Of a stretch of DNA of 64,000 bases, positions 1 through 64,000 are shown one piece after another. A program made the position numbers and the translations under genes. Source of the DNA: Woeseiaceae bacterium (GTDB lineage: Bacteria > Pseudomonadota > Gammaproteobacteria > Steroidobacterales > Woeseiaceae); NCBI GenBank assembly GCA_028279985.1, contig JANQMR010000033.1, positions 62,001 through 126,000 of the forward strand, written 5' to 3'. The notes under the pieces were generated by a model, which saw only the letters and a list, made by a program, of their open reading frames with translations, ran no database searches and had not been told where the DNA came from. Positions within the stretch are counted from its first letter, which is position 1. Every line of letters starts with the position of its first letter.

Positions 1-999
1 CGAACTCAGGCCGTTGTCCGAGTTCAGCAGGACGAAGTTGGCGCGGCTGCCCAAAACCAGCGTGCTGGCTTGTTCGAGCAGCACGGCACCCGCGTCGTTG
101 GCCGGCGTGAACCGGTAGGTCGATTCCGACGGCCGCTCGATCCGTCCGCTGACCGAACCGAACCCGAGACCGGTTACGATCGCGTTGGTCAACATCTCGT
201 CGTCGAAAACGTCCACGGCACTGGCATTGATGGCGCCGTGCACGAAGCGGACCGTCGATGAAAACCGGGCATCGGGGAAAGCCACCGCCCCGCCGTTCGC
301 CGGCAGCGCGACCAGAACGTGCGGCGCCGTGGTGACCTCGTCGCCGTCCGCGATCGTGTACGTCACCTGTACCCGCGCGACCAGGTCCAGCGTGCCGCTC
401 CGGTAATACACCGTGTCCGGGTCGCCGGCGGCGGTGACGGTGACGACGTAATCCCCCGCCTCGTAGTCGGCCGCCGGCAATACCTCGCCGAAGGCCAGCG
501 TGCCGATTTGCCCGCCCAAGGCCGGGACGACATCGGGCGGGTCGAGATAAACGTCTACCGGCCCCAAGCTTGCCGACACATGGCCGAAACGCGCGTCGAA
601 AACGGTCTCCGTCTCGCTCCATTCACGGACGTCGGCCTCCCAGACCGTGACGTCGGGTGCCTCGGCATTGCCGGTCAGGACCAGGGTGTAGTCCCTGTCG
701 GCGACGACGTCGAGAAATTCGGTGGCGACCCGCGTGTTTGCGGCTTCGCCCGGGAGGCGGATATCGAAGTTGAAATTGTAGTCGAAATCGTCCCATTCGC
801 CCCCTCCGACCGCCGAGCGATAGCTCATGTCGCCCAGGAAGCGTTCCTCGATCAAAAAGCCGATCTCCGGAGAACCCGGTACCGCGTTGATCGCGCGAAC
901 GACGCCCTTGCCGGTTGGCGTCGGCAGCGACGATTCGCCGGTACAGCCATACAGTGTGATCGCCGCCGTAACGAGCAGCGGTAGGATTGCGCGTTTCAT
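1..999 (-). CDS. DUF4397-type lipoprotein (3' end beyond window)
   Basis: The reading frame starts at the ATG at 999 and is open to base 1, giving 333 residues with no stop. The N-terminus is a lipoprotein signal: basic MKR, a hydrophobic stretch and a lipobox ending LYGC, so Cys19 should be lipidated and the protein anchored in the inner or outer membrane. The mature part begins with VVRAINAVPGSPEIGFLIE and later has FVHGAINASAVDVF, two copies of the beta-rich pattern typical of DUF4397 domains in surface and periplasmic proteins. It is acidic and has no catalytic motif that I recognise. Its role is unknown. A tandem repeat lies immediately upstream of the start. The family call rests on the repeated R(A/F)(I/V)(N/H)A-P pattern; the signal peptide is certain. 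Confidence 0.75.
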   Translation of the reverse strand, partial: MKRAILPLLVTAAITLYGCTGESSLPTPTGKGVVRAINAVPGSPEIGFLIEERFLGDMSYRSAVGGGEWDDFDYNFNFDIRLPGEAANTRVATEFLDVVADRDYTLVLTGNAEAPDVTVWEADVREWSETETVFDARFGHVSASLGPVDVYLDPPDVVPALGGQIGTLAFGEVLPAADYEAGDYVVTVTAAGDPDTVYYRSGTLDLVARVQVTYTIADGDEVTTAPHVLVALPANGGAVAFPDARFSSTVRFVHGAINASAVDVFDDEMLTNAIVTGLGFGSVSGRIERPSESTYRFTPANDAGAVLLEQASTLVLGSRANFVLLNSDNGLSS

Positions 1000-1000
1000 T

Positions 1001-1078
1001 CGTATTTCCCGAGGCCGTATTTCCCGAGGCCGTATTTCCAGAGGCGTGCGTAATTCCAGAAGCGTGTTTCCAGAAGCC
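1001..1078. repeat. 15-bp tandem repeat upstream of lipoprotein gene
   Basis: The unit cgtatttcccgaggc is present twice exactly (1001-1015, 1016-1030) and once with one change (1031-1045). Two further degenerate units follow, to 1078, built on attccagaagc/gtttccagaagc. The array begins two bases upstream of the lipoprotein start codon, so copy number would change the spacing of its leader. Confidence 0.9.
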
Positions 1079-1144
1079 TTCTCGTGATCGACCGTCTATG
1101 GGCCAGCGCTTTTCCGACCGCCGCTTCCGCCGCAAGGCGGGTGC

Positions 1145-1585
1145 TCAGGACGCCGCCAGCACCTTTTGCCGGTACTCGGCCGGCGGCATGTCGTACCAGG
1201 ACTTGAATGCCGTCGTAAACGAGCTGATGTTGGAGTAGCCGAGCAGCATGGCCACTTCGAGCGCCTTGAGGCGCGTGTCCTTGAGGTAACGTACCGCAAG
1301 CTCCGCGCGCACCTCGGTCAAGACCTTCTGGAAACTGGTTTTCTCAGCCTTGAGCCGCCGCTGCAGCGTGCGACGGCTCAGGCGCATCGCCCGGCAGGCG
1401 GCATCCGCATTGGCCTCGCCCTGCGCTAGCAGCTCTGCGATCCGGCGTTTGAGTTGCGCGACCAGGTTGTCTTCCTTGCCGAGCGATCGCAGGTAGCGGT
1501 CGACCTGCCCGGTGAGATGGCCGGTGAGTTGCCCGGTGATTCGAAGACAGACGCTGCCGGCGGAAAATGAGGATCTGTGATTCAT
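1145..1585 (-). CDS. AraC-type HTH protein, probably N-terminally truncated
   Basis: This 146-residue protein is almost only the DNA-binding half of an AraC/XylS regulator. The first helix-turn-helix covers about residues 58-78 (DAACRAMRLSRRTLQRRLK) and the second about 105-130 (ALEVAMLLGYSNISSFTTAF, then the P-x-E-YR end). Full-length relatives of this type (OruR/ArgR-like) are about 330 residues and carry an N-terminal effector domain that is absent here. The first 30 residues are instead low complexity (repeated TGQL/TGHL) and are encoded by a 12-bp tandem repeat, so the true start is uncertain. It is divergent from the beta-oxidation gene at 1705 and may regulate it. It could be functional as a DNA-binding module or be a decaying fragment. 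Confidence 0.7.
   Translation of the reverse strand: MNHRSSFSAGSVCLRITGQLTGHLTGQVDRYLRSLGKEDNLVAQLKRRIAELLAQGEANADAACRAMRLSRRTLQRRLKAEKTSFQKVLTEVRAELAVRYLKDTRLKALEVAMLLGYSNISSFTTAFKSWYDMPPAEYRQKVLAAS
1506..1541. repeat. 12-bp x3 tandem repeat in N-terminal coding part of AraC-type gene
   Basis: Units tgcccggtgaga, tggccggtgagt and tgcccggtgatt lie end to end. On the minus strand they encode three TG(Q/H)(L/V) tetrapeptides. The unit is a multiple of three, so copy change would keep the frame. Confidence 0.85.
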
Positions 1586-1659
1586 TATTCGCTTAACATA
1601 CCGTCTGTGTCGGAAATTGCCAGTCTCCGTCTGTCATAACACATGTATTCGCAGCCTCG

Positions 1660-1679
1660 CCAGACTCATCCAGACTCAT
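1660..1679. repeat. 10-bp tandem duplication upstream of fad gene
   Basis: ccagactcat occurs twice in a row. It is followed at 1681-1692 by cagaggctccct, a motif that recurs next to two other tandem repeats (3868 and 11781). Confidence 0.8.
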
Positions 1680-1704
1680 GCAGAGGCTCCCTGGAGGATC
1701 CTCG

Positions 1705-3813
1705 ATGAGCTCGCCCGTTTGTTATCAACTCGCCGATACGATCGGCATCATCCGCGTCGACAACCCGCCGGTCAACGTGCTGTCGCAGCCCGTCCGGCAG
1801 GGCATTCTCGATGCGGTACGAGCCGCGCGGCAAGATGCGAGCGAGGTCCTGCTGCTGCTTTGCGCCGGCCGCACTTTCATCGCCGGCGCGGACATCACCG
1901 AGTTCGGCAAGCCGCCGGCGGCGCCCCTGTTGCCGGCGGTCATCGATGCACTGGAAGACAGCGAGAAACCGGTCGTCGCCGCGATCCACGGCACCGCGCT
2001 CGGCGGCGGCTTCGAAGTTGCGCTGGGCTGCCATTACCGGATCGCGCTGGCCTCGGCACGTGTCGGTTTACCCGAGGTCAGGCTGGGATTGATCCCCGGC
2101 GCCGGCGGCACGCAGCGCGTGCCGAGACTGGCGGGCGTCAGCGCCGCGCTGGACCTGATGAGCAGCGGCAGGCCGGTCCCGGCCGGCCGCGCGGAGGAAC
2201 TCGGGCTCGTCGACCGGGTCGTCGGCGAGGACCTGGAAGCCGCTGCGCTGGCGTGGTGTCGCGAGCTGGCCGAGGGCCGTGCATCGTGCCGCAGGGTCAG
2301 CGCGCAGACCGTCGAGCGAGTGCCGGACGGCGTGCTGGCGGATTACCGCTCGATGCTGGCAAGGCGCGCGCGCGGTCAGCTTGCGCCGCAAAAGATCGTC
2401 GACGCGGTCGAAGCCGCGATGACCTTGCCGTTTTCCGACGGTGTGGCGCGGGAGCGAGAGTACTTTCTCGAATGCCTGCAAAGCCCGCAGTCGGCCGCGA
2501 TGCGGCATCTGTTTTTTGCCGAGCGCGCGGCGGCCAAGATTGCGGATCTGCCGAAGGACACGCTGCAACGAACCGTGTCCCGGGTTGGCGTCATCGGCGG
2601 CGGTACGATGGGCAGCGGCATTGCGACGAGTTTCGCGAATGCAGGTTTCGGCGTCACGCTGCTCGAGGTCGACGACGAGGCGCTCGAGCGGGGTCTCGAG
2701 ACCGTCGATCGCAACTACGCGGGCAGCGTCAAACGCGGCAAGCTCTCCGAGACCGAGGCGGCACAGCGGCGCGGCTGCATCGAGGGGACGACCGCGTATT
2801 CGTCGTTGGCCGACGTCGATCTGGTCATCGAGGCGGTATTCGAGAACCTGGGCCTCAAGCAGGAGGTGTTCGCCGAGCTAGACGCAGTCTGCAAGCCCGG
2901 GGCCATTTTGGCTACCAACACGTCCTATCAGGACGTGGATCGCATCGCCGCGGCAACCCGGCGCCCGGAGGACGTGATCGGCCTGCATTTCTTCAGCCCG
3001 GCACATGTCATGAAGCTGCTCGAAGTGGTACGCGCGGAACGAACGGCCGACGACGTGCTGGCAAGCTGCATGGCGCTGGGCAAGAAGATCGGCAAGATTC
3101 CGGTCATGGCCCGAGTCTGCTACGGCTTCATCGGCAATCGCATGTTGCGACCGTATATGCGTGAGGCGCAACTGTGCCTGATCGAGGGTGCTAAGCCCGC
3201 GGACATCGATACGGCCATGGAACAATGGGGCATGGCCATGGGGCCCCTGGCGGTCGCGGACCTGGCCGGTCTGGACGTGGGTTACAAGGCGCGCCAGGGT
3301 TTGCCGGTCGAGCAGCGCGGCGATCCGCGCGCGTACCGGATTGCCGACGTGCTGGTCGAGTCGGGGCGTCTGGGGCAGAAAAGCGGCGCGGGCTTCTACG
3401 TCTACGATCCCGATACGCGGCAGCGCTCGGAGGACCCCGCCGTGCTCGATATCGTCGCGCGCGAGGCGGCGGATCTCGCCGTTGCGCGTCGCGAGATCGA
3501 TGCCGGCGAGATCGTCGATCGGCTGGTTTACGCGCTGGTCAACGAAGGCATGCGTATCGTCGAAGAGGGTATCGCGCAGCGGCCCGGCGACATCGACGTC
3601 GTTTATGCCTACGGCTACGGTTTTCCGGCATTTCGCGGCGGGCCCATGTTCTATGCCGATACGGTCGGGCTGGACGAGGTCCTCGACCGTATCGAGGGGT
3701 TCAGGCGGCAATTCGGCGACCCGCGCTGGACGCCGGCGCCGTTGCTGGTCGAACTTGCGAAAACCGGACGCACGTTGGCCGACTGGGCTGCCGAGCCGGC
3801 TCGAAGCCGCTAG
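1705..3813 (+). CDS. Bifunctional enoyl-CoA hydratase / 3-hydroxyacyl-CoA dehydrogenase (FadB/FadJ-like)
   Basis: The 702-residue protein should hydrate trans-2-enoyl-CoA and oxidise the resulting 3-hydroxyacyl-CoA with NAD in cytosolic fatty-acid beta-oxidation. Residues 1-190 are a crotonase domain with the oxyanion motifs IAGADITEF and GTALGGGFEVALGCHY. From about 293 there is a Rossmann fold (VGVIGGGTMGSGIA), then the catalytic-His motif HFFSPAHVMKLLEVV and a duplicated C-terminal dehydrogenase domain ending near FPAFRGGPMFYAD. I chose ATG 1705 over the in-frame ATG at 1678 because GGAGG lies about 8 bases before it. The length fits FadJ-like fusions. No thiolase (FadA) follows, so the partner must be elsewhere. 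A divergent AraC-type gene may control it. Confidence 0.93.
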   Translation: MSSPVCYQLADTIGIIRVDNPPVNVLSQPVRQGILDAVRAARQDASEVLLLLCAGRTFIAGADITEFGKPPAAPLLPAVIDALEDSEKPVVAAIHGTALGGGFEVALGCHYRIALASARVGLPEVRLGLIPGAGGTQRVPRLAGVSAALDLMSSGRPVPAGRAEELGLVDRVVGEDLEAAALAWCRELAEGRASCRRVSAQTVERVPDGVLADYRSMLARRARGQLAPQKIVDAVEAAMTLPFSDGVAREREYFLECLQSPQSAAMRHLFFAERAAAKIADLPKDTLQRTVSRVGVIGGGTMGSGIATSFANAGFGVTLLEVDDEALERGLETVDRNYAGSVKRGKLSETEAAQRRGCIEGTTAYSSLADVDLVIEAVFENLGLKQEVFAELDAVCKPGAILATNTSYQDVDRIAAATRRPEDVIGLHFFSPAHVMKLLEVVRAERTADDVLASCMALGKKIGKIPVMARVCYGFIGNRMLRPYMREAQLCLIEGAKPADIDTAMEQWGMAMGPLAVADLAGLDVGYKARQGLPVEQRGDPRAYRIADVLVESGRLGQKSGAGFYVYDPDTRQRSEDPAVLDIVAREAADLAVARREIDAGEIVDRLVYALVNEGMRIVEEGIAQRPGDIDVVYAYGYGFPAFRGGPMFYADTVGLDEVLDRIEGFRRQFGDPRWTPAPLLVELAKTGRTLADWAAEPARSR

Positions 3814-3856
3814 GGCCTGTTTACATCGTGGGGCTCTGACACAGAAGGAGACCGGT

Positions 3857-3964
3857 ATGAATTTGTGCAGAGGCTACCTAGTGTCCCGTCCATGTGTCCC
3901 GTCCATCAGACGAACCGCTTGCCGTAAGGCAACTGTGTCGGGAGAATTCGGGAATTTCGAATGA
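3857..3964 (+). other. Short ORF behind a strong ribosome-binding site (35 codons)
   Basis: AAGGAG at 3845-3850 sits six bases before an ATG that opens 35 codons. The frame runs through a 13-bp tandem duplication (gtgtcccgtccat at 3881-3893 and 3894-3906) and has no recognisable protein signature. It may be the start of a gene, such as a thiolase, that was later deleted, or a leader peptide. I would not call it a functional gene. The rest of the 3814-4042 gap shows nothing. Confidence 0.3.
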
Positions 3965-4042
3965 CTTAAGCTAGATAAGCGGATTTACCGTGGTATGAGC
4001 TTCGCGCAGACTAAGTGTCTACTTAATTGAGGAGGCACGACG

Positions 4043-4726
4043 ATGGTAGATCTGAATCGGGTCCTTAAGGGACTCACGCAAAGCGGCGTCGCATCGGGCC
4101 TGGCAGGTGGACTGGCCGGCGGCGCGCTCACCGGCGCGCTGGCGAGCAAGAAAGGCCGCAAGACCGCCGCGACACTACTCAAAGTCGGCGGTATTGCCGC
4201 CGTCGGCGGCTTGGCGTGGAAGGCGTACCAGAATTACCAACAGCGTCCGGTCGGCGCAGGGTCGCGCGGCGCCCCCGGATATGCGGCGGCGCAACCCGAC
4301 TGGCAGCGGCTGGAGCGCGACCGTTTCGAGGCGCTGGGCGCAAAACGTCCCGATTCGCTATCGGACGGCATGATTGTCATACGCGCGATGATTGCCGCGG
4401 CGACCGCCGACGGGCACATGGACGGAGAGGAACAAAGTCGCATATTCGCCGAAGCGGAACGCCTGGAGCTCAGTCCGTCCGACAAGGCGCTGTTGTTCGA
4501 CGAGTTGCGGAATCCGGCAAGTCTGGACGATCTCGTCTCCCAGATCGACCGGGCGGAGCTTGCAGTCGAGGTGTACGCCGCGTCGGTGCTGGCCATCGAC
4601 GAAACGCTGCCCGCCGGCCGCGCCTATCTCGATCTCCTGGCCGAGCGTCTCGAGCTGCCCCAAGAGTTGGTTCAATCGCTACACGCCGAGATCGATAACG
4701 GACGGGTTCGGGAACACGCCGCCTGA
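4043..4726 (+). CDS. DUF533 / TerB-like inner-membrane protein (YebE-like)
   Basis: The 227-residue protein has a Gly/Ala-rich N-terminus that could form a membrane hairpin: GLAGGLAGGALTGALASKKG at about 18-37, then a hydrophobic segment at about 46-60. After a linker, residues 95-225 form an all-alpha TerB-like domain (IRAMIAAATADGHMDGEEQ, then LDDLVSQIDRAELAVEVY and a C-terminal helix pair). This is the layout of the DUF533/YebE family, whose biochemical role is not known; in enterics YebE responds to envelope stress. GGAGG ends about nine bases before the ATG, which fixes the start. It stands alone, with a repeat-bearing gap behind it. Confidence 0.88.
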   Translation: MVDLNRVLKGLTQSGVASGLAGGLAGGALTGALASKKGRKTAATLLKVGGIAAVGGLAWKAYQNYQQRPVGAGSRGAPGYAAAQPDWQRLERDRFEALGAKRPDSLSDGMIVIRAMIAAATADGHMDGEEQSRIFAEAERLELSPSDKALLFDELRNPASLDDLVSQIDRAELAVEVYAASVLAIDETLPAGRAYLDLLAERLELPQELVQSLHAEIDNGRVREHAA

Positions 4727-4917
4727 ACGACCTGCACTTGCCCGGGAGCCGTCTGCACCGGCGGCTCCCGGCGCCTTCCCTCGAGACACTCCAACCCGGC
4801 CCGCCTTCGGCGGTCCGAAACCCCAATCTACGACGTCGCTCGACGAAACGACTGCGCGAACTGCGGTCTCGAGTCCCTGGCGCTGATGCTCGCGGATGCC
4901 GCCGATGTCGATAGCGC

Positions 4918-4956
4918 GGTTATCGCAAAGGGTTATCGCAAGGGGTTATCGCAAGG
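4918..4956. repeat. 13-bp x3 tandem repeat
   Basis: ggttatcgcaa(a/g)g is present three times without spacer, in the 306-bp gap between the DUF533 gene and the ZIP-like gene. I see no gene in the rest of the gap. Confidence 0.9.
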
Positions 4957-5032
4957 CGATAGTAATCATGATCGCAATGACGGTCCTTACCTCATGTAAA
5001 CTACGCGGCTTGTCCGGCATCGGTAATCGTAA

Positions 5033-5767
5033 ATGGCACTAGCACTGAGCGTCGTCGCGCTCATCCTGGGACCGCTGGTGTACGCGCTTGGCCAACGCCA
5101 GCCGAATGCGCGGCAGATACTCGACGGGTTCATCTTCATCACCATCGCGGGCATTGTCTGCGTTTACATCATTCCGGATGCGATCCGTATCGGGGGCTTG
5201 TATGCCATCGGTTTTCTCCTGGCCGGGCTCGCCTTTCCGGTGGTCTTCGAACGGGTTTTCGAACGTTCGCTCAATCGCGCGCACGTGTTCATCCTGGTGT
5301 TGGCGGCCATCGGCCTGGTCATACACGCGATGATCGACGGGATTGCGCTGTTGCCGCTGAACGAGCCCAAGTCCGGCCAGGCGGGATGGCTCGGTCCGCT
5401 CGAAGACCAGCACCTCGCCATCGGCGTCATCCTGCACCGCCTGTCGGTAGGCATGGCGATCTGGTGGTCGATTCGTCCGAACCTCGGCACCCCGGTTGCC
5501 GTCGCGACCTTCGCCCTGATCATAGCCGCAACCACGGTCGCGTATTTTTTCGGCACGCTGGTCATCGAATGGTCCGAAACTCAGGGACTCGCCTGGTTCC
5601 AGGCATTCGTTGCGGGTTCGCTGGTACACGTCGTGGCTTTCGGTGTCAGCCACGGACATACCGGCCATATCGAACCGGCTTCCCGGGTGGGGTCCTGGGG
5701 TTATCGCGTCGGAATCCTGCTCGGCCTGTTTCTGGTTTTCACGCTGCCGCACACGGAGTTCGGCTGA
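5033..5767 (+). CDS. ZIP-like integral membrane protein (putative metal transporter)
   Basis: The 244-residue protein has about seven or eight hydrophobic segments. Two carry the spaced polar motifs expected in ZIP transporter helices 4 and 5: HAMIDGIALLP (about residues 103-113, compare HNFxDG) and ILHRLSVGMA (about 136-145, compare HExPHE with the second half altered). A late helix ends in a His-rich loop, GVSHGHTGH. ZIP proteins move Zn, Fe or Mn into the cytosol. Here the second motif lacks the usual acidic residue, so transport is inferred, and it may be a divergent ZIP relative with another role. No clear ribosome-binding site is visible before the ATG. Confidence 0.65.
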   Translation: MALALSVVALILGPLVYALGQRQPNARQILDGFIFITIAGIVCVYIIPDAIRIGGLYAIGFLLAGLAFPVVFERVFERSLNRAHVFILVLAAIGLVIHAMIDGIALLPLNEPKSGQAGWLGPLEDQHLAIGVILHRLSVGMAIWWSIRPNLGTPVAVATFALIIAATTVAYFFGTLVIEWSETQGLAWFQAFVAGSLVHVVAFGVSHGHTGHIEPASRVGSWGYRVGILLGLFLVFTLPHTEFG

Positions 5768-5937
5768 GGGGACGGTACACCAGGGAGCGTATGCACAAGT
5801 CTGTCCGGCGAGGCTCCCCGATACCTCTCGCGGCATTCCGCGGCCGGCCCGGGCGATTGCGGATCAGGTCTCGCCGCCGTACTTCGCGAATACCCCGGCG
5901 CCGGTCATGTCGTTGGTCTGACGTAAGTACGCAGGCT

Positions 5938-7188
5938 TTATTTGCCTCCCGTTTCGTCTTCGTGCCGAAGCGCTCTGACGTCGGCGCCGCTCGGCGCCTG
6001 GAATACCCGCAAACCGAATTCCGGACACTGCGCGAGAATGTGGTCGAAAATATCGGCCTGCACCGATTCGTAGACCGACCAGGACGTTGACGCGGTAAAA
6101 CAGTATATCTCGATCGGAATGCCGGACTCGCCGGGCTGCAACTGGCGGACCAGCAAGGTCATGTCGTGGTTGACCTGCGGGTGGTTCTTGAGATAGTCGT
6201 ACAAGTAGGCGCGAAAGGTACCGATGTTGGTCAGCCGCCTCAAATTCACGTTCGCCGTGTCACCCAGCGCCTGGTTGTATTCCGCGAGCTCAGCCTGTTT
6301 ACGATCGATATAGGCGCGTAGCAGCTTGAACTGTCTGAATCGATCGACCTCGTCTTCGGTCAGGAATCGTACCGAATCGACGTCGAGTTTGATCGAGCGC
6401 TTGATCCGCCGGCCCCCGGATTCGGACATGCCACGCCAGTTCTTGAACGATTCCGTGATCAGCTTGTGGGTCGGGATCGTCGTAATCGTCTTGTCCCAAT
6501 TCTGCACCTTGACCGTGTGCAGCGCCACGTCGACCACGTCGCCATCCGCGTTCAACTGGGGCATCTCGATCCAGTCGCCGACGCGTACCATGTCTAGGCT
6601 GGTGAGCTGCACGCTGGCGACCAGCGAGAGTATGGTGTCGCGGAACACCAGCATCAGAACCGCCGTCATCGCGCCGAAGCCGGTCAACAGCACGACCGGC
6701 GACCGGTCCATCAACGCCGCCACGGTAACGACGCCGCCGAGTATGTAGACGACGATCTTGGCGATCTGGACGAAACCCTTGATCGGACGTTCTCTGGCAA
6801 CCGGATACTGGCTGTAGATTTCGTTGAACGCCCCGAGCAGCGCGCCCAGGGCAAGCGTCATCATCAGCGTGATGTAGGCCAGTGCGACATTGCGTATCAG
6901 GGTGGACAGCGTCTCGTCGAGGCCGGGTAGAAACGGCACGCCGAAGTAGACCACCAACCCCGGCACGGCCTGCACGGCGCGGCCCAGGACGTTGAATTGC
7001 AGCAGGATGTCGTCCCAGTTGACGCTGGTGCGTTTTGCGGCTTTCGTCACCGCCTTGACCAGATACCGTTTGGCGACCAAGTCTGCGACCAGGGCGACGA
7101 GGAGCAGGGCGGCCAGCTCGGCGGTTGCCCGGACGAACAAGGGCAGCTCCGATATCCAGGCGGAGAGGTTTTCGATCAGATTACTCAC
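5938..7188 (-). CDS. MscS-family mechanosensitive channel (YbdG-like)
   Basis: The 416-residue protein has about five membrane segments in its first 195 residues. The pore-lining helix and beta domain follow (GFGAMTAVLMLVFRDTILSL, then VASVQLTSLDMVRVGDWIEM). The cytoplasmic part contains the VVDVALHTVKVQNWDKTITTIP stretch that marks the YbdG/MscS-like subfamily, with a long C-terminal extension. It should sit in the inner membrane and release solutes on hypo-osmotic shock. The length matches YbdG (about 415) rather than MscS (286). It ends convergent to the ZIP-like gene. Its start is 17 bases past the 3' end of the beta-propeller gene, so the two may be co-transcribed from 10.5 kb. Confidence 0.9.
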   Translation of the reverse strand: MSNLIENLSAWISELPLFVRATAELAALLLVALVADLVAKRYLVKAVTKAAKRTSVNWDDILLQFNVLGRAVQAVPGLVVYFGVPFLPGLDETLSTLIRNVALAYITLMMTLALGALLGAFNEIYSQYPVARERPIKGFVQIAKIVVYILGGVVTVAALMDRSPVVLLTGFGAMTAVLMLVFRDTILSLVASVQLTSLDMVRVGDWIEMPQLNADGDVVDVALHTVKVQNWDKTITTIPTHKLITESFKNWRGMSESGGRRIKRSIKLDVDSVRFLTEDEVDRFRQFKLLRAYIDRKQAELAEYNQALGDTANVNLRRLTNIGTFRAYLYDYLKNHPQVNHDMTLLVRQLQPGESGIPIEIYCFTASTSWSVYESVQADIFDHILAQCPEFGLRVFQAPSGADVRALRHEDETGGK

Positions 7189-7204
7189 GACTTCGCGCTG
7201 CGTC

Positions 7205-10200
7205 TCACTGAATGCCGCGGCCCGGCGTCCAGGGCACCCTGGCCTCGTCCATTGCCCGCTTGAGGGCCGCGTACTCGGTGTCGACGAGCACGGTCAGATC
7301 GGCGGCGACCTCGTCGTACAACTCACGCGCGATGCGCAAGGACTCGTGCTGCGCCGGCGTCGGGCCGTACGCGCCATGAGTCGGCGAGAAGCGTGCATGC
7401 CAGAGACGCGCCTGCAAACTCATCTCGCCGAGGTCGTTGTAGATATTGCGCTGCGGATTGTTGCTCAGGCGGTCACGCTCGGTTTTCAGCCGTTGCTGGA
7501 TCGAGTTTGCGGTTTCGTACAGGGAACTGTCCGCCGTCGATCGCTCGAGGGTTTCCTTGACCGCGTCGAGTTCGGCAACGATGTCGTCGATCGTGGCGAC
7601 CGTGCCGTTGCCGGCGCGTATCAGCTCTTCCGCCTGGCTTTCGAAGACGACACGCTCTGCCTGGGTGCTGCCGGGCAATACCGGTTCCCCGCGGACCGAA
7701 GCGACATCGAAGGATTGCGACTGGCCGGTATCCGACATCGCGCCGTCGATTCTCAAACCCATGCTGACGGTGAACCGGCCCGGCGCAACGAGAACGCCGC
7801 CTTCGCCGAAGTAAGCGTCTTGTTCCTCCGGGCTCCAGGGCTGCACCGCCGGATAACGCAGGTCCCATGCCGCCCTGTGGAAGCCGGCTTCCGCGGCCGC
7901 TTCGATCTGGCGGACGACGTCGCCGTTGCCGTCGCGCACGGTAAACACGACGGCCGGTGCGTCTTCCCGTTCCTCGTCGAGTATCGTTTCCCAGGCCGGG
8001 AAGGCTACGTCCTCGTTGTTTTTCTCGAGTTCCTTCTCCGTCTTGCGACGAGTATCCCGGCTGCTTTTCAATCCCTCTGCCAGGTAGTACGTGAATACGG
8101 CGCCGAAGGGTGGGTTCGGCGCGACGAAATAGCTGTCGCCCTGGCTGGCCGTGCACCCCGGCTTGCCGCAGCCCAGCAGCCGTTTGGGCACGTACCAGGG
8201 GGTCTTGCGTACCGGGAACAGCACATTGCCTTCCTCGAGCAGCCCCTGGGTCACGCTTCTAAGCGGCGTGTAGTCGTCGAGCACGTAAAAACTGCGGCCG
8301 AAAGTGGCGCCGACCAGGTCGTTTTCCCGTGTCTGGATGACGAGATCGCGGAACGGGATGTTCGGCGCGCCGCCCTTGAGCTTGGTCCAGACGCCGCCGC
8401 CGTTGACGGTAAAAAACACGCCGAATTCGGAACCGACGAACAGGAGTTCCGGCTTGACGTGGTCCTGTACGACCCGCCACAGGATATGCCGCTCCGGCAG
8501 GTTGGCCGCGATGCTGCGCCAGCTACGGCCGCGGTTTTCGCTCTTCAGTATGTAAGGTGAAAAATCGCCGCTTTTGTGATCGTCCACGACGACGTAAACG
8601 GTATCCGGGTCGTGCAGGTCGGCTTTGATGTCGTTGACGAAAAAACGCTGCGGTACGCCCGGCAGCCGGTCGATCCTGCGCCAGTTGCGGCCGCCGTCCT
8701 CGGTGACCTGGATCAGCCCGTCGTCGGTACCGACGTAGATCAGCCCCTCGACCAGCGGCGACTCGGAGATGTTGACGATCGTGTTGAACATCGACATCGC
8801 GAACAGGTCCCAGGCGGAATCGTAACTCCAGGTGCGCCCCATGATCGGCAGCCGGGTGCGGTTTTCGTTACGCGTCAGGTCGCCCGAGATCGCCGTCCAG
8901 CTATCGCCGTAATCGTCGCTGCGCCAGACGCGTTGCGTGCCGGTGTAAAGCGTCTTCGAATCGTGCGGGCTGATCAGTATCGGCGCGTCCCAGTTGTAAC
9001 GCTCCGGCGGCTCGCCCTCGGCGGCCTGCGGGCGTATGTAGACGCTCTCGCCGGTCCGGCGATCGAAACGGGTCAGGTTGCCCTGTTGCCATTGTGCGTA
9101 GACGATATCCGGGTTGTTCGGGTCGACTGCCGATTGATGGCCGTCGCCGCCCAAGGTGACGAACCAGTCGCTGTTGCGGATCCCGGCGATGTCGAAGCTT
9201 CGCGACGGCCCGCCCTGGCTGTTGTTGTCCTGGGTGCCGCCGTAGATGTTGTAAAACGGCTTGTCGTAATCCACGGCGACCTTGTAGAACTGCGTGATCG
9301 GCAGGTTGTGGATGTAACGCCAGGACTTGCCCAGGTCGAAGCTCTCGTAGATTCCGCCGTCGGTGCCGACGATCAGATAGTTCTCGTCGTCCGGGTCGAA
9401 GGCCATCGCATGATGATCGACGTGTTTGCTGGCGTGCCGGAGCCTGGTGAAGTCCTTGCCGCCGTTTTCGGTCACGTGCAGGTGCACGTCCATCTGATAC
9501 ACCCGGTCGAAATGGTGGGGAGAGGCGAACAGCTCCTGGTAATAGTGCGGGCCGGTGCCGCTCGAGAGGTACTCGTTTTTCTTCTCCCAGGTTTCGCCGC
9601 CGTCGTCGGAGCGCCAGAAGCCGCCCTTGCGGTTGGTTTCCTCGATCGTGGCATAAATGACGTCGGGGTCCAGCGGGCTTATCGCGAGCCCGGTTTTACC
9701 CATATTGCCTTCGGGCAGGCCCTCGGTCAGCTCCCGCCAGGTCTCGCCGCCGTCTTCCGACTTGTGGATGCCGGTCCCGGGACCGCCGTTCATCAAGACG
9801 GCGACGTTACGCAGGCGTTGCCACGAAACCGCGTACATGACGTCCGCGTTACGCGGGTCGAGATGTACTTCCGACACGCCGGTGTACCGGTCGTCCTCCT
9901 CGGTGTTGCCGAGCCCGTCGCCGAGCACCTTGCGCCAGGTCTCGCCGCCGTCGGTGGACTTGTAGAGGCCGCGCTCGCCGCCGCCCGACCAGAGCGGGCC
10001 CTGCGCGGCGACGAAGATCGTGTTCGAGTCTCGCGGATCGATGCGGATCATGCCGATGTGCTTGGAGTCGGCAAGTCCCATGTTCTCCCAGTTCTTGCCG
10101 CCGTCCCGGCTCCGGTACACACCGTCGCCGTAACCGACGTGGCGGCCGCTGACGTTCTCGCCGGTGCCGACCCAGATCGTGTCGGAATCGTGCGGATCGA

Positions 10201-10504
10201 GCGTGATACAGCCGATCGAATAGGATCCCTCGTCGTCGAAGATCGGCGTCCATGTGGTGCCGCGATTCTCGGTTTTCCAGACGCCGCCGCTGCCGACCGC
10301 AACGTACCAGACGCTCCGGTTGTCCGGCGAGATGGCAATATCCGAGATACGGCCGGACATGAACGCCGGGCCGACGCTGCGCATTTCCAGGCCCTTGAAG
10401 GTGTGTTCGTTGAATCCCGGTCGGGTGTCTTCGTTCTGATCGCCAGCGTCGGCTGCCAGCGGCATCGCCATGGCCAGGACCGAAAGAAGCAGGTGCATCC
10501 GCAT
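7205..10504 (-). CDS. Secreted sortilin/VPS10-like beta-propeller protein with Asp-box repeats
   Basis: The 1,099-residue protein starts with a signal peptide (MRMHLLLSVLAMAMPLAADA). It then shows at least ten Asp-box (BNR) motifs of the form S-x-D-x-G-x-x-W: KSTDGGETW, KSEDGGETW, RSDDGGETW, RSDDYGDSW, VTEDGGRNW and KSENRGRSW, among others. These spread from about residue 70 to 720 and imply one or two beta-propellers. The last 350 residues are a separate part with a FnIII-like stretch and a helical tail. Such proteins are usually annotated glycosyl hydrolase, but the sialidase catalytic residues are not evident, so binding or peptidase-associated functions are equally likely. Export to the periplasm or beyond is well supported. 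The substrate is unknown. Confidence 0.85.
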   Translation of the reverse strand: MRMHLLLSVLAMAMPLAADAGDQNEDTRPGFNEHTFKGLEMRSVGPAFMSGRISDIAISPDNRSVWYVAVGSGGVWKTENRGTTWTPIFDDEGSYSIGCITLDPHDSDTIWVGTGENVSGRHVGYGDGVYRSRDGGKNWENMGLADSKHIGMIRIDPRDSNTIFVAAQGPLWSGGGERGLYKSTDGGETWRKVLGDGLGNTEEDDRYTGVSEVHLDPRNADVMYAVSWQRLRNVAVLMNGGPGTGIHKSEDGGETWRELTEGLPEGNMGKTGLAISPLDPDVIYATIEETNRKGGFWRSDDGGETWEKKNEYLSSGTGPHYYQELFASPHHFDRVYQMDVHLHVTENGGKDFTRLRHASKHVDHHAMAFDPDDENYLIVGTDGGIYESFDLGKSWRYIHNLPITQFYKVAVDYDKPFYNIYGGTQDNNSQGGPSRSFDIAGIRNSDWFVTLGGDGHQSAVDPNNPDIVYAQWQQGNLTRFDRRTGESVYIRPQAAEGEPPERYNWDAPILISPHDSKTLYTGTQRVWRSDDYGDSWTAISGDLTRNENRTRLPIMGRTWSYDSAWDLFAMSMFNTIVNISESPLVEGLIYVGTDDGLIQVTEDGGRNWRRIDRLPGVPQRFFVNDIKADLHDPDTVYVVVDDHKSGDFSPYILKSENRGRSWRSIAANLPERHILWRVVQDHVKPELLFVGSEFGVFFTVNGGGVWTKLKGGAPNIPFRDLVIQTRENDLVGATFGRSFYVLDDYTPLRSVTQGLLEEGNVLFPVRKTPWYVPKRLLGCGKPGCTASQGDSYFVAPNPPFGAVFTYYLAEGLKSSRDTRRKTEKELEKNNEDVAFPAWETILDEEREDAPAVVFTVRDGNGDVVRQIEAAAEAGFHRAAWDLRYPAVQPWSPEEQDAYFGEGGVLVAPGRFTVSMGLRIDGAMSDTGQSQSFDVASVRGEPVLPGSTQAERVVFESQAEELIRAGNGTVATIDDIVAELDAVKETLERSTADSSLYETANSIQQRLKTERDRLSNNPQRNIYNDLGEMSLQARLWHARFSPTHGAYGPTPAQHESLRIARELYDEVAADLTVLVDTEYAALKRAMDEARVPWTPGRGIQ

Positions 10505-10740
10505 GGTGTGTCCCTCGTTAGTCGTTGTTCGTCAAGCAGCTCGCCGCCGCAGGCGGTAACCTTAGCAGCAATGGTGCAATATTGGGCATGCATCGACCGA
10601 CAGGGTTCCGGCCGCCGGCCGGGACAATCGGAGATGCCCGGCTACCGGCAAATACCAATAGTCGCTTGCAGGCGCACAGCCCATAATGTCGACGATCGAG
10701 ATCGTCTGACGGGCCGAATCGTAAAGTAACGAAAACCATT

Positions 10741-11727
10741 ATGAACGAAGTTATTACTATCGACTGTTACTACCTGGACCGGCCCGAGTTCGCGGCAGCC
10801 TATCTGCTCGTCGAAGGCGACGAGGCGGCGTTCATCGACAACAATACCAACCACGCGGTGCCGCGCATGCTGGCCGCGCTCGAGTCCGCCGGGCTGAGGC
10901 CGGAGCAGCTCCGGTATCTGATCGTGACCCATGTGCACCTGGACCACTCCGGCGGCACTTCGGCGCTGGCCAGGCTCTGTCCTGAGGCGACGGTGCTGGC
11001 GCACCCGCGCGCGGCGCCCCATATCGTCGATCCCGGCGACCTGGTTGCCAGCGCATCGCTCGTGTACGGCGCCGAGGAGTTCGAGCGGCTCTACGGCACC
11101 ATCGAGCCCGTACCCGAAGACCGGGTGCGGATCATGGGAGACGACGAAGTCCTGAGCTGGGGGCGCCGCCGGCTGACGTTCCTGCATACGCGCGGGCATG
11201 CCAACCATCATTTTTGTATCGCGGACGATCGCTCCGGCGCCGTTTTCACCGGCGACGCCTTCGGGCTGCATTATCCGGCGCTGCAGACACACGGACCGTT
11301 CGCGTTTCCGTCGACGAGTCCGACCGCTTTCGACGCCGAGTTGGCCCGGCAGGCGGTGCATCGCCTGGTCGACCTCACACCGTCGCGGCTTTATCCCACG
11401 CACTTCGGAGCTGTCGGCGACATCGAAAACACGGCAGGCCAGCTCATACGCCACCTCGACTTCGCGGAGCGGCTGGTTGCCGACGCGGAAGCTAGCAGTT
11501 TTTCCGATGACGAACTCGAAAACTACATAAGGCCTCGGCTCGAGGATTTTTTCGCGGGGCTGCTCAATGGGCATGGGGCGCTCGCGGCCGACCCGGATAC
11601 CTGGACGTTGCTGGACCTCGACATCGACCTCAACGCACAGGGTATCGCTGTCGTGGCTCGCAAGCGGCGCAAAAAGGCGCGGGAATCCGGCCTCCGGACG
11701 CAAACGAGGCAGGACACCGGGTCGTGA
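10741..11727 (+). CDS. MBL-fold metallo-hydrolase
   Basis: The 328-residue protein carries the zinc-binding signature THVHLDHSGG at about residues 62-71. Later metal ligands are in TRGHANHH (about 152-159), FTGDAFG (about 171-177) and TPSRLYPTHFG (about 215-225). That set is typical of the metallo-beta-lactamase fold in cytosolic thioesterases, lactonases and glyoxalase II-like enzymes; there is no signal peptide, so a beta-lactamase role is unlikely. It is the last gene before pcs-mcr on the same strand, 157 bp upstream, and could act as a thioesterase for their CoA intermediates. That link is only positional. Confidence 0.88.
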   Translation: MNEVITIDCYYLDRPEFAAAYLLVEGDEAAFIDNNTNHAVPRMLAALESAGLRPEQLRYLIVTHVHLDHSGGTSALARLCPEATVLAHPRAAPHIVDPGDLVASASLVYGAEEFERLYGTIEPVPEDRVRIMGDDEVLSWGRRRLTFLHTRGHANHHFCIADDRSGAVFTGDAFGLHYPALQTHGPFAFPSTSPTAFDAELARQAVHRLVDLTPSRLYPTHFGAVGDIENTAGQLIRHLDFAERLVADAEASSFSDDELENYIRPRLEDFFAGLLNGHGALAADPDTWTLLDLDIDLNAQGIAVVARKRRKKARESGLRTQTRQDTGS

Positions 11728-11780
11728 CTAGGCAGCGCTCAGCAAAAGTCGTGCTGGTTGCATTCTGCGTCAGACTGGCA

Positions 11781-11825
11781 CAGAGGCTCCCTAGTCCTAG
11801 CCTTAGCCCTGGCCTTGGCCTTGGC
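11781..11825. repeat. Motif cagaggctccct plus hexamer array upstream of pcs
   Basis: cagaggctccct at 11781-11792 is followed by five hexamers of the type c(c/t)(t)(a/g)gc at 11796-11825, the last two being cttggc. The array is about 60 bp before the pcs start, inside its likely leader or promoter region. Confidence 0.75.
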
Positions 11826-11884
11826 TTGCATCGTTCCACCGGCCCTGTTGTGATGAACGGTCTTTCGCCGGATTGGGGACACCG

Positions 11885-14800
11885 ATGAACACAGCCGTTG
11901 CATCCGGTCATTGGGGTCGGCTCGCGAGCTCGGGAGACGAGCAGGCGCAGCGCCGCCGCGCAGCCGAAGATCCGGGCGCCTACCATGGCGACGTGGCCGC
12001 ATCGGAGCTGCATTGGTACGACGCCGAAGCCGGCCGGTGGCTCCGGCGCGATCCGCTGACCGATCATTGGGGCGGTTTCGACGCGGCCGGCGGCGCGGCG
12101 GTCGGGCCGGGCGTGCGGGAGAGCGCTTGGCGGCCCTGGGAGCGTGCCTTCGACGACAGTCAGGCGCCGTTTTTCCGCTGGTTCGCGGGCGCGCGTACCA
12201 ATGCCTGTTTCAACGAAGTCGACCGGCATGTGCTCGGCGGCCGCGGCGGTCGGCCGGCATTCGTCTTCGAGGGCGATCGCTGGGACCCGTCCAAACACTC
12301 GGGCCGGGGCGGTCCGGTCACCGAGCTTGCGATCGATTATCGCCGCCTGTTGTTCGAAACCGTGCTGCGCGCCGAGGTATTGTCGGGCCTAGGTCTCTCG
12401 AAAGGCGATCGCATCGCCTTCAACCTGCCCAATATTCCCGAGCAGCTTTTCTACACCGAGGCGGCCAAACGGCTCGGGATCATCTATACGCCGGTGTTCG
12501 GCGGTTTTTCGGCGAAAACCCTGTCCGACCGTATTGCCGATGCCGGCGCGCGTGTCGTCGTGACCGCCGACGGCGGTTACCGCAACGCCGAAGTCGTGTC
12601 TTACAAGGAAGCCTTCACCGACCAGGCGCTGGACAATTTCATTCCGTTGCCGGCGGCGCTCAACGCGCTCGAGGAGGCCTTGCGGCGTTTCGACATCGGC
12701 GCTGTCGCGAAACGCCTGGACGAGGCGGTCAGAACCCGTCTGACCGGCGAAATCACGGTTGAGCGCAGTGACGTCATGCGCGAGCTCGGACGCGCCTTGG
12801 CCCGCGAAGACGGGCTGGATGCGGAGCTAAGCGCAAAAATCCGGACGACCGTCGCGCGGCAGCTCGCCGATGCCGGTCACATCGTGGAACGGGTCTTGGT
12901 CGTGCGCTACACCGGCCAGGACATCGTTGAACAAGCGCGCGATTGCTGGTCGCACGAGCTCGTGACCGAGGCAACGGGACGGGTTCTAGAACGCGCCCGC
13001 GCGGCCGGCTTCGACGTGGCCGATACCGAAGCCTTGTTCGCCCTGGACGATCAGCGTTTCTGGCAAGCGCTGAATGCGAGTCACGCGGCCGTGCCGGTAG
13101 ACGCCGACTGGCCGCTGTTCGTTATCTATACGTCCGGATCGACCGGCAAGCCGAAAGGCGTCGTCCACACGCACGGCGGCTGGCTGGCCGGTATCACACA
13201 CACGATGCGCATGGTATTCGACGCCGGCGAGGACGACCGCATCTACGTCATCGCCGATCCCGGTTGGATTACCGGGCAGTCCTATCTGATTGCCGCGCCC
13301 TTGTCATTGGGCATGACCTCCGTCGTCGCCGAGGGCTCGCCGCTGTTTCCGCACGCCGGGCGGTTCTCGTCGATCATCGCGCGGCACGGCGTGACCCTGT
13401 TCAAGGCGGGCTCGACGTTTCTCAAAGCCGTCATGACCGATCCGTCGAGTACCCGGGACATGGCGGCCTTCGACATGTCGGGTTTGAAGGCCGCGACCTT
13501 CTGCGCCGAGCCGGTGTCCCCGGCCGTCCAGCAGTTCGCGATGGAAAACGTCTGCTCGCGTTACATCAATTCGTATTGGGCCACCGAGCACGGCGGTATC
13601 GTGTTCACCTGTCCCTGGGGTGAGCTCAAGCCGCTGGCGGCCGACGCCAAGACCTGGCCGCTGCCGTGGATCGAGGCCGAAGTCCGCGTGGCGCTGGCCA
13701 CCGATGGCGACGGCCGGGCGACCGAGTGGCGCCGGGCCGAGCCCGGTGAAAAAGGCGAGCTCGTGATCACCCATCCGTATCCGTATCTCGCGCGCACGAT
13801 CTGGGGTAACGCGGAGCAGCTCGGATCTCCCGAGTGGCGGGGCGATCTCGAGCGTTTTACCGACGTGTATTTCAGCCGCTGGTCGGACGGCCTCGCCTAC
13901 ACCCAGGGCGACTACGCGCGTCTTCACGACGACGGCGGCTTCACCTTGCATGGCCGGTCCGACGACGTCATCAACGTATCGGGCCACCGCATCGGCACCG
14001 AGGAGATCGAAGGCGCGATCCTGAGGGACAAGGTCTTGCGCAGGGATTCACCGGTCGGCAACGCGGTGGTCGTCGGTGCGCCACACGACGAGAAAGGCGA
14101 GACACCGGTCGCCTTCCTGATTCCGGCGCCGGGCGCACGGCTGCTCGACGACGACCTCGACCGCTTGAAAAACCTGGTGCGCAGCGAAAAAGGCATCACC
14201 GCCGTGCCGTCGGATTTTCTCGTCGTCTCGGCGTTCCCCGAGACACGTTCCGGCAAGTACATGCGCCGCACGCTCCGGGCCATCCTGCTCGACGAAACGC
14301 TGGGCGACGTGTCGACGCTTCGCAATCCGGAGATCGTCGACGAGATCCGCGCGACGGTCGACGAGTGGCGGTCCTTCGGCCAGCTCACCGCCGCGCGCGA
14401 GATCGTGCAGACCTACCGTTACCTGCGCGTGGAGAATCACGAACTCGCGCCAGGAAAGTCCGTGGCGTTGATCGTGATTACGCATCCGCCGGTGAATTCG
14501 CTCAACGAACGCAGCCTCGACGAGTTGAACACCGTGTTGCAGCACATCGCCAATCGCGAAGAGACGACCGCCGTCGTCATCACCGGCGCCGGCAGTGCGT
14601 TCGTCGCCGGCGCCGACGTCAAGGAGTTACTCGATGTCGGCGAGGCCGGCGACCTCGATAGCGCAAGAACCTTGCCCAATGCCGCGCATACGGCGTTTTC
14701 GACCCTAGAGCAACTGGGCAAACCGGTTATCGCGGCGGTCAACGGTCCGGCGCTGGGCGGCGGCAACGAGCTCGTGCTCGCCTGCGACTACGTGGTTGCG

Positions 14801-17329
14801 AGCCCCTGGGCGCGCTTCGGCCAACCGGAGATCAACCTGAATCTGTTGCCAGGCTATGGCGGTACCCAGCGCCTGCCGAGGCGGCTGCATCAGCGGGCCG
14901 GTGCCGCGGGTTTGATCGATGCGCTGCGCCTGATTTACAGCGGGCGCGCGATCGATGCCGGTGAAGCCCTCGGGATCGGACTCGTCGATCAAGTCGTCAG
15001 CGGCGCCGACGGCCCGGTTGCCGTCGCCATGGACCTGTTGCGCCGGTATTTCCGGAACGAAGGTACACTGGTCGCCGCGCTCGCCGAGCGGGGCCGGTAC
15101 CGGGAGAATCTGGAGGCGCCGCTGCCTGGGGTGGATGCCTTGATCGAGGATCCGACGCTGGCGCCCACCCTCGCACAGCTTCGCGCGAGCGGGCGCGGCC
15201 GCGCCGCCGAGCGCATCACCGAAGCCTTGTTGCACGGCGCCGCCGAGGGACTCTCGGCCGGCCTTGCCCGGGAAGCGTCGCTGTTCGCCGAGGCCGTCTG
15301 CGATCCGGCCGCCGGGCCGGTCGGGATTCGGGCGTTTCTGGAAAAACGCAGCGCCGCCTTGCCGCTGCGGTATGCCGAGGTACCGGTGACCGCGGACGAA
15401 GCCGCGCGCAGCGCGCTCGAAGCCGAAGGCCGCCTGTTGCCGCTGGATGCGAGCTTTTTTCCCGGCGTCACGCCGATCCCCGAGTACCACTACGGGATGG
15501 GGATCGCGAAGGATCCCGCGACCGGGCGGCCGCTGCACGCCGATCCGAAAGATACCGAACGGCTCCTGGTGTTCGAAACGCCGCGCCCCGGCGCAAACGA
15601 AGCGCTGGTTTACATCCTTGCCTCCGAGGTCAACTTCAACGACATTTGGGCCGTGACCGGAATTCCGGTGTCGCCCTTCGACAATCGGGATGCCGATCTG
15701 CAGGTCACGGGCTCCGGCGGGGTTGGACTGATTGCCGAGCTCGGCGAAGAGCTCGTTCGCGAAGGACGTCTGTCGGTGGGGCAACTCGTCACTATTTATT
15801 CCGGCCAGAGTGAGCTGCTTTCGCCCGACCAGGGCCTCGACCCGATGGCAGCCAACTTTCACATCCAGGGTTACGAGGTCAACGACGGCAGCCACGCCCA
15901 GTTCCTGGTCGTGCAGGGCCCGCAGCTTCATCCGAAGATCGCGGGGCTTACGATCGAGGAGGCTGGCTCCTACGGACTGACCCAAGGCACGATCCACCGG
16001 GCGCTGTTTCACACCCTGGACGTCATGCCCGGCAAGCGCCTATTCGTCGAGGGCGCCTCGACCGGCACCGGACTGGAATGTCTGCGCGGCGCGCGGCGCA
16101 CGGGACTCGACGTCGTCGGCCTGGTTTCGTCCGAAGAGCGGGCCGAGCGCGTCCGAAGCCATGGCGGCGCGCCGATCAATCGCAAGGACGAACGCTGGGC
16201 TGCGAGCTTCACGCCGGTCCCGGACGATCCTGCCGAGTGGCCTGCCTGGGAGGCCGCCGGTCGCGAGTTCGTCGAGGCCGCCGAGTCGCTGGCCGGCGGT
16301 CCGCTGGACTATGTGGTGTCGCACGCCGGCGAGCGCGCCTTCGGCCGTTCGTTCCAGTTGCTGGGCGATGGTGGCGTGTTGACCTTCTTCGGTGCCTCGT
16401 CCGGTTATCGTTTCTCGTTTCTAGGCAAACCCGGCGAGGAAAAGACCTCGACGATGCTTCGCCGCGCGAGCCTGCGTGCCGGACGCGCGCTACTGGTCGT
16501 TTACGGTCCGGGCGCCGAGGACGGTATCGTCGATTCCCGTGCGGTCGAGGCGATCGAGGTCGGTTGTGCAATCGGCGCGCGGGTTGCCGTGCTGGTCGAT
16601 ACGGTGTCGCAACGCGAGTTCGTGACCTCGCTGGGTTTCGGCGCCCAGTTCGCGGGCGTCGTCAGTCTCGAGGAGATCACGCGGCGTCTCGGCGACGACT
16701 TCGATCCGCCAGGCCCGCTGGCCGAGTTGCCGAATCCGTTCGAGGCATCCGCGGAGTTCAAGGAGGCGGTCCGGCGTTTTTCCGACCGCACACTGAAACC
16801 CGTAGGCTCCGCGATTGCGCCGCTGTTGCGCAGCACGCTGGACCGGCGCGGCCTGCCCGACGTCGTCTTCGAGCGGCGCGGGCGTGATGGCCTGGCGCTG
16901 GCCACCTCGCTGGTCAAGCCCAACGTCGGCGCGGTCGTCTACGCCGAGGATCTCGGCGGCCGCCGGCTGAGCTTCTACGCACCCCAGGTCTGGATGCGTC
17001 AGCGCCGGATCATCATGCCCACGGCCGAGATCCGTGGGACGCACCTGAACACCGCCCGCCAGTTCGCCGAGGTCCAGGAGCGGATCGCCGCCGGCATGAT
17101 CGACGTGGTTCCGCCGGTCACGGTACCGCTCGAGGACCTCCCGGAAGCGCATCAGGCCATGTGGGAGAACCGGCACGCGGGCGCGACCTACGTCGCCACG
17201 CATGCATTGCCGAGGCTCGGGCTCAAGACGCGGGACGAGCTCTATCGCGCCTGGTCCCTGCGTGACGCAGAAGCAAGAGGAGAAAAAATCGGCCGGGTCG
17301 ATACCGGTTCGGCGCACACACTACGATGA
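11885..17329 (+). CDS. pcs: Trifunctional propionyl-CoA synthase
   Basis: The 1,814-residue protein should convert 3-hydroxypropionate, CoA, ATP and NADPH to propionyl-CoA. Three modules are in the known order. The acyl-CoA synthetase module has the AMP-binding motif YTSGSTGKPKGVV at about 414, the HGRSDDVINVSGHR hinge at about 690 and the catalytic-Lys motif TRSGKYMRR at about 788. The enoyl-CoA hydratase module runs from about 860 (FVAGADVKELL, then ALGGGNELVLACDY). The medium-chain reductase module runs from about 1210 (EVNFNDIWAVTGIPVS, GASTGTGLE). Conserved Pcs stretches such as NACFNEVDRHV and AHQAMWENRH are present. Length and order match Chloroflexus Pcs (about 1,820 residues). I prefer ATG 11885, preceded by GGGGAC, over ATG 11873. 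It overlaps mcr by four bases. Confidence 0.97.
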   Translation: MNTAVASGHWGRLASSGDEQAQRRRAAEDPGAYHGDVAASELHWYDAEAGRWLRRDPLTDHWGGFDAAGGAAVGPGVRESAWRPWERAFDDSQAPFFRWFAGARTNACFNEVDRHVLGGRGGRPAFVFEGDRWDPSKHSGRGGPVTELAIDYRRLLFETVLRAEVLSGLGLSKGDRIAFNLPNIPEQLFYTEAAKRLGIIYTPVFGGFSAKTLSDRIADAGARVVVTADGGYRNAEVVSYKEAFTDQALDNFIPLPAALNALEEALRRFDIGAVAKRLDEAVRTRLTGEITVERSDVMRELGRALAREDGLDAELSAKIRTTVARQLADAGHIVERVLVVRYTGQDIVEQARDCWSHELVTEATGRVLERARAAGFDVADTEALFALDDQRFWQALNASHAAVPVDADWPLFVIYTSGSTGKPKGVVHTHGGWLAGITHTMRMVFDAGEDDRIYVIADPGWITGQSYLIAAPLSLGMTSVVAEGSPLFPHAGRFSSIIARHGVTLFKAGSTFLKAVMTDPSSTRDMAAFDMSGLKAATFCAEPVSPAVQQFAMENVCSRYINSYWATEHGGIVFTCPWGELKPLAADAKTWPLPWIEAEVRVALATDGDGRATEWRRAEPGEKGELVITHPYPYLARTIWGNAEQLGSPEWRGDLERFTDVYFSRWSDGLAYTQGDYARLHDDGGFTLHGRSDDVINVSGHRIGTEEIEGAILRDKVLRRDSPVGNAVVVGAPHDEKGETPVAFLIPAPGARLLDDDLDRLKNLVRSEKGITAVPSDFLVVSAFPETRSGKYMRRTLRAILLDETLGDVSTLRNPEIVDEIRATVDEWRSFGQLTAAREIVQTYRYLRVENHELAPGKSVALIVITHPPVNSLNERSLDELNTVLQHIANREETTAVVITGAGSAFVAGADVKELLDVGEAGDLDSARTLPNAAHTAFSTLEQLGKPVIAAVNGPALGGGNELVLACDYVVASPWARFGQPEINLNLLPGYGGTQRLPRRLHQRAGAAGLIDALRLIYSGRAIDAGEALGIGLVDQVVSGADGPVAVAMDLLRRYFRNEGTLVAALAERGRYRENLEAPLPGVDALIEDPTLAPTLAQLRASGRGRAAERITEALLHGAAEGLSAGLAREASLFAEAVCDPAAGPVGIRAFLEKRSAALPLRYAEVPVTADEAARSALEAEGRLLPLDASFFPGVTPIPEYHYGMGIAKDPATGRPLHADPKDTERLLVFETPRPGANEALVYILASEVNFNDIWAVTGIPVSPFDNRDADLQVTGSGGVGLIAELGEELVREGRLSVGQLVTIYSGQSELLSPDQGLDPMAANFHIQGYEVNDGSHAQFLVVQGPQLHPKIAGLTIEEAGSYGLTQGTIHRALFHTLDVMPGKRLFVEGASTGTGLECLRGARRTGLDVVGLVSSEERAERVRSHGGAPINRKDERWAASFTPVPDDPAEWPAWEAAGREFVEAAESLAGGPLDYVVSHAGERAFGRSFQLLGDGGVLTFFGASSGYRFSFLGKPGEEKTSTMLRRASLRAGRALLVVYGPGAEDGIVDSRAVEAIEVGCAIGARVAVLVDTVSQREFVTSLGFGAQFAGVVSLEEITRRLGDDFDPPGPLAELPNPFEASAEFKEAVRRFSDRTLKPVGSAIAPLLRSTLDRRGLPDVVFERRGRDGLALATSLVKPNVGAVVYAEDLGGRRLSFYAPQVWMRQRRIIMPTAEIRGTHLNTARQFAEVQERIAAGMIDVVPPVTVPLEDLPEAHQAMWENRHAGATYVATHALPRLGLKTRDELYRAWSLRDAEARGEKIGRVDTGSAHTLR

Positions 17330-20300
17330 ACAACGATACGATAAAGAACAACGGTCGCGTGGCCGACCGCAGCATCATCCTGACGGGAGCGGCCGGCGGC
17401 ATCGGCCGGTACGTCAGCCGCCGCCTGCTTGCCGAAGGGGCGCGCCTGGTCATGACCGGGCGCAATGCCGAGAAGCTCGAGGCCTTCGTTGCCGAGCTTG
17501 CAGGCGAGGGATTCGATCGGGCGGCGATGGCCACTGCGGTCGGCGACTGCGCGGACCCGGACGTATGCCGGGAGATCGTGGCCGAGGCCATGCGCGCGCA
17601 CGGCCGGCTGGACGTGCTGATCAACAACGCCGGAGCCGCGGGACCCAAGCGCACGCTGCGTTACATTCCGTTCTCCTCGGCCGAGCGCAAGGCCCTGGGC
17701 GACGAGCAAACGATGTACGAATCGGCGATGAACCTGCTCGGCGGACCCTGGCACATGGTTCGCGCCGCCGCACCGGAAATGTCGGCCGGGGGTTCCATCG
17801 TCAATGTTTCGACGATTTTCTCACGGACCCGTTACTTCGGTCGGATCCCCTACGTCGTGCCGAAGTCCGGCCTGAATGCGCTCTCGGCCGGTCTTGCCCG
17901 CGAGCTCGGCGGCGGCGACAAGGGGATTCGGGTGAATACCGTGTTCCCGGGCCCCATCGAATCCGAGCGTATCGACACGGTTTTCGCCGCGATGGACGAG
18001 CTTCAGGGCGTTACCGCCGGCACGACGTCCAAAGAGTTCGTCGACCTGATGATTGCCAAACGGCCCGATGCACAGGGTGAGCTCGAATTCCGTTACCCGA
18101 AGCCGGGGGACGTGGCTTCGGCGATCCTGTTTCTGTCTTCCGACGAATCGGCGGCATTCTCCGGACATGCCTTCGAGGTGACCAACGGCATGCGGGTGCC
18201 GGCGCAAAGCCGCTCGAAGCTCGTGTCCTGGCCCGACGATCGTCTGGTCGACCTGCGCGACAAGGTGATCCTGATACTCGGCGGCGCCGACGTCGACGAA
18301 GCCATGGTGTTCGCCGAGCGCAACATCGCGCGCGGCGCCAGGGTCGTCATGGGATTCCGTACCCTCAACGACGTCGGCCATGCGAGGGCGCGTGTACAGT
18401 CCCTGAATGGCAGCAGTATCCATGTACAACACCTGGACCCCTTGCGTGACGAATCCGTCGTGCGCGTGTTCCGTTTTCTGGGCGATCATTTCGGCCGGCT
18501 GGACGGTGTCATCGTGCTGCCGGCGACCCCGAACGGCCAGCACGGCTATTCGCTGAGCACGGCCGACGACGAGGACGTGGCGGCCTTCGTCGAGACCGAG
18601 GTCGTCGCGCCGGTCGCGTTCGCGTCGGCGCTCGCGCGCAATCTCACGTCCTGGCTGCCGCAGCGCATCGCCCCGGCCGTGACCTTCGTCACCAACCCGG
18701 ACGATCGCCACGGTAACCGCCTGAACGAAATCAAGCGCGCCGCCGTCGAAGCCTTGATCCGGGTCTGGCGTTTCGAGGAGCGCCACGAGGCCGACAAAGG
18801 GGAATGGGGTTGGGACAACGTGCCCAACCAGCTCGTCCGCTACGACAACCACGAACCCGACAACCTGGCGTTCTCGGCCGACTGGACGGCGACGCTCAAT
18901 AACCGCGTTCGCAAGATGGACCCGATCAATCTCTGGGTGCCCAAATCGATCGCGAGGGCGACGGGCAAGGCGTCGATGCCGCAGTCGATCCAGCGTGTGC
19001 TGCCCGGCTTGCATCACGGCAAGACGGCGCTGATAACGGGCGGCAGCCTGGGTATCGGCCTGCAACTCGGACGTTATCTCGCATTAGCGGGTGCACGCGT
19101 GCTGCTCGCCGCGCGCAATACCAAAAAGCTCGATGCCGCGCGCGAGATGATCGTCGACGAGCTGAGAGGCGTCGGCTATTCGCAGCCCGAAGACCGCGTC
19201 TTCGTCGTGGCCGGTATCGACGTCGGCAGCGAAAATGCGCTCGAGGCTTTGTACAAACAGACGATCAAGCTGTTCGGCGAGCTGGATTTCCTGATCAACA
19301 ACGCGGGTATCGCCGGGGCCGAGGAGATGGTCGTCGACATGAGCATCGACGCCTGGAACACGACCATGGAGGCTAACCTGATTTCCAACTACTCGCTGAT
19401 CCGCAAGTTCGCGCCGCGGATGAAAGCACGCGGGTCCGGCGTCATCCTGAATGTCTCGAGTTATTTCGGCGGGGAAAAATACGTTTCCGTGGCCTATCCG
19501 AACCGGGCCGACTACGCGGTATCGAAAGCCGGCCAGCGCGCGCTGGCCGAGATTCTGTCGCGTCACCTGGGTCCTGAAATCCAGATCAACGCGATGGCGC
19601 CGGGCCCGGTCGACGGAGCGCGGCTCCGGGGACTGGGCGGCGCGCCGGGCCTGTTCGACCGCCGCGGCCGCCTGATCATGGAGAACGTGCGCCTGAATCG
19701 CGTGCACGCGGCCATCCTCGCCGCGCTGGGCGAGGGTGTCGGTCCGCACTTCGTCGTGCGTCTTGCCGCCAACGCGCTGGAGGCGCTAGAGCAATGGCCG
19801 GAGGCCCCCGAACCGCTGCGCAGGCTGTTTGCGCAGGTCAAGGAGGGTTACCCATCCGCCAATGCGTCCGGGTATCTGCTCAGCGAATCCATGGCATCCA
19901 AACTGATGAACCGCCTGGTTTCGGGCGGCCAGGTCGAGCAGGGCGTCGCCGATCGCTTTCTGGAGGCTTTCGTGCCGGCGCCCGAGCCCTTTTTCGACGA
20001 GGCGGACGTCAAGCGCGCGGCCGAGAAGATAGAAACGGGTATCCTGGCCCGACTGCATCTGCACAAAATGCCGACCGACGAAGCCATCGGCTTGTCGACG
20101 ACGTTCAGCCTTGCCGACGAAAGCGTCAGCGGCGAGACCTTCCATCCTTCCGGCGGGCTCAAGTTCGACCGCTCGGTCACCGAAGGTGAGATGTTGTTGC
20201 GGCCGGGCGCCGAGGACCTGGTTGCGCTCGAGGGCAAGCACATCGTCGTGCTCGGAGATGCGATGCGCGAGGAGGTGATCGCGATCGCCGAAGGCTTCGG

Positions 20301-20958
20301 TCGATTCAAGGTTGCGAGCATGACGCTTTTGACCCGGACCGAGGAATCGGCGCAAGCGATCCGGCAACGACTCGAATTGCCCGAGGGGATCGCGCTCGAG
20401 ATTACGGCTGTTGGCGATGAGCTCGAAGCCGGGCTGCGGCGCGCGCTCGACGAGCGCAGCTCGATAGACGCGGTCGTAAATACGCCGTTTACCCGCCTGC
20501 CGCTCAATGCGCTGGCCGCGGATGCGGATCGCGACTGGGAGCGCGTGCTGTCGCGCGAGGATTTCGCGGGCGTCGTGCGCGATCATCTGACCCACCATTT
20601 TCGTGTCGCACGGATTGCCGCGCTGATACCGCGTTGCCAGATCGTGCTCGTTACCCCGGATACGTCCCGTGCGTCGACGCGCGAGGAGTTTGCGCTTGCG
20701 ATGTTCATCAAGACGACGATGCATGCGTTTACGGTGACCTTGGGCGTGGAGACCGAACGGCTGCCGACGGAACCCGCGGTCAACCAGGTTCAGCTCACGC
20801 GTCGCGCGCGCTCCGAAGAGCCGAGCAACGAGGAGGAACTCGAAGAGGAGATGGAGCGTCTGGTTTACGCCGTGCTCCAGTGCGCGGTGCCTGCGCCGAG
20901 CCCGAGCCAGAGCCGGTATCTCGCGCGCATCTTCCGCGGTAACGCGGTGACGGTTTGA
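17326..20958 (+). CDS. mcr: Bifunctional malonyl-CoA reductase
   Basis: The 1,210-residue protein should reduce malonyl-CoA to 3-hydroxypropionate via malonate semialdehyde with NADPH. It has two short-chain dehydrogenase halves. The first has LTGAAGGIGRYVSRRL at about 19-34 and the active-site YVVPK near 176. The second has ITGGSLGIGLQLGRYLALAG from about 568 and YAVSK near 729. Each is followed by a degenerate SDR-like region. The second half ends with GETFHPSGGL, FANxxKTT-like and NQVQLTRRARSEEP motifs typical of Mcr. In Chloroflexus (1,219 residues) the N-terminal half reduces the semialdehyde and the C-terminal half reduces malonyl-CoA. The ATGA overlap with pcs implies translational coupling, so both steps from malonyl-CoA to propionyl-CoA are encoded in one unit. 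Confidence 0.97.
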   Translation: MNNDTIKNNGRVADRSIILTGAAGGIGRYVSRRLLAEGARLVMTGRNAEKLEAFVAELAGEGFDRAAMATAVGDCADPDVCREIVAEAMRAHGRLDVLINNAGAAGPKRTLRYIPFSSAERKALGDEQTMYESAMNLLGGPWHMVRAAAPEMSAGGSIVNVSTIFSRTRYFGRIPYVVPKSGLNALSAGLARELGGGDKGIRVNTVFPGPIESERIDTVFAAMDELQGVTAGTTSKEFVDLMIAKRPDAQGELEFRYPKPGDVASAILFLSSDESAAFSGHAFEVTNGMRVPAQSRSKLVSWPDDRLVDLRDKVILILGGADVDEAMVFAERNIARGARVVMGFRTLNDVGHARARVQSLNGSSIHVQHLDPLRDESVVRVFRFLGDHFGRLDGVIVLPATPNGQHGYSLSTADDEDVAAFVETEVVAPVAFASALARNLTSWLPQRIAPAVTFVTNPDDRHGNRLNEIKRAAVEALIRVWRFEERHEADKGEWGWDNVPNQLVRYDNHEPDNLAFSADWTATLNNRVRKMDPINLWVPKSIARATGKASMPQSIQRVLPGLHHGKTALITGGSLGIGLQLGRYLALAGARVLLAARNTKKLDAAREMIVDELRGVGYSQPEDRVFVVAGIDVGSENALEALYKQTIKLFGELDFLINNAGIAGAEEMVVDMSIDAWNTTMEANLISNYSLIRKFAPRMKARGSGVILNVSSYFGGEKYVSVAYPNRADYAVSKAGQRALAEILSRHLGPEIQINAMAPGPVDGARLRGLGGAPGLFDRRGRLIMENVRLNRVHAAILAALGEGVGPHFVVRLAANALEALEQWPEAPEPLRRLFAQVKEGYPSANASGYLLSESMASKLMNRLVSGGQVEQGVADRFLEAFVPAPEPFFDEADVKRAAEKIETGILARLHLHKMPTDEAIGLSTTFSLADESVSGETFHPSGGLKFDRSVTEGEMLLRPGAEDLVALEGKHIVVLGDAMREEVIAIAEGFGRFKVASMTLLTRTEESAQAIRQRLELPEGIALEITAVGDELEAGLRRALDERSSIDAVVNTPFTRLPLNALAADADRDWERVLSREDFAGVVRDHLTHHFRVARIAALIPRCQIVLVTPDTSRASTREEFALAMFIKTTMHAFTVTLGVETERLPTEPAVNQVQLTRRARSEEPSNEEELEEEMERLVYAVLQCAVPAPSPSQSRYLARIFRGNAVTV

Positions 20959-20959
20959 A

Positions 20960-20995
20960 GTTCGGACAGGGGTTCGGACAGGGGTTCGGAGAAGG
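20960..20995. repeat. 12-bp x3 tandem repeat just after mcr
   Basis: gttcggacaggg twice, then gttcggagaagg, starting two bases after the mcr stop codon and filling most of the gap to the next gene. Confidence 0.9.
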
Positions 20996-21011
20996 GCGCC
21001 GGGCGCGGTTC

Positions 21012-21716
21012 TCAATCGATTCGCAGCACGCCCGTATCGGGCGCATCATCGAGCTCGCCGGTTTGCGAACGGTATAGGTGCAGGTGGGGCGTGGTGTCGA
21101 TGTCGTAGAACACATGCTCCTTGCCTGTTTCGATGCCTGCTTCGATACGCTGGATGACCCGCCAGCGCACTAGATCGTCCAGGAGCGACTCGATTCGAGG
21201 CCTGTCGATGGACGGATACTCGAGCGCCGTCATGCCGACGGCATCTTCCCTGAGCAGATGTTTGCCAGGATATCGAAACAGCAGTCGCGCGACCCGCGAG
21301 TGGAAAGCGGGAATCCGAATGCGAAGGCGCTTGAGCCGCAATGAGAGCGCCAGTTCGGCGCGGGCACGAATGTCGGCGCCTTCACGATGGGTCTGTGCGC
21401 GGTGGGTATGCGGTCTGGAGCTCATCGCGATGGAGACCGCCGCCAGGGCGAGTTTCTGAAGGTCCGACTTGTCGAGACCGTGGGTGCCGTTCGCGAGATC
21501 TCTCGGCGAAAGCGGATTCGAATCGAGCAGCCGGCGCGCGAATGCACCGCGCCACTCCAACACGGGAAAACTCAGGGTCTGGTCGTGTACGCTGAGCGCC
21601 GCCGCATTGCTCTCCCGGGCCGTGACGTGCAGGCGATAACGATTCAGGGCCGGCCGCGCGGTTTCCGGTCTTGCGCGCGGGGGGAGAACCAGTCGAACGA
21701 CAGGCGACTTACGCAT
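21012..21716 (-). CDS. Divergent Fur/Irr-like regulator
   Basis: The 234-residue protein ends in a Fur-type module. A winged-helix stretch at about 133-195 (FHSRVARLLFRYPGKHLLRE, then RIESLLDDLVRWRVIQRIEA) leads into HVFYDIDTTPHLHLYRSQTG. This resembles the Fur/Irr dimerisation strand FDTNTSxHHHF with its His-x-His metal or haem site. The first 130 residues are Arg-rich and match nothing I know, so the protein is longer than Fur (about 150). It lies downstream of the peroxiredoxin gene on the same strand and beside Fur-type boxes at 23,085 and 25,470, so it may sense iron or peroxide and act on these genes. The family call is moderate; the regulon is inferred from position. Confidence 0.55.
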   Translation of the reverse strand: MRKSPVVRLVLPPRARPETARPALNRYRLHVTARESNAAALSVHDQTLSFPVLEWRGAFARRLLDSNPLSPRDLANGTHGLDKSDLQKLALAAVSIAMSSRPHTHRAQTHREGADIRARAELALSLRLKRLRIRIPAFHSRVARLLFRYPGKHLLREDAVGMTALEYPSIDRPRIESLLDDLVRWRVIQRIEAGIETGKEHVFYDIDTTPHLHLYRSQTGELDDAPDTGVLRID

Positions 21717-21735
21717 CCACGCACCTGAACCTAAT

Positions 21736-21903
21736 CGTCAATTGCCTCATGGTAAGTTGCCTCATGCTCCAATGATTTCGGGTCATTGGGACGGCCGTTG
21801 GAGAGGGGATTCCGGAATTCATGTCTTACCGCGTTATCGAGTTGTCCATTGGCCTGCCTATGGTCTGCTAATGGTCTACCAACTGGTCTAACCAATGGCC
21901 CAC
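21736..21903. repeat. Repeat-rich gap (ttgcctcatg and tggtct motifs)
   Basis: ttgcctcatg occurs twice about 16 bp apart (near 21742 and 21758). tggtct followed by a variable trinucleotide occurs three times between 21859 and 21892, interleaved with repeats of ccaatggcc/ccattggcc. No gene is visible here. Confidence 0.6.
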
Positions 21904-22392
21904 TCAATGAACGGACCTGGAGTAAGGCATCGCGGACCGCGCTTCGGACAGCGTCGATTCCGCCGGCGTCGCCGTTGGCCAGAATCGTTCGATGTCCGAA
22001 AGTGCGCTGGCGATGATGGACATGTCGTTGTACGCAAGCCTGACGGCGGTCGGCGGCAGGATCGCCGCCATCGCGACACGGTATTCGTTCGGCTTGCCTT
22101 TCTGCAGGCCCCTGAGCGCGGTGATCAGGGCCTGCTCATAAAACGTCTTGCAGGGACACTTCGCTTCGTGAACGGTCAAAGTCACGGTCGTCGAGACGAC
22201 CAGGCGCTCGAGCACCCGAATCAGGGCCTTGTACAGGTAGCTGAGCCGGGCTTCGTCGAACGTGGTGGACAACACTGCGGGAATCGACTTTTTGCGGCTC
22301 ACGGCGAGCAGATACGTGCGCGACGCCCACAAAATGACGTCCACCGGCTGCTCGAATTCGACATCCTGACCTTCGAAAATTTGCGATTGCAT
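21904..22392 (-). CDS. Hypothetical protein (162 aa)
   Basis: I do not recognise a family. The sequence is protein-like: a mixed alpha/beta N-terminus (DVEFEQPVDVILWASRTYLL), an amphipathic helix YKALIRVLERLVVS at about 54-67 and one Cys-rich site, KCPCKTFYEQA, near 78-88 that could be redox-active or bind metal. There is no signal peptide or membrane segment. It sits between the peroxiredoxin (110 bp upstream) and the Fur-like gene (188 bp downstream) on the same strand, so a stress-related operon is possible. The overlapping plus-strand frame has poor protein character, and I prefer the minus strand. Confidence 0.55.
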   Translation of the reverse strand: MQSQIFEGQDVEFEQPVDVILWASRTYLLAVSRKKSIPAVLSTTFDEARLSYLYKALIRVLERLVVSTTVTLTVHEAKCPCKTFYEQALITALRGLQKGKPNEYRVAMAAILPPTAVRLAYNDMSIIASALSDIERFWPTATPAESTLSEARSAMPYSRSVH

Positions 22393-22441
22393 GAGCTTGG
22401 ATACCCGACCAGGTTAGCGATCGTTGTTACCAATCGTGATT

Positions 22442-22493
22442 AACGATTGCGATTAACGATTGCGATTAACGATTGTCATTGACAATTGTCATT
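22442..22493. repeat. 13-bp x4 tandem repeat
   Basis: aacgattgcgatt twice, then aacgattgtcatt and gacaattgtcatt, filling the gap between the peroxiredoxin stop and the hypothetical gene. Earlier partial units (aatcgtgatt) extend it to about 22432. Confidence 0.9.
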
Positions 22494-22501
22494 AAAGATC
22501 G

Positions 22502-23023
22502 TCAGGCGGCAAACGCCTCGCCCTTTCGCCAGTCCGCGCCGCAAAGGCCGCCGCTCATCAGCGCCTGCACCGTTCGCAGGGTCTCGGCGGGGCTGCGGCC
22601 CGCGTCCAGATCGTTGATGCTGACGGATCGAACGATGCCGTTGTCATCGATCACGACCGTCGCCCGGTAGGCGACACCCTGGTCTTCCTTGAGCACGCCA
22701 AACGCCCGACTGACGGCGTGCGACGTGTCCGCCAGCACCGGGTGAGTGACGCCGTCCGGGAAGGTCTTCTCGTCTTCGAACCAAGCCCGGTGAGAGAAGT
22801 ACGAGTCGGTGCTCACGCCGACGACGGCAATGTTCTCGGCGGCAAAATCTCCCGAAAGTCGTTCGAAACCATTGATCTCGGTGGGGCAGACGAACGTGAA
22901 GTCCAGCGGGTAGAAATACAGGACGTGCCAACGGCCCGCGAAGTCGCTTGCCCCCAGTTCCACTTCCTTGCCGTCGTGATAGGCGGAAGCCCGCCATGCC
23001 GGTTCTCTCTGTCCAATCAGCAC
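22502..23023 (-). CDS. 2-Cys peroxiredoxin (AhpC/Prx1 type)
   Basis: The 173-residue protein reduces peroxides in the cytosol. The peroxidatic site is FYPLDFTFVCPTEI (Cys near residue 47). The resolving Cys is near the C-terminus in GGLCGADWRKGE. That is the typical 2-Cys arrangement, although the usual VCP after the resolving Cys is replaced by LCG. It starts with GTG at 23023, with AGGAGA about six bases before it, and the ATG-less start is well supported by the ribosome-binding site. A Fur-type box lies 60-100 bp upstream, so iron or peroxide control is likely. No AhpF reductase is adjacent. Confidence 0.93.
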   Translation of the reverse strand: MLIGQREPAWRASAYHDGKEVELGASDFAGRWHVLYFYPLDFTFVCPTEINGFERLSGDFAAENIAVVGVSTDSYFSHRAWFEDEKTFPDGVTHPVLADTSHAVSRAFGVLKEDQGVAYRATVVIDDNGIVRSVSINDLDAGRSPAETLRTVQALMSGGLCGADWRKGEAFAA

Positions 23024-23084
23024 TGATACTCTCCTTTTTTCGCCAATTCCGTGAACGCGCTGTCCGCGAAACTCCTCCTCTCAA

Positions 23085-23120
23085 GAATGCTAATACTAAT
23101 GATTCTCATTTTCAACAATA
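23085..23120 (-). promoter_or_regulatory. Fur-type box upstream of the peroxiredoxin gene
   Basis: The minus strand reads AATGAGAATCATTAGTATTA, close to the 19-bp Fur consensus built of GATAAT/NATWAT hexamers in alternating orientation. It sits 62-97 bp upstream of the GTG start at 23023, in the promoter position. The Fur/Irr-like protein encoded at 21 kb, or a Fur elsewhere, would be the binder. Confidence 0.7.
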
Positions 23121-23179
23121 GGATCGGAGATTGACGGCCTTGCCGGCCGTGATCCCGTACCCCGACCCACGTCCGGGCC

Positions 23180-25318
23180 TCAGAACCGGCGTGTCAGACG
23201 GGCGACTACCGATCGTTCTTCGCCGGGAAAACAATCGCCGCGCGCAAGGCAGGTGCCGAAATATTTCTCGTCGCCCAGGTTACGGAAGTTGATCGCGATA
23301 TCCCATGGGTCCGTCCGGTATCCGAGCAGGGCGTCGAACACGGTATAGCCGTCGGTCACGACGCGCACGCCGGAGGCGACGGCGTTGCTTTCGTTCTCAT
23401 CCGTGTATCGCACCCCCAAACCGAAGCGGAAACCCTCCAGGCTGCCCTGCGAGGGTTCGTACTGCGCCCAGGCCGAGGCCTGCGTCTCGGGGATGCTGTC
23501 GAACGGTACGCCTTCGGCGGATTCGGTATCGAGGACGCTGATGTTGCCCTCGAGGTACCACTCGCCGATTCGCGTCTGCGCCTCGAGCTCGAAGCCCGTC
23601 ACCTCGCCGATGCCCTCCTGTTGGAGGTCGGGGTCCGTGATCAGCGAGCTCGGATTCGGCAGGTTGGATTCCTCGACGTCGAAGTAGGCGAGCGTGACGT
23701 AGGTGCGCGTGCCCGGCGGTTGATACTTGAGGCCGATCTCGATCTGCTCGCCCAGCCTCGGTTTCAGAAAGCCGCCCGTGACGCTGTTGACGCCGATGAC
23801 CGGTTCGAACGATTCCGCATAACTTGCATATGGCGACAGGCCCGTGTCGAACGCATACAACAGCCCCACGCTGAACGAGGTCTCGTCGTCGCCCTGTGCG
23901 TTGCCGCGGGATTCGGTTTCGGTATCGTCCAAGCGCAAGCCGAGGTTGATTCGCAAGGAATCGATCGAGATCTGATTGTTGACGTAGAAGCCGATGTCCT
24001 CCGTTTTCGACGCCGGGCCGTCGAACAGGGGCGTACCGTCGGTGAATGCCGCGGGCAGGCCGCCGTACACCGGGTCGAAGATGTTGAGCGTGCCCTGGCT
24101 GCTCAAGAACAGGAAGTCGTTGTCGGTCTCGACGTCCTGGTAGACGAAGCCCGCGAAGAGTTCGTGCTCGAAGGCGCCGGTGGAGAACTCGAAGCGGCCT
24201 CGAAGATCGAATGCCAGTTGCTCGGAGCGTGCGTCGCTGTGATAGAAGGTCCTGCCGCCGTCGCCGTTTGCGTCGACGCGCGGGTTGCCCGCGCCGCGGA
24301 AGTCGAGCCATGTCTGGCGATAGTCGGCTTCGCCGTCTTTGTAGCGCAAGACGCCTTCCAGGCTGAACACGTCGTTGAACTCATGCGTACCGAGCAGGCT
24401 CACCAGCAGGGATTCCGTGTCGAAACGATTGAAGCCCGGCTCGCCCAGATACGTCGAGAATTCGCTGACGGAACCGTTTGCATTGGCGCAGACGGTCGCG
24501 GGGACGATACGGACGTCGCCGCTCACGCAGGCCGTGCCGGTCAGCGGCAAAAACTGGTGCGCCGTGTCGGCATTGCGATCCGATACCTCGACCAGCGCGG
24601 TGATCGACGTGCGATCGTTCCGATAGGTGATGGACGGCATGACGATTGCCGCATCGTCCGTGACGAAATCGACCTGTGTGTCCGAGTCCCGGTAAACGCC
24701 GACCACCCGAAAGTACCAGTTGTCCGACAAGGCGGCATTGAAGTCGCCGGAAAGCTGGTAGCGGCCGTGGTTGCCGACGTCGAATAGCAGCTCGTTCGTA
24801 ACGCCCGGCTGCGCGAGCTTCGAAATGGCATTGACGATGCCGCCCGGCGTCCCTTTTCCGTAGAGTACCGACGCCGGGCCCTTCAACACTTCGACCTGTT
24901 CCAGCATGTACACGTCGGAGCGTGTGTTGTTGTAGAACCCGAACAGCACTTGCTGGCCGTCGCGATACTCGGCGGCATTGAAGCCGCGTACCTTCGGAAA
25001 ATCGCCGCGTGTCGAGAAGCCGAAAGTGTCGCCGACGACGCCGGCCGTGAAGTTCAGCGTGTCGTCGATCGTCAAGGCACCGCGGGTCCGGAACTCCGCC
25101 TCGTCGATGACCGACACGGAACGGGCGGTCTCTAGAATGGGCGTGGCGGAGCGTGTTGCGCCGAACCGGGAGAGCCGGCCCGTAACGACGATTTCCTCGA
25201 TGTTCTCGTCACTGATGTTTTCGTCACCCGGCCCTGGATCGCCGGACGTTTGCGCATGAACCGGGTTCATACAGATAGCCGTTACCAGCAGCGGGAGCAG
25301 CTTGGTCGTTGATCTCAT
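23180..25318 (-). CDS. TonB-dependent siderophore-type outer-membrane receptor
   Basis: The 712-residue protein begins with a signal peptide (MRSTTKLLPLLVTAICMNPVHA) and a TonB box region (EEIVVTGRLSRFG). A plug domain follows with VEVLKGPASVLYGKGTPGG and IVNAISKL, then a 22-strand barrel ending in the aromatic Phe of RRF. The plug is of the FpvA/FhuA siderophore class, including TARSVSVIDEAEFRTRG. ATG 25318 is chosen because it gives the signal peptide directly and has GAGG upstream; the ATG 51 bases earlier adds a non-secretory extension. It imports a ferric siderophore with TonB energy. A Fur-type site and palindrome about 150 bp upstream suggest iron repression. Confidence 0.93.
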   Translation of the reverse strand: MRSTTKLLPLLVTAICMNPVHAQTSGDPGPGDENISDENIEEIVVTGRLSRFGATRSATPILETARSVSVIDEAEFRTRGALTIDDTLNFTAGVVGDTFGFSTRGDFPKVRGFNAAEYRDGQQVLFGFYNNTRSDVYMLEQVEVLKGPASVLYGKGTPGGIVNAISKLAQPGVTNELLFDVGNHGRYQLSGDFNAALSDNWYFRVVGVYRDSDTQVDFVTDDAAIVMPSITYRNDRTSITALVEVSDRNADTAHQFLPLTGTACVSGDVRIVPATVCANANGSVSEFSTYLGEPGFNRFDTESLLVSLLGTHEFNDVFSLEGVLRYKDGEADYRQTWLDFRGAGNPRVDANGDGGRTFYHSDARSEQLAFDLRGRFEFSTGAFEHELFAGFVYQDVETDNDFLFLSSQGTLNIFDPVYGGLPAAFTDGTPLFDGPASKTEDIGFYVNNQISIDSLRINLGLRLDDTETESRGNAQGDDETSFSVGLLYAFDTGLSPYASYAESFEPVIGVNSVTGGFLKPRLGEQIEIGLKYQPPGTRTYVTLAYFDVEESNLPNPSSLITDPDLQQEGIGEVTGFELEAQTRIGEWYLEGNISVLDTESAEGVPFDSIPETQASAWAQYEPSQGSLEGFRFGLGVRYTDENESNAVASGVRVVTDGYTVFDALLGYRTDPWDIAINFRNLGDEKYFGTCLARGDCFPGEERSVVARLTRRF

Positions 25319-25467
25319 CGATGATGCCTCAATGCAGTTGAATATCCGTGCCGGGATGGCTCCCCGCATTCGTGTCGCGCCGGCAGTCGGTCCCTCCGCT
25401 CAAATGGACGAACTTCGGGTATGGAATCGGCGATTTCGTGATGGTGCTGCCATCACTAGTTTTTCAG

Positions 25468-25501
25468 ATGCTAATGCGAACGATTTGTATTTTCAATACA
25501 A
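25468..25501 (-). promoter_or_regulatory. Fur-like site and palindrome upstream of siderophore receptor
   Basis: The stretch gctaatgcgaacgatttgta resembles a Fur-type box and overlaps a perfect inverted repeat, TTGTATT-TTC-AATACAA (25485-25501). It lies 150-180 bp upstream of the receptor start on the minus strand and about 260 bp before the DUF2946 gene on the plus strand, so it may serve both directions. No gene is visible in 25319-25753. Confidence 0.5.
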
Positions 25502-25753
25502 AGGCTTCAGCATTACATATGTCCCGGCCCTCGCGGCTGCAAGCGGCTTTCAGGCCGGCAAATCCGCCGATCGCGAGAGCGGCAGCGGTTTTCGCAAGGG
25601 ACTGGTATTGCAGGAGTTCCGGTAGGGGTTCGTGAAGCCGAAAACACACAGAGTCACGATTTTCGAATGGCAATCGTGTTGCTTGTCGTGAATAATCCAC
25701 GCCGCGAGCGGTATCATCCGCTGCTGTCCGCACCGTCGAGTCCGGAGACACGT

Positions 25754-26158
25754 TTGAGCAGGCATCGAGATCTCTTGCGATCCTTGGGGTACTACCTGGC
25801 GAGCTTCGCGCTTGCCGTGCAGTTGATCGCGCCTGCTGCCTCGGCATCGGGGCCGCCGGGTCTCGGCATCGCCGGCCTGATTTGCGCGCCGTCCGGCGCG
25901 CCTTCCGCGGCCTCGCTGGCGAAAGCGGAAGCCATGTTGGCGCAGCTCCTCGGCGAACCGGTCGGGGAGGAGCGGAGTCAGCACCACTGTGCGCTGTGTA
26001 TTCCCGTTTCCGGCGTGCCTTTGTCGGAACACCGTGTGGTCGTGCCGGCCGCTTTCGAGGGCCGGGCCGTGAAGCCGCGCCGCTCGGAAACGGTCTTCGT
26101 CCGCCGGGCGCAAGGACCGCCGCTCGGTTTACGCGCGCCGCCTTCTATCTCTCTCTGA
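25754..26158 (+). CDS. DUF2946-like small exported protein
   Basis: From the TTG at 25754 (GGAG six bases upstream) the protein has 134 residues; an ATG at 25667 would add 29. The N-terminus is a signal or membrane segment (SLGYYLASFALAVQLIAPAASA). A central HHCALCIP motif with two Cys follows, then a C-terminal RRAQGPPLGLRAPP tail. This is the layout of DUF2946 proteins (HxxxCPLC near the middle, RxxRAPP at the end), commonly found beside TonB receptors for copper or iron and thought to handle metal in the periplasm. It is the first gene of a three-gene unit with the receptor and PepSY protein that follow. Confidence 0.7.
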   Translation: MSRHRDLLRSLGYYLASFALAVQLIAPAASASGPPGLGIAGLICAPSGAPSAASLAKAEAMLAQLLGEPVGEERSQHHCALCIPVSGVPLSEHRVVVPAAFEGRAVKPRRSETVFVRRAQGPPLGLRAPPSISL

Positions 26159-26186
26159 ACCGATTGAACCCGAGTCACCGTTAGCT

Positions 26187-26216
26187 CGCGCGCGGGCCGG
26201 CTTTTGCCTGCGCGCG
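26187..26216 (+). promoter_or_regulatory. GC-rich hairpin in leader of second TonB receptor
   Basis: cgcgcgcgggc pairs with gcctgcgcgcg across an 8-nt loop (11 pairs, one G-U). It lies between the DUF2946 stop and the receptor start and is not followed by a T-run. It could be an attenuator, an mRNA stability element or a processing site that sets the expression ratio of the two genes. Confidence 0.55.
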
Positions 26217-26238
26217 GGTACAGAGAGAGATCCGTTTC

Positions 26239-28410
26239 ATGAATACCAAAACTGCCTTGCCGGCAGCGCTTGCCGTTGCCTGCGCTGCCGTTGTCTTTGC
26301 GCCTTCAGGGCTGCGCGCCCAGGGGGTTGGACAACAGCCGGCCGCCGATGACGTTGCCGACGAGATTACCGTCGTCGGCAAACGGTCCTCGTCGACCGCA
26401 CCCGGCGCCGCCGTGGCGCGCGACATCCTCGAGCGCGTGCCCGGCGGCATCGGCTTCGTCGAGGCCGACAGGTTTCTCGAGGATTTCGCGCAAAGCATCG
26501 GCGATACGCTGATCTTTACGCCCGGCGTCTTCGCCGACACCGCCGCGCAGCGGGAAACGCGGATTTCCATCCGCGGCTCGGGGCTCAATTCCAGCTTCGA
26601 ACGCCGCGGGATCAGCGTGCGCCGCGACGGCGTGCCGATCTCCCGCGCGAGCGGCAGTACCGAGTTCCAGGAAATCGATCCGCTGACCATTGACTACATC
26701 GAAGTCTTCAAGGGCGCCAACGGCCTGCGTTACGGCGCCGCGTCCCTGGGCGGCGCCGTCAACATCCTGACACCGACCGGCCGCGGTCGCGGGAATTCGG
26801 CCACGCTGCGCGCCGAAGGCGGGAGCTTCGGCACCGCGCGCGCGAGCGGCAGCCTCGCGCTCGCCGGCGATCGATGGGATTTCTACACCGGCGTTACCGG
26901 CTTGCGTGCCGACGGTTATCGGGATCACAGCGACGTGCGCAGCGTCTACGCTCACGCCAATCTCGGACGCCGCTTCGACGGCGGCGCCGAGACGCGCATG
27001 TATCTGACCGCGATTAGCGACAATTTCGAGCTGGCAGGCAGCCTTGCCCTGGACGACGCGCTCGCCAATCCGACCGCCGCGGGCCGGCCGGTGACGATCG
27101 GGCCCTTCTTTCCGGGCGGCCCGGTGACCGTGCTCGATCCGGGACCCGAAGCGGACGATTGGGACCGCAACCTGGATGTGTTCCGAATCGCCAACAAGAC
27201 CGTCGTCCCGCTGGGGAACGTCACGCTCGAAGCCGGCGCCTGGTACGCGTTTCGCGAGCTCGATCACGCGATCACCCGCTTCGCCGGCGTCATCGTGCAC
27301 GAGGAGCACGAAGCGGGCGGCTTCCTGCGGCTCACCGGCGACGCGGCGCTCTGGGGGCTGAGTAGCGACTGGGTGCTCGGCGCGGAAGTCGTCGCGTCCG
27401 ACAACGACGCGCGGCGCTTCGAGAACGTTTCCGGCGAGCGCGGCGCGCTGCGAACGCAAAGCGACCAGGATGCGCGCAACGTGCTGGTTTACGGCCAGTT
27501 GGATATTGCGCTGAGCGATACGCTTACGGCCTTCCTCGGCGTGCAGTCTCTGGCGACGTTTCGCGACAGCGACAACCTGCTCAACGCGGTCGACGGCGAT
27601 GTCAGCGAATCCCAGCTCAATCCGCGTTTCGGCCTGCTTTGGGATATCGACGACAGCGCGCAGTTGTTCTTCAACGTCAACCGCGGCTTCGAGCCCGCGG
27701 GTATTTCCGACCTGACGGCCGGCGGCATTCTCGACTTCACGCCGCTCGAAGCGCAGCAGGCCTGGACCGTGGAGCTGGGTACGCGCGGTCAGCGTGAGCG
27801 GATCGCCTGGGACATTGCGTTCTACCGGAGCTGGGTCGAACACGAGTTCATCGACCTCGCGCAGCCGGGTTTCGCCGGCGTCGTTTCCGCGACCTTCAAC
27901 GCCGACGAAACCGTGCACCAGGGAATAGAGCTCGGTTTCGACCTGTTCCTGACACCGGCGCCGCTGGCGGAGCTGGGCGGCGAGCTGCGTTGGCGGAACG
28001 CCTACACCTACAACGACTTTTACTTCGCCAGCAACCCCGAAGACCTCGACGGCCGGGTATTCGCCTTCGACGGCAACCGTCTCGCGGGCGTGCCCGAGCA
28101 CGTCTATGTGTCGGAGCTGCGTCTCGACAGGCATCGTTGGTATGCGGCGGTCAATTTTCGCTGGGTGCCGGACGGGCCGTTCGTCGATTTCGCGAATACG
28201 GTTCAGGTGCCGGGCTACGAGCTTTGGGGCGTTACCGCGGGGATCGATGTGACCGACAAGCTGCGCGTGTTCGTTTCGGCGGAGAACCTGAGCGACGAGG
28301 TCTACATCTCCAACGTTTCGACGGTAGCGAATCAGTCCGTCGAGAACGCCCGCGTGTTCACGCCGGGACAGGGTCGCGCCGTGTTCGGCGGCCTGTCCCT
28401 TGCGTTTTAG
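26239..28410 (+). CDS. TonB-dependent receptor (FecA/metal type)
   Basis: The 723-residue protein has a signal peptide (ALPAALAVACAAVVFAPSGLRAQ), a TonB-box-like DEITVVGKRSSS and a plug with RISIRGSGLNSSFERRG and IEVFKGANGLRYGAASLGG. The long barrel ends in GGLSLAF with a terminal Phe. Spacing and plug motifs resemble FecA-type ferric-chelate or copper receptors (SRGSGL variant). The neighbours, DUF2946 upstream and a PepSY transmembrane protein 28 bp downstream, are a combination seen in metal-chelate uptake, where the PepSY protein would reduce the chelate in the periplasm. The ligand cannot be told from sequence. Confidence 0.92.
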   Translation: MNTKTALPAALAVACAAVVFAPSGLRAQGVGQQPAADDVADEITVVGKRSSSTAPGAAVARDILERVPGGIGFVEADRFLEDFAQSIGDTLIFTPGVFADTAAQRETRISIRGSGLNSSFERRGISVRRDGVPISRASGSTEFQEIDPLTIDYIEVFKGANGLRYGAASLGGAVNILTPTGRGRGNSATLRAEGGSFGTARASGSLALAGDRWDFYTGVTGLRADGYRDHSDVRSVYAHANLGRRFDGGAETRMYLTAISDNFELAGSLALDDALANPTAAGRPVTIGPFFPGGPVTVLDPGPEADDWDRNLDVFRIANKTVVPLGNVTLEAGAWYAFRELDHAITRFAGVIVHEEHEAGGFLRLTGDAALWGLSSDWVLGAEVVASDNDARRFENVSGERGALRTQSDQDARNVLVYGQLDIALSDTLTAFLGVQSLATFRDSDNLLNAVDGDVSESQLNPRFGLLWDIDDSAQLFFNVNRGFEPAGISDLTAGGILDFTPLEAQQAWTVELGTRGQRERIAWDIAFYRSWVEHEFIDLAQPGFAGVVSATFNADETVHQGIELGFDLFLTPAPLAELGGELRWRNAYTYNDFYFASNPEDLDGRVFAFDGNRLAGVPEHVYVSELRLDRHRWYAAVNFRWVPDGPFVDFANTVQVPGYELWGVTAGIDVTDKLRVFVSAENLSDEVYISNVSTVANQSVENARVFTPGQGRAVFGGLSLAF

Positions 28411-28438
28411 TCCGGTCCTGCCTTAGTCGGAGAAGCTC

Positions 28439-30001
28439 ATGCGCACTTTGTCGATCAGGTGGCATCGCTGGCTCGCGATTGTCGGCGGAACCGGGCTGCT
28501 GCTTTGGGGAGGCTCGGGGCTGCTGCATCCGATCATGGCGACTTGGGGTCCCCAGCAGGCGGTGTTCTTTCCGCCGTCCAGGCCGCTTGACCTCGCCGGG
28601 ACCCAGCCGATCCACGAGATTCTGGCGCGAGCGGGCATCGGTGCCGCAGCGGCAGTCCGCATCGTGGTCAGCGAAGACCGGAACCTCTTGCAGGTGACTG
28701 AAAGCCCGGACACACCGCGGCGGTATTTTCGTCTCGACGACGGCGCGGAACTGCCGGATCACGACCGGGCGCACGCGGTCTTTCTCGCCCGCCATTACAT
28801 GCAGGAAGCGGCGGCCGTGCGTGCCGTCGAATGGATCGACGAGTTCTCGCCCGCTTATCCCTGGGTGAACCGTCTCCTGCCGGTCTATAAGGTTTCGTTC
28901 GACCGGCCGGACGACCTGTCCATTTACATCTACACGGAAACCAACGCCGCGGCGGGCGTCGACAACCGGTTCAAGTCCGTTTTGCAAACCGGCTTTCGCT
29001 GGTTTCATACCTGGAGCTGGTTTCCGGCGGAGGCGGAGTGGGCCCGTGTCGTCCTGATGGCGCTGTTTATCGGCTCCTTGCTGGCGCTTGCGTTGACGGG
29101 TGTGACGATGCTGGTCTTGATCCGGCGCAAGCAGCGGGCGCCCGGCATCCGGGGATGGCACCGGATCGCGGGGTATGCGCTGGCTTTGCCGCTGCTGATG
29201 TTGACTTCCAGCGGCCTTTTCCATCTAGTCCAGTATGCCGCGGTTCCGCCGGCGGCGAACCTCAGATTGTCGCCGCCGGTCTCCCTCGACGGCGTGTCGT
29301 TCCCGCTGCACGAGCAGTGGGCGGAGCTGAGCGTGGGGCTCGAGGTCTCGACGGTCTCGATTGTCGAGATACCGGCTGAAATATCGACCAATACGTCGAC
29401 CAATACGTCGGCCAATGCGTCGAATAATGTATCGACCAATACATCGACCGTCCGGCATCTGTACCGGCTCGGCCTGGCGCCGGCGCGCGACGCTGTGCCC
29501 GGGACCCCGTCCGAGATACGCAACGCCCGCTTCGACGGTGTGGAGCGAACCGGACCGGCGCTCTACCTCGATGCGGCGACGGGCGATCCGTTCGCCGGCG
29601 GCGACCGGGAAATCGCCCTGCAACTCGGCGAGCGGTTCACCGGCGTGTCGCGCACCGCGATTACCAGTGCGGAGCTTGTCACCCGCTTCGGACCGCAATA
29701 CGATTTTCGCAACAAACGCCTGCCCGTTTGGCGCCTGGACTACGGCGCGCCGGTGAACGCGACGATCTTCGTCGACACGACGACGGGCGTGCTCGCCGAC
29801 CGCACGCCCGATTACGCGAAAGCCGAGCAGTTTATCTTTTCGTATTTGCACAAATGGAATTTCCTGTTTCCGCTGGGACGCGAGGCGCAAAACGGCATCG
29901 TGTCGGCCGCGGTGATCGCCAGTATGCTGTTCATGGCTGGCATCGGGCTCACGTTGGATGTTCGACGGAGGAAACGAAAAACGCGCCGCGATCGGGCGTA
30001 G
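28439..30001 (+). CDS. PepSY-domain inner-membrane protein
   Basis: The 520-residue protein has a first membrane helix at about 10-30 (WLAIVGGTGLLLWGGSGLLH), a periplasmic PepSY-like domain, a helix near 197-225, a further one near 240-262, a second periplasmic domain and a last helix near 485-505 ending in a basic tail. This is the PepSY_TM layout of putative ferric-siderophore reductases (FoxB/PiuB-like). It follows the receptor by 28 bp and should act with it. Between residues about 316 and 336 the second periplasmic domain contains STNT tetrapeptides encoded by a 12-bp tandem repeat, absent from any family member that I know. Confidence 0.85.
   Translation: MRTLSIRWHRWLAIVGGTGLLLWGGSGLLHPIMATWGPQQAVFFPPSRPLDLAGTQPIHEILARAGIGAAAAVRIVVSEDRNLLQVTESPDTPRRYFRLDDGAELPDHDRAHAVFLARHYMQEAAAVRAVEWIDEFSPAYPWVNRLLPVYKVSFDRPDDLSIYIYTETNAAAGVDNRFKSVLQTGFRWFHTWSWFPAEAEWARVVLMALFIGSLLALALTGVTMLVLIRRKQRAPGIRGWHRIAGYALALPLLMLTSSGLFHLVQYAAVPPAANLRLSPPVSLDGVSFPLHEQWAELSVGLEVSTVSIVEIPAEISTNTSTNTSANASNNVSTNTSTVRHLYRLGLAPARDAVPGTPSEIRNARFDGVERTGPALYLDAATGDPFAGGDREIALQLGERFTGVSRTAITSAELVTRFGPQYDFRNKRLPVWRLDYGAPVNATIFVDTTTGVLADRTPDYAKAEQFIFSYLHKWNFLFPLGREAQNGIVSAAVIASMLFMAGIGLTLDVRRRKRKTRRDRA
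29384..29443. repeat. 12-bp x5 in-frame tandem repeat inside the PepSY gene
   Basis: tcgaccaatacg twice, then tcggccaatgcg, tcgaataatgta and tcgaccaataca. It encodes repeats of Ser-Thr-Asn-Thr in a periplasmic loop. The unit length preserves the frame, so slippage would vary only loop length. Confidence 0.92.
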
Positions 30002-30019
30002 CCGGTTCGGCCGAGGTGT

Positions 30020-31147
30020 CTAAAGAATGCCGGCTATCAGCACTCCGACAAACGTACCAACCGCGTAACCCAAAGTACCGCAGAGTATGGCCGGTAAAAC
30101 CAGGTGCGGAACACGCAGGCTGGCTGCCATTGCGGCAGCAGTCGGAGCTCCCGCAGCGCAGGCATTGGACCCAATCAGCATCTCGTCAAGCGTAATACCT
30201 GTCAGTTTTGCGCCAACGCTCAGAAACGTGAAGTGTACAGCGAGACTAATGGCACATAGCGCAAGTAGTACAGGACCAAACGCGACAACTTCATGGATAC
30301 TCGCCGAGGCGCCGATTGCCGCAAAAAACAAGTGCAGAATTGCTGTCCCGATGTATGCGGAAATGGTCAGTTTTCTAAAGAACGAGGGAAACGCCGAGGC
30401 AGCGGCGACCGAGAGAAATGTTACCGCCAGTATCGCCGTGCCCGGAAACTCTATAATCGCTTCTAGACCGAATCCGAGCATACAAATTATCGAGCTGATG
30501 AGTACGGTGTACGAAATTCCCATAACGGTATCGAACTGTTCAATCTCCGGTTTCAGGTTTGGCTGTCCGTTTGCCTTGGGTTCAGGGCTGCGATTGAATC
30601 GTGAAGAGAAGTGCCGAATGGAAGGTAGCGTGAATAGTACTACTAGGTAGAGCACAACGACTAGATTCGCAGCGGCGATCCCCGCGGCAATCTTGGCGGA
30701 ATCCAATCCGACGGAGTTTGCAGTGGCAACAAAGTTGAGTGTGCCTCCGATATATGCGGCCGTCACAGCGCCCACAAGGCCGGCAGCAGATTCATCCAGG
30801 GGCAACGACGCATAGGCGAGTAGTGCGCCGACTACTGTGCCGATTCCGCCGATGAGAAATGCGACGAGCACACGCCCGGATTCTTTGAAAATACGGGCGA
30901 TGTTCGCCTGGAACAGCAGCATCGGAATGGTCATCGGAATGGCGTTTGTCCAGATAAATGTGTAGATGTTGGACTCCGCTGGCAAAATGCCGACATTGGT
31001 AAGTGTCAATGCCAGGAGTATCGCTATTACCGCTGCAGATACTTTCTGGCCGATGTGTGTTTTTTCGGCCCAAAGTGCAAACGTAGCGATCGCCACGATC
31101 GCCGCCCACAACGTCCAGGTATCTTCCGGGTTGATCAGACTATCCAA
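30020..31147 (-). CDS. DUF819-family membrane permease-like protein
   Basis: The 375-residue protein has about ten hydrophobic segments. It shows DUF819 signatures: WTNAIPMTIPMLLFQANI, GGIGTVVGALLAY, AAYIGGTLNFVATANSVGLD and the C-terminal IGSNACAAGAPTAAAMAASL. The family (YjcL-like) is predicted to transport organic acids or similar solutes across the inner membrane but has no firm substrate. It lies on the same strand as the GntR regulator, 65 bp downstream of that gene's stop, so the two may be transcribed together. It could be the inner-membrane porter for the substrate brought in by the receptor at 32,070. Base composition changes to lower GC from here on. Confidence 0.85.
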   Translation of the reverse strand: MDSLINPEDTWTLWAAIVAIATFALWAEKTHIGQKVSAAVIAILLALTLTNVGILPAESNIYTFIWTNAIPMTIPMLLFQANIARIFKESGRVLVAFLIGGIGTVVGALLAYASLPLDESAAGLVGAVTAAYIGGTLNFVATANSVGLDSAKIAAGIAAANLVVVLYLVVLFTLPSIRHFSSRFNRSPEPKANGQPNLKPEIEQFDTVMGISYTVLISSIICMLGFGLEAIIEFPGTAILAVTFLSVAAASAFPSFFRKLTISAYIGTAILHLFFAAIGASASIHEVVAFGPVLLALCAISLAVHFTFLSVGAKLTGITLDEMLIGSNACAAGAPTAAAMAASLRVPHLVLPAILCGTLGYAVGTFVGVLIAGIL

Positions 31148-31212
31148 TGTCGCACGTCCGCATTGCTACATACTGTCTCGAGCTAGGGCTTGAAAACGGG
31201 TGACAGCCTCCG

Positions 31213-31950
31213 CTATTGCCAGGCGCGTTCGTTTATGGCCATTTCGAGATACTCTCTGACCATTATTGCGTGTGCGTCCCAGATTTTTACAAATGCTTCG
31301 GAATCGCCAGTCAAAATGCTCTCGATGACGTCCCTGATATTCCGGTGGTATTTCTCCCATAGGGGACCGGGTAGAATGTCGGCTACATGCCGGTAATACA
31401 GCTCGACGGGCAGTACGTTGCGGATATTTAGGAAGTACTTATTCTTATTGATGGCTGCACAGGTATCGTACAGCTTAATGTAAGAGTGAAAAAAGTCGAT
31501 TGAGATGCGCTTCTGTGCCGCTATTTCCAGATCTCGAATAATGTGGTGCAGATACTCCGTCTCAGCGGCGTAGTCCGCGCGTTTGTCCGAATCTGCCAGG
31601 CGTTCGCAGGTACATATGAAGTTCAGCCGGCACATTGGCACCCACACTTCGAGAAAGTCTAGGAACTCCGTTGCCGACATTGCGGATATTCGTGCGCCGC
31701 GCCGCGGGACCAATTCAACCACGCCATAGCCCGAAAGAATGTGGAGCGCCTCTCGGACCGGTATTTGGCTGGTTCCGAGTTTGGCGGCCAGTTCCGCCGC
31801 GATGAGACGCTGTCCGGGAACGTAGCGTCCCATCGACAACCCCTCAAGAACCTCGTTCTTCACCCGCGATACGGCAGTCGTCGAACTGTCAGCAGCTTCC
31901 GTTGGCTGTTTGCCCCGCTTCGATTCGTGTTTTTTGCCGGAATCGACCAT
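31213..31950 (-). CDS. GntR-family regulator with FCD-type ligand domain
   Basis: The 245-residue form starts at ATG 31950; an alternative ATG at 31983 would place the first codons over the divergent promoter, so I prefer the shorter one. A winged helix at about 25-85 includes GRYVPGQRLIAAELAAKLG, SQIPVREALHILSGYGVVEL and RRGARIS. The rest is an all-helical effector domain with scattered His and Asp typical of FCD, ending DAHAIMVREYLEMA. Such proteins usually repress an adjacent catabolic operon until a small acid binds. It is divergent from the 15-gene run starting at 32,070 and most likely acts on the palindrome at 31,993-32,006. Confidence 0.9.
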   Translation of the reverse strand: MVDSGKKHESKRGKQPTEAADSSTTAVSRVKNEVLEGLSMGRYVPGQRLIAAELAAKLGTSQIPVREALHILSGYGVVELVPRRGARISAMSATEFLDFLEVWVPMCRLNFICTCERLADSDKRADYAAETEYLHHIIRDLEIAAQKRISIDFFHSYIKLYDTCAAINKNKYFLNIRNVLPVELYYRHVADILPGPLWEKYHRNIRDVIESILTGDSEAFVKIWDAHAIMVREYLEMAINERAWQ

Positions 31951-31976
31951 GACGATAACTGTAGCGCAGATCCCGT

Positions 31977-32005
31977 TTGACATTCAATAAAATTTTATAT
32001 ATAAA
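31977..32005 (+). promoter_or_regulatory. Sigma-70 promoter of the amide-catabolism operon
   Basis: TTGACA (31977-31982) and TATAAA (32000-32005) are spaced by exactly 17 bases on the plus strand. The predicted transcript start is near 32012, leaving a leader of about 58 bases before the receptor ATG at 32070. A second possible -10, TATAAT, lies at 32012-32017 without a good -35. Confidence 0.7.
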
Positions 32006-32006
32006 A
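31993..32006. promoter_or_regulatory. Perfect 14-bp palindrome over the -10, likely GntR operator
   Basis: TTTTATATATAAAA is its own reverse complement and covers the -10 hexamer. Binding here would block the operon promoter and could also affect the divergent regulator gene. The AT-only core makes chance palindromy easier, so the operator role is inferred from position. Confidence 0.5.
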
Positions 32007-32069
32007 ACAAATATAATCTCATCGAGCATTCGGCCGGAGGCCGCTCATCAACATCGGGGGGGGGCACAG

Positions 32070-34322
32070 ATGATGACGCAAAGACGCCTGTTCACACTCT
32101 GGGCGATTGCTGCCGCATGCGCGCATGCGCCTATGGAGATTCTTCAAGCGCAGGAACTCGAAGAAATCTTGGTGACAGCTCGTCGAGCAAACGAAAGTCT
32201 CCAGGAAGCGCCAATCGCGGTTGATGTGTTCACCGAAAAAAAAATCGAAGATGCTGGAGTGTCGAGGCCTGAAGACTTCTTGTCGCTCGTATCCAATGTC
32301 TCGTTCATTGACACGGCTGAGGCAGGTGATACTCAAGTCATCATTCGAGGCGTGATAAATACTCGCGATGTCGATCAGTCCTTCGCCTTGGTAGTGGACG
32401 GTGTTGCACAAGCCAATCCAAACAGCTTGAACAGGGAGCTACTCGACGTACAGCAGATCGAAGTCGTCAAAGGACCTGTCAGCCCGCTTTACGGTCGAAA
32501 TGCGCTCGGCGGTGCCATCATCATCAACACTCAGAAGCCGAGCAATGAGTTTTTCAGTAAGCTCGGCTTAAGCGCGGGTAGCGATGGCCTATTGAAAGGT
32601 ACCGCGGTGGTTAGCGGGCCCCTGGTCAAAGATCGACTGTATGGTCGCTTGTCCGCCATATACACCGATTTCGAAGGGGTGCACGATAATCTTTTTCTTG
32701 GCGATCAAGTTGATTACCACGAAGAATCTCGTTTACGAGGACGCCTGATTTGGGACGTTACTGATTCCTTTAGTATCGACGCGATCGCGGAGTATTCAGA
32801 TATCGACAGTAGCGCGATCACGTTCAATCTACAGGTACCTATACTGATGTCCCAGTTTCCGACGACAATCGACGTAAACAACGCCGGCGTACCTTTTTCG
32901 AACAACGTGATCTCGATGAATCCCGCCGAGCGTGTCGATCTGTCGCTGAACGCGACTTGGTCCTTGCCGCACGGTTCGATATCGGCGGCATTCGCGCATA
33001 ATCAAAACGATAATGCATTCGGCTCGGATTTCATCGTCGACTTTGCCGTCCCCACTCTTGTGCCGGAACCGCAGGATGCGTTCGGTAACGTCGGCTACAC
33101 CAGCGGACCCGGGTCAATCGCTTATCAAATAAGGGAAGAAGACGACGACAGTTTCGAGATCAGGTATTCGTCTGAGGACGAAGGGCGAGTTAGTTGGAAT
33201 GTCGGTGCCTCATACCTCGAGCAGGATCGCCTGGTATACGTCGCAGTTGACATTGATCCTGGTGACGGGTCGATCGGTACCGTACACCCAGGTCCCCAAA
33301 CTGCGTTAATCAATGAATGGTTGCGTACAGAAACTGAAGTCCGGTCAGTCTATGGTGCAATTGATTGGGACGTCGGTGAGACCGTAACGTTGTCTCTAGC
33401 CGGCCGCTACGACGAGGAAGAACGAACTACGACGAATCTGAATCTTCTGTTTATTCCTGTCTTTAACGAGTTCCCCGGCTTGGCAAGGACGACTGAATTC
33501 AACAAATTCCAGCCGCGAGTGTCGCTGCAGTGGGCCGTGTCGGACCATGTCAACCTGTATGCGTCCTATGGCGAAGGCTACCGAGCCGGCGGGTTCAATG
33601 CGCCGGGAACGCGGAATCTGGTATTGGCAGTTGACGGCCTTCCGGCCACCACGAACATCCGGGATTTCTACGAACCCGAGGAACTTGAATCGTTTGAAAT
33701 CGGTATGAAGAGCACGCTTTTAGATTCTAGACTGTTGTTGAACGCAGCAGTGTTCTTTAGCGAGGCAGAGAATACGCAAATCTTCGAGTTTACTCCGGTG
33801 ACATCGACACGTGCACGCCTCAATATCGATGAAACGGAGATGGAGGGTTTCGAGTTGGAGGCACAGTTTGCCGCGACTGAAAACCTGGAAGTGTATGCCT
33901 CTTTTGGCAAAACCGATGCGACAATCACCAGCAACATTGCAGATCCATCGGTAAACGGCAACAAGCTCCTAGGCGTGCCGGATGACACGTTCAATGCAGG
34001 TTTTCAATACGAGCTGCCGTTACCTGGATCGTCGACCGGTTTGGCGTGGTTCACGCGACTTGACTTCCAACGGATGGGAGACACGCCTTGGGATATTAAT
34101 GACAACACCGGTACCGTGCGAGACCCAGTGAATTTGATCAATCTTCGCGTCGGCTTGCGTAACGACACCTGGAGTGTCGTTGCATGGGCCAACAACCTCA
34201 CGGACGAGAAGTACAATGTGGAGAACATTATTTCGACCAACGCATTACTGGGCGTTGTGAATTTCACACACAAGGGAATGACCCGTACCTGGGGCGTGGA
34301 TCTCAAGTATCGTTTTGATTGA
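32070..34322 (+). CDS. TonB-dependent receptor heading the catabolic operon
   Basis: The 750-residue protein starts at ATG 32070 (or 32073) after a G-rich run that can serve as ribosome-binding site. The frame is open 31 codons further upstream, but that part is AT-rich and crosses the promoter. The signal peptide is TLWAIAAACAHAPMEILQAQ, the TonB box ELEEILVTARRANESLQEAP, and the plug has IEVVKGPVSPLYGRNALGG. The barrel ends YRFD. Motifs such as NESLQEAPIAVDVF and YASYGEGYRAGGFNAPG mark the large clade of receptors common in sphingomonads and marine gammaproteobacteria, often used for organic substrates rather than iron. Its place as first gene suggests it imports the operon's substrate. Confidence 0.93.
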   Translation: MMTQRRLFTLWAIAAACAHAPMEILQAQELEEILVTARRANESLQEAPIAVDVFTEKKIEDAGVSRPEDFLSLVSNVSFIDTAEAGDTQVIIRGVINTRDVDQSFALVVDGVAQANPNSLNRELLDVQQIEVVKGPVSPLYGRNALGGAIIINTQKPSNEFFSKLGLSAGSDGLLKGTAVVSGPLVKDRLYGRLSAIYTDFEGVHDNLFLGDQVDYHEESRLRGRLIWDVTDSFSIDAIAEYSDIDSSAITFNLQVPILMSQFPTTIDVNNAGVPFSNNVISMNPAERVDLSLNATWSLPHGSISAAFAHNQNDNAFGSDFIVDFAVPTLVPEPQDAFGNVGYTSGPGSIAYQIREEDDDSFEIRYSSEDEGRVSWNVGASYLEQDRLVYVAVDIDPGDGSIGTVHPGPQTALINEWLRTETEVRSVYGAIDWDVGETVTLSLAGRYDEEERTTTNLNLLFIPVFNEFPGLARTTEFNKFQPRVSLQWAVSDHVNLYASYGEGYRAGGFNAPGTRNLVLAVDGLPATTNIRDFYEPEELESFEIGMKSTLLDSRLLLNAAVFFSEAENTQIFEFTPVTSTRARLNIDETEMEGFELEAQFAATENLEVYASFGKTDATITSNIADPSVNGNKLLGVPDDTFNAGFQYELPLPGSSTGLAWFTRLDFQRMGDTPWDINDNTGTVRDPVNLINLRVGLRNDTWSVVAWANNLTDEKYNVENIISTNALLGVVNFTHKGMTRTWGVDLKYRFD

Positions 34323-34381
34323 AGAAATAGCACGCTGCCGAGTACAGGGACTCTTGCCACTGGATACCTTGAACAATCGTT

Positions 34382-35515
34382 ATGAGTCAGAAAAAAAATT
34401 CGGATCGGTTTCTGCACGCGTCCGGAACCCATCGGGAAATTGGATTTAGTATCGGGAACCACTTTGCTGAGTCTATTCGCTCATCGGTAGCAAAGGTCTT
34501 CGAGGAAGTATCGGCCCGAATGCCCGCAGAGGAAGTACGTAACACTGCAAGGTCGTTTGCTGACGTTATTGGTCGCGTGGCGCCGCATCTAACTGACGAA
34601 CTCCGCGGCATAGCGCGAGGTGCGGATATCGGCTTTATCGAGTCGTTGGTTTTGCAGCTACGGTTCGATTTGGTCGGGTTTGTCGACGGTGGTACGGATG
34701 CCGGTTGCTCCAGCTTCGCAATCGCTGGTAATGGAATCCGTTATACCGGACAGAATGTGGATGCGCCCAGTTGGCACAAGCAGACTGGCGCTGTCGTTGC
34801 AATTTATCCGCCCGTTGGGCCGGATATTTTGATGTACAACTACTATCCGGGCATGGTGGGTTACGTCGGTTTCAATTCGGAAGGACTGAGTGTATTCGGA
34901 AACGCATTGGTCTCGGAAGGCTGGCGGATAGGAGTTCCGCGTTACATTGCAGTACGGCTTGCGCTGGAAACCGATTCCGTGTCCGCGGCAATGGAACTCC
35001 TCAATGGGTTGCAGCGAGGTAGTTCGATCAACCTGGTAATCTCGGACCGCGACGACCGGATTATTGACCTGGAGGTCGATGTTGATGAAATCGGTGTTGT
35101 CAATCCTGAGCGTTCGAGAATCTTTCACACGAATCATTACCTTTCTGAATCGATGCAGGCTCGGGACAGATACCGCGATGTGTTGCCGGATTCCGGCCCC
35201 CGATTGGTGACCGGTCAGGAGGCACTCGCTAATTTGAAGTCGAACGTCGGTAAGAAATCGGTACTTTCCGCATTACAGGTGTTGCTCAGGAATCATGACA
35301 ACGGTAGCGCATCGATATGTCGACACGAGACAGTGCCGAAAGTCCGTTCGTCAGATGACTGGGAGACGGTCGCATCGATAATAGCGGACCCGAACTCGGG
35401 AGAAATGCATGTCTGTTTCGGGAATCCATGTCAAATACCGTATCAAACATTCTTGTTGGCGAGAGAATCTCAAGAATATTGCGGCTTACAAGATAGAGCC
35501 GTGCTGAAAGGGTAA
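34382..35515 (+). CDS. C45-type autoproteolytic acyltransferase/amide hydrolase
   Basis: The 377-residue protein resembles acyl-CoA:6-aminopenicillanate acyltransferase (peptidase C45). An N-terminal helical part (HREIGFSIGNHFAESI) precedes the autocleavage site GTDAGCSSFAI, where Cys109 would become the N-terminal nucleophile of an Ntn fold. RYTGQNVDAPSW and GYVGFNSEGLSVFGNAL follow, both typical of the family. Many bacterial members hydrolyse amide bonds of unknown small molecules. There is no signal peptide, so it should act in the cytosol. It begins 59 bp after the receptor gene and ends 7 bp before hyuA, suggesting an early hydrolytic step on the imported compound. Confidence 0.87.
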   Translation: MSQKKNSDRFLHASGTHREIGFSIGNHFAESIRSSVAKVFEEVSARMPAEEVRNTARSFADVIGRVAPHLTDELRGIARGADIGFIESLVLQLRFDLVGFVDGGTDAGCSSFAIAGNGIRYTGQNVDAPSWHKQTGAVVAIYPPVGPDILMYNYYPGMVGYVGFNSEGLSVFGNALVSEGWRIGVPRYIAVRLALETDSVSAAMELLNGLQRGSSINLVISDRDDRIIDLEVDVDEIGVVNPERSRIFHTNHYLSESMQARDRYRDVLPDSGPRLVTGQEALANLKSNVGKKSVLSALQVLLRNHDNGSASICRHETVPKVRSSDDWETVASIIADPNSGEMHVCFGNPCQIPYQTFLLARESQEYCGLQDRAVLKG

Positions 35516-35522
35516 TCACGAG

Positions 35523-37598
35523 ATGTCCTATCGACTTGGCGTAGACGTTGGCGGTACCTTTACCGATCTCTTCCTCATTAACGATGAGACGAGTATGGCG
35601 GTAACCGCGAAAGTACCGTCGACACCGGAAGACTCGTCTCTGGGCGTACTGAACGGCGTTCGAAAGATTTGCCAAGAGCATTCGATCGATCCAAAGCAAG
35701 TTACGCACATCATGCATGGAACTACGGTTGCGACCAACGCCGTGTTGACCGGTGAGGGGGCCAGGGTAGGGCTGCTGGTTACGACGGGATATGAGCAAAT
35801 ATTGCATCTAGCACGTTCTTGGGTGCCGGGTGGTCTCGGTGCCTGGATACTCTTCAACAAGAGTAAGCCGCTTGCGCCAATGAAATGGACCAGGGGCGTC
35901 GACGGTCGGATCGGTGCGGACGGCGAGGAGGTCGTGCCGCTTGATGAAAATGCCATAGAAGAGTCTGCGGACTTTTTCGAGCAAGCCGGCGTTGAGGCGA
36001 TTACCGTGGCGTTTATCAACTCCTACGCCAATAACGCCCATGAAATCCGCGCCAAGGAGATCTTGTCGAACAAGCTGCCAAGCGTGACGGTGTCGACCTC
36101 GGCGGAGACGGTGCCGGAGCTTCAAGAGTACGAGAGGGCCATCAGCACGGTGGTCAACTCTTTCGTTAAGCCGAAAGTTTCGGGATACGTTAAGAACCTT
36201 AGCCAGCGTCTCGAATCCGAGCACGGCGATGTGAAGCTGAATATATTGCGCTCCGATGGTGGCCTGGCAAGTGCCGAAGTTGCTGCAGATTATCCGGTCA
36301 ACCTGTTGATGAGCGGACCGGCAGGTGGTGTGTCGGGTGCAGTCTGGATCGCAAAACAGGCAGGTTTCGACGACGTCATTACATTCGATATGGGGGGGAC
36401 GTCTACGGATGTCGCACTGGTTCAAAGCGGTGTTGCGCAAGTTCGTCGTGAGACGGTTATCGGAGATATTTCCGTACGAGCATCTTCCATTGACGTACGC
36501 ACGGTGGGTGCAGGTGGCGGATCGGTAGCACACGTTCCGGAGCTGACCAAGGCGTTGCGGGTTGGGCCGAAAAGTGCAGGGGCAGACCCGGGCCCTGCTG
36601 CCTACAACAAAGGCGGCGAAGAACCCACCGTTACCGACGCAAACGTCGTTCTTGGTTATCTGCCTTCCTCAGCCAGGCTCGGCGGCGACATGGAGATTTC
36701 AAAGGAACTGGCAACAGAGGCAGTTCGGCCGATTTCAGAAATGCTCGGGCTTTCGCTGCATGAGGCGGCCGAGGGCATCATTCGCATCGTCAACGAGAAC
36801 ATGTTCGGTGCGTTGCGCCTGGTATCGATCGAGCAGGGCTATGACCCGAGAGATTTCGCGTTGATGGCATTCGGAGGTGCCGGCCCGCTGCATGCCAATG
36901 CGCTCGGCGTGCTTCTCGGTGCTTGGCCGGTGATCGTGCCCAGAGGGCCGGGCGTGTTGTGTGCCGCCGGTGACGCGACCACTAAAGTCCGTGATGAAGC
37001 ATCGCAAACTTTCATTCGCTCATTCTCCAAAGTAGGCAAAAACGAACTCTTAGAGCGACTTCGTGGGTTAACAGCGAAAGCGTCGGCGACGCTCGAAGCA
37101 GACGGCGTAACAGACGATGAGCAGGAGATATCGTACCAATGCGACGTCCGTTATAGCGGGCAAGCACTTGAGATCACTATACCCTTTGAAATTGAGGAAC
37201 TCGAGCAGCAGGGCCTCGATGCGGTTTCAAACAGATTCGACAGGGTGCATGAACAGTATTACACGTTCAAATTGGACTCCGATAAGGAGATAGTGAATCT
37301 GAGAGCGATCGCCGAAGGGCAGCCGCCCGTCGTGGGCGCCGATCATATACCGGCGGGAGATACTGATCCATCGTCGGCTGCGTATGCGACTCAGGAGGTC
37401 TATGTAGGCGGTGAAAAACAAACTGCCACGATCTATGACCGAACTAAACTGCGATCGAACGACGTTATTGCCGGTCCCGCCATCGTAACGGAGATGGACT
37501 CCACGACGCTGATTCTTCCAGGTCACAGCGGCGAGGTCGATCGAATCGGCAATATTCTGATTCGACCGAATTCATCACAAGAAAACGACGGGTTCTGA
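35523..37598 (+). CDS. hyuA: Hydantoinase/oxoprolinase family subunit A
   Basis: The 691-residue protein is of normal length. It has the actin-like ATPase start RLGVDVGGTFTDLFLI, HGTTVATNAVL at about 62-72, MSGPAGGVSGA, TFDMGGTSTDVAL and the C-terminal MAFGGAGPLHA. HyuA uses ATP to phosphorylate the carbonyl oxygen of a cyclic amide or imide (hydantoin, N-methylhydantoin, 5-oxoproline; acetone in carboxylase relatives) so that HyuB can complete ring opening. HyuB starts one base after its stop, so they are translated as a pair. A carbamoylsarcosine-amidase-like gene follows, the same trio as in the N-methylhydantoin route, which favours a hydantoin-type ring. Confidence 0.93.
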   Translation: MSYRLGVDVGGTFTDLFLINDETSMAVTAKVPSTPEDSSLGVLNGVRKICQEHSIDPKQVTHIMHGTTVATNAVLTGEGARVGLLVTTGYEQILHLARSWVPGGLGAWILFNKSKPLAPMKWTRGVDGRIGADGEEVVPLDENAIEESADFFEQAGVEAITVAFINSYANNAHEIRAKEILSNKLPSVTVSTSAETVPELQEYERAISTVVNSFVKPKVSGYVKNLSQRLESEHGDVKLNILRSDGGLASAEVAADYPVNLLMSGPAGGVSGAVWIAKQAGFDDVITFDMGGTSTDVALVQSGVAQVRRETVIGDISVRASSIDVRTVGAGGGSVAHVPELTKALRVGPKSAGADPGPAAYNKGGEEPTVTDANVVLGYLPSSARLGGDMEISKELATEAVRPISEMLGLSLHEAAEGIIRIVNENMFGALRLVSIEQGYDPRDFALMAFGGAGPLHANALGVLLGAWPVIVPRGPGVLCAAGDATTKVRDEASQTFIRSFSKVGKNELLERLRGLTAKASATLEADGVTDDEQEISYQCDVRYSGQALEITIPFEIEELEQQGLDAVSNRFDRVHEQYYTFKLDSDKEIVNLRAIAEGQPPVVGADHIPAGDTDPSSAAYATQEVYVGGEKQTATIYDRTKLRSNDVIAGPAIVTEMDSTTLILPGHSGEVDRIGNILIRPNSSQENDGF

Positions 37599-37599
37599 C

Positions 37600-39480
37600 A
37601 TGGTTGCCAAGATAGTAGAAACGGCGGAAGTACGACACAGCGAGGTGTCAGTCGATCCCGTAACGCTCGACCTGATCGAGAGTGGTCTCGTGAATGCGCG
37701 GGAGCAGATGGATGCCATCCTTTTCCGCACGGCGATGTCGCCGATCATTCGCGAGCAGCGGGACGGATTCCCCGTAATCACAGACCGTGAAGGCCGATTG
37801 CACGCAGGCCAGTTTGGCTCTCCGGTTGCGGGCTTTTTAGAGTTGTACGAAGGTACCGTTGAAGAAGGCGACGTATTCATCACGTCGGATCCATATGCGT
37901 GTAACGGTGCCATAAGTCACTGCAACGACTGGTTGATTTGCATGCCGGTGTTTTTTGAAGGTCGCGTTGTCAACTGGTCAGCTATGTTTGGTCATCAGAC
38001 GGATATCGGCGGTAAGACGCCGGCGAGTATGCCGGTAGATTCCACGGACTACTATCAGGAAGGAATCATAATCCCGCCAATCAAGATAATCAGCGGCGGC
38101 GAGCTGCAAAAAGACCTCCTCAAGCTGATTCTGCACAATTGTCGACTGCCGGAGTGGAATGGAGCGGATTTCAACGCAATCGTTGCCGCCTGCCGCACTG
38201 GCAACAACCGGTGTATCGAAATGATCGAACGATTCGGTGAGGATACTTATCTCACCGCACTCGACATGCTGCTGGAGCGTAACTACCGGTCCATGCGCAA
38301 GCTGATACTGGATACAGTTCCGGAAGATAAAGTTCATTTCGAAGACTATATCTGCGACGACGCGCTCGGTATGGGACCGTACAAAATCGCATGCGATTTG
38401 TGGCGTGAGGGCGACAAGATGATATTCGACTTCGCCGGAACGGACCCACAGTCCCAGGGTTGCGTCAATTTCCTGCTGAGCGACCAGATGTTCAAAATGT
38501 TCTGCGCTCAATTCATGATAAACATGTTTGACCCGGATATCTTGTTGAACGACGGATTCTTTCCATTGCTCGAGGTGCGAATACCCGATGGGTCGCTGTT
38601 ACGACCGATCAAACCGGCTGCTGTAAATGGTCGGACTCATGCGCTTGGGCGGATCTTCGACATCATTAGCGGTCTTTTCGGGACCAGCAATCCGGATTTC
38701 CTGTGTGCGGCAGGTTTTTCGTCGAGCCCTCATTTCATGTTTTCGGGTTATGACCAGAACAACCGCTGGTTCTTGCTCATGCAGATTGGTTTCGGCGGCG
38801 TACCTGCAAAACCACTGGGTGATGGATCCGATGGGCATTCACTTTGGCCTAAATTCCGCAACATACCGAATGAGTATATTGAAGCCTATTACCCGATACG
38901 CGTCGATCGCTTCGAGACCATCGCCGATAGTGGAGGGGCGGGATTCTATCGCGGCGGCAATGCTGTCCGCACTGACTATGTGTTTTTGCGACCCGGCGTC
39001 GTGTCGGTTCACGATGATCGGTGGCTGACCTATCCCTGGGGAGTCAAGGGCGGTGCACCAGGTGCCAGGAGCAAGAAAGTCCTGATGCGTGCCTCCGGCG
39101 AGAGGATCGTCTTGCCGTCAAAAGCGGACAACATAAAAGTAAACGTCGACGACAAACTGATTTTTGAAACCTGGGGCGGCGGCGGATGGGGCGACCCTCT
39201 CGAAAGAGATCTAGATGCAGTTCAGTACGATCTCGACTGTGGTCTCGTTTCGAGGGAGGGAGCACTTCGATACGGTGTGGTGACGAACGACGAGCAGGAA
39301 ATCGACTTGGCCGCTACCGAATCACTTCGTGGGGAAATCAGGCAGTCGCGCGGCGAGCTGCGGTTGTTCGATTTTGGCGGCGAGGTCGGTGAGCTTATCG
39401 AAACGTGCCAAGAACAAACAGAGCAAACCCCGCCACGGCCGCCCGAATTCGCGCAACAAGCGTTGGCACAACGAGCGTAG
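37600..39480 (+). CDS. hyuB: Hydantoinase/oxoprolinase family subunit B
   Basis: The 626-residue protein has the HyuB hallmarks: DPVTLDLIESGLVNAREQMD at the start, SPIIREQRDGFPVIT, then FITSDPYACNGAISHCNDW, FGHQTDIGGKTPASMP and YYQEGIIIPPIKI. The His and Asp residues in HCND and GHQTDIGG fall where the family binds metal. It is somewhat longer than the usual 520-590 residues, with an extra C-terminal tail after GGGGWGDPLERD that ends in Gln/Pro-rich sequence. It should form the heteromer with HyuA and open the activated ring to an N-carbamoyl or amino acid. Confidence 0.93.
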   Translation: MVAKIVETAEVRHSEVSVDPVTLDLIESGLVNAREQMDAILFRTAMSPIIREQRDGFPVITDREGRLHAGQFGSPVAGFLELYEGTVEEGDVFITSDPYACNGAISHCNDWLICMPVFFEGRVVNWSAMFGHQTDIGGKTPASMPVDSTDYYQEGIIIPPIKIISGGELQKDLLKLILHNCRLPEWNGADFNAIVAACRTGNNRCIEMIERFGEDTYLTALDMLLERNYRSMRKLILDTVPEDKVHFEDYICDDALGMGPYKIACDLWREGDKMIFDFAGTDPQSQGCVNFLLSDQMFKMFCAQFMINMFDPDILLNDGFFPLLEVRIPDGSLLRPIKPAAVNGRTHALGRIFDIISGLFGTSNPDFLCAAGFSSSPHFMFSGYDQNNRWFLLMQIGFGGVPAKPLGDGSDGHSLWPKFRNIPNEYIEAYYPIRVDRFETIADSGGAGFYRGGNAVRTDYVFLRPGVVSVHDDRWLTYPWGVKGGAPGARSKKVLMRASGERIVLPSKADNIKVNVDDKLIFETWGGGGWGDPLERDLDAVQYDLDCGLVSREGALRYGVVTNDEQEIDLAATESLRGEIRQSRGELRLFDFGGEVGELIETCQEQTEQTPPRPPEFAQQALAQRA

Positions 39481-39526
39481 CCGCAATTATACGGGCATAG
39501 AACAAGATATAGGGAATCGATAGAAG

Positions 39527-40144
39527 ATGGCAGACCGATTTGATGAAGTTGGATATGGGGACACGAGGGTTGGATTTGGTAAACGGCCGGCGATTGTCGG
39601 CGTTGACATGCAAGTCGGTTTTACAAGGCCTGAATGGCCGGCCGGCAATTCCCCGTATATTCACAGGGCAGTCGAAAATTCAGCGAAACTGATGAATGCA
39701 GCGCGCCGGCTCGGCATTCCCGTCGCTAACTGCAATGTCGCTTGGGGCAGCGAACGGGACATGCAGTACTGGAAAGTGGGGCTTCTGTACTCCGGAATGT
39801 TCTACGGCGACCCATCGACTGAGTTCGATAAACAGATTATCGACAAAGACTACGATTTTTGGTTTACGAAATCGGCTCCGTCGGCGTTTTTCGGCACTTC
39901 GCTAACAAGTTTCTTGAACAAACAGGAAGTCGACACCGTCATTGTCACGGGCTGCACGACAAGTGGGTGCGTTAGGGGAACCGTCAATGACAGTTTCTCA
40001 TATGGGTTCCGGACAATCGTACCGGAGGAATGCGTCGGTGATATGGAAGAAGGCCCACATTGGGATAACTTACGGGATGTTGGCCGCCGTTATGCCGATG
40101 TTGTAAAGCTCAGCGATGTTCTCGAATACCTTGAGAGTCTCTAA
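39527..40144 (+). CDS. Isochorismatase-family amidase (N-carbamoylsarcosine amidase-like)
   Basis: The 205-residue cysteine hydrolase has the Asp-Lys-Cys triad in family positions: Asp27 in VGVDMQVGF, Lys115 in FTKSAPSAFFGT and Cys148 in VTGCTTSGCVRGT. The loop pattern, including the FGTSLTSFLN segment and the Cys spacing, is closest to N-carbamoylsarcosine amidohydrolase. That enzyme releases ammonia and CO2 from an N-carbamoyl amino acid. Coming directly after HyuAB, this completes the logic of ring opening followed by decarbamoylation. The exact N-substituted substrate is not known, and hydrolysis of another amide is possible. Confidence 0.87.
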   Translation: MADRFDEVGYGDTRVGFGKRPAIVGVDMQVGFTRPEWPAGNSPYIHRAVENSAKLMNAARRLGIPVANCNVAWGSERDMQYWKVGLLYSGMFYGDPSTEFDKQIIDKDYDFWFTKSAPSAFFGTSLTSFLNKQEVDTVIVTGCTTSGCVRGTVNDSFSYGFRTIVPEECVGDMEEGPHWDNLRDVGRRYADVVKLSDVLEYLESL

Positions 40145-40209
40145 CGCGTAGTGCAGCGATAGGCGGTTGTTTCGATGCTCAATCTCGGCAAAGATTTCGC
40201 GCGATAGCA

Positions 40210-41070
40210 ATGTCGAAAGACTCGCTATGTGCCAGGAGCCTGCTTTTTGTACCGGGAAACAGGCCTGACCGATTCGAAAAGGCTCTGCGCTCCGGCGCCG
40301 ATAGCGTGTGTATCGATCTCGAAGATGCCGTTACGTTCGATCAGAAGGAATATGCGCGGAACGAAACCACACGCTATTTGCAAAATGCCAACGACGCGAC
40401 GCTGAATAAACTTGGCGTTCGAATCAATCGTGGAGTGCACGGTGTCGCTGACTTGGCAGCGCTGAGGGATACACGTTCGTCGATCTCTCGGCTACTGGTA
40501 CCGAAAGTAAAATCGGGATCGGATGTCGCTGAGTTTCAGGAAGAGCTGCGCGGTTACGGTGCCCGGATCGTCGCATTGGTCGAATCGGCGGAAGGCATCT
40601 CGAATGCAGCCTCAATTGTATCCGCGATTGGCAAAGACGGGGAACTAATGCTTGGAGGCGCCGATCTTGCCGCGGAGCTTGGCGCCCGTTTTTCCTGGGA
40701 AGCGCTGTTGTATGCGCGCTCGGCAATCATCATGGCGGCCGGTCTTGCATCGATTCGTGTTTGGGACGTACCCAGTCTCGAAATCCAAAACATGCATGAG
40801 GTGGCCGAGGAAGCACGCCGGGTACGTGATCTCGGGTTCGATGGAAAAGCGGCAATTCACCCGCGACAGATTTCCGCCATCCATACCGCCTTTACGCCGA
40901 GCGAAGCAGAGATTCACCAAGCCCGAGCTGTCGTCGCCGCGGCGGAACAATCTCGCGGGAATGCGACAACGGTAGACGGCCGGCTGGTTGACGGTCCGGT
41001 CATCATCGCGGCGCGACGTGTCCTTGCAGCGGCGCAATCCGCAAAACTTGCAGAAGTCGGCGGTACATAG
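40210..41070 (+). CDS. CitE-like HpcH/HpaI-superfamily lyase
   Basis: The 286-residue protein matches the CitE/malyl-CoA lyase family: RSLLFVPGNRPDRFEKAL at about 9-26, the metal-binding DSVCIDLEDAV at 31-41, LLVPKVKSG, the active-site Glu in ALVESAEGI, LGGADLAAELG and GFDGKAAIHPRQI. Members cleave or form (S)-citramalyl-CoA, malyl-CoA or beta-methylmalyl-CoA, usually giving acetyl- or propionyl-CoA plus an alpha-keto acid or glyoxylate. Two bases separate it from the MaoC gene, a pairing also found in mesaconate, itaconate and 3-hydroxypropionate pathways. Which beta-hydroxyacyl-CoA it splits is undetermined. Confidence 0.9.
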   Translation: MSKDSLCARSLLFVPGNRPDRFEKALRSGADSVCIDLEDAVTFDQKEYARNETTRYLQNANDATLNKLGVRINRGVHGVADLAALRDTRSSISRLLVPKVKSGSDVAEFQEELRGYGARIVALVESAEGISNAASIVSAIGKDGELMLGGADLAAELGARFSWEALLYARSAIIMAAGLASIRVWDVPSLEIQNMHEVAEEARRVRDLGFDGKAAIHPRQISAIHTAFTPSEAEIHQARAVVAAAEQSRGNATTVDGRLVDGPVIIAARRVLAAAQSAKLAEVGGT

Positions 41071-41072
41071 CT

Positions 41073-41588
41073 ATGCAGTCCACGATTGATCTTGGCGGTC
41101 AACGATATCGAGAGCGATTCGGTCGTTACTACGAAGAGTTTAATGTCGGCGATTGTTATGAGCACCGCCCAGGACGGACCATTACAGTAACAGAGAACAC
41201 TTGGTTCACCTTGTTGACAATGAATACGCATCCGATGCATTTCGATATAGAGTATGCGAAGCACAGCGAATTCGAAAAGCCGCTGGTCGTCAGCCCGTTC
41301 ACTGTGGCGCTAATGGTTGGGATGAGCGTATCGGACGTCAGTCAAAAAGCGATCGCAAACCTAGGTTGGAAAGAAATAAAAATGACGGCGCCGCTTTTCG
41401 CCGGAGACACGCTGTACGCTTCCTCTACGGTGTTGGACAAACGCCCATCGAATTCACGGCCGGAATCAGGGATTGTTTCCGTGCGAACCGACGGTGAAAA
41501 TCAGAATGGAGTGCTTGTCTGCACGTTCGAACGGACCATGCTCATCGCAAGACGCTCGCATGAGCAGGAAACACGCGCGAACTACTAG
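41073..41588 (+). CDS. MaoC-like hot-dog dehydratase
   Basis: The 171-residue protein is a single hot-dog domain. The MaoC signature is near residues 44-60 (WFTLLTMNTHPMHFDIEYA), with the catalytic Asp/His pair in HFDIEYAKHSEF, followed by KPLVVSPFTVALMVGMSV and the AGDTLYASSTVLDKR strand. It should add water to an enoyl-CoA such as a mesaconyl-, itaconyl- or substituted crotonyl-CoA. It is about half the length of the double hot-dog mesaconyl-CoA hydratases, so it would work as a dimer. It lies 2 bp after the CitE gene and 11 bp before the acyl-CoA dehydrogenase. Confidence 0.9.
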   Translation: MQSTIDLGGQRYRERFGRYYEEFNVGDCYEHRPGRTITVTENTWFTLLTMNTHPMHFDIEYAKHSEFEKPLVVSPFTVALMVGMSVSDVSQKAIANLGWKEIKMTAPLFAGDTLYASSTVLDKRPSNSRPESGIVSVRTDGENQNGVLVCTFERTMLIARRSHEQETRANY

Positions 41589-41599
41589 AAGGAGTTCAG

Positions 41600-42775
41600 A
41601 TGGGCACAAGGCCGATTGTAGACGGCGACTGGCAAGAGCCCGAAGTTGCGCAAATTATCGATGCCATTACCGATTGGGTGAACCGGTATGTCAAGCCGGT
41701 TGCCCGAAAATTTGATCATGCCGATGAGTATCCGTTCGAGTTGGTCGAGCAAATGAGAGAGCTTGGTCTGTTTGGAGCAACCATTTCACAGGAGTATGGA
41801 GGTTTGGGGCTACCGGCCACGGTATACGCAGAAATCGTTTGGACGATTGCGAAGGCATGGATGGCGCCGACAGGGATATTTAACTCGCACCTGATGATGG
41901 CAGCGTGCGTAGAGCGGTTTGGCACGGAGGAACAAAAGCGATATTTCTTGCCGAAGTTCGCAAGTGGTGAGCTTCGCGGTGGCGTCGCCTTGACGGAGCC
42001 GAATGCGGGTACCGATCTGCAGGCAATCCGCACGACCGCAATCGCGGACGGGGACGAGTACATCATAAACGGCAGCAAGACCTGGATTACCAATGGGATC
42101 AACGGTCATTGTGTGGCGTTGTTAGTGAAGACGAGCACGCAGGTTGAACCGCGCCATCGGGGGATGAGTATGTTCATTGCTGAAAAAGGCGAAGGATTCA
42201 AGCCGGGTCGGAAGTTGAAGAAACTGGGTTATCGATCTATCGACAGTGCGGAACTGATTTTCGAGAACTTTCGAGTTCCGAAGAGCCGTCTGATCGGTGG
42301 TATTGAAGGCTTGGGGTTCAAGCAAGCCGTTGGCGGATTGGAACTCGGCCGGATTAACGTGGCTGCCCGTGGGGTCGGATTAGCCGAGGCTGCGCTGATG
42401 GATTCGGTACGTTATTCACAGGAACGTACGGCTTTTGGGAAACCCATATGCGAACACCAGGCAATTCAATTGAAGCTGGGGGAGATGACCACGCGGGTTG
42501 AGGCGGCGAGGCTGCTGGTCAAGAGCGCTGCCGAAAAATACGACGCGGGCGAACGTTGCGACATGGAGGCCGGCATGGCGAAATTGTTCGCGTCGGAGTC
42601 TGCGGTTGATAACAGCCTACAAGCCTTGCGTATTCACGGAGGCTACAGTTATTCGACAGAGTACGATGTCGAACGCTATTTTCGCGACTCTCCCTTGATG
42701 TGTATTGGCGAGGGAACAAACGAGATGCAGAAGATCATCATCGCCAAACAAATCGTCGAGAGAAATCCCGCATGA
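41600..42775 (+). CDS. Acyl-CoA dehydrogenase
   Basis: The 391-residue flavoprotein has the family motifs: GGVALTEPNAGTDLQAIRT at about 127-145, INGSKTWITNG, TAFGKPICEHQAIQLKLGEM and the C-terminal IHGGYSYSTEYDVERYFRD with the catalytic Glu region CIGEGTNEMQK. It would oxidise an acyl-CoA to the 2,3-enoyl-CoA that the neighbouring MaoC enzyme hydrates, passing electrons to ETF. The closest classes look like short or branched-chain dehydrogenases. A strong AGGAG precedes the ATG. Gene order dehydrogenase, hydratase and lyase suggests a complete oxidative cycle for the carbon skeleton. Confidence 0.95.
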   Translation: MGTRPIVDGDWQEPEVAQIIDAITDWVNRYVKPVARKFDHADEYPFELVEQMRELGLFGATISQEYGGLGLPATVYAEIVWTIAKAWMAPTGIFNSHLMMAACVERFGTEEQKRYFLPKFASGELRGGVALTEPNAGTDLQAIRTTAIADGDEYIINGSKTWITNGINGHCVALLVKTSTQVEPRHRGMSMFIAEKGEGFKPGRKLKKLGYRSIDSAELIFENFRVPKSRLIGGIEGLGFKQAVGGLELGRINVAARGVGLAEAALMDSVRYSQERTAFGKPICEHQAIQLKLGEMTTRVEAARLLVKSAAEKYDAGERCDMEAGMAKLFASESAVDNSLQALRIHGGYSYSTEYDVERYFRDSPLMCIGEGTNEMQKIIIAKQIVERNPA

Positions 42776-42818
42776 ACAGAAACGCCACCGTCAATCAAAC
42801 GGCCCGGAGAAATTCCGT

Positions 42819-44015
42819 ATGAAGTTGCCGCTGCAGTCGTTACAGGTAGTGACTATTGAGTCTTTCGGGGCGGGGCCTTATGCGTCCATGTTCCTCGCGG
42901 ATCTCGGAGCAGCAGTAATAAAGATCGAGAACTCGGAGACCGGTGGCGATGCGAGCCGCGGCGTAGGTCCGTATTTTCTCGGCGAGCACGATTCGGATTA
43001 CTTTCAGACTTTTAACCGGAATAAGAAAAGCGTTTCGCTTGATCTCAAGACAGAGTATGGAAAGCGAGCGCTTCATGCCATCGTTGCGAAGAGTGATGCT
43101 GTGCTCAACAATCTTCGAGGCGACTTGCCGGCGAAGCTCGGCCTCGACTATCGGTCGTTGAAGAAAGTCAATCCCAGAATAGTTTGTACGCATTTGTCGG
43201 CTTACGGGCGTGACAATGAACGTGCGGGATGGCCCGGATATGATTACCTGATGCAGGCCGAAACCGGGTTTATGGCTGTTACGGGCGAGCCCGGATCGCC
43301 CCCAACCCGGATGGGATTGTCGATTGTCGATTTCATTACCGGCTTGATGTCGGCAGTAGGTTTGCTGTCAGCAGTTCGAGGTGCACAGGAAACCGGCATT
43401 GGAGGCGATGTCGATGTGTCGCTATTTGACGCGGCTTTACATCAATTGACCTATCCTGCCACTTGGTTCCTGAATCGCGGGATGGTCGTCGGAAGGAATC
43501 CCAGGTCGGCCCACCCGTCAGTTGGTCCTGTGCAGTTGTATTCAACTAAGGACGGTTGGATTTGTATCATGTGTATGAAGGACAAGTTTTGGCATCGATT
43601 ACTCGATTGTCTTGGCAGAAAAGACTTGACCGGCATGGAGGTGTTTCGTGACGGCGCTTCGCGCAAGAAAAATGCCGATCAGCTTACGCCAGTCCTCGAC
43701 GCCGAGTTCGCGAAGCGAGCTACGAACGAGTGGATCGAGCTACTCGCTGGAGAAATTCCGGTTGCGCCGGTGTACGGAATCGCAGAGGCGTTGGATAGCG
43801 AATTCGTCAAGCAGAGTGGCATGATTGCAGAGATGCCGCACGGGGCATCGCAGCATTTTCGCGTGTTGGCAAATCCGTTGCGACTCGATGGGCAGCGTCT
43901 AGCCGGTGTGCCGTGCAGTGCGTTGGGTGCCGATACTGAAGAAGTTCTGGCTGAGTGTGGTTTTCCAGTGAGTGATGATTCGGCAGATATCACTCGACCG
44001 CACGAAAACAGATGA
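42819..44015 (+). CDS. Class III (CaiB/BaiF) CoA-transferase, first of three
   Basis: The 398-residue protein starts at ATG 42819, behind GGAGA, and has the family pattern SFGAGPYASMFLADLGAAVIKIE, FNRNKKSVSLDLKTEYGK and GGDVDVSLFDAALHQLTY around the active-site acidic residue. These enzymes move CoA between organic acids through aspartyl-CoA intermediates. It overlaps the next CoA-transferase gene by 4 bp (ATGA), and the two are of nearly equal length, so a hetero-oligomer like succinyl-CoA:malate CoA-transferase SmtAB is possible. The acid it activates is unknown. Confidence 0.92.
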   Translation: MKLPLQSLQVVTIESFGAGPYASMFLADLGAAVIKIENSETGGDASRGVGPYFLGEHDSDYFQTFNRNKKSVSLDLKTEYGKRALHAIVAKSDAVLNNLRGDLPAKLGLDYRSLKKVNPRIVCTHLSAYGRDNERAGWPGYDYLMQAETGFMAVTGEPGSPPTRMGLSIVDFITGLMSAVGLLSAVRGAQETGIGGDVDVSLFDAALHQLTYPATWFLNRGMVVGRNPRSAHPSVGPVQLYSTKDGWICIMCMKDKFWHRLLDCLGRKDLTGMEVFRDGASRKKNADQLTPVLDAEFAKRATNEWIELLAGEIPVAPVYGIAEALDSEFVKQSGMIAEMPHGASQHFRVLANPLRLDGQRLAGVPCSALGADTEEVLAECGFPVSDDSADITRPHENR

Positions 44016-45199
44016 AACTGGAAGGCATTAATGTCGTCGACCTCTCGATGTTTCTTCCAGGGCCACATGTAACCCAGATGATGTGCGACCACGGTGCCGA
44101 CGTCGTTCGGATCGAACCGCCACCGGACGGGGAGCCGAGTAGGAATCTCGGCCCTAAGAGAAATGGCACGACACCGTGGTTTCGCAATACGCATCGCGGT
44201 AAGCGCAGTATCTGCCTTAACCTGAAATCTGAATTGGCAAAGGAGATCGTGTATGCGCTTGTCGGCAAGGCCGATGTTGTTGTTGAGTCGTTCCGGCCGG
44301 ATGTATTAAATCGCCTGGGGCTATCGTATTCGGTTCTAAACAATATCAACCGTCGGATCGTGGTATGTTCGATCACCGCTTACGGACAGACCGGACCGCA
44401 TCGCCTTCGTCCCGCACATGACCTGAGTATTCAGGCGGCATCAGGGTTGCTGAGTGTCAATCTTGATGACAACGGAAGGCCCACCTTGCCTGGCGTGCCG
44501 GCTGCCGACATGGCCGCTTCGCTGATGGCCTTCGGAGCTATCATGATGGCCTTGTATCGCCGCGAAAGAACTGGCGCTGGCGACTATATAGATATTTCAA
44601 TGCTCGATTCGCTAATGGGCTGGACCCAGAACGTGATAGGCCCCCCGTTCGCGGAAGGCCGGTCGCACGACGTGAAAAACGAAAGAGGCTGGGGAGGCCG
44701 AGCCTTCTACAACGTCTATGAAACTGCGGATGGAGGGTTTATCACGTTGAGTGGCAATGAGCCGAAATTTGTATCTAATCTGTTGCGGGCTCTGCATCGG
44801 CCAGACTTTATCGAATTGGCACTAAGCGATCCCGGCGCGCACCAACAACCGCTGATCGAGTTCTTCTCCGAGACGTTTGCCAGCAGATCGCTGGACGAAT
44901 GGTCAACATACCTCGAGGAACTCGATGTTTGTTTCGGTCCTGTCCTGAATATCAAACAAGCATTCGAGAGCGAGCAGGCGAGTGCCCGGCAAATGTTGCT
45001 GTGTGATGAGCACGGCAATTCTCATGTTGGAGTGCCTATCAAGTACTTTGACGAACCTGCCACTGTCCGGTTCAAGGCACCTGAATTGAACGAAGATGCG
45101 AAACAGATTCTACATGATTTGAACTATTCGAACGAGCAAATCGAAGCATTGACCAAAGACGGAGCTTTGCTTACGACACCTGAGTCCGGGAGCCGCTAA
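44012..45199 (+). CDS. Class III CoA-transferase, second of three
   Basis: The 395-residue paralogue of the preceding protein has DLSMFLPGPHVTQMMCDHGA at the start, RNTHRGKRSICLNLKSE, ITAYGQTGPHRLRPAHDLS and YIDISMLDSLMGW. All main CaiB/BaiF blocks are intact. It is translationally coupled on both sides: four-base overlap with the upstream gene and TAATG overlap with the alpha/beta-hydrolase. The sequence is clearly different from its neighbour rather than a recent duplicate, supporting two distinct subunits or two distinct acids. Confidence 0.92.
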   Translation: MKLEGINVVDLSMFLPGPHVTQMMCDHGADVVRIEPPPDGEPSRNLGPKRNGTTPWFRNTHRGKRSICLNLKSELAKEIVYALVGKADVVVESFRPDVLNRLGLSYSVLNNINRRIVVCSITAYGQTGPHRLRPAHDLSIQAASGLLSVNLDDNGRPTLPGVPAADMAASLMAFGAIMMALYRRERTGAGDYIDISMLDSLMGWTQNVIGPPFAEGRSHDVKNERGWGGRAFYNVYETADGGFITLSGNEPKFVSNLLRALHRPDFIELALSDPGAHQQPLIEFFSETFASRSLDEWSTYLEELDVCFGPVLNIKQAFESEQASARQMLLCDEHGNSHVGVPIKYFDEPATVRFKAPELNEDAKQILHDLNYSNEQIEALTKDGALLTTPESGSR

Positions 45200-46002
45200 T
45201 GCCCGCCATACGTGTAAACGATCATGATATGTATTACGAGATTCACGGAGACGGCGACCCGCTTGTATGCGTAGGTGGTTGGGGCACTTATTGCCACGGC
45301 CGCACGGGAAACCTCTCGCGCGGCTTAACGGACAATTACCGAGTGTTGATAATTGACTATCGTGGTATCGGCGAATCGACTGATGACATATCGGTTGAGC
45401 CGACGATGGAGTTGCATGCCAACGATGTCATCGGGTTGCTCGATCATCTCGAGTGGTCCAATGTGCACTTCGTGGGGTTGGTGGGAATGGGCGCTTGCAT
45501 CTCGCAGCACGTGGCGCTCAAGCGACCGGACCTCGTTCGAAGCATGGTTAACATGGGGTGCTGGATGGAGATGGATCCATTTCTGCAGGATCAGCTAGAG
45601 CTATTCCTTACCATGCATAGAGACGGCGGATTCCTTGAGTTCCAGCGATTTTGTAGCATGATGTCGTTCCTGCCCGATTACTACAATACAAATAGGGAAC
45701 GTTTGCTGGGTGCAGAAGGTGTCTGGTGCGAGCTGAACGGTCGATATGCTGCCCACGAGCGGCTTGTAAAAGCCTGCATCAGCCATGACGTAGTTTCGCA
45801 AATGTCCGCGGTATCGGCGCCGACTCTCGTTATACACGCCGGTCAGGACTATGTTACCGGACCCAGGACGACATTGCCCATCGAGCATGCCATTCCCGGC
45901 GCAGAGGGGTTTCTGATGGAAGATGCCGGTCATATCGTCGCAGGTAAGGCGCAAAAGATTGCCTTCTGTAATGCACTATTCGGTTTCCTTGAGAAGCACT
46001 GA
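45199..46002 (+). CDS. Alpha/beta-hydrolase-fold protein lacking the nucleophile
   Basis: The 267-residue protein has the fold's landmarks: MYYEIHGDGDPLVCVGGWGT (oxyanion loop), VLIIDYRGIGESTDD and the late catalytic-acid and His motifs HAGQDYVTGP and DAGHIVAG. The nucleophile elbow, normally G-x-S-x-G, reads GLVGMGACISQ at 93-103. Aligned on the following ISQHVAL helix, Gly96 takes the place of serine. It may be catalytically dead, bind a ligand, or use another mechanism such as cofactor-free decarboxylation or lyase chemistry. It is tightly packed between a CoA-transferase and the amidase pair, so selection for a role in the pathway is likely. Confidence 0.85.
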   Translation: MPAIRVNDHDMYYEIHGDGDPLVCVGGWGTYCHGRTGNLSRGLTDNYRVLIIDYRGIGESTDDISVEPTMELHANDVIGLLDHLEWSNVHFVGLVGMGACISQHVALKRPDLVRSMVNMGCWMEMDPFLQDQLELFLTMHRDGGFLEFQRFCSMMSFLPDYYNTNRERLLGAEGVWCELNGRYAAHERLVKACISHDVVSQMSAVSAPTLVIHAGQDYVTGPRTTLPIEHAIPGAEGFLMEDAGHIVAGKAQKIAFCNALFGFLEKH

Positions 46003-46015
46003 CCGGATAACCGAT

Positions 46016-46231
46016 ATGAGTGAGATAAATTTCGACGAGACGTTACCGATCATACTTGAACGATTTGGAGTGCGGAACTTAACTTCAGATGAAGTCAGGC
46101 GAATCGGTGCCGGCGCGGAACGAGCAATTGCAGCAGTCGTTGCTTCTGTCGACAACCCGAACCTCGACGTATTACCGGCGGATTTTTATAGTCTTCTTGA
46201 GTTGCTCGGTGATAACGGTGTGAGTGAATGA
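46016..46231 (+). CDS. Small protein preceding amidase (possible AtzG-like subunit)
   Basis: The 71-residue acidic protein from ATG 46016 overlaps the amidase start by 4 bp (ATGA). It is helical in pattern (LPIILERFGVRNLTSDEVRR, then AERAIAAVVASVD) and ends near LPADFYSLLELLGD. In biuret and urea-type pathways AtzG, a protein of about 70 residues encoded directly before the AtzE amidase, forms a GatCAB-like complex with it. Size, position and coupling fit that model, but I see no diagnostic AtzG/DUF4089 motif, so homology is unproved. Confidence 0.6.
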   Translation: MSEINFDETLPIILERFGVRNLTSDEVRRIGAGAERAIAAVVASVDNPNLDVLPADFYSLLELLGDNGVSE

Positions 46232-47640
46232 CAGACCTGACGGATCTGTCACTCGTCGATTTGTCCAACCAGTTGGTCAAGCGAGAGGTTTCCGCACGCG
46301 AGGTCGTAGAAGCATGCTTCGAGCGAATCCGGGTGTGCGAACCAAGGTTGAATTGTTTTGTCCGCCTCGATGAAGAGGAAGCGCTAGCGGCGGCAGACGG
46401 AGTGGATGATGCGCTTGCCAAGGGTCAGTTGCGAGGCTTGCTACACGGTGTGCCTATGGCCCACAAGGACATGTTCTATCGGCGCGGTAAGGTTTCTACT
46501 TGTGGTTCCCGCATCTTCAAGGACTCTCCGGCAACGAGCACTAGTACTCTGCTGAAGCGGCTGGATGCTGCGGGTAGCATTGACTTGGGAACCCTGAACA
46601 TGACGGAGTTCGCTTTCGGTCCGACTGGTCACAATGCGGTGCTGGGCGATTGTCACAACCCGTGGGACCTCGAGTGTATCCCTGGTGGGTCGTCGAGCGG
46701 CTCGGGTACGGCGGTTGCTGCGCGACTGGTGTTCGGCAGCCTGGGTTCGGACAGTGGCGGGTCCGTACGTCTTCCGGCAGCCATATGCGGCGTAGTCGGG
46801 CTTAAGCCGACGCTCGGGCTGTTGAGTCTGTACGGTGCGATGGGCCTATCCTATTCGATCGATACGGCCGGGGTGCTGGCACGAACTGCGAGGGATTGCG
46901 CTCGAGTAATGAACGTCATCGCCGGCCACGACCCGAACGACATCCGTTGTACCACTCGCAGCGTGCCGGATTATGAAGGAAGCCTGGACCGCGATATTCG
47001 ATCAGTTCGCATCGGCGTGCCGACAAGCTACTTCTACGATCATTGTGGCGGGGCGATTCGCGAACGCTTGGAACAATCCCTGCAGGTCTTTGAGACGCTG
47101 GGTGCGGAAATCGTCGACGTACGTATTCCGGAAACCGGGCAACTGATGGAGTTGAGTCGAGCTGTCCTGTATCCGGAGTGCACGGCTTTGCATGCCGCCG
47201 ACTTGCGAGAGCGCATGAATGACTATTCTCCGCAGATTCGGGTGCGGGCGGCTACCGGATTTGGTATTCCGGCTCCGGTTTATCTATCCGCACTGCATGC
47301 TCGGCCAGGTATTCTCAAGCGATTCGTCGATTCTGTATTTGACGCTTGTGATGTATTGCACACACCGCTCCTATCGATATCCGTGCCGAAGCTTTCGGAT
47401 ACGGACGTAGGTATTGAGCAATGCATGTGGGAGACGATTGGCTTGCTATGCCACTCGACAGCACCGTTCAATTATCTCGGATTGCCTGCAATGTCCGTAC
47501 CTGCAGGTTTTGACGAATCCGGGCTGCCTGTTTCGCTCCAGCTAGTTGGCCGCCCTTTTTCGGAAGCAGGCTTGTTGAGGGTGGCAGCAGCCTATCAAAA
47601 CGAGACACGGTGGCATTTGCAGTCACCGAAGGATATTTGA
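46228..47640 (+). CDS. Amidase-signature hydrolase (AtzE/GatA-like)
   Basis: The 470-residue enzyme has the complete Ser-cisSer-Lys triad: Lys80 in GVPMAHKDMF, cis-Ser155 in IPGGSSSGSGTAVAARL and nucleophile Ser179 in GSDSGGSVRLPAAICG. Length and organisation match AtzE and related amidases. It cleaves an amide to acid plus ammonia in the cytosol. Coupling with the small upstream protein suggests a two-subunit enzyme. In this operon it may act on a carbamoyl or side-chain amide that HyuAB and the isochorismatase-type enzyme leave, so three different amide-cleaving chemistries are encoded together. Confidence 0.92.
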   Translation: MTDLTDLSLVDLSNQLVKREVSAREVVEACFERIRVCEPRLNCFVRLDEEEALAAADGVDDALAKGQLRGLLHGVPMAHKDMFYRRGKVSTCGSRIFKDSPATSTSTLLKRLDAAGSIDLGTLNMTEFAFGPTGHNAVLGDCHNPWDLECIPGGSSSGSGTAVAARLVFGSLGSDSGGSVRLPAAICGVVGLKPTLGLLSLYGAMGLSYSIDTAGVLARTARDCARVMNVIAGHDPNDIRCTTRSVPDYEGSLDRDIRSVRIGVPTSYFYDHCGGAIRERLEQSLQVFETLGAEIVDVRIPETGQLMELSRAVLYPECTALHAADLRERMNDYSPQIRVRAATGFGIPAPVYLSALHARPGILKRFVDSVFDACDVLHTPLLSISVPKLSDTDVGIEQCMWETIGLLCHSTAPFNYLGLPAMSVPAGFDESGLPVSLQLVGRPFSEAGLLRVAAAYQNETRWHLQSPKDI

Positions 47641-47651
47641 CAGCGTGCGCG

Positions 47652-48854
47652 ATGAATGAGATTACCGAAGCTAAAGGCCCACTTACCGATATCCGGGTCG
47701 TCGAACTGGGGCAATTGATCGCGGGTCCTTTCTGTGGACAGATGCTCGCGGATATGGGCGCCGACGTCATCAAGGTCGAGCCTCCGGGTGCGGGCGATTC
47801 GTTGCGCGTTTGGGGGCGCGGCGATTTCCCGCTGTGGTGGAAAGTCGCCTCGAGAAACAAACGCTGCGTTAGCGCGAATCTTCGTGAGGCTGAAGGCCAG
47901 GATCTTGTTCGTAGACTAATCTCTAAATCGGACATGGTGTTGGAGAATTTTCGACCAGGAACTATGGAACGCTGGGGACTCAATTACGAAAAGCTGTCGG
48001 TCGCGAATCCTGGCTTGATCATGATTCGTGTATCCGGATACGGGCAAACCGGCCCCTATGCATCGCGAGCAGGATATGCGGCAATCGGCGAGGCCATGGG
48101 AGGCATGCGCTATCTCTGCGGAGAGCCGGACCGGAAACCCAGCCGCGCCGGACTGTCCATCGGCGATACGCTGACCGGCACGTTCGCTTGCATGGGAGCG
48201 CTGGCAGCATTACACCATCGCGAGCGCACCGGTGAGGGACAGGTGATCGATGCGTCCATCTACGAATCGGTGCTGAGCGTCATGGAGGCGACGATTCCTG
48301 AGTACACAGTGAGTAACTACATCAGAGAGCGTTCGGGCTCATCCCTACCCAATGTAGCGCCATCGAATATCTTCGACTGCAAAGACGGTATCTTTCTGAT
48401 AGCCGCGAACCAGGATACGGTGTTCAGGCGCCTATGCGGTGCGATGGAGCAGCCGGAGCTCGCCAACGATGAAAGGTTTGCTACGCATACGGCGCGTGGT
48501 GCAAACCAAATGGAACTCGAAGGGATCGTCAATCGGTGGACTCGAGATAAGAGCGTTGCTGAAGTTGAGCAGCTCATGTTGGAAAATGGAGTACCTGCTG
48601 GGAGAATCTACCGTGCTCCTGATATGCTCGAGGATCCGCATTTCCAGGCGCGCGAGTCTATCGTCGACGTGCCAACCGAGCAGTGGCCGAATCTGAAGAT
48701 GCAGAACGTATTCCCGCGCATGTCGAGGACACAGGGAGCGATTCGGTGGCCGGGTGTTGACGAGATTGGTGCACACAACGAAGAGGTCTACGGAGGTTTG
48801 CTCGGTTTGAGCCGCGACGAGCTCGACGACTATGCACGTCGCTCGATTATCTGA
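47652..48854 (+). CDS. Class III CoA-transferase, third of three
   Basis: The 400-residue protein starts at ATG 47652; an upstream GTG at 47610 would overlap the amidase by 31 bases and add 14 residues. Family blocks: VVELGQLIAGPFCGQMLADM, ADVIKVEPPGAGD, SRNKRCVSANLREAEGQD and GQVIDASIYESVLSVM. It is nearer to the succinyl-CoA:dicarboxylate type (WGRGDFPLWWKVASRNK) than the two upstream paralogues, and its active-site segment has YES where the others have FDA or LDS. It probably activates a dicarboxylic intermediate. Confidence 0.92.
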   Translation: MNEITEAKGPLTDIRVVELGQLIAGPFCGQMLADMGADVIKVEPPGAGDSLRVWGRGDFPLWWKVASRNKRCVSANLREAEGQDLVRRLISKSDMVLENFRPGTMERWGLNYEKLSVANPGLIMIRVSGYGQTGPYASRAGYAAIGEAMGGMRYLCGEPDRKPSRAGLSIGDTLTGTFACMGALAALHHRERTGEGQVIDASIYESVLSVMEATIPEYTVSNYIRERSGSSLPNVAPSNIFDCKDGIFLIAANQDTVFRRLCGAMEQPELANDERFATHTARGANQMELEGIVNRWTRDKSVAEVEQLMLENGVPAGRIYRAPDMLEDPHFQARESIVDVPTEQWPNLKMQNVFPRMSRTQGAIRWPGVDEIGAHNEEVYGGLLGLSRDELDDYARRSII

Positions 48855-48929
48855 TTGCGTCGATTCCATGGTGAATTTTTCGGAAGCCTGAGATCGGGAG
48901 TTCATCGCCTTCAAACTGCGAGAATCTGA

Positions 48930-49868
48930 ATGAAAGCCAAGCGGGTCAGTATTGTCGAGGTCGGGCCAAGGGATGGACTGCAAAGTGAGCCCGAGGTTCT
49001 GTCTACGAATAGCAAAGCAAAGTTCATTGAGCTTGCTATTGATTCGGGAATCCGCCGACTGGAGGTGGCGAGTTTTGTACACCCTAAAAAAGTGCCTCAG
49101 ATGGCGGATGCCGAAGCGCTCATCTCCACCCTCCCGCAAAGAGATGACATTTCGTACATAGGTCTTGTCATGAACCAACGCGGCCTGGATCGGGCGTTGG
49201 CGACGAAGGTCCACGAGATCGGAATGGTGATTGTCGCGAGTGATACTTACAACCGGAAGAATCAAGGTGTATCGACGGCCGAATCGATCGATGCCTGGTA
49301 CACGATCGCGAAGCGCGCGAAGGAGAGTGGCAGGCGCGCAACTGTTACGATCTCAGCGGCATTCGGTTGTCCATACGAAGGTGAGGTTTCTATTGCGCAC
49401 GTTGTCGATATCGCGAAGAGAGTCATGGAGGTAGGCCCTGTGGAACTCGGGATTGCGGACAGTATTGGCGTCGCAGTTCCGACGCAGGTCAGTGAGCTGA
49501 TTGCAGCCCTGCGTCATTCCATTGGAAACGAAACGCCGCTTCGCTGCCATCTGCACAATACGCGCAACACCGGACTGGCGAATGCGCAGGCGGCAATAGA
49601 CGCCGGAGTGGCATCCATCGACGCTAGTATCGGTGGTATCGGAGGCTGCCCATTTGCGCCGGCGGCAACTGGTAATATCCCAACGGATGATCTCGCTTAT
49701 ATGTTGTCGCGATCTCGGATCGAGACAGGTGTTTCGTTGCATAAGATCGTGGCCGTAAGCAGATGGCTCGAACGAGAACTTGGGCGCAACGTGCCGGCGA
49801 TGTTGCCAAAGGCAGGGGTGTTTCCGGAACCGGATTATCAAGAGAGGCCTAAACATGAGGCAGTCTAG
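48930..49868 (+). CDS. HMG-CoA lyase-like TIM-barrel lyase
   Basis: The 312-residue protein has the HMGL family signatures: SIVEVGPRDGLQSEPEVLS, RLEVASFVHPKKVPQMAD, AAFGCPYEGEVS, the metal-binding HLHNTRNTGLANA and the catalytic-Cys loop GGIGGCPFAPAATGN. HMGL cleaves 3-hydroxy-3-methylglutaryl-CoA to acetyl-CoA and acetoacetate; relatives split other 3-hydroxyacyl-CoA compounds. As the last gene of the run (75 bp after the third CoA-transferase) it offers a second retro-aldol exit in addition to the CitE-like lyase, so the substrate skeleton may be branched or may split into two acids. Confidence 0.92.
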   Translation: MKAKRVSIVEVGPRDGLQSEPEVLSTNSKAKFIELAIDSGIRRLEVASFVHPKKVPQMADAEALISTLPQRDDISYIGLVMNQRGLDRALATKVHEIGMVIVASDTYNRKNQGVSTAESIDAWYTIAKRAKESGRRATVTISAAFGCPYEGEVSIAHVVDIAKRVMEVGPVELGIADSIGVAVPTQVSELIAALRHSIGNETPLRCHLHNTRNTGLANAQAAIDAGVASIDASIGGIGGCPFAPAATGNIPTDDLAYMLSRSRIETGVSLHKIVAVSRWLERELGRNVPAMLPKAGVFPEPDYQERPKHEAV

Positions 49869-50077
49869 GAGCATCGCGTTCTCCCTGAGTCTTGTCGAGA
49901 TACGTACTTCGACGGGGATATGGCTGTGTTTTCCCGTCCATCAGGTGATAGGGGCGGTGCTCTGCCTTCTGACGATCGCATTCCGCGGTCTTGTGAAAAA
50001 CCTCGGTCATGGTGCGAACTTCGGCCATTGCGGTCGAGACGAGTAATATGGAGTGACAACGATCTCAGTATCGGGGC

Positions 50078-50324
50078 GCCGAGATTACTGATGCTCAATT
50101 GACCTCGAATGCTGTCTCATAGATTCTTACATCGGTGACACTCATTCCGAGTTGGCGAGCGATGTTTTGTCAGCCGTTCAGGCGCGCGGACACGTTTTCG
50201 ATAATGTCTTCAGCCTCGTTTGGCTTAAGAGCGAAGGACGCGGCACTCTGGCGAGCCAAATCCAGATCGGCCTCAGGGCCTTCCTCCGAAATCCAAGTGG
50301 TCAGTTCGCGGGCCTTTAGCATTG
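50078..50324 (-). pseudogene. Relic of hipA C-terminus
   Basis: This stretch is nearly identical to 55016-55262, the 3' end of the intact hipA, on the same strand. It encodes the equivalent of HipA residues 334-406 (KARELTTWISEEGPEADLDL onward) but has a TGA in place of the Trp codon after LNG. Homology stops abruptly at 50324, where an unrelated plus-strand gene fragment begins. The 209 bp before it (49869-50077) contain no gene that I can see. Confidence 0.92.
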
Positions 50325-50743
50325 GACCGCCGCACGGGGAGCAATTTGATTTTGCTGAGCTTGGGGCAGACCGTTTGGTGATTGACGGTCGAGGTAATGA
50401 GCGATGTTTCTGTCCAGAGAGGTTTGAATGGTCAAAACATCTTCCAGGCGTTATTCGGTCGCTGCCCGGTGACAGAATATGCTTCTTTACTGGGCACGAA
50501 AATTGGTTGTCGTTTGAGATACTGAATTCTGACGGCGCCATTCAAATCTATGAGGTGTTTTTCAATTTGACCCGACAGAGTCGCAATTTCTTACGTGTCT
50601 ATGTCGAAAGTGGGTACGTCAGAACGGCCGGTGATGAGGTCCGGCGACCGCACGATTTTCGCCGCAAATCCAAAGTTCGCGGCAAGGTGCTATTGGCGAA
50701 GAAGCTTCGTAATGAACCGATCGTAAGACCCAGGGATCGATAG
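50325..50743 (+). pseudogene. 5'-truncated gene of unknown function
   Basis: About 139 codons of good protein character (FDFAELGADRLVIDGRGNER, then WLSFEILNSDGAIQIYEVFF and a basic tail) end at 50743 and are followed 17 bp later by a strong terminator. No start codon with a ribosome-binding site is present; the frame simply continues into the antisense of the hipA relic. It is therefore the 3' end of a gene cut at the 50324/50325 junction. I do not recognise the family. Confidence 0.6.
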
Positions 50744-50760
50744 ACAATGCTCAGAAAAGC

Positions 50761-50787
50761 AAAAGGCCCCGGTAAAGGGGCCTTTTT
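50761..50787 (+). terminator. Rho-independent terminator
   Basis: AAAAGGCCCC-GGTAAA-GGGGCCTTTTT forms a perfect 10-bp stem with a 6-nt loop and a T-run. It ends the truncated gene at 50743 and could also work on the other strand, where TTTTGCTTTT follows. Confidence 0.92.
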
Positions 50788-51038
50788 CTCTCGAGTGCTC
50801 TTGGCTATTCCAGCACGGCTAGAACCGGTTGCCCGGCGGCTGATGAACACCGCTTACGCGGCCTCGTACACATTCATCTGCAGCAATTATCGGTAATTGC
50901 GTTTATCAAGTCAACGCAGGGCGCCTATCGAGGTCACAGAATCAGGAGTTCATCCAAATAGCTTTTAGAAAACAATATTATAGGCTAGTATGCCTGCCAC
51001 ATTCGAGTGAGAACTGGTTTGACAGCCGGGAGACGTCT

Positions 51039-51638
51039 GTGAACATTTTGGAGAGATGGATTCGGTCAGAGTGGGGACAAATTGCAGTTCTCCTCTTGTT
51101 ATTGCTCGCGGGACGATCTTCATTGGCCGACCACTATTACGTACCGTCTGGGTCGATGGAGTATTCGTTAATGCCAGGCGATCGCGTGATTGTGGATAAG
51201 ACAGCCTATGGACTCCGAATTCCTTTTACAAAGATCGACCTGGTCGATGTTGACAAACCCAGAGCTGGAGAAATTGCTGTGTTTGACTCTCCGGAGAACG
51301 GCGTTCTCTTGATAAAGCGCATCGTCGCGGTGGGTGGAGACCGCGTTGACTTGATTGATGGCCGATTGTGGGTAAACCAGCAGCCCCTTGCGGCGGCTGG
51401 CAACTCGACTGTAGAAAATTACGGCAACCGCGTTGGGCAGCTAAACCTTGAGCATGGAGGCGGCCCTAATATTCGAGGAATGCTGCTGCCTGAGGGGACG
51501 GTTCTTGCAGTTGGCGATCACAGGGGAAACAGTCGTGACAGCCGGTACTTCGGTCTGATCGCGGAACGCGAGCTCTATGGTCGTGCCGTAGCTGTGTATT
51601 ACTCTCGGCACGAGGGTTTCCGATGGAAGGAGCTTTAG
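51039..51638 (+). CDS. lepB: Signal peptidase I
   Basis: The 199-residue protein starts with GTG at 51039 and has one N-terminal membrane helix (IAVLLLLLLAGRSSLA). The catalytic Ser39 is in VPSGSMEYSLMPGD, the general-base Lys93 in LLIKRIVAVGGD, and box E is GDHRGNSRDSRYFG. It is shorter than chromosomal LepB of gammaproteobacteria (about 320, two helices) and lacks their extra domain, so it is an accessory type often found on mobile DNA. It stands alone between a terminator and a transposase remnant. It would process exported proteins at the inner membrane; no dedicated substrate is next to it. Confidence 0.9.
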   Translation: MNILERWIRSEWGQIAVLLLLLLAGRSSLADHYYVPSGSMEYSLMPGDRVIVDKTAYGLRIPFTKIDLVDVDKPRAGEIAVFDSPENGVLLIKRIVAVGGDRVDLIDGRLWVNQQPLAAAGNSTVENYGNRVGQLNLEHGGGPNIRGMLLPEGTVLAVGDHRGNSRDSRYFGLIAERELYGRAVAVYYSRHEGFRWKEL

Positions 51639-52081
51639 CGCATGCAAAGCAGCCAGCTAGCGATGCGCCAACCGATTGACCAACCGCTTGTGCCCGTGTC
51701 CAGTCGTCCGCACGAATTGAGATAGTCTGCAACTGCTGCACCATACGATTGGAATAAATCTATGAACCGGGAACTTATGGTCGTATTGCCACTTTGTAGT
51801 GCTGCAGTTGATCTATGGCTTTAAGCACCTTCCAATGGCAATCAAAAACCTGAAGAGAGAGTCCTGTGATTGAATTGTTGACCGGCCGCTCCTCGCCGTA
51901 AGCCGCCAGCCAGGATATTTGGGGTAGGATGGCTCCTACTGACCCTGGCTGTGTGATAACTCGCTTTTTCACTGTTCTTTAAGCGAGTTGATCTGCCAGC
52001 GACGCGATCGCCGCCGGTTACTTTTCTTCTTTTTCGTTTTTTTGTTGTTCGGATTCGTGAACGAACGACGCATTGCGTCGT
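51639..52081. other. Gene-free stretch with hairpins
   Basis: No convincing gene. It contains a 9-bp perfect inverted repeat, aactcgctt (51958-51966) with aagcgagtt (51981-51989), and a smaller hairpin gtagga-tggc-tcctac near 51925-51940. The larger one lies about 90 bp from the 3' end of the transposase remnant and may be part of the old IS end. Confidence 0.5.
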
Positions 52082-52390
52082 TCAGGGTGACCGGATCGCC
52101 GCCATCAGCGGTTTTGCACCAATGATGTTGATCACTCGCCGCAAGTTGTAGGCGAGCACGTGCAGACTCATCTCGGTACTGACGCGCGGTATCGTTCTTG
52201 TTTGGAAGTGCATCGCACCCATCCATGCCTTTAATGTTCCGAACGGATGCTCCGAAGTCACTCTTCGCACGCGCATGCGATCGGGTTCTCGATCGAGGCG
52301 CCGTTCCAGTTCTTCAAGAACGTGCTCGTGCTCCCAGCGAGCCACACGCCGGTTTTTGCCCGTCGTGCACTTCGCCTTCGATGAAGCCGC
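52082..52390 (-). pseudogene. IS1182-type transposase, C-terminal fragment
   Basis: The frame encodes KCTTGKNRRVARWEHEHVLEE, then RRVTSEHPFGTLKAWMGAMH and SLHVLAYNLRRVINIIG, the conserved end of IS1182-family DDE transposases (full length about 450-500). Upstream, the frame meets a stop near 52391 and no transposase sequence remains. It is a remnant and cannot transpose. Confidence 0.85.
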
Positions 52391-52495
52391 TCATCGACTT
52401 CTCCTCGGACCAGAAAAACCAATTATACTGGTGGCGTAGTTTTCACACACCCTAGACCCGAAGCGGTCGTTGCCGTTCTCGGTTTCAGGAGAACT

Positions 52496-52867
52496 ATGTT
52501 CGATCACGTCGTATTTGGAGTAAGCGACTATGCGGCGAGCAAGGCCTTTTTCCTCAAGGCACTCGAACCGCTCGGCGTAGCAATAGCTTCGGAGGGGCCG
52601 CTTGGAGTTGAGCTTTGTTGTCCTGACAGCAATGCATCACTGTGTATCCGTCGAGTCGAGGAGGCGGCGACGCATTTACACTTGGCATTCAAGGCCGTGA
52701 ATCGCGGGCAGGTCGATAGCTTCTACAGTGCGGCTATTGAGGCGGGAGCGAAAGACAATGGTGCACCCGGTCTTCGTCCGCAGTACCACTCAAATTACTA
52801 TGCTGCCTTCGTCATTGGTCCTGACGGGCACAACATCGAAGTGGTTTGTCATGAACCTGGGGCCTAA
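52496..52867 (+). CDS. VOC-family (glyoxalase-fold) protein
   Basis: The 123-residue protein begins MFDHVVFGVSDYAASKAFFL and has the paired beta-alpha-beta modules of the vicinal oxygen chelate fold. Likely metal ligands are His4, Glu near 39 (VELCC), His near 60-62 (THLHLAF) and the terminal Glu in NIEVVCHEP. CAGGAG precedes the ATG by about six bases. Small VOC proteins include lactoylglutathione lyase-like and antibiotic-resistance types; the substrate is unknown. It is a lone gene between two remnants of mobile elements. Confidence 0.87.
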   Translation: MFDHVVFGVSDYAASKAFFLKALEPLGVAIASEGPLGVELCCPDSNASLCIRRVEEAATHLHLAFKAVNRGQVDSFYSAAIEAGAKDNGAPGLRPQYHSNYYAAFVIGPDGHNIEVVCHEPGA

Positions 52868-52998
52868 CAGGTCAGGGCAGCTATCGGAAACACTCCGATC
52901 GGGCCGCTCATGGCCGGGTGCCGCCCATTGCGCGAACCAGTCCGCGACGTTTGAGTGACCGCAAACCGAGGCCAGCAGACGGGTGATTCGCGGTGCCA

Positions 52999-53640
52999 CT
53001 ATCTTCGACGTGCGTTAGTGCCTTCCGGGTTGTTGCTGCGGATAGTCACTAGTTCCGGACGCAGGTGCGTGTACCGGCTCAGTGTGCCCCAGCTATCGTG
53101 CAACGTGAACTGTTGGACTTCGATGATCGAATAACCAGCCTTAAATAGCCGTCTCGTGGCCTCGTGTCGGAGATCGTGAAAGTGCAGATCTTGAATGTCC
53201 AACATCCTGCAGGCCTGGCGAAAGGCACTGCCGATTGAGCGGGGCTCGAATGGGAAGATGCGATCTTCATTATGGTCCTGCCGGCAGATGATTTCCCAGG
53301 CTTCAGGCGTGTACTTGAAGGGGCGGACCTGGTCCCGTTCTGTCGGGTGCTTCAAGTCTCGGACAACGCCGGTCTGGTGCTCGCTGTCATTGTCGCTAAA
53401 CATCAGTTCGGTGATCTCACCCTGGCGCCTAGCCGAGTGAATCGCAAACCACATGATGTCATTCATCGGGATATTGGACCGGCGAAGGTCTCGTTTCTCG
53501 AAGAAGTCAGTCAGGGCGTCCAGCTCGTGATGGACTGGACCGAAAATTTTTGAAGAACCTTTTTGAATCAGCGCGTTGCGAGCGTCGCTTTTGAAATGTC
53601 GCAGTTTTGTCGCAGCTGTGTTCACGATCAAAGTGCGCAA
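52999..53640 (-). CDS. Tyrosine recombinase, N-terminally truncated
   Basis: The frame contains only the catalytic domain of a phage-type integrase: the first Arg in HSARRQGEI, RDLKHP, the HxxR box HDLRHEATRRLF and the nucleophile Tyr in GTLSRYTHLRPE. From residue 40 on it is a close relative of the intact integrase at 58,695 (353 residues). The first 150 residues of that protein, with the core-binding domain, are missing, and what precedes the ATG at 53640 does not match it. All catalytic residues remain, but site recognition is probably lost. Confidence 0.8.
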   Translation of the reverse strand: MRTLIVNTAATKLRHFKSDARNALIQKGSSKIFGPVHHELDALTDFFEKRDLRRSNIPMNDIMWFAIHSARRQGEITELMFSDNDSEHQTGVVRDLKHPTERDQVRPFKYTPEAWEIICRQDHNEDRIFPFEPRSIGSAFRQACRMLDIQDLHFHDLRHEATRRLFKAGYSIIEVQQFTLHDSWGTLSRYTHLRPELVTIRSNNPEGTNARRR

Positions 53641-54113
53641 AAGGTCGAGAATCGATACCGATTAGATAGTTGGGAATCCGTACCGTTCAAGTTATCGCGC
53701 AACCGGGTTGCATCCAGCAAAATAGGCGAAAACCGAGCGACCAATACGCTAACGTGCGGGGTTGCGTTTAGCAAGCAACGCATGTCTCTGTCTGTGGAGG
53801 CGGCGCAAGTCTAACGCATTCTCCTAAGCGCTGGAGCGCTTGGCCACGGAGACGCCGTGGAACTTGGGAGGCGATTTGAGTGTAGTCTCGATCGTGCGAG
53901 AGCGAGCGTCGGCATCGAGAACGTCGGCAGCAAGAAAGCCGAAATGGCGTGCCACGACGGCCAGTAACCGACTGCACCGTGTTCCGGGATTCGGAGACAC
54001 TTTACGCCGAGATAGGCTCGAAGAATACTGGCGACGCTGTAGAGCAGGGTGTGTGTGGTGTGGTCCTTGTGTCTGCCCGGCTGCCGTTCTGTGCTGCGTA
54101 GATTTTGTAGCGC

Positions 54114-54290
54114 ATCAACTCATGCAGGTCTTTCGTGGGCTTGCTCGAGTGGCTGCGAATCGCCTCGGCAATATCCGTATACGTGGCCTCATCGCCATCC
54201 TCCAATCCGAGCAAGCTCATCACGGATAAGAACGAGGTTCGTTGATAGTATCGGTCACGGTTTAGCCCTTTTCCGACCACGCGGCATTCT
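54114..54290 (-). pseudogene. Relic of hipB end / hipA start / hipA middle
   Basis: Bases 54114-54246 match 55390-55522 of the intact hipA (HipA residues about 247-289, FLSVMSLLGLEDGDEATYTD onward). Directly next to them, 54249-54290 match the hipA start and hipB 3' end at 56249-56290. The DNA for HipA residues about 3-246 is deleted. With the relic at 50,078 this is a second hipBA copy in decay. The gap 53641-54113 has no gene. Confidence 0.85.
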
Positions 54291-54373
54291 TGAAGCCCTC
54301 TGATTAGCGGTTTCTTAACTCTTTGTGCGTGGCCTGTAATTGACAGATATATCAGACAGTGATATAGATAGGC

Positions 54374-54520
54374 ATGATAAAAAAGCGCGATCATACACTA
54401 GACCTGCTTTTGGACCTAGATGGATTGGTCCATGCGCCAAGTCCAGGCTATTGGATCAAATATGAAGCGAAAACGGTCCCGAAAACTGATGCCACTCCTC
54501 ACGGGATAAGGAGTAAAGAT
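54374..54520 (+). pseudogene. TumE-like (DUF6516) toxin, N-terminal fragment
   Basis: The frame opens like a toxin of the DUF6516/TumE family (LLLDLDGLVHAPSPGYWIKY, then EAKTVPKTDATPHGI). It runs after 48 codons straight into the antitoxin frame, where intact members continue with YSLTLH and 50-60 more residues. The middle and C-terminal part of the toxin is deleted. Confidence 0.6.
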
Positions 54521-54898
54521 ATGAAAACAGTCAAAGTGGGCATTATGCCGCTAAAGGAATTTCAGGCTTATACGAAAGCCATTGTGACTGGAAAGCATAA
54601 GCGGAAAAGAGGAGAGCCAAAAATCTGGTTCAACTCGATCGAAACCTTTGCCAAGGTCCTTTCGGATCAGAACCGGGAGCTTTTGGCCCTGATTGCGAAG
54701 GAGAACCCGAAAAGCATTTCAGAGCTTTCGCGGCTTTCGGGTCGTGCTCAGTCCAATTTGAGCCGTACCTTGAAGAATATGGAACGCTATGGCTTTGTGA
54801 CGATGAAGAAGGGCGAGAGGGGTAGTAAGAGGCCTTTCGTTCCTTATTCCGATATCGTGCTCGACATGTCGATCGGTGGAAATGCACAGAGCGCGTGA
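54521..54898 (+). CDS. TumA-like HTH antitoxin (orphan)
   Basis: The 125-residue protein starts at ATG 54521 with AAGGAG eight bases upstream. A winged helix-turn-helix covers about residues 55-105: RELLALIAKENPKSISELSR, SGRAQSNLSRTLKNMERYGF and KKGERGSKRPFVPY. The pattern fits the MarR-like DNA-binding antitoxins paired with DUF6516 toxins. Its toxin partner is reduced to a fragment directly upstream, so it is now a free transcription factor or anti-addiction module against related toxins. It ends about 140 bp before the 3' end of hipA, convergent to it. Confidence 0.75.
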   Translation: MKTVKVGIMPLKEFQAYTKAIVTGKHKRKRGEPKIWFNSIETFAKVLSDQNRELLALIAKENPKSISELSRLSGRAQSNLSRTLKNMERYGFVTMKKGERGSKRPFVPYSDIVLDMSIGGNAQSA

Positions 54899-55037
54899 GC
54901 GATGCCGAGCAAGTAGCCGCTTTTGCGATCCGGCACCTCGTGTTGGTTCCTGTATGGCCATTGTCGCTATCGCTCAAAGAGGCTTTCGGTCAGAGTTCCC
55001 TGCGGCATCGTATACCTGCCTCCGAGGTCGCTAATGC

Positions 55038-56258
55038 TCAATTGACTTCGAATGCCGTCTCATAGATTTTGACGTCGGTGACACTCATTCCGAGCTGACG
55101 AGCGATGTCTTGCCAGCCGTTCAGGCGTGTGGACACGTCTTCGATAATTTCTTCAGCCTCGTTTGGCTTGAGAGCAAAAGACGCGGCGGCCTGGCGAGCC
55201 AAATCCAGATCGGCCTCAGGGCCTTCTTCCGAAATCCAAGTGGTCAGTTCGCGGGCCTTTTCTTGTCTCGGAACCGGGTTGAGGTCATACGCGGGCGACA
55301 ATCGCCATTGATCGTTACGGTCGTACAAGAACCCATGGTTGCGAAGGTGATCATCCAGGTTCCCTATGAGCACACTAAACACGACGCGCCGCCATAACTC
55401 ATGCAGGTCTTTCGTGGGCTCGCTCGAGTGGTTGCGAATCGCCTCGGCAATATCCGTATACGTGGCCTCATCGCCATCCTCCAATCCGAGCAAGCTCATC
55501 GCGGACAAGAAAGGGATTCGTTGGCCATCGCGTCGATCGAATCGAGTGATCAGAGCAACCGGCCTGCCGGCAACGTCGATGACCCTGGCCGGAGCAGCAT
55601 CGATACCAACGTGTTTGGCAAGCCTTAATGCGAGGACCTCTCCATGCGGGATACTTCGGTCGTCGTCCGCTTTTGGGAACTTTGCAATCGCCAGGCTTCC
55701 GTCGTTGTCGACAACCGCGGATTTCGGTCGTGCGCCGCCCAGCGGCGACCCTTCATTGAGCAAGAGCCTGAGGTCTTCAGCGGTTTCGGTGTTTGATTGT
55801 ACGGCGTTGGCGGCGTCGACGAGGGCGGGCAATTGAATCAGCGGCGGTACCTGGTAACGGCCGATGTCGTGGTCAAAGTTGCCCTCTCCCTCGCGCTTGT
55901 ATCGAAGAGCACCGATTCGGGTACGATCGATGATCGCAAGCAAGTAGTCGATCTCCGAGAGCGTGCGTTCGTCGCCGGTTTTTCGAAATGCACGCCGGAT
56001 CAGCCGTTGGCCCCACCGATCGGGCGCGGTGTCCCGCATAGCGCCGGGGAGGGCGGACTTTTCCGACCTCGTGTAGAACGACTGTCGAACGCGTGGCAAA
56101 TTCGCCGGATCCAGGGCGAATGCATCAGCGTAATCCAGCCAAGTATCCGCATATTCGAACACGGAGCTCTGGCCGCGTCGCTTTGCAACGTATCGGCAGC
56201 GACCGACCAGGAGTGTTTTGTCCCCGATATCGACATATACCTCAATGGCATCGGTCAC
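55038..56258 (-). CDS. hipA: HipA-family Ser/Thr kinase toxin
   Basis: The 406-residue protein has the HipA N-subdomain (VGRCRYVAKRRGQSSVFEYA), the Gly-rich GSPLGGARPKS loop at about 170-180, ATP-binding LAIAKFPKADDD, the catalytic loop GNLDDHLRNHGFLYD at 299-313 and SPAYDLNP. HipA kinases phosphorylate a translation factor, typically glutamyl-tRNA synthetase, and induce dormancy. It starts with GTG exactly where the hipB stop ends, so translation is coupled. All catalytic motifs are intact. Two partial duplicates of this gene lie at 50,078 and 54,114. Confidence 0.95.
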   Translation of the reverse strand: MTDAIEVYVDIGDKTLLVGRCRYVAKRRGQSSVFEYADTWLDYADAFALDPANLPRVRQSFYTRSEKSALPGAMRDTAPDRWGQRLIRRAFRKTGDERTLSEIDYLLAIIDRTRIGALRYKREGEGNFDHDIGRYQVPPLIQLPALVDAANAVQSNTETAEDLRLLLNEGSPLGGARPKSAVVDNDGSLAIAKFPKADDDRSIPHGEVLALRLAKHVGIDAAPARVIDVAGRPVALITRFDRRDGQRIPFLSAMSLLGLEDGDEATYTDIAEAIRNHSSEPTKDLHELWRRVVFSVLIGNLDDHLRNHGFLYDRNDQWRLSPAYDLNPVPRQEKARELTTWISEEGPEADLDLARQAAASFALKPNEAEEIIEDVSTRLNGWQDIARQLGMSVTDVKIYETAFEVN

Positions 56259-56591
56259 TTACTTTGTCCTTTTCCGGCCGCGCGGCTGAACTTTTTGCGG
56301 TAATCGGTCTTCATCAATATCCAACCCCAGCAGGTCCTTGCGACGATCAGCAGCAGTGCCGAGGCCGTCAGCCAATCCGAGTATCGAAAGCACCGTGGCA
56401 TAGATGCCGATCGACACCGACGGGTCACCCCGTTCGACCTTGTAGAGTGTGCCGCGGCTTATGAAGGCCCGCTCGGCCATCGAGACGGTGGAAATGCGGC
56501 GTTTTTTTCGCGCGATCGCAATATCCTCACCGAGTTTCCTGAGCGCCGCGCGGGCGCTTTTTGGTAGCGAATTGTGAGCTAGCGTCTTCAT
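56259..56591 (-). CDS. hipB: HipB-like Xre-family antitoxin
   Basis: The 110-residue protein carries an HTH_3 domain at about 15-72 (LGEDIAIARKKRRISTVSMA, ERAFISRGTLYKVERGDPSV) and a basic tail, GRKRTK. HipB binds HipA and represses the hipBA promoter. The ATG at 56591 is preceded by an AT-rich region with two palindromes suited to HipB binding. It is longer than E. coli HipB (88 residues) by a C-terminal extension. Confidence 0.93.
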   Translation of the reverse strand: MKTLAHNSLPKSARAALRKLGEDIAIARKKRRISTVSMAERAFISRGTLYKVERGDPSVSIGIYATVLSILGLADGLGTAADRRKDLLGLDIDEDRLPQKVQPRGRKRTK

Positions 56592-56600
56592 GTTGTCTTA

Positions 56601-56642
56601 TATAATAAGCAATTAAAAATTTAATTGTCCAATATATTAGAC
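56601..56642 (-). promoter_or_regulatory. hipBA promoter/operator region
   Basis: Two near-perfect palindromes lie upstream of hipB: aattaaaaatttaatt (56611-56626, 14 of 16 positions) and gtccaatatattagac (56627-56642, 14 of 16). Between them and the ATG is an AT-rich -10-like ttattatataag. HipB-type repressors bind such spaced inverted repeats. Confidence 0.6.
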
Positions 56643-56870
56643 ATCTATTACCAACTACTCAGATACGGCGATAGAGTCCCGGTGACCGACCACTGGCACC
56701 AAAGGGTGGACCGATGCAGACGAAACGGCGAGCTGAGTTTGAGCTAAACCAGCCGGGTGTGGAGCGATCTAGGCTTGCTTCGGTCGTGGGCCAGCGGCGG
56801 CGCGTGTCTTGGGTACAATCTGTGCCCGGTCGGGGCTCGCCGGCGCGAACACGCCGTGGTACCGGGTCAG

Positions 56871-57103
56871 GTGAGCGCGGGATCTCGTTCGAGGACGTGG
56901 TGTTCCACATCTATGCTGGCGACATCATTGATACGTTCGATCACCCTAACCAGAGAAAGTATCCCGGCCAACAGATCCACGCTATCGTCGTCGAGGATTA
57001 TGTTTATCTGGTGCCATTCGTGGAATCGGAAGATGAGGTGTTCCTGAAGACCATCATCCCGAGCCGGAAGGCCACAAAGCAGTATCGAGGTAACGATGAA
57101 TAA
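56871..57103 (+). pseudogene. BrnT-like toxin lacking its N-terminus
   Basis: The last 76 residues (ERGISFEDVVFHIYAGDIID through YPGQQIHAIVVEDYVYLVPF to LKTIIPSRKATKQYRG) match the core of a small RNase-type toxin family paired with CopG-like antitoxins. Normal members have about 15-20 residues before this point, usually with an aromatic FxW start. Here the frame continues upstream to an ATG at 56714 through 53 unrelated Arg/Gly/Ser-rich residues. The toxin is probably N-terminally replaced and inactive, although a fused product could still be made. Confidence 0.6.
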
Positions 57104-57371
57104 ATTGGATCAGGAAGAGAAGGAAGTCTTGGAGGCCTTCGAGGCCGGCAAACTCAAGCATTCGAAGCGTGCGTCTCAAGTTCAGAAGCGACATGCCGAG
57201 TACGCCGAGGCGATGTTCCGGAAGGATGCGAGGATCAATATCAGGCTCTCATCCAAAGACCTCCGCGGACTTCAGAAGCGTGCCTTGGCCGAAGGAATTC
57301 CCTATCAGACCCTCATCGCAAGCATACTTCACAAGTATGTCGAGGGGCGGCTCCGTGAGTCCGGCAGCTAA
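57096..57371 (+). CDS. CopG/RHH-type antitoxin
   Basis: The 91-residue protein overlaps the toxin stop by 8 bp. An N-terminal helix (LDQEEKEVLEAFEAGKLKHS) for toxin binding is followed by a ribbon-helix-helix at about 45-85 (ARINIRLSSKDLRGLQKRAL, AEGIPYQTLIASILHKYVEG). It looks intact, unlike the toxin. It would autoregulate the locus and could neutralise related toxins. Confidence 0.85.
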   Translation: MNKLDQEEKEVLEAFEAGKLKHSKRASQVQKRHAEYAEAMFRKDARINIRLSSKDLRGLQKRALAEGIPYQTLIASILHKYVEGRLRESGS

Positions 57372-58150
57372 TCATTCATTGCACCGGACGCCGGGCGCAT
57401 CTGTCACGTGGTTTGCATACGCACGGAAACTGAACGAATCCTAAGTCCAGTCGATGAGAAACTGAGGAGACATCGCTTCCTAGTGCCCGTGGTGGGAGCC
57501 CTTCGACTATCGGATTCGAGTGGACGACGGTCCGGTCGTCAAATCTGAGAAGAAATCAAGTACTTCCTACGCATCGTTGCCATTGAATGTTTCCGGGCGG
57601 GTCGATATCGGTGCGACGTGAGCCCGATTGGCGGTGCGACATGCGCACTCTGACCGGCAGAAAGGGCGGCATTGGTACAGAACAGGTACAAAATAAACAG
57701 AAATATCTAGTTTATTTATAAGGACAATATGCAGGTATAAGGACAATATGCAGGAAAATCCGCGAATGCAAACGACAGTGCCCGTGTCGGTCGCGCCCAT
57801 GATGGACTTTGCCGCTTTTTTTTAGAAATAGCTCTAAAAGAGCTTTCTTAATCAGCTATTTACGAATGTCGAAGATTTTCATGTCGCACCGGTGTCGCAC
57901 TAATGTCGCACCGGTTTAAGTCCCTCCAATTAGCGCAAGAAATAGGCACAAACAAGCATGGCTCGATTCATCGTCAGCCATTCCCTGATGCGCCAGCCCG
58001 CCTCGCTTCATGTCTTGCGTCCTGATTGCCTTACCGAAGCCTGAACCTAGCATTCGGCGCCGCTGGAAAAAACCCGATAGGGAACCAAAAGGCGACCGGT
58101 AACCGGTGAATTTTTGCCGCCTTATTGGGTTTGGTTTGACTTACCGCCGT
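57372..58150. other. 779-bp gene-free region with direct and inverted repeats
   Basis: No credible gene. ggtgcgac occurs at 57610-57617 and, extended to ggtgcgacatg, at 57633-57643. The exact reverse complement catgtcgcacc lies at 57880-57890, followed by more gtcgcac copies to 57915 (atgtcgcaccggt is repeated at 57881 and 57903). A 19-bp tandem duplication (tataaggacaatatgcagg) is at 57717-57754. An 8-bp stem, aaatagct/agctattt, flanks a smaller agctc/gagct hairpin near 57825-57862. It could be a non-autonomous mobile element or a recombination site. Confidence 0.6.
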
Positions 58151-58414
58151 TTATGAGTTTCGCAGCGACCAGACTGCCTTGATTGCCTTCACCATTGCGG
58201 CCTTCTCTTCGTTTAGTTCCGCAAGAAACCCGTCCCAGTAAGCGCGGTCTTCGTCGCTGGGCGGGTCTGTAGCATCTAAGAACTCGTCCCACGATTCGGG
58301 TATTGCTCTTTTTCGGAGTTGATCAATTGCTCGTTGCCATTGGCAATCGGTGAACTTAGCCCCTTGGTCGACTAACGCTTGTTTCAGTAGCATCATATCC
58401 GTGTCATTGATCAT
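58151..58414 (-). CDS. Hypothetical small acidic protein
   Basis: The 87-residue protein has a very good ribosome-binding site (AGGAAGGA before ATG 58414) and a short palindrome, actatttttatagt, upstream that may be an operator. The sequence is helical: DTDMMLLKQALVDQGAKFTD, QRAIDQLRKRAIPESWDEFL, then an acidic loop and the helix AELNEEKAAMVKAIKAVW. I recognise no family. Size and setting, next to an integrase, suggest an antitoxin, anti-restriction or accessory island protein. Confidence 0.65.
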   Translation of the reverse strand: MINDTDMMLLKQALVDQGAKFTDCQWQRAIDQLRKRAIPESWDEFLDATDPPSDEDRAYWDGFLAELNEEKAAMVKAIKAVWSLRNS

Positions 58415-58694
58415 CCGATTCCTTCCTACTATTTTTATAGTGATGTGTGGTTTGCCGCACCCATTTTGAAAGTCACCTTCGATTCTAAACCAAGTTTAGT
58501 CGCCCTTGGGCTTACCTCCGCCTATTCGGGTGGAGATTGCGCGCCATTACTCGCCTCTTTGCACGACCGTTAGCGCCTCTGGGCTATCGTCCAGCACCAG
58601 GCAAAGTGGTATCAGCGGTCGGAGACGAATACCAAATCTCAAGGAAACGGTGGTCTGCCCTGGCTCCAGCGAGCCCATGCACCAGCATTGTGGC

Positions 58695-59756
58695 TCACCG
58701 ACCGGAGCGAATCACAACCGACTCTGGACGCAAATGCGTGTAACCACTTAGCGCCGCCCAGATTTCGTGCAGCGTGAACTGTTGGACTTCCACAATGGAG
58801 TATCCTGCCTCAAAAAATCTGCTTATTGCCTCGTGTCGCAAGTCATGAAAGCGCAAATCATCAATTTCGAGTATGTGGCACGCGCGAGTAAAAGCGGCCC
58901 CTATCGTCCTGGGTTTGAATGGAAACACGCGATCGTCGTTACGTGGCTGACGGCATATGATCTCCCACGCTTCGTCCGTGTACTTGAATCGTCGAAACAA
59001 TTCTCTGTTTGACGGATGTTTTAGGTTTCGAACAATGCCGGTTCGAGTTTTTTTGTCATTGTCTTGGGCTAGTAGAGATGTGATTTCACTTTGCCTTCGT
59101 GCTGAGTGAATCGCAAACCACATGATGTCGTGCATTGGCAGGCTTGAACATCGTTTTTCCTTCCGTCGAAAGTACTCCGTTAGTGCTGAAAGTTCAGAGT
59201 TTGACGGCCGACGAGTTCGCCTTCTCGACTTTGTAACCAGTTTCTCTGCTCTTAGGACAGAATAGGCGTCGTCGACTACTGTCGGGTCGACCTTGACATC
59301 CCAAGCCACGCGGGCGTAGCGAAGGACAATCCGTAGCCAGACGAGGTCATTGTTCACGGTTGATGCGCTGGCGCCAGCTTTGCGCCGTGCGCGGACATGC
59401 GCAATCACGTCAGAAGCCCTGATTTTCGTTACGTTCCGGGTAGCGAGGTCTGTTTTCTCGAGAAACTGGATTTCGGTCGATTTGGTCCGACCCATGGGAC
59501 GAATTTCGGAGATTTCCCTTCGATACCTCGCCAAAATCTTGCGCAGTGGGCCTCTCCGCGCGAGCTGCTTGCGTGTGGGAAAAGCACTCGCTTTGCTTAG
59601 TTGGCTCTCCCGCCGAGCAGCCCATTGCTTGGCGATGCCAAGTTTACCGAAAGTCTTCGACTCGCGATGAACCAGGCGGCCACCGCGTTTGATTCGCACT
59701 TCTGCGAGATACGCGATGCTGCCGTCGCGACGTTGTCGGGCTCGAAATGTAGCCAC
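58695..59756 (-). CDS. Tyrosine recombinase (phage-type integrase), full length
   Basis: The 353-residue protein has an N-terminal arm-binding region (MATFRARQRRDGSIAYLAEV, the pattern of AP2-like integrase DNA-binding domains), a core-binding domain at about 65-160 and the catalytic domain: Arg in HSARRQSEI, RNLKHP, HxxR in FHDLRHEAISRFF and the nucleophile Tyr in AALSGYTHLRPE. It should integrate and excise the island. A PrtN-like gene follows upstream on the same strand, a common pairing where the small protein controls excision or induction. The attachment sites are not identifiable by eye. Confidence 0.93.
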   Translation of the reverse strand: MATFRARQRRDGSIAYLAEVRIKRGGRLVHRESKTFGKLGIAKQWAARRESQLSKASAFPTRKQLARRGPLRKILARYRREISEIRPMGRTKSTEIQFLEKTDLATRNVTKIRASDVIAHVRARRKAGASASTVNNDLVWLRIVLRYARVAWDVKVDPTVVDDAYSVLRAEKLVTKSRRRTRRPSNSELSALTEYFRRKEKRCSSLPMHDIMWFAIHSARRQSEITSLLAQDNDKKTRTGIVRNLKHPSNRELFRRFKYTDEAWEIICRQPRNDDRVFPFKPRTIGAAFTRACHILEIDDLRFHDLRHEAISRFFEAGYSIVEVQQFTLHEIWAALSGYTHLRPESVVIRSGR

Positions 59757-59954
59757 TGGTGCTCCGTACTAATAGAGGATATGACGTGACTGGTGTGGCA
59801 CTGGCGGTTCTTAGCTCAACGCTGACAAGAACTTGCACAGGGCAGGTCGAAAAAAGGTGGAGTGTTCTTCAATTTGTAACGATAAACCTTCAAGAACCAG
59901 CGTCACATCGGTCGGGTGACACTAAATTGCCCGAAGGGTCGTCGTTACTATTGC

Positions 59955-60206
59955 CTAGTTCACCGCAGCCCACTGCTCAGCAGCACGCGCTCGTTGCTTG
60001 TCAATGTGCTGCGCAAGATCGATGGCACTTATGAGCCAGGGAGACTTTTGAGATCCAACTCGGTACGCTGGAATGGGTAGCTGTTGAAGGCACGCTCGCC
60101 GCTTGGCTTTTGGTACAGATAATCCAAAGTACTTCTCGCATATTCGCTCCAGTGGAATCTCTGCTACACCGAACTCTGCTAGAAGACCAAAGTATGTTGA
60201 ACTCAT
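59955..60206 (-). CDS. PrtN-like (pyocin activator) regulator
   Basis: The 83-residue protein from ATG 60206 reads MSSTYFGLLAEFGVAEIPLE, then RICEKYFGLSVPKAKRRACL, LPIPAYRVGSQKSPWLIS and a last helix, AIDLAQHIDKQRARAAEQWA. This is the PrtN/AlpA-like pattern (IPLExVcxxYF...LPixRi..SQKs...v...DLAxYID). PrtN activates pyocin genes in Pseudomonas; small relatives beside integrases act as excision or island regulators. The frame is open further upstream, but those residues do not fit the family. It lies 198 bp from the integrase start. Confidence 0.8.
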   Translation of the reverse strand: MSSTYFGLLAEFGVAEIPLERICEKYFGLSVPKAKRRACLQQLPIPAYRVGSQKSPWLISAIDLAQHIDKQRARAAEQWAAVN

Positions 60207-60846
60207 GATGGGCATACCATCATTGGCTCGTACCGATAGCTGGGGCAGTGCTTTCCGGTAAGCCGGTCGGTAGCGGAATAGGCGAATATGTCGCGGGTTA
60301 AAAGGTACTTGTCCATACGCAAATTCTTGGAGAGCATAGGTTCCACAACAATGCTGCACGGAAAGCCAATGCAGGCTAACCGTCTGGTACTCGAGCTAAA
60401 TAGTTAGTGGAAGCAACGCTTTCGCGCTGAATCCGCTGCGCCCTGAGATGATTTTCTCAAGAGTCGGCACGCTAACGCGATTTGTTGTATCAGGCAAGCG
60501 AGGCTTTCATAGAAAATAGCGCGCTGATCTGTTATGACTCGCGACCGAATCGGCTCCTTCACGCAGCCCACGGAAAATTGCAATCGGTGGGCCTGCGATG
60601 GCCCGAGGTCATGACAGATCTAAAAGGGTATTTGAGGTCGACATCAATGAGAGCATCACTTCGTTCGAGAAGACGATTCGAGATTCTTCGGAGGTATTGA
60701 CAAGCGGCGAGAGGCAGATATTGACTCAAGTTTGCCTCCTAGGAGATCCAAAGCCCGAGGAGAAGCGGCGTCACCGTGCACATCGGTCGTCGCTTCGACT
60801 GCTGCGTAGCAGCACACGAGACGTCAAACTCGCTACACTAAGCGCT
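60207..60846. other. Gap upstream of HNH-NACHT gene
   Basis: No independent gene is convincing. The frame of the HNH-NACHT gene is open upstream to a TGA near 60538, with an ATG at 60598 that would add 83 residues; the first part (VFEVDINESITSFEKTIRDS) is protein-like, the second is Arg/Ser-rich. A hairpin, ctgct-gcgt-agcag, lies at 60799-60812, and a TACACT -10-like hexamer at 60834-60839 would place transcription start at or next to the ATG at 60847. Confidence 0.4.
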
Positions 60847-63800
60847 ATGGTTTCAAACGCAAAAGTGAGAGATGACTTTAGCAAGGCGACGCGTGAGAAG
60901 CTGGCGCAAAGCACGGGCTACAAGTGCTCCAAACCCGATTGCTGCGCGCCCACGAGAGGTGCAACCTCGGATGGTCTGGATACAATTGATATTGGTGTCG
61001 CGGCACACATAACCGCGGCCGCACCCGGCGGGCCACGATACGATCCATCGCTGACAGCTGAGCAGCGTAAGTCATTCGACAACGGAATCTGGCTTTGCCA
61101 AAGTCACGCGAAACTCATAGATTCCGACAAATCTCAGTTTACCGTCGAGCGGCTGAGAGAGTGGAAGAGGTGCGCACAGCGCCGGTCGTTCTTTGAGGTC
61201 GTTTCGGCGCATCGAGAAACAACCAGAGCGTTGGTTTCGGAGCACGATGTTCAAACGACGCTCGATTCGTTGCGCGGCCTCGCGCGAGCGGACATCGCAG
61301 CTTTTCAAAACGCGCCGGGTTGGCCGGCCTATTCGATTGCACTCGATCTAACCCTGTCGGGCGGAGCGGATTCCACGTCCTTCAGCGTGAGCGGGCTGGC
61401 GGCGGGCGTCAGTTCCTTCGACCAGGTTGCGGTTATTGCACCACCTGGCACCGGCAAGACAATCACATTGCTGCAACTGACCGAGGCCGTTCTTGGTGAC
61501 AATTCAATGGTGGCTGTCTACCTCCCGCTTGCTGAATGGGCTGCGGGCTCCGACGACTTCTTTGTATCAGTGCTGAAAAGGAAGGCGTTCAGACGGGGAG
61601 ACATAGACCAGTTCGAGCTGCTCGCACGTCACGGAAAGCTTCTTCTGGTGCTCGATGGCTGGAACGAACTCGACGAATCCTCCAAGCGGCGGGTCCGTAG
61701 TCAGGTAAAGTTCCTCAGGCGAGACTTTCCCGACCTTCATTTGGTTATCAGTTCTCGACACATGGCCTTCGATATACCCATCGACGGTCCAGTCGTGGAG
61801 GTTCAGCCACTCACGGAAGAGCAACAGCTGGAGATCGCCAGGTCGCGACGTGGTTCGGATGGGGAATCGCTGCTCGATCACGTATGGCGAACGCCCGGTC
61901 TCCGGCAGCTGGTGGCGATTCCGCTGTACCTGAACGCCCTCCTTGTCCGAGCGCCCGGAGCATCTTTGCCCACAACCAAAGAAGAGGTCCTTCGATCGTT
62001 CGTGGAGGAACTGGAACGAGACCGGGATAAGCTGGCGACGCTGCGAGAGACACTTCAAGGTGTACATCGGAGGTTCATGGAGGAAATTGCAGTCGAGGCA
62101 ATGCGTCTCGAGACGGTGGCGCTGTCCGAAGTCCAGGCCCGAACCGTCGTTAACGCAGCGCAGCAGAGATTGAGAGATGAAAACCAGATCGCCGATCTAC
62201 TTCAACCGATGAAGGTGCTCGACGGTCTGGTTAGTGCACACATGCTTGTACGGTACGGCGTGGAGGAAGGCGGGGTAGCCTTTCAGCATCAGCAGTTCCA
62301 GGAGTGGTTCGCCTCGTTTCATGTCGAGCGTCTGATGCTCTCTTCGGCGAGAGGTGACGAAGAAGCATCGAAATATCTCAGAGAGACAATCCTCGACATT
62401 CCTGTCTGGGAGGAGGCTATCCTCTTTACGTGCGACCGCGTGTCGCGTTCTGACCGCGATGGCGTACAAGCCGTGGCACAAGCTGTTTTGGAGACGCTCG
62501 GTATCGATCCGCTGCTCGCCGCGCAAATGATCCGGCGCTCATCCGATGACGTTTGGGCTGCGATACGCAGAGATGTCACTGAATTCGTTGCTATATGGCA
62601 TACACCAGGACGCGTGGATCGCGCTGTCGCATTCATGATCGATACTGGGTGCGTGGAGTTCTCAGGATTTGTTTGGCCCATGATCTCGGCCCCCGACGAT
62701 CAAGTGCATCTTGCTGCACTGAGAGCCGGGCGCAGATTTAGACCGGGCGTTCTAGGCGCGAACGCAGGCGCACGGATTGCGGAGCTTTCCAAAGACGTTC
62801 GCAAAAACATCATTTCCGAAATTGCCATGAACGGCGACATGGACGGCATCGAGTTCGCAACGCGCCTGGCTAGCGACGATGCGAGCCAAGAGGTAAAACT
62901 GTCCGTGATTGAGTCCCTGTTGTTTCGGCGCGCTGATCGCTTTGCGAAAGTGATATTGGAATCGGCTACTGACGAGGTTTGGAGGCAACTAGCTGGCAAA
63001 TGGTACCCTCGGGAGATCGATGACGAGGAAATAGCTGCGCGTATACAACAAGAGGTCGACAGGCTTCACGCCGAGGAAACTGATCCCAGTCGAATGCTGT
63101 CAACGCTTATCAGCGTACATCCACATGATGCTGACTCCGAAGAAAAGGTACGTGAACTTGTGCAGAGGATCGATTTCTCCGACAAGGACCAGAATAGCAG
63201 GTGGCTGGTCCACCACGCCCACGAGAAGTACCCGGGCGCGGTGGAATTGGCGCTTCTGTCGCTCCTTGAGCAGGGTAGAGACGTTCCATTCGGTGCCGAC
63301 GACATCCTTCGATCGTCAGATCTTGTGGTAGACGATGGACCGCTAGCCGGTTCTCTTTTGGACAAAACGATACCGCGGTTGGCTGCAGAATCCGCGGCGT
63401 CTGTTATTGGACCAGCAACGACCGGTGAACTCATAGATCAGATATTCGAAGTACGTGCGCGCGTCTCCGCCAATCAAGGTAAGTATGACAAAACTCTCAG
63501 CGAGGAATACCTTCGACTGGTAGGGCTAGTTTCGGGTACCAAGACTAAGCCATTCGTGCAGGCAGTTCTGGACCGGTCAGGTACCGATAGTCTCGAAGAA
63601 ATTGCAATTCTTGCGGACCTTGTTTCCCGGCATGGGGATAGCGTGGAGCGGCATCGTCTCGCGCTGGAGTCCTCCATTCAGGACAGACTGACGGCTGCGG
63701 TTGGCGCGTGGGGCGAACGTCTCTTGATATCCCCGACAGCAACACGCGCCCAGTTCGCCGAAATAGCCGAGGCAGCGGAGCGACTTGAGTCACCGGAGCA

Positions 63801-64000
63801 CGTCGGGATACTACTGAAACTCTTATCCGAGGACCTTGCCCGCCGAAGACAGGCAATTGATGAGTTCATTTCGGCTCGTCAGCAAGGGCGCAATGTCCAG
63901 AACGACGCCCGTATGTCCTGGACGCTTCAGTACAGGCGCGCGTTTGCTGCAATTGGCGACGAGCAAACTATCGAGGCAATGAAGGCGTATCTGCCGGATC
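60847..64000 (+). CDS. HNH nuclease-NACHT STAND NTPase fusion, putative anti-phage protein (3' end beyond window)
   Basis: The frame is open from ATG 60847 to the window end, giving 1,051 residues without a stop. Residues 1-110 form an HNH/McrA-like nuclease domain: zinc Cys27/Cys32 in YKCSKPDC, the H of AAHI at 54, GGPRYD, then the FDNGIWLCQSHAKLID block with Asn79, Cys84 and His87. Residues 185-480 are a NACHT-type NTPase: Walker A APPGTGKT at 198-205, Walker B LLLVLDGWNEL with Asp270, and the sensor-like ISSRHM. The remainder is a long alpha-helical repeat region, the expected target sensor. Bacterial STAND proteins with N-terminal nucleases (Avs, bNACHT) recognise phage proteins and degrade DNA. 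The neighbouring integrase, PrtN and toxin-antitoxin genes fit a defence island. Confidence 0.85.
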   Translation, partial: MVSNAKVRDDFSKATREKLAQSTGYKCSKPDCCAPTRGATSDGLDTIDIGVAAHITAAAPGGPRYDPSLTAEQRKSFDNGIWLCQSHAKLIDSDKSQFTVERLREWKRCAQRRSFFEVVSAHRETTRALVSEHDVQTTLDSLRGLARADIAAFQNAPGWPAYSIALDLTLSGGADSTSFSVSGLAAGVSSFDQVAVIAPPGTGKTITLLQLTEAVLGDNSMVAVYLPLAEWAAGSDDFFVSVLKRKAFRRGDIDQFELLARHGKLLLVLDGWNELDESSKRRVRSQVKFLRRDFPDLHLVISSRHMAFDIPIDGPVVEVQPLTEEQQLEIARSRRGSDGESLLDHVWRTPGLRQLVAIPLYLNALLVRAPGASLPTTKEEVLRSFVEELERDRDKLATLRETLQGVHRRFMEEIAVEAMRLETVALSEVQARTVVNAAQQRLRDENQIADLLQPMKVLDGLVSAHMLVRYGVEEGGVAFQHQQFQEWFASFHVERLMLSSARGDEEASKYLRETILDIPVWEEAILFTCDRVSRSDRDGVQAVAQAVLETLGIDPLLAAQMIRRSSDDVWAAIRRDVTEFVAIWHTPGRVDRAVAFMIDTGCVEFSGFVWPMISAPDDQVHLAALRAGRRFRPGVLGANAGARIAELSKDVRKNIISEIAMNGDMDGIEFATRLASDDASQEVKLSVIESLLFRRADRFAKVILESATDEVWRQLAGKWYPREIDDEEIAARIQQEVDRLHAEETDPSRMLSTLISVHPHDADSEEKVRELVQRIDFSDKDQNSRWLVHHAHEKYPGAVELALLSLLEQGRDVPFGADDILRSSDLVVDDGPLAGSLLDKTIPRLAAESAASVIGPATTGELIDQIFEVRARVSANQGKYDKTLSEEYLRLVGLVSGTKTKPFVQAVLDRSGTDSLEEIAILADLVSRHGDSVERHRLALESSIQDRLTAAVGAWGERLLISPTATRAQFAEIAEAAERLESPEHVGILLKLLSEDLARRRQAIDEFISARQQGRNVQNDARMSWTLQYRRAFAAIGDEQTIEAMKAYLPD

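What the first reader, a model, noticed from the sequence alone, without database searches (positions are those of the whole stretch)
60598..64000. HNH-nuclease/NACHT fusion as a candidate anti-phage STAND system
The sequence shows an N-terminal HNH-like domain (C27/C32, H54, N79, C84/H87 pattern), a clean NACHT NTPase (APPGTGKT; LLLVLDGWNEL) and more than 500 residues of helical repeats, next to an integrase, a PrtN-like gene and toxin-antitoxin remnants. Known Avs and bNACHT systems use the same sensor-NTPase-effector logic with other effectors. An HNH effector on a NACHT core is, as far as I know, little characterised. The downstream part and any partner genes are outside the window.
Basis: partly seen in the sequence, partly recalled or inferred. 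Interest (0 to 1): 0.78.

Follow-up and report, generated by a model that had tools for sequence, protein, structure and literature searches.

The report
NLR-like phage-defence protein with HNH-like head
The gene encodes a large NLR-like protein, probably an immune sensor, on a mobile island rich in defence genes; its front end has the fold of a DNA-cutting HNH enzyme but lacks one of that enzyme's usual active-site residues in the relatives examined, so whether it really cuts DNA is an open and easily tested question.

The parts
60847..64000 (+). HNH-like/NACHT/helical-solenoid/NCAB2 gene, part inside the window; stop lies outside at C5:127256 (L002:5256); 1,469 aa from this ATG (a GTG six codons further on is equally possible)
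   Evidence: start choice from homologue N-termini
60598..60846 (+). In-frame upstream extension of the longest ORF, probably not translated
   Evidence: most homologues start near residue 84-90; no Pfam match
60874..61182 (+). HNH-like domain, Cap5 type, third His absent
61246..62517 (+). NACHT NTPase, HD and winged-helix module (Walker A 61438-61461, Walker B 61639-61671, FQHQQFQEW 62281-62307)
62518..64000 (+). Start of the helical solenoid (HEAT-like), continuing beyond the window to about residue 1464 of the long ORF; NCAB2 domain follows at C5:126990-127226
   Evidence: homologue model; HEAT_2 below cut-off, 5e-5; NCAB2 1.7e-21; NCAB2 place
57787..57808 (+). 22-bp exact repeat of the dusA 5' end (other copy at extended coordinate 73642, L002:13642-13663); left border of the 15.9-kb element
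   Evidence: dusA identity by NCBIfam, 5.9e-151
58695..59756 (-). Tyrosine integrase of the element
   Evidence: PF00589 7.7e-11
59955..60359 (-). PrtN/pyocin-activator-like regulator
   Evidence: PF11112 1.3e-16

Best explanation
It is a single-gene, NLR-type (STAND) anti-phage protein carried by a dusA-integrated mobile island. Inferred mechanism: the C-terminal helical solenoid plus NCAB2 senses a phage-associated cue; the NACHT-WHD module exchanges nucleotide and oligomerises as in NLRC4; this brings the N-terminal HNH-like domains together, as in the activated Cap5 tetramer, and they cut DNA, aborting infection. Shown here: intact gene, predicted domain folds, invariant P-loop, invariant H54/N79/zinc cysteines, an N-terminal slot filled by other domains (nuclease-like by motif) in sister clades, defence-gene context. 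Inferred: sensing, oligomerisation, DNA cleavage with an active site that lacks the canonical third His/Asn, and cell-level protection.
For: Intact ORF. HNH fold and Cap5 homology. NLRC4-like NACHT-WHD. NCAB2, a NACHT-associated Pfam domain. H54, N79, C27, C32, C84 invariant in 48 of 48. Domain swapping on the chassis: N-termini read as Mrr-like (GxD...QCK motif) in L074 and 8 other listed relatives, and 4 read as Cap4-like, of which the 3 scanned match PADLOC DUF626_VIII at 2.6e-14, 1.1e-6 and 0.0012; an N-terminus that looks like two TM helices (L061) falls inside the HNH clade. Island with SIR2-type and pAgo_I proteins (8e-164, 3.5e-129), TIR and Phd/ParE between dusA repeats. Sporadic distribution: a full-length match in only the window's own genome among 61 of its genus. 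Neighbour proteins of other loci (132 of 193 eligible, from 25 of 35 non-redundant loci) match 110 PADLOC families at 1e-10, 25 of them shown, including CBASS cyclase, phospholipase effector, AbiEii, AbiU, GajB, QatC and a DRT helicase, against 11 families for 104 control proteins.
Against: The residue that is the third H in most Cap5-type structures is G155/A123/S22/E1 in the 301 readable of 332 homologues (31 lack that part), and the residue before H54 is A/S/G/C/N, so the usual metal ligands are missing. The same domain occurs beside other enzymatic modules in one chain (TIR-HNH-STAND P0208, HNH-PNP-STAND P0166), and C-terminal TIR fusions occur (P0065, P0083, P0090), so it need not be the sole effector. 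The Mrr-like assignment rests on motif reading and a sub-threshold Pfam hit (0.092), with no PDB match; Pfam gave no nuclease hit for the three Cap4-like proteins scanned. L075 and L076-L079 have N-termini that I could not assign. No defence or cleavage data. The PADLOC comparison counts families, not proteins; its control comes from other genomes and itself had hits.
Confidence: 0.57

Rival explanations
1. The HNH-like domain is no longer a metal-dependent nuclease. It is a conserved nuclease-derived module (DNA binding, end recognition, or an effector-associated adaptor) on NLR-like proteins, and the toxic output comes from a partner or from another mechanism such as NTP depletion or scaffold formation.
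For: No third His or Asn in 301 readable of 332 homologues and no Asp before H54 in the 286 scored; a family-specific invariant R74 that is not Arg in the five solved rows printed; co-occurrence with TIR or PNP in single proteins; a tight clade of 14 of 76 loci has another STAND gene directly upstream, with a weak Cap4-nuclease match in the copy scanned.
Against: H54 and N79 (the general-base and Asn positions) are strictly conserved (48 of 48), more than a pure binding fold needs; sister clades replace the domain with domains that read as other nucleases; 8ysq, a solved SAVED-HNH protein, also has G at the third position, though its activity could not be looked up.
Confidence: 0.29
2. It works only as part of a multi-gene system (a second STAND partner, or the neighbouring TIR/DUF6338 genes), and the copy here is an orphan or uses a neighbour in trans.
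For: A gene of about 1,316 aa upstream in 14 of 76 loci, with AbiEi/AbiEii-type genes further upstream in L032 and AbiEii-like genes clustered at 6 loci; a second NACHT protein next to the gene in L040; TIR and DUF6338 genes follow in the window's element.
Against: Island neighbours are not shared with other loci: phmmer of 15 local proteins against 863 neighbour ORFs of 76 loci gave only an integrase in L027 and a TIR match in L031; apart from that clade no cluster with a fixed adjacent position covered more than a few loci.
Confidence: 0.09
3. The gene is cargo with another role (regulation, element stabilisation, inter-element conflict) rather than anti-phage defence.
For: STAND proteins such as MalT are regulators (recalled); the gene rides on an integrative element next to a PrtN-like regulator.
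Against: HNH-fold N-terminus, NACHT + NCAB2 chassis, defence-gene neighbours in the window and elsewhere, sporadic distribution.
Confidence: 0.05

Closest known systems
Bacterial NACHT (bNACHT) NLR-related defence proteins, e.g. bNACHT25/32
   Same: N-terminal effector slot, central NACHT module, C-terminal sensor; a nuclease N-terminus required for defence in bNACHT25/32 (PMC12169576, passages seen)
   Different: bNACHT25/32 carry PD-(D/E)XK and NCH1; here the N-terminus is HNH-like and the C-terminus a long solenoid + NCAB2. Placement in the published clades could not be checked because the Kibby 2023 paper is not held
CBASS Cap5 (HNH-SAVED) effectors
   Same: Homologous HNH domain with zinc knuckle and conserved H/N; oligomerisation-activated DNA degradation is the mechanistic precedent (PMC8568899, abstract passage and section 9; PMC12804361, passages)
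   Different: No SAVED domain; NACHT switch instead of cyclic-dinucleotide sensing; the third catalytic His of 8fm1 (PsCap5), 7rwk, 7rwm and 9om4 is G/A/S/E here, as it is G in 8ysq
GreA-PIN and TRADD-N conflict proteins with an interchangeable HNH effector (Kaur et al. 2021)
   Same: HNH listed among swappable N-terminal effectors (PMC8195603, section 7 and passages)
   Different: The HNH mentions seen concern the EAD10/GreA-PIN and TRADD-N families; no NACHT-NCAB2 architecture and no remark on a missing third His in the text seen
Avs (AVAST) STAND systems
   Same: Sensor-NTPase-nuclease logic (general knowledge)
   Different: No Avs model among the PADLOC hits of this protein at E 0.01

Membership tests
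Bacterial NACHT/NLR-related (bNACHT) proteins | NACHT P-loop NTPase with Walker A/B and NLR-like winged-helix module | tested here: met
Bacterial NACHT/NLR-related (bNACHT) proteins | Tripartite order: N-terminal effector-type domain, NACHT, C-terminal sensor with NACHT-associated C-terminal domain | tested here: met
   HNH fold, NACHT, helical solenoid (on a homologue), NCAB2 1.7e-21
Bacterial NACHT/NLR-related (bNACHT) proteins | NTP-dependent oligomerisation and protection against phage | not testable with these tools
   needs experiment
HNH (beta-beta-alpha-metal) nucleases, Cap5 type | HNH fold with zinc knuckle | tested here: met
HNH (beta-beta-alpha-metal) nucleases, Cap5 type | General-base His and central Asn | tested here: met
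   H54 and N79 invariant in 48 of 48
HNH (beta-beta-alpha-metal) nucleases, Cap5 type | Third residue (His/Asn) after the second zinc ligand, a metal ligand in the canonical mechanism | tested here: not met
   G155/A123/S22/E1, no His or Asn, in the 301 readable of 332 proteins; His in 7rwk, 7rwm, 9om4, 8fm1 but Gly in 8ysq
HNH (beta-beta-alpha-metal) nucleases, Cap5 type | DNA cleavage | not testable with these tools
   needs biochemistry
CBASS HNH-SAVED effector | SAVED sensor and an adjacent CD-NTase | tested here: not met
   PADLOC SAVED_HNH match limited to residues 94-214; NACHT follows; no cyclase model among the hits of the nine neighbouring proteins scanned with it
Avs (AVAST) | Avs-family sensor/NTPase sequence | tested here: inconclusive
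   no Avs model among PADLOC hits at E 0.01; not compared by structure to Avs sensors

The most novel reading that the evidence does not exclude
The N-terminal module is an uncatalogued HNH-derived domain class, unmatched by Pfam, that has lost the canonical metal ligands while keeping the general-base His, the Asn and the zinc knuckle. It serves as a common N-terminal module of NLR-like proteins (NACHT-NCAB2, TPR, WD40, pentapeptide, and TIR/PNP co-fusions) and of stand-alone prophage cargo genes such as P2-EC46 ORF2. It either cuts nucleic acid by a non-canonical chemistry or reads DNA for the receptor.
Probability: 0.35. Interest if true: 0.74.

Novelty: new variant of a known kind. Interest (0 to 1): 0.52.

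Why it matters
If the module cuts DNA, the family shows an HNH active site working without its usual metal ligands, switched by an NLR-like NACHT engine. If it does not, a widespread domain labelled HNH endonuclease in some records (Rhizobium plasmids) is really a sensor or adaptor. Either result follows from a few point mutants. The family is large, no Pfam or NCBIfam model recognises its HNH-like domain in this protein, and its chassis has exchanged N-terminal domains between clades.

Tried and rejected
Rejected: a broken gene (intact); an 83-residue N-terminal domain (unsupported); H87 as the catalytic third His; a conserved operon partner for this copy. Led nowhere: literature identification of PDB 8ysq and 9om4 (one search found two unrelated papers); the term search for HNH-NACHT, NACHT-HNH, NCAB2 and HNH-STAND returned 0 papers, and bNACHT with HNH returned one survey of Bacillus cereus group defences with one mention of each (listing only); C-terminal Foldseek gave only generic HEAT-type matches (CAND1, importin; best E 3.3e-5, TM about 0.16); PDB sequence search of the N-terminus of L074 gave nothing. 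Model coordinates were not in the script box, so active-site distances (for example R74 to H54) were not measured. The host taxon was not determined.

Limits and dropped rows: the protein searches list only the best 120 of 240, 155 and 321 hits and admit only proteins of 0.55 to 1.75 times the query length, so small HNH proteins are outside the 332. One small relative outside the NACHT family, L081, does have His at position 88 (CRNCHK). Of the 332, 286 matched the motif pattern; of the other 46, 15 were readable at position 88 by BLAST (A10, G5) and 31 were not, being N-truncated or with another N-terminus. In the loci scan L060, L061, L065 and L074-L079 did not match the pattern (L060 is HNH by eye). 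61 of 193 neighbour proteins and 10 of 35 loci were not scanned with PADLOC because of size limits. Near-identical loci and L065 and L069 were left out of the tree.
Full report
WHAT IS THERE. The window is G000:C5:62001-126000. The frame starting at 60598 runs on past the window edge to a stop at C5:127256, 1,552 codons in all. Homologues place the start further in: of the 108 measurable of 120 listed homologues, 60 have exactly 47 residues before the HNH histidine and 76 have 47-51. In the window the GTG at 60865 would give 47 and the ATG at 60847 would give 53.

THE ACTIVE SITE. C27, C32, H54, N79 and C84 are invariant in 48 of 48 aligned homologues; position 87 is H in 36 and C in 12; position 88 is G in 28, A in 18, S in 2. 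286 match the motif pattern: position 87 is H207/C67/D10/Y1/N1, position 88 is G150/A113/S22/E1, and the residue before H54 is A264/S16/G4/C1/N1. Of the remaining 46, 15 could be read at position 88 by BLAST (A10, G5) and 31 lack that part or carry another N-terminus. So 301 of 301 readable proteins have neither His nor Asn there. In the alignments to solved structures, position 87 falls on the zinc-ligand H or C and position 88 on the following residue: His in 7rwk, 7rwm, 9om4 and 8fm1, but Gly in 8ysq (a sixth hit, 9dif, was not printed). One small non-NACHT relative, L081, has His at 88. From general knowledge (recalled: Cas9 D839/H840/N863, T4 endonuclease VII D40/H41/N62), the residue before the general base and the residue at position 88 are the usual metal ligands. 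Both are missing here. The fold, the zinc site, the general base and the Asn are kept, and the metal ligands are not.

DISTRIBUTION AND ARCHITECTURE. One search found 240 proteins (120 listed). One search found 78 loci in named genomes (among them Pseudomonadota, Desulfobacterales, Nitrospira, Acidobacteriota, Opitutales, Phycisphaerales); 70 carry the HNH motif (69 by pattern plus L060 by eye), of which 68 are HNH-NACHT and two (L080, L081) are other proteins with the domain. In the window's genus only the window's genome has a full-length match among 61; G468 has a 27% identical chassis match without the HNH region and G458 a weak HNH-only match. The HNH-like domain also sits on other large proteins whose listed Pfam domains are TPR, WD40, HEAT, pentapeptide or PF24407; in P0166 it precedes a nucleosidase/PNP-type domain (residues 134-374) and in P0208 it follows a TIR domain (residues 6-118). 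P0065, P0083 and the N-truncated P0090 carry a TIR domain in the stretch after NCAB2 (NCBIfam gave nothing for P0065). Stand-alone versions occur in the P2-EC46 Z region (ORF2) and on an E. coli IncFIB plasmid, with S and G at position 88.

DOMAIN SWAPPING. Relatives of the more distant chassis L074 (108 new of 120 listed) include 80 with the HNH motif; the other 28 are N-truncated or carry N-termini that I read as Mrr-like (9 including L074's own copy; GxD...QCK motif, Mrr_cat only at 0.092, no PDB match) or Cap4-like (4; the 3 scanned match PADLOC DUF626_VIII, none matched a Pfam nuclease). On a FastTree of 81 NACHT regions, midpoint-rooted, the HNH proteins form one group, the Mrr-like and Cap4-like ones another (0.993), and L061, whose N-terminus looks like two transmembrane helices and which is truncated, falls inside the HNH group next to P0086 (0.857). 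L075 and L076-L079 have unassigned N-termini. The HNH-like domain thus occupies a slot that sister clades fill with other domains, apparently nucleases; this and the conserved H54/N79 are why nuclease remains the first choice.

GENOMIC SETTING. A 22-bp exact repeat at 57787-57808 recurs at the 5' end of dusA (extended coordinate 73642; DusA by NCBIfam 5.9e-151), with no clear similarity beyond the core, giving a 15.9-kb element. It carries a tyrosine integrase, a PrtN-like regulator, the HNH-NACHT gene, DUF6338, TIR (9e-21), Phd/ParE, a SIR2-type protein (PADLOC Aga_SIR2-PNTD1-PNTD2 8e-164) and a short pAgo (3.5e-129), followed by dusA. A 16-bp dusA-like match at 53528, shortly after an integrase remnant loses similarity to the intact one, suggests an older neighbouring insertion with a HipA gene and weakly BrnT/CopG-like genes. 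Elsewhere, 14 of 76 loci share an upstream gene of about 1,316 aa that ends within a few bases of the HNH-NACHT start in the copies inspected; in L032, the copy scanned, it has a weak Cap4-nuclease match (0.0052) and an AAA/STAND region and is preceded by AbiEi and AbiEii genes; these loci are closely related to each other. Neighbour proteins of 25 loci (132 of 193) matched 110 PADLOC families at 1e-10 against 11 for 104 control proteins from nine arbitrary stretches of other genomes. Families overlap and proteins were not counted, so this is a qualitative contrast.

MECHANISM. Shown: anatomy, conservation, swap, context. Inferred: the solenoid/NCAB2 senses, NACHT oligomerises, the HNH-like heads pair and cut DNA, as Cap5 does after oligomerisation (PMC8568899, abstract passage and section 9; PMC12804361, passages) and as the PD-(D/E)XK heads of bNACHT25/32 do on activation (PMC12169576, passages). 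The weak link is catalysis without the usual ligands.

PRIOR WORK. HNH is named as one of several swappable effectors in Kaur et al. 2021 (PMC8195603, section 7 and passages), in other protein families. Term searches for HNH-NACHT, NACHT-HNH, NCAB2 and HNH-STAND gave 0 papers, and bNACHT with HNH gave one survey paper with one mention of each (open-licence library only). The Kibby 2023 bNACHT paper is not held, so its clades and effector list could not be checked and may already include HNH. The architecture as such should not be called new; the loss of the third residue throughout the family and the breadth of the domain were not found in what was seen.

VERDICT. Observation confirmed with two corrections (start, third His). 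Interpretation partly supported. New variant of a known kind; interest 0.52.

Noticed in passing
L002:9233-13317 (extended window coordinates 69233-73317): SIR2-type protein and overlapping short pAgo gene on the same element, resembling a SPARSA-type system (PADLOC 8e-164 and 3.5e-129).
   Followed up: partly
window 57787-57808 and L002:13642-13663; window 53528-53543: dusA 5'-end core repeats marking one clear and one probable older insertion; dusA acts as an integration site here.
   Followed up: yes
window 50079-50317 with 55022-55260; 54117-54244 with 55396-55523: Repeated pieces of a HipA-like gene (90% and 94.5% DNA identity) beside a HipA gene with an HTH partner at 55038-56591, suggesting local duplication and decay.
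   Followed up: partly
window 58151-58414 (-): 87-aa ORF between the att repeat and the integrase with a weak PADLOC match (0.0027) to a SAVED-HNH model, outside its HNH part.
   Followed up: no
L032:4300-10011 and 13 related loci: AbiEi/AbiEii pair (in L032) and a gene of about 1,320 aa with a weak Cap4-nuclease match and a STAND region directly upstream of the HNH-NACHT gene: a possible two-NTPase tandem system.
   Followed up: partly
L040:14494-18492: A second NACHT protein (1,333 aa) is the next ORF downstream of the HNH-NACHT gene.
   Followed up: no
L103 (Rhizobium etli p42d), 16912-20387: S8 peptidase next to an ATP-binding protein close to the HNH-NACHT gene, reminiscent of the IetAS defence pair (name recalled, not tested).
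   Followed up: no
P0065, P0083, P0090: TIR domain in the stretch after NCAB2 in otherwise standard members.
   Followed up: partly
L100:488-1594 (P2-EC46 ORF2): Stand-alone HNH-like protein in the P2 Z lysogenic-conversion region, with Ser at the third catalytic position.
   Followed up: partly
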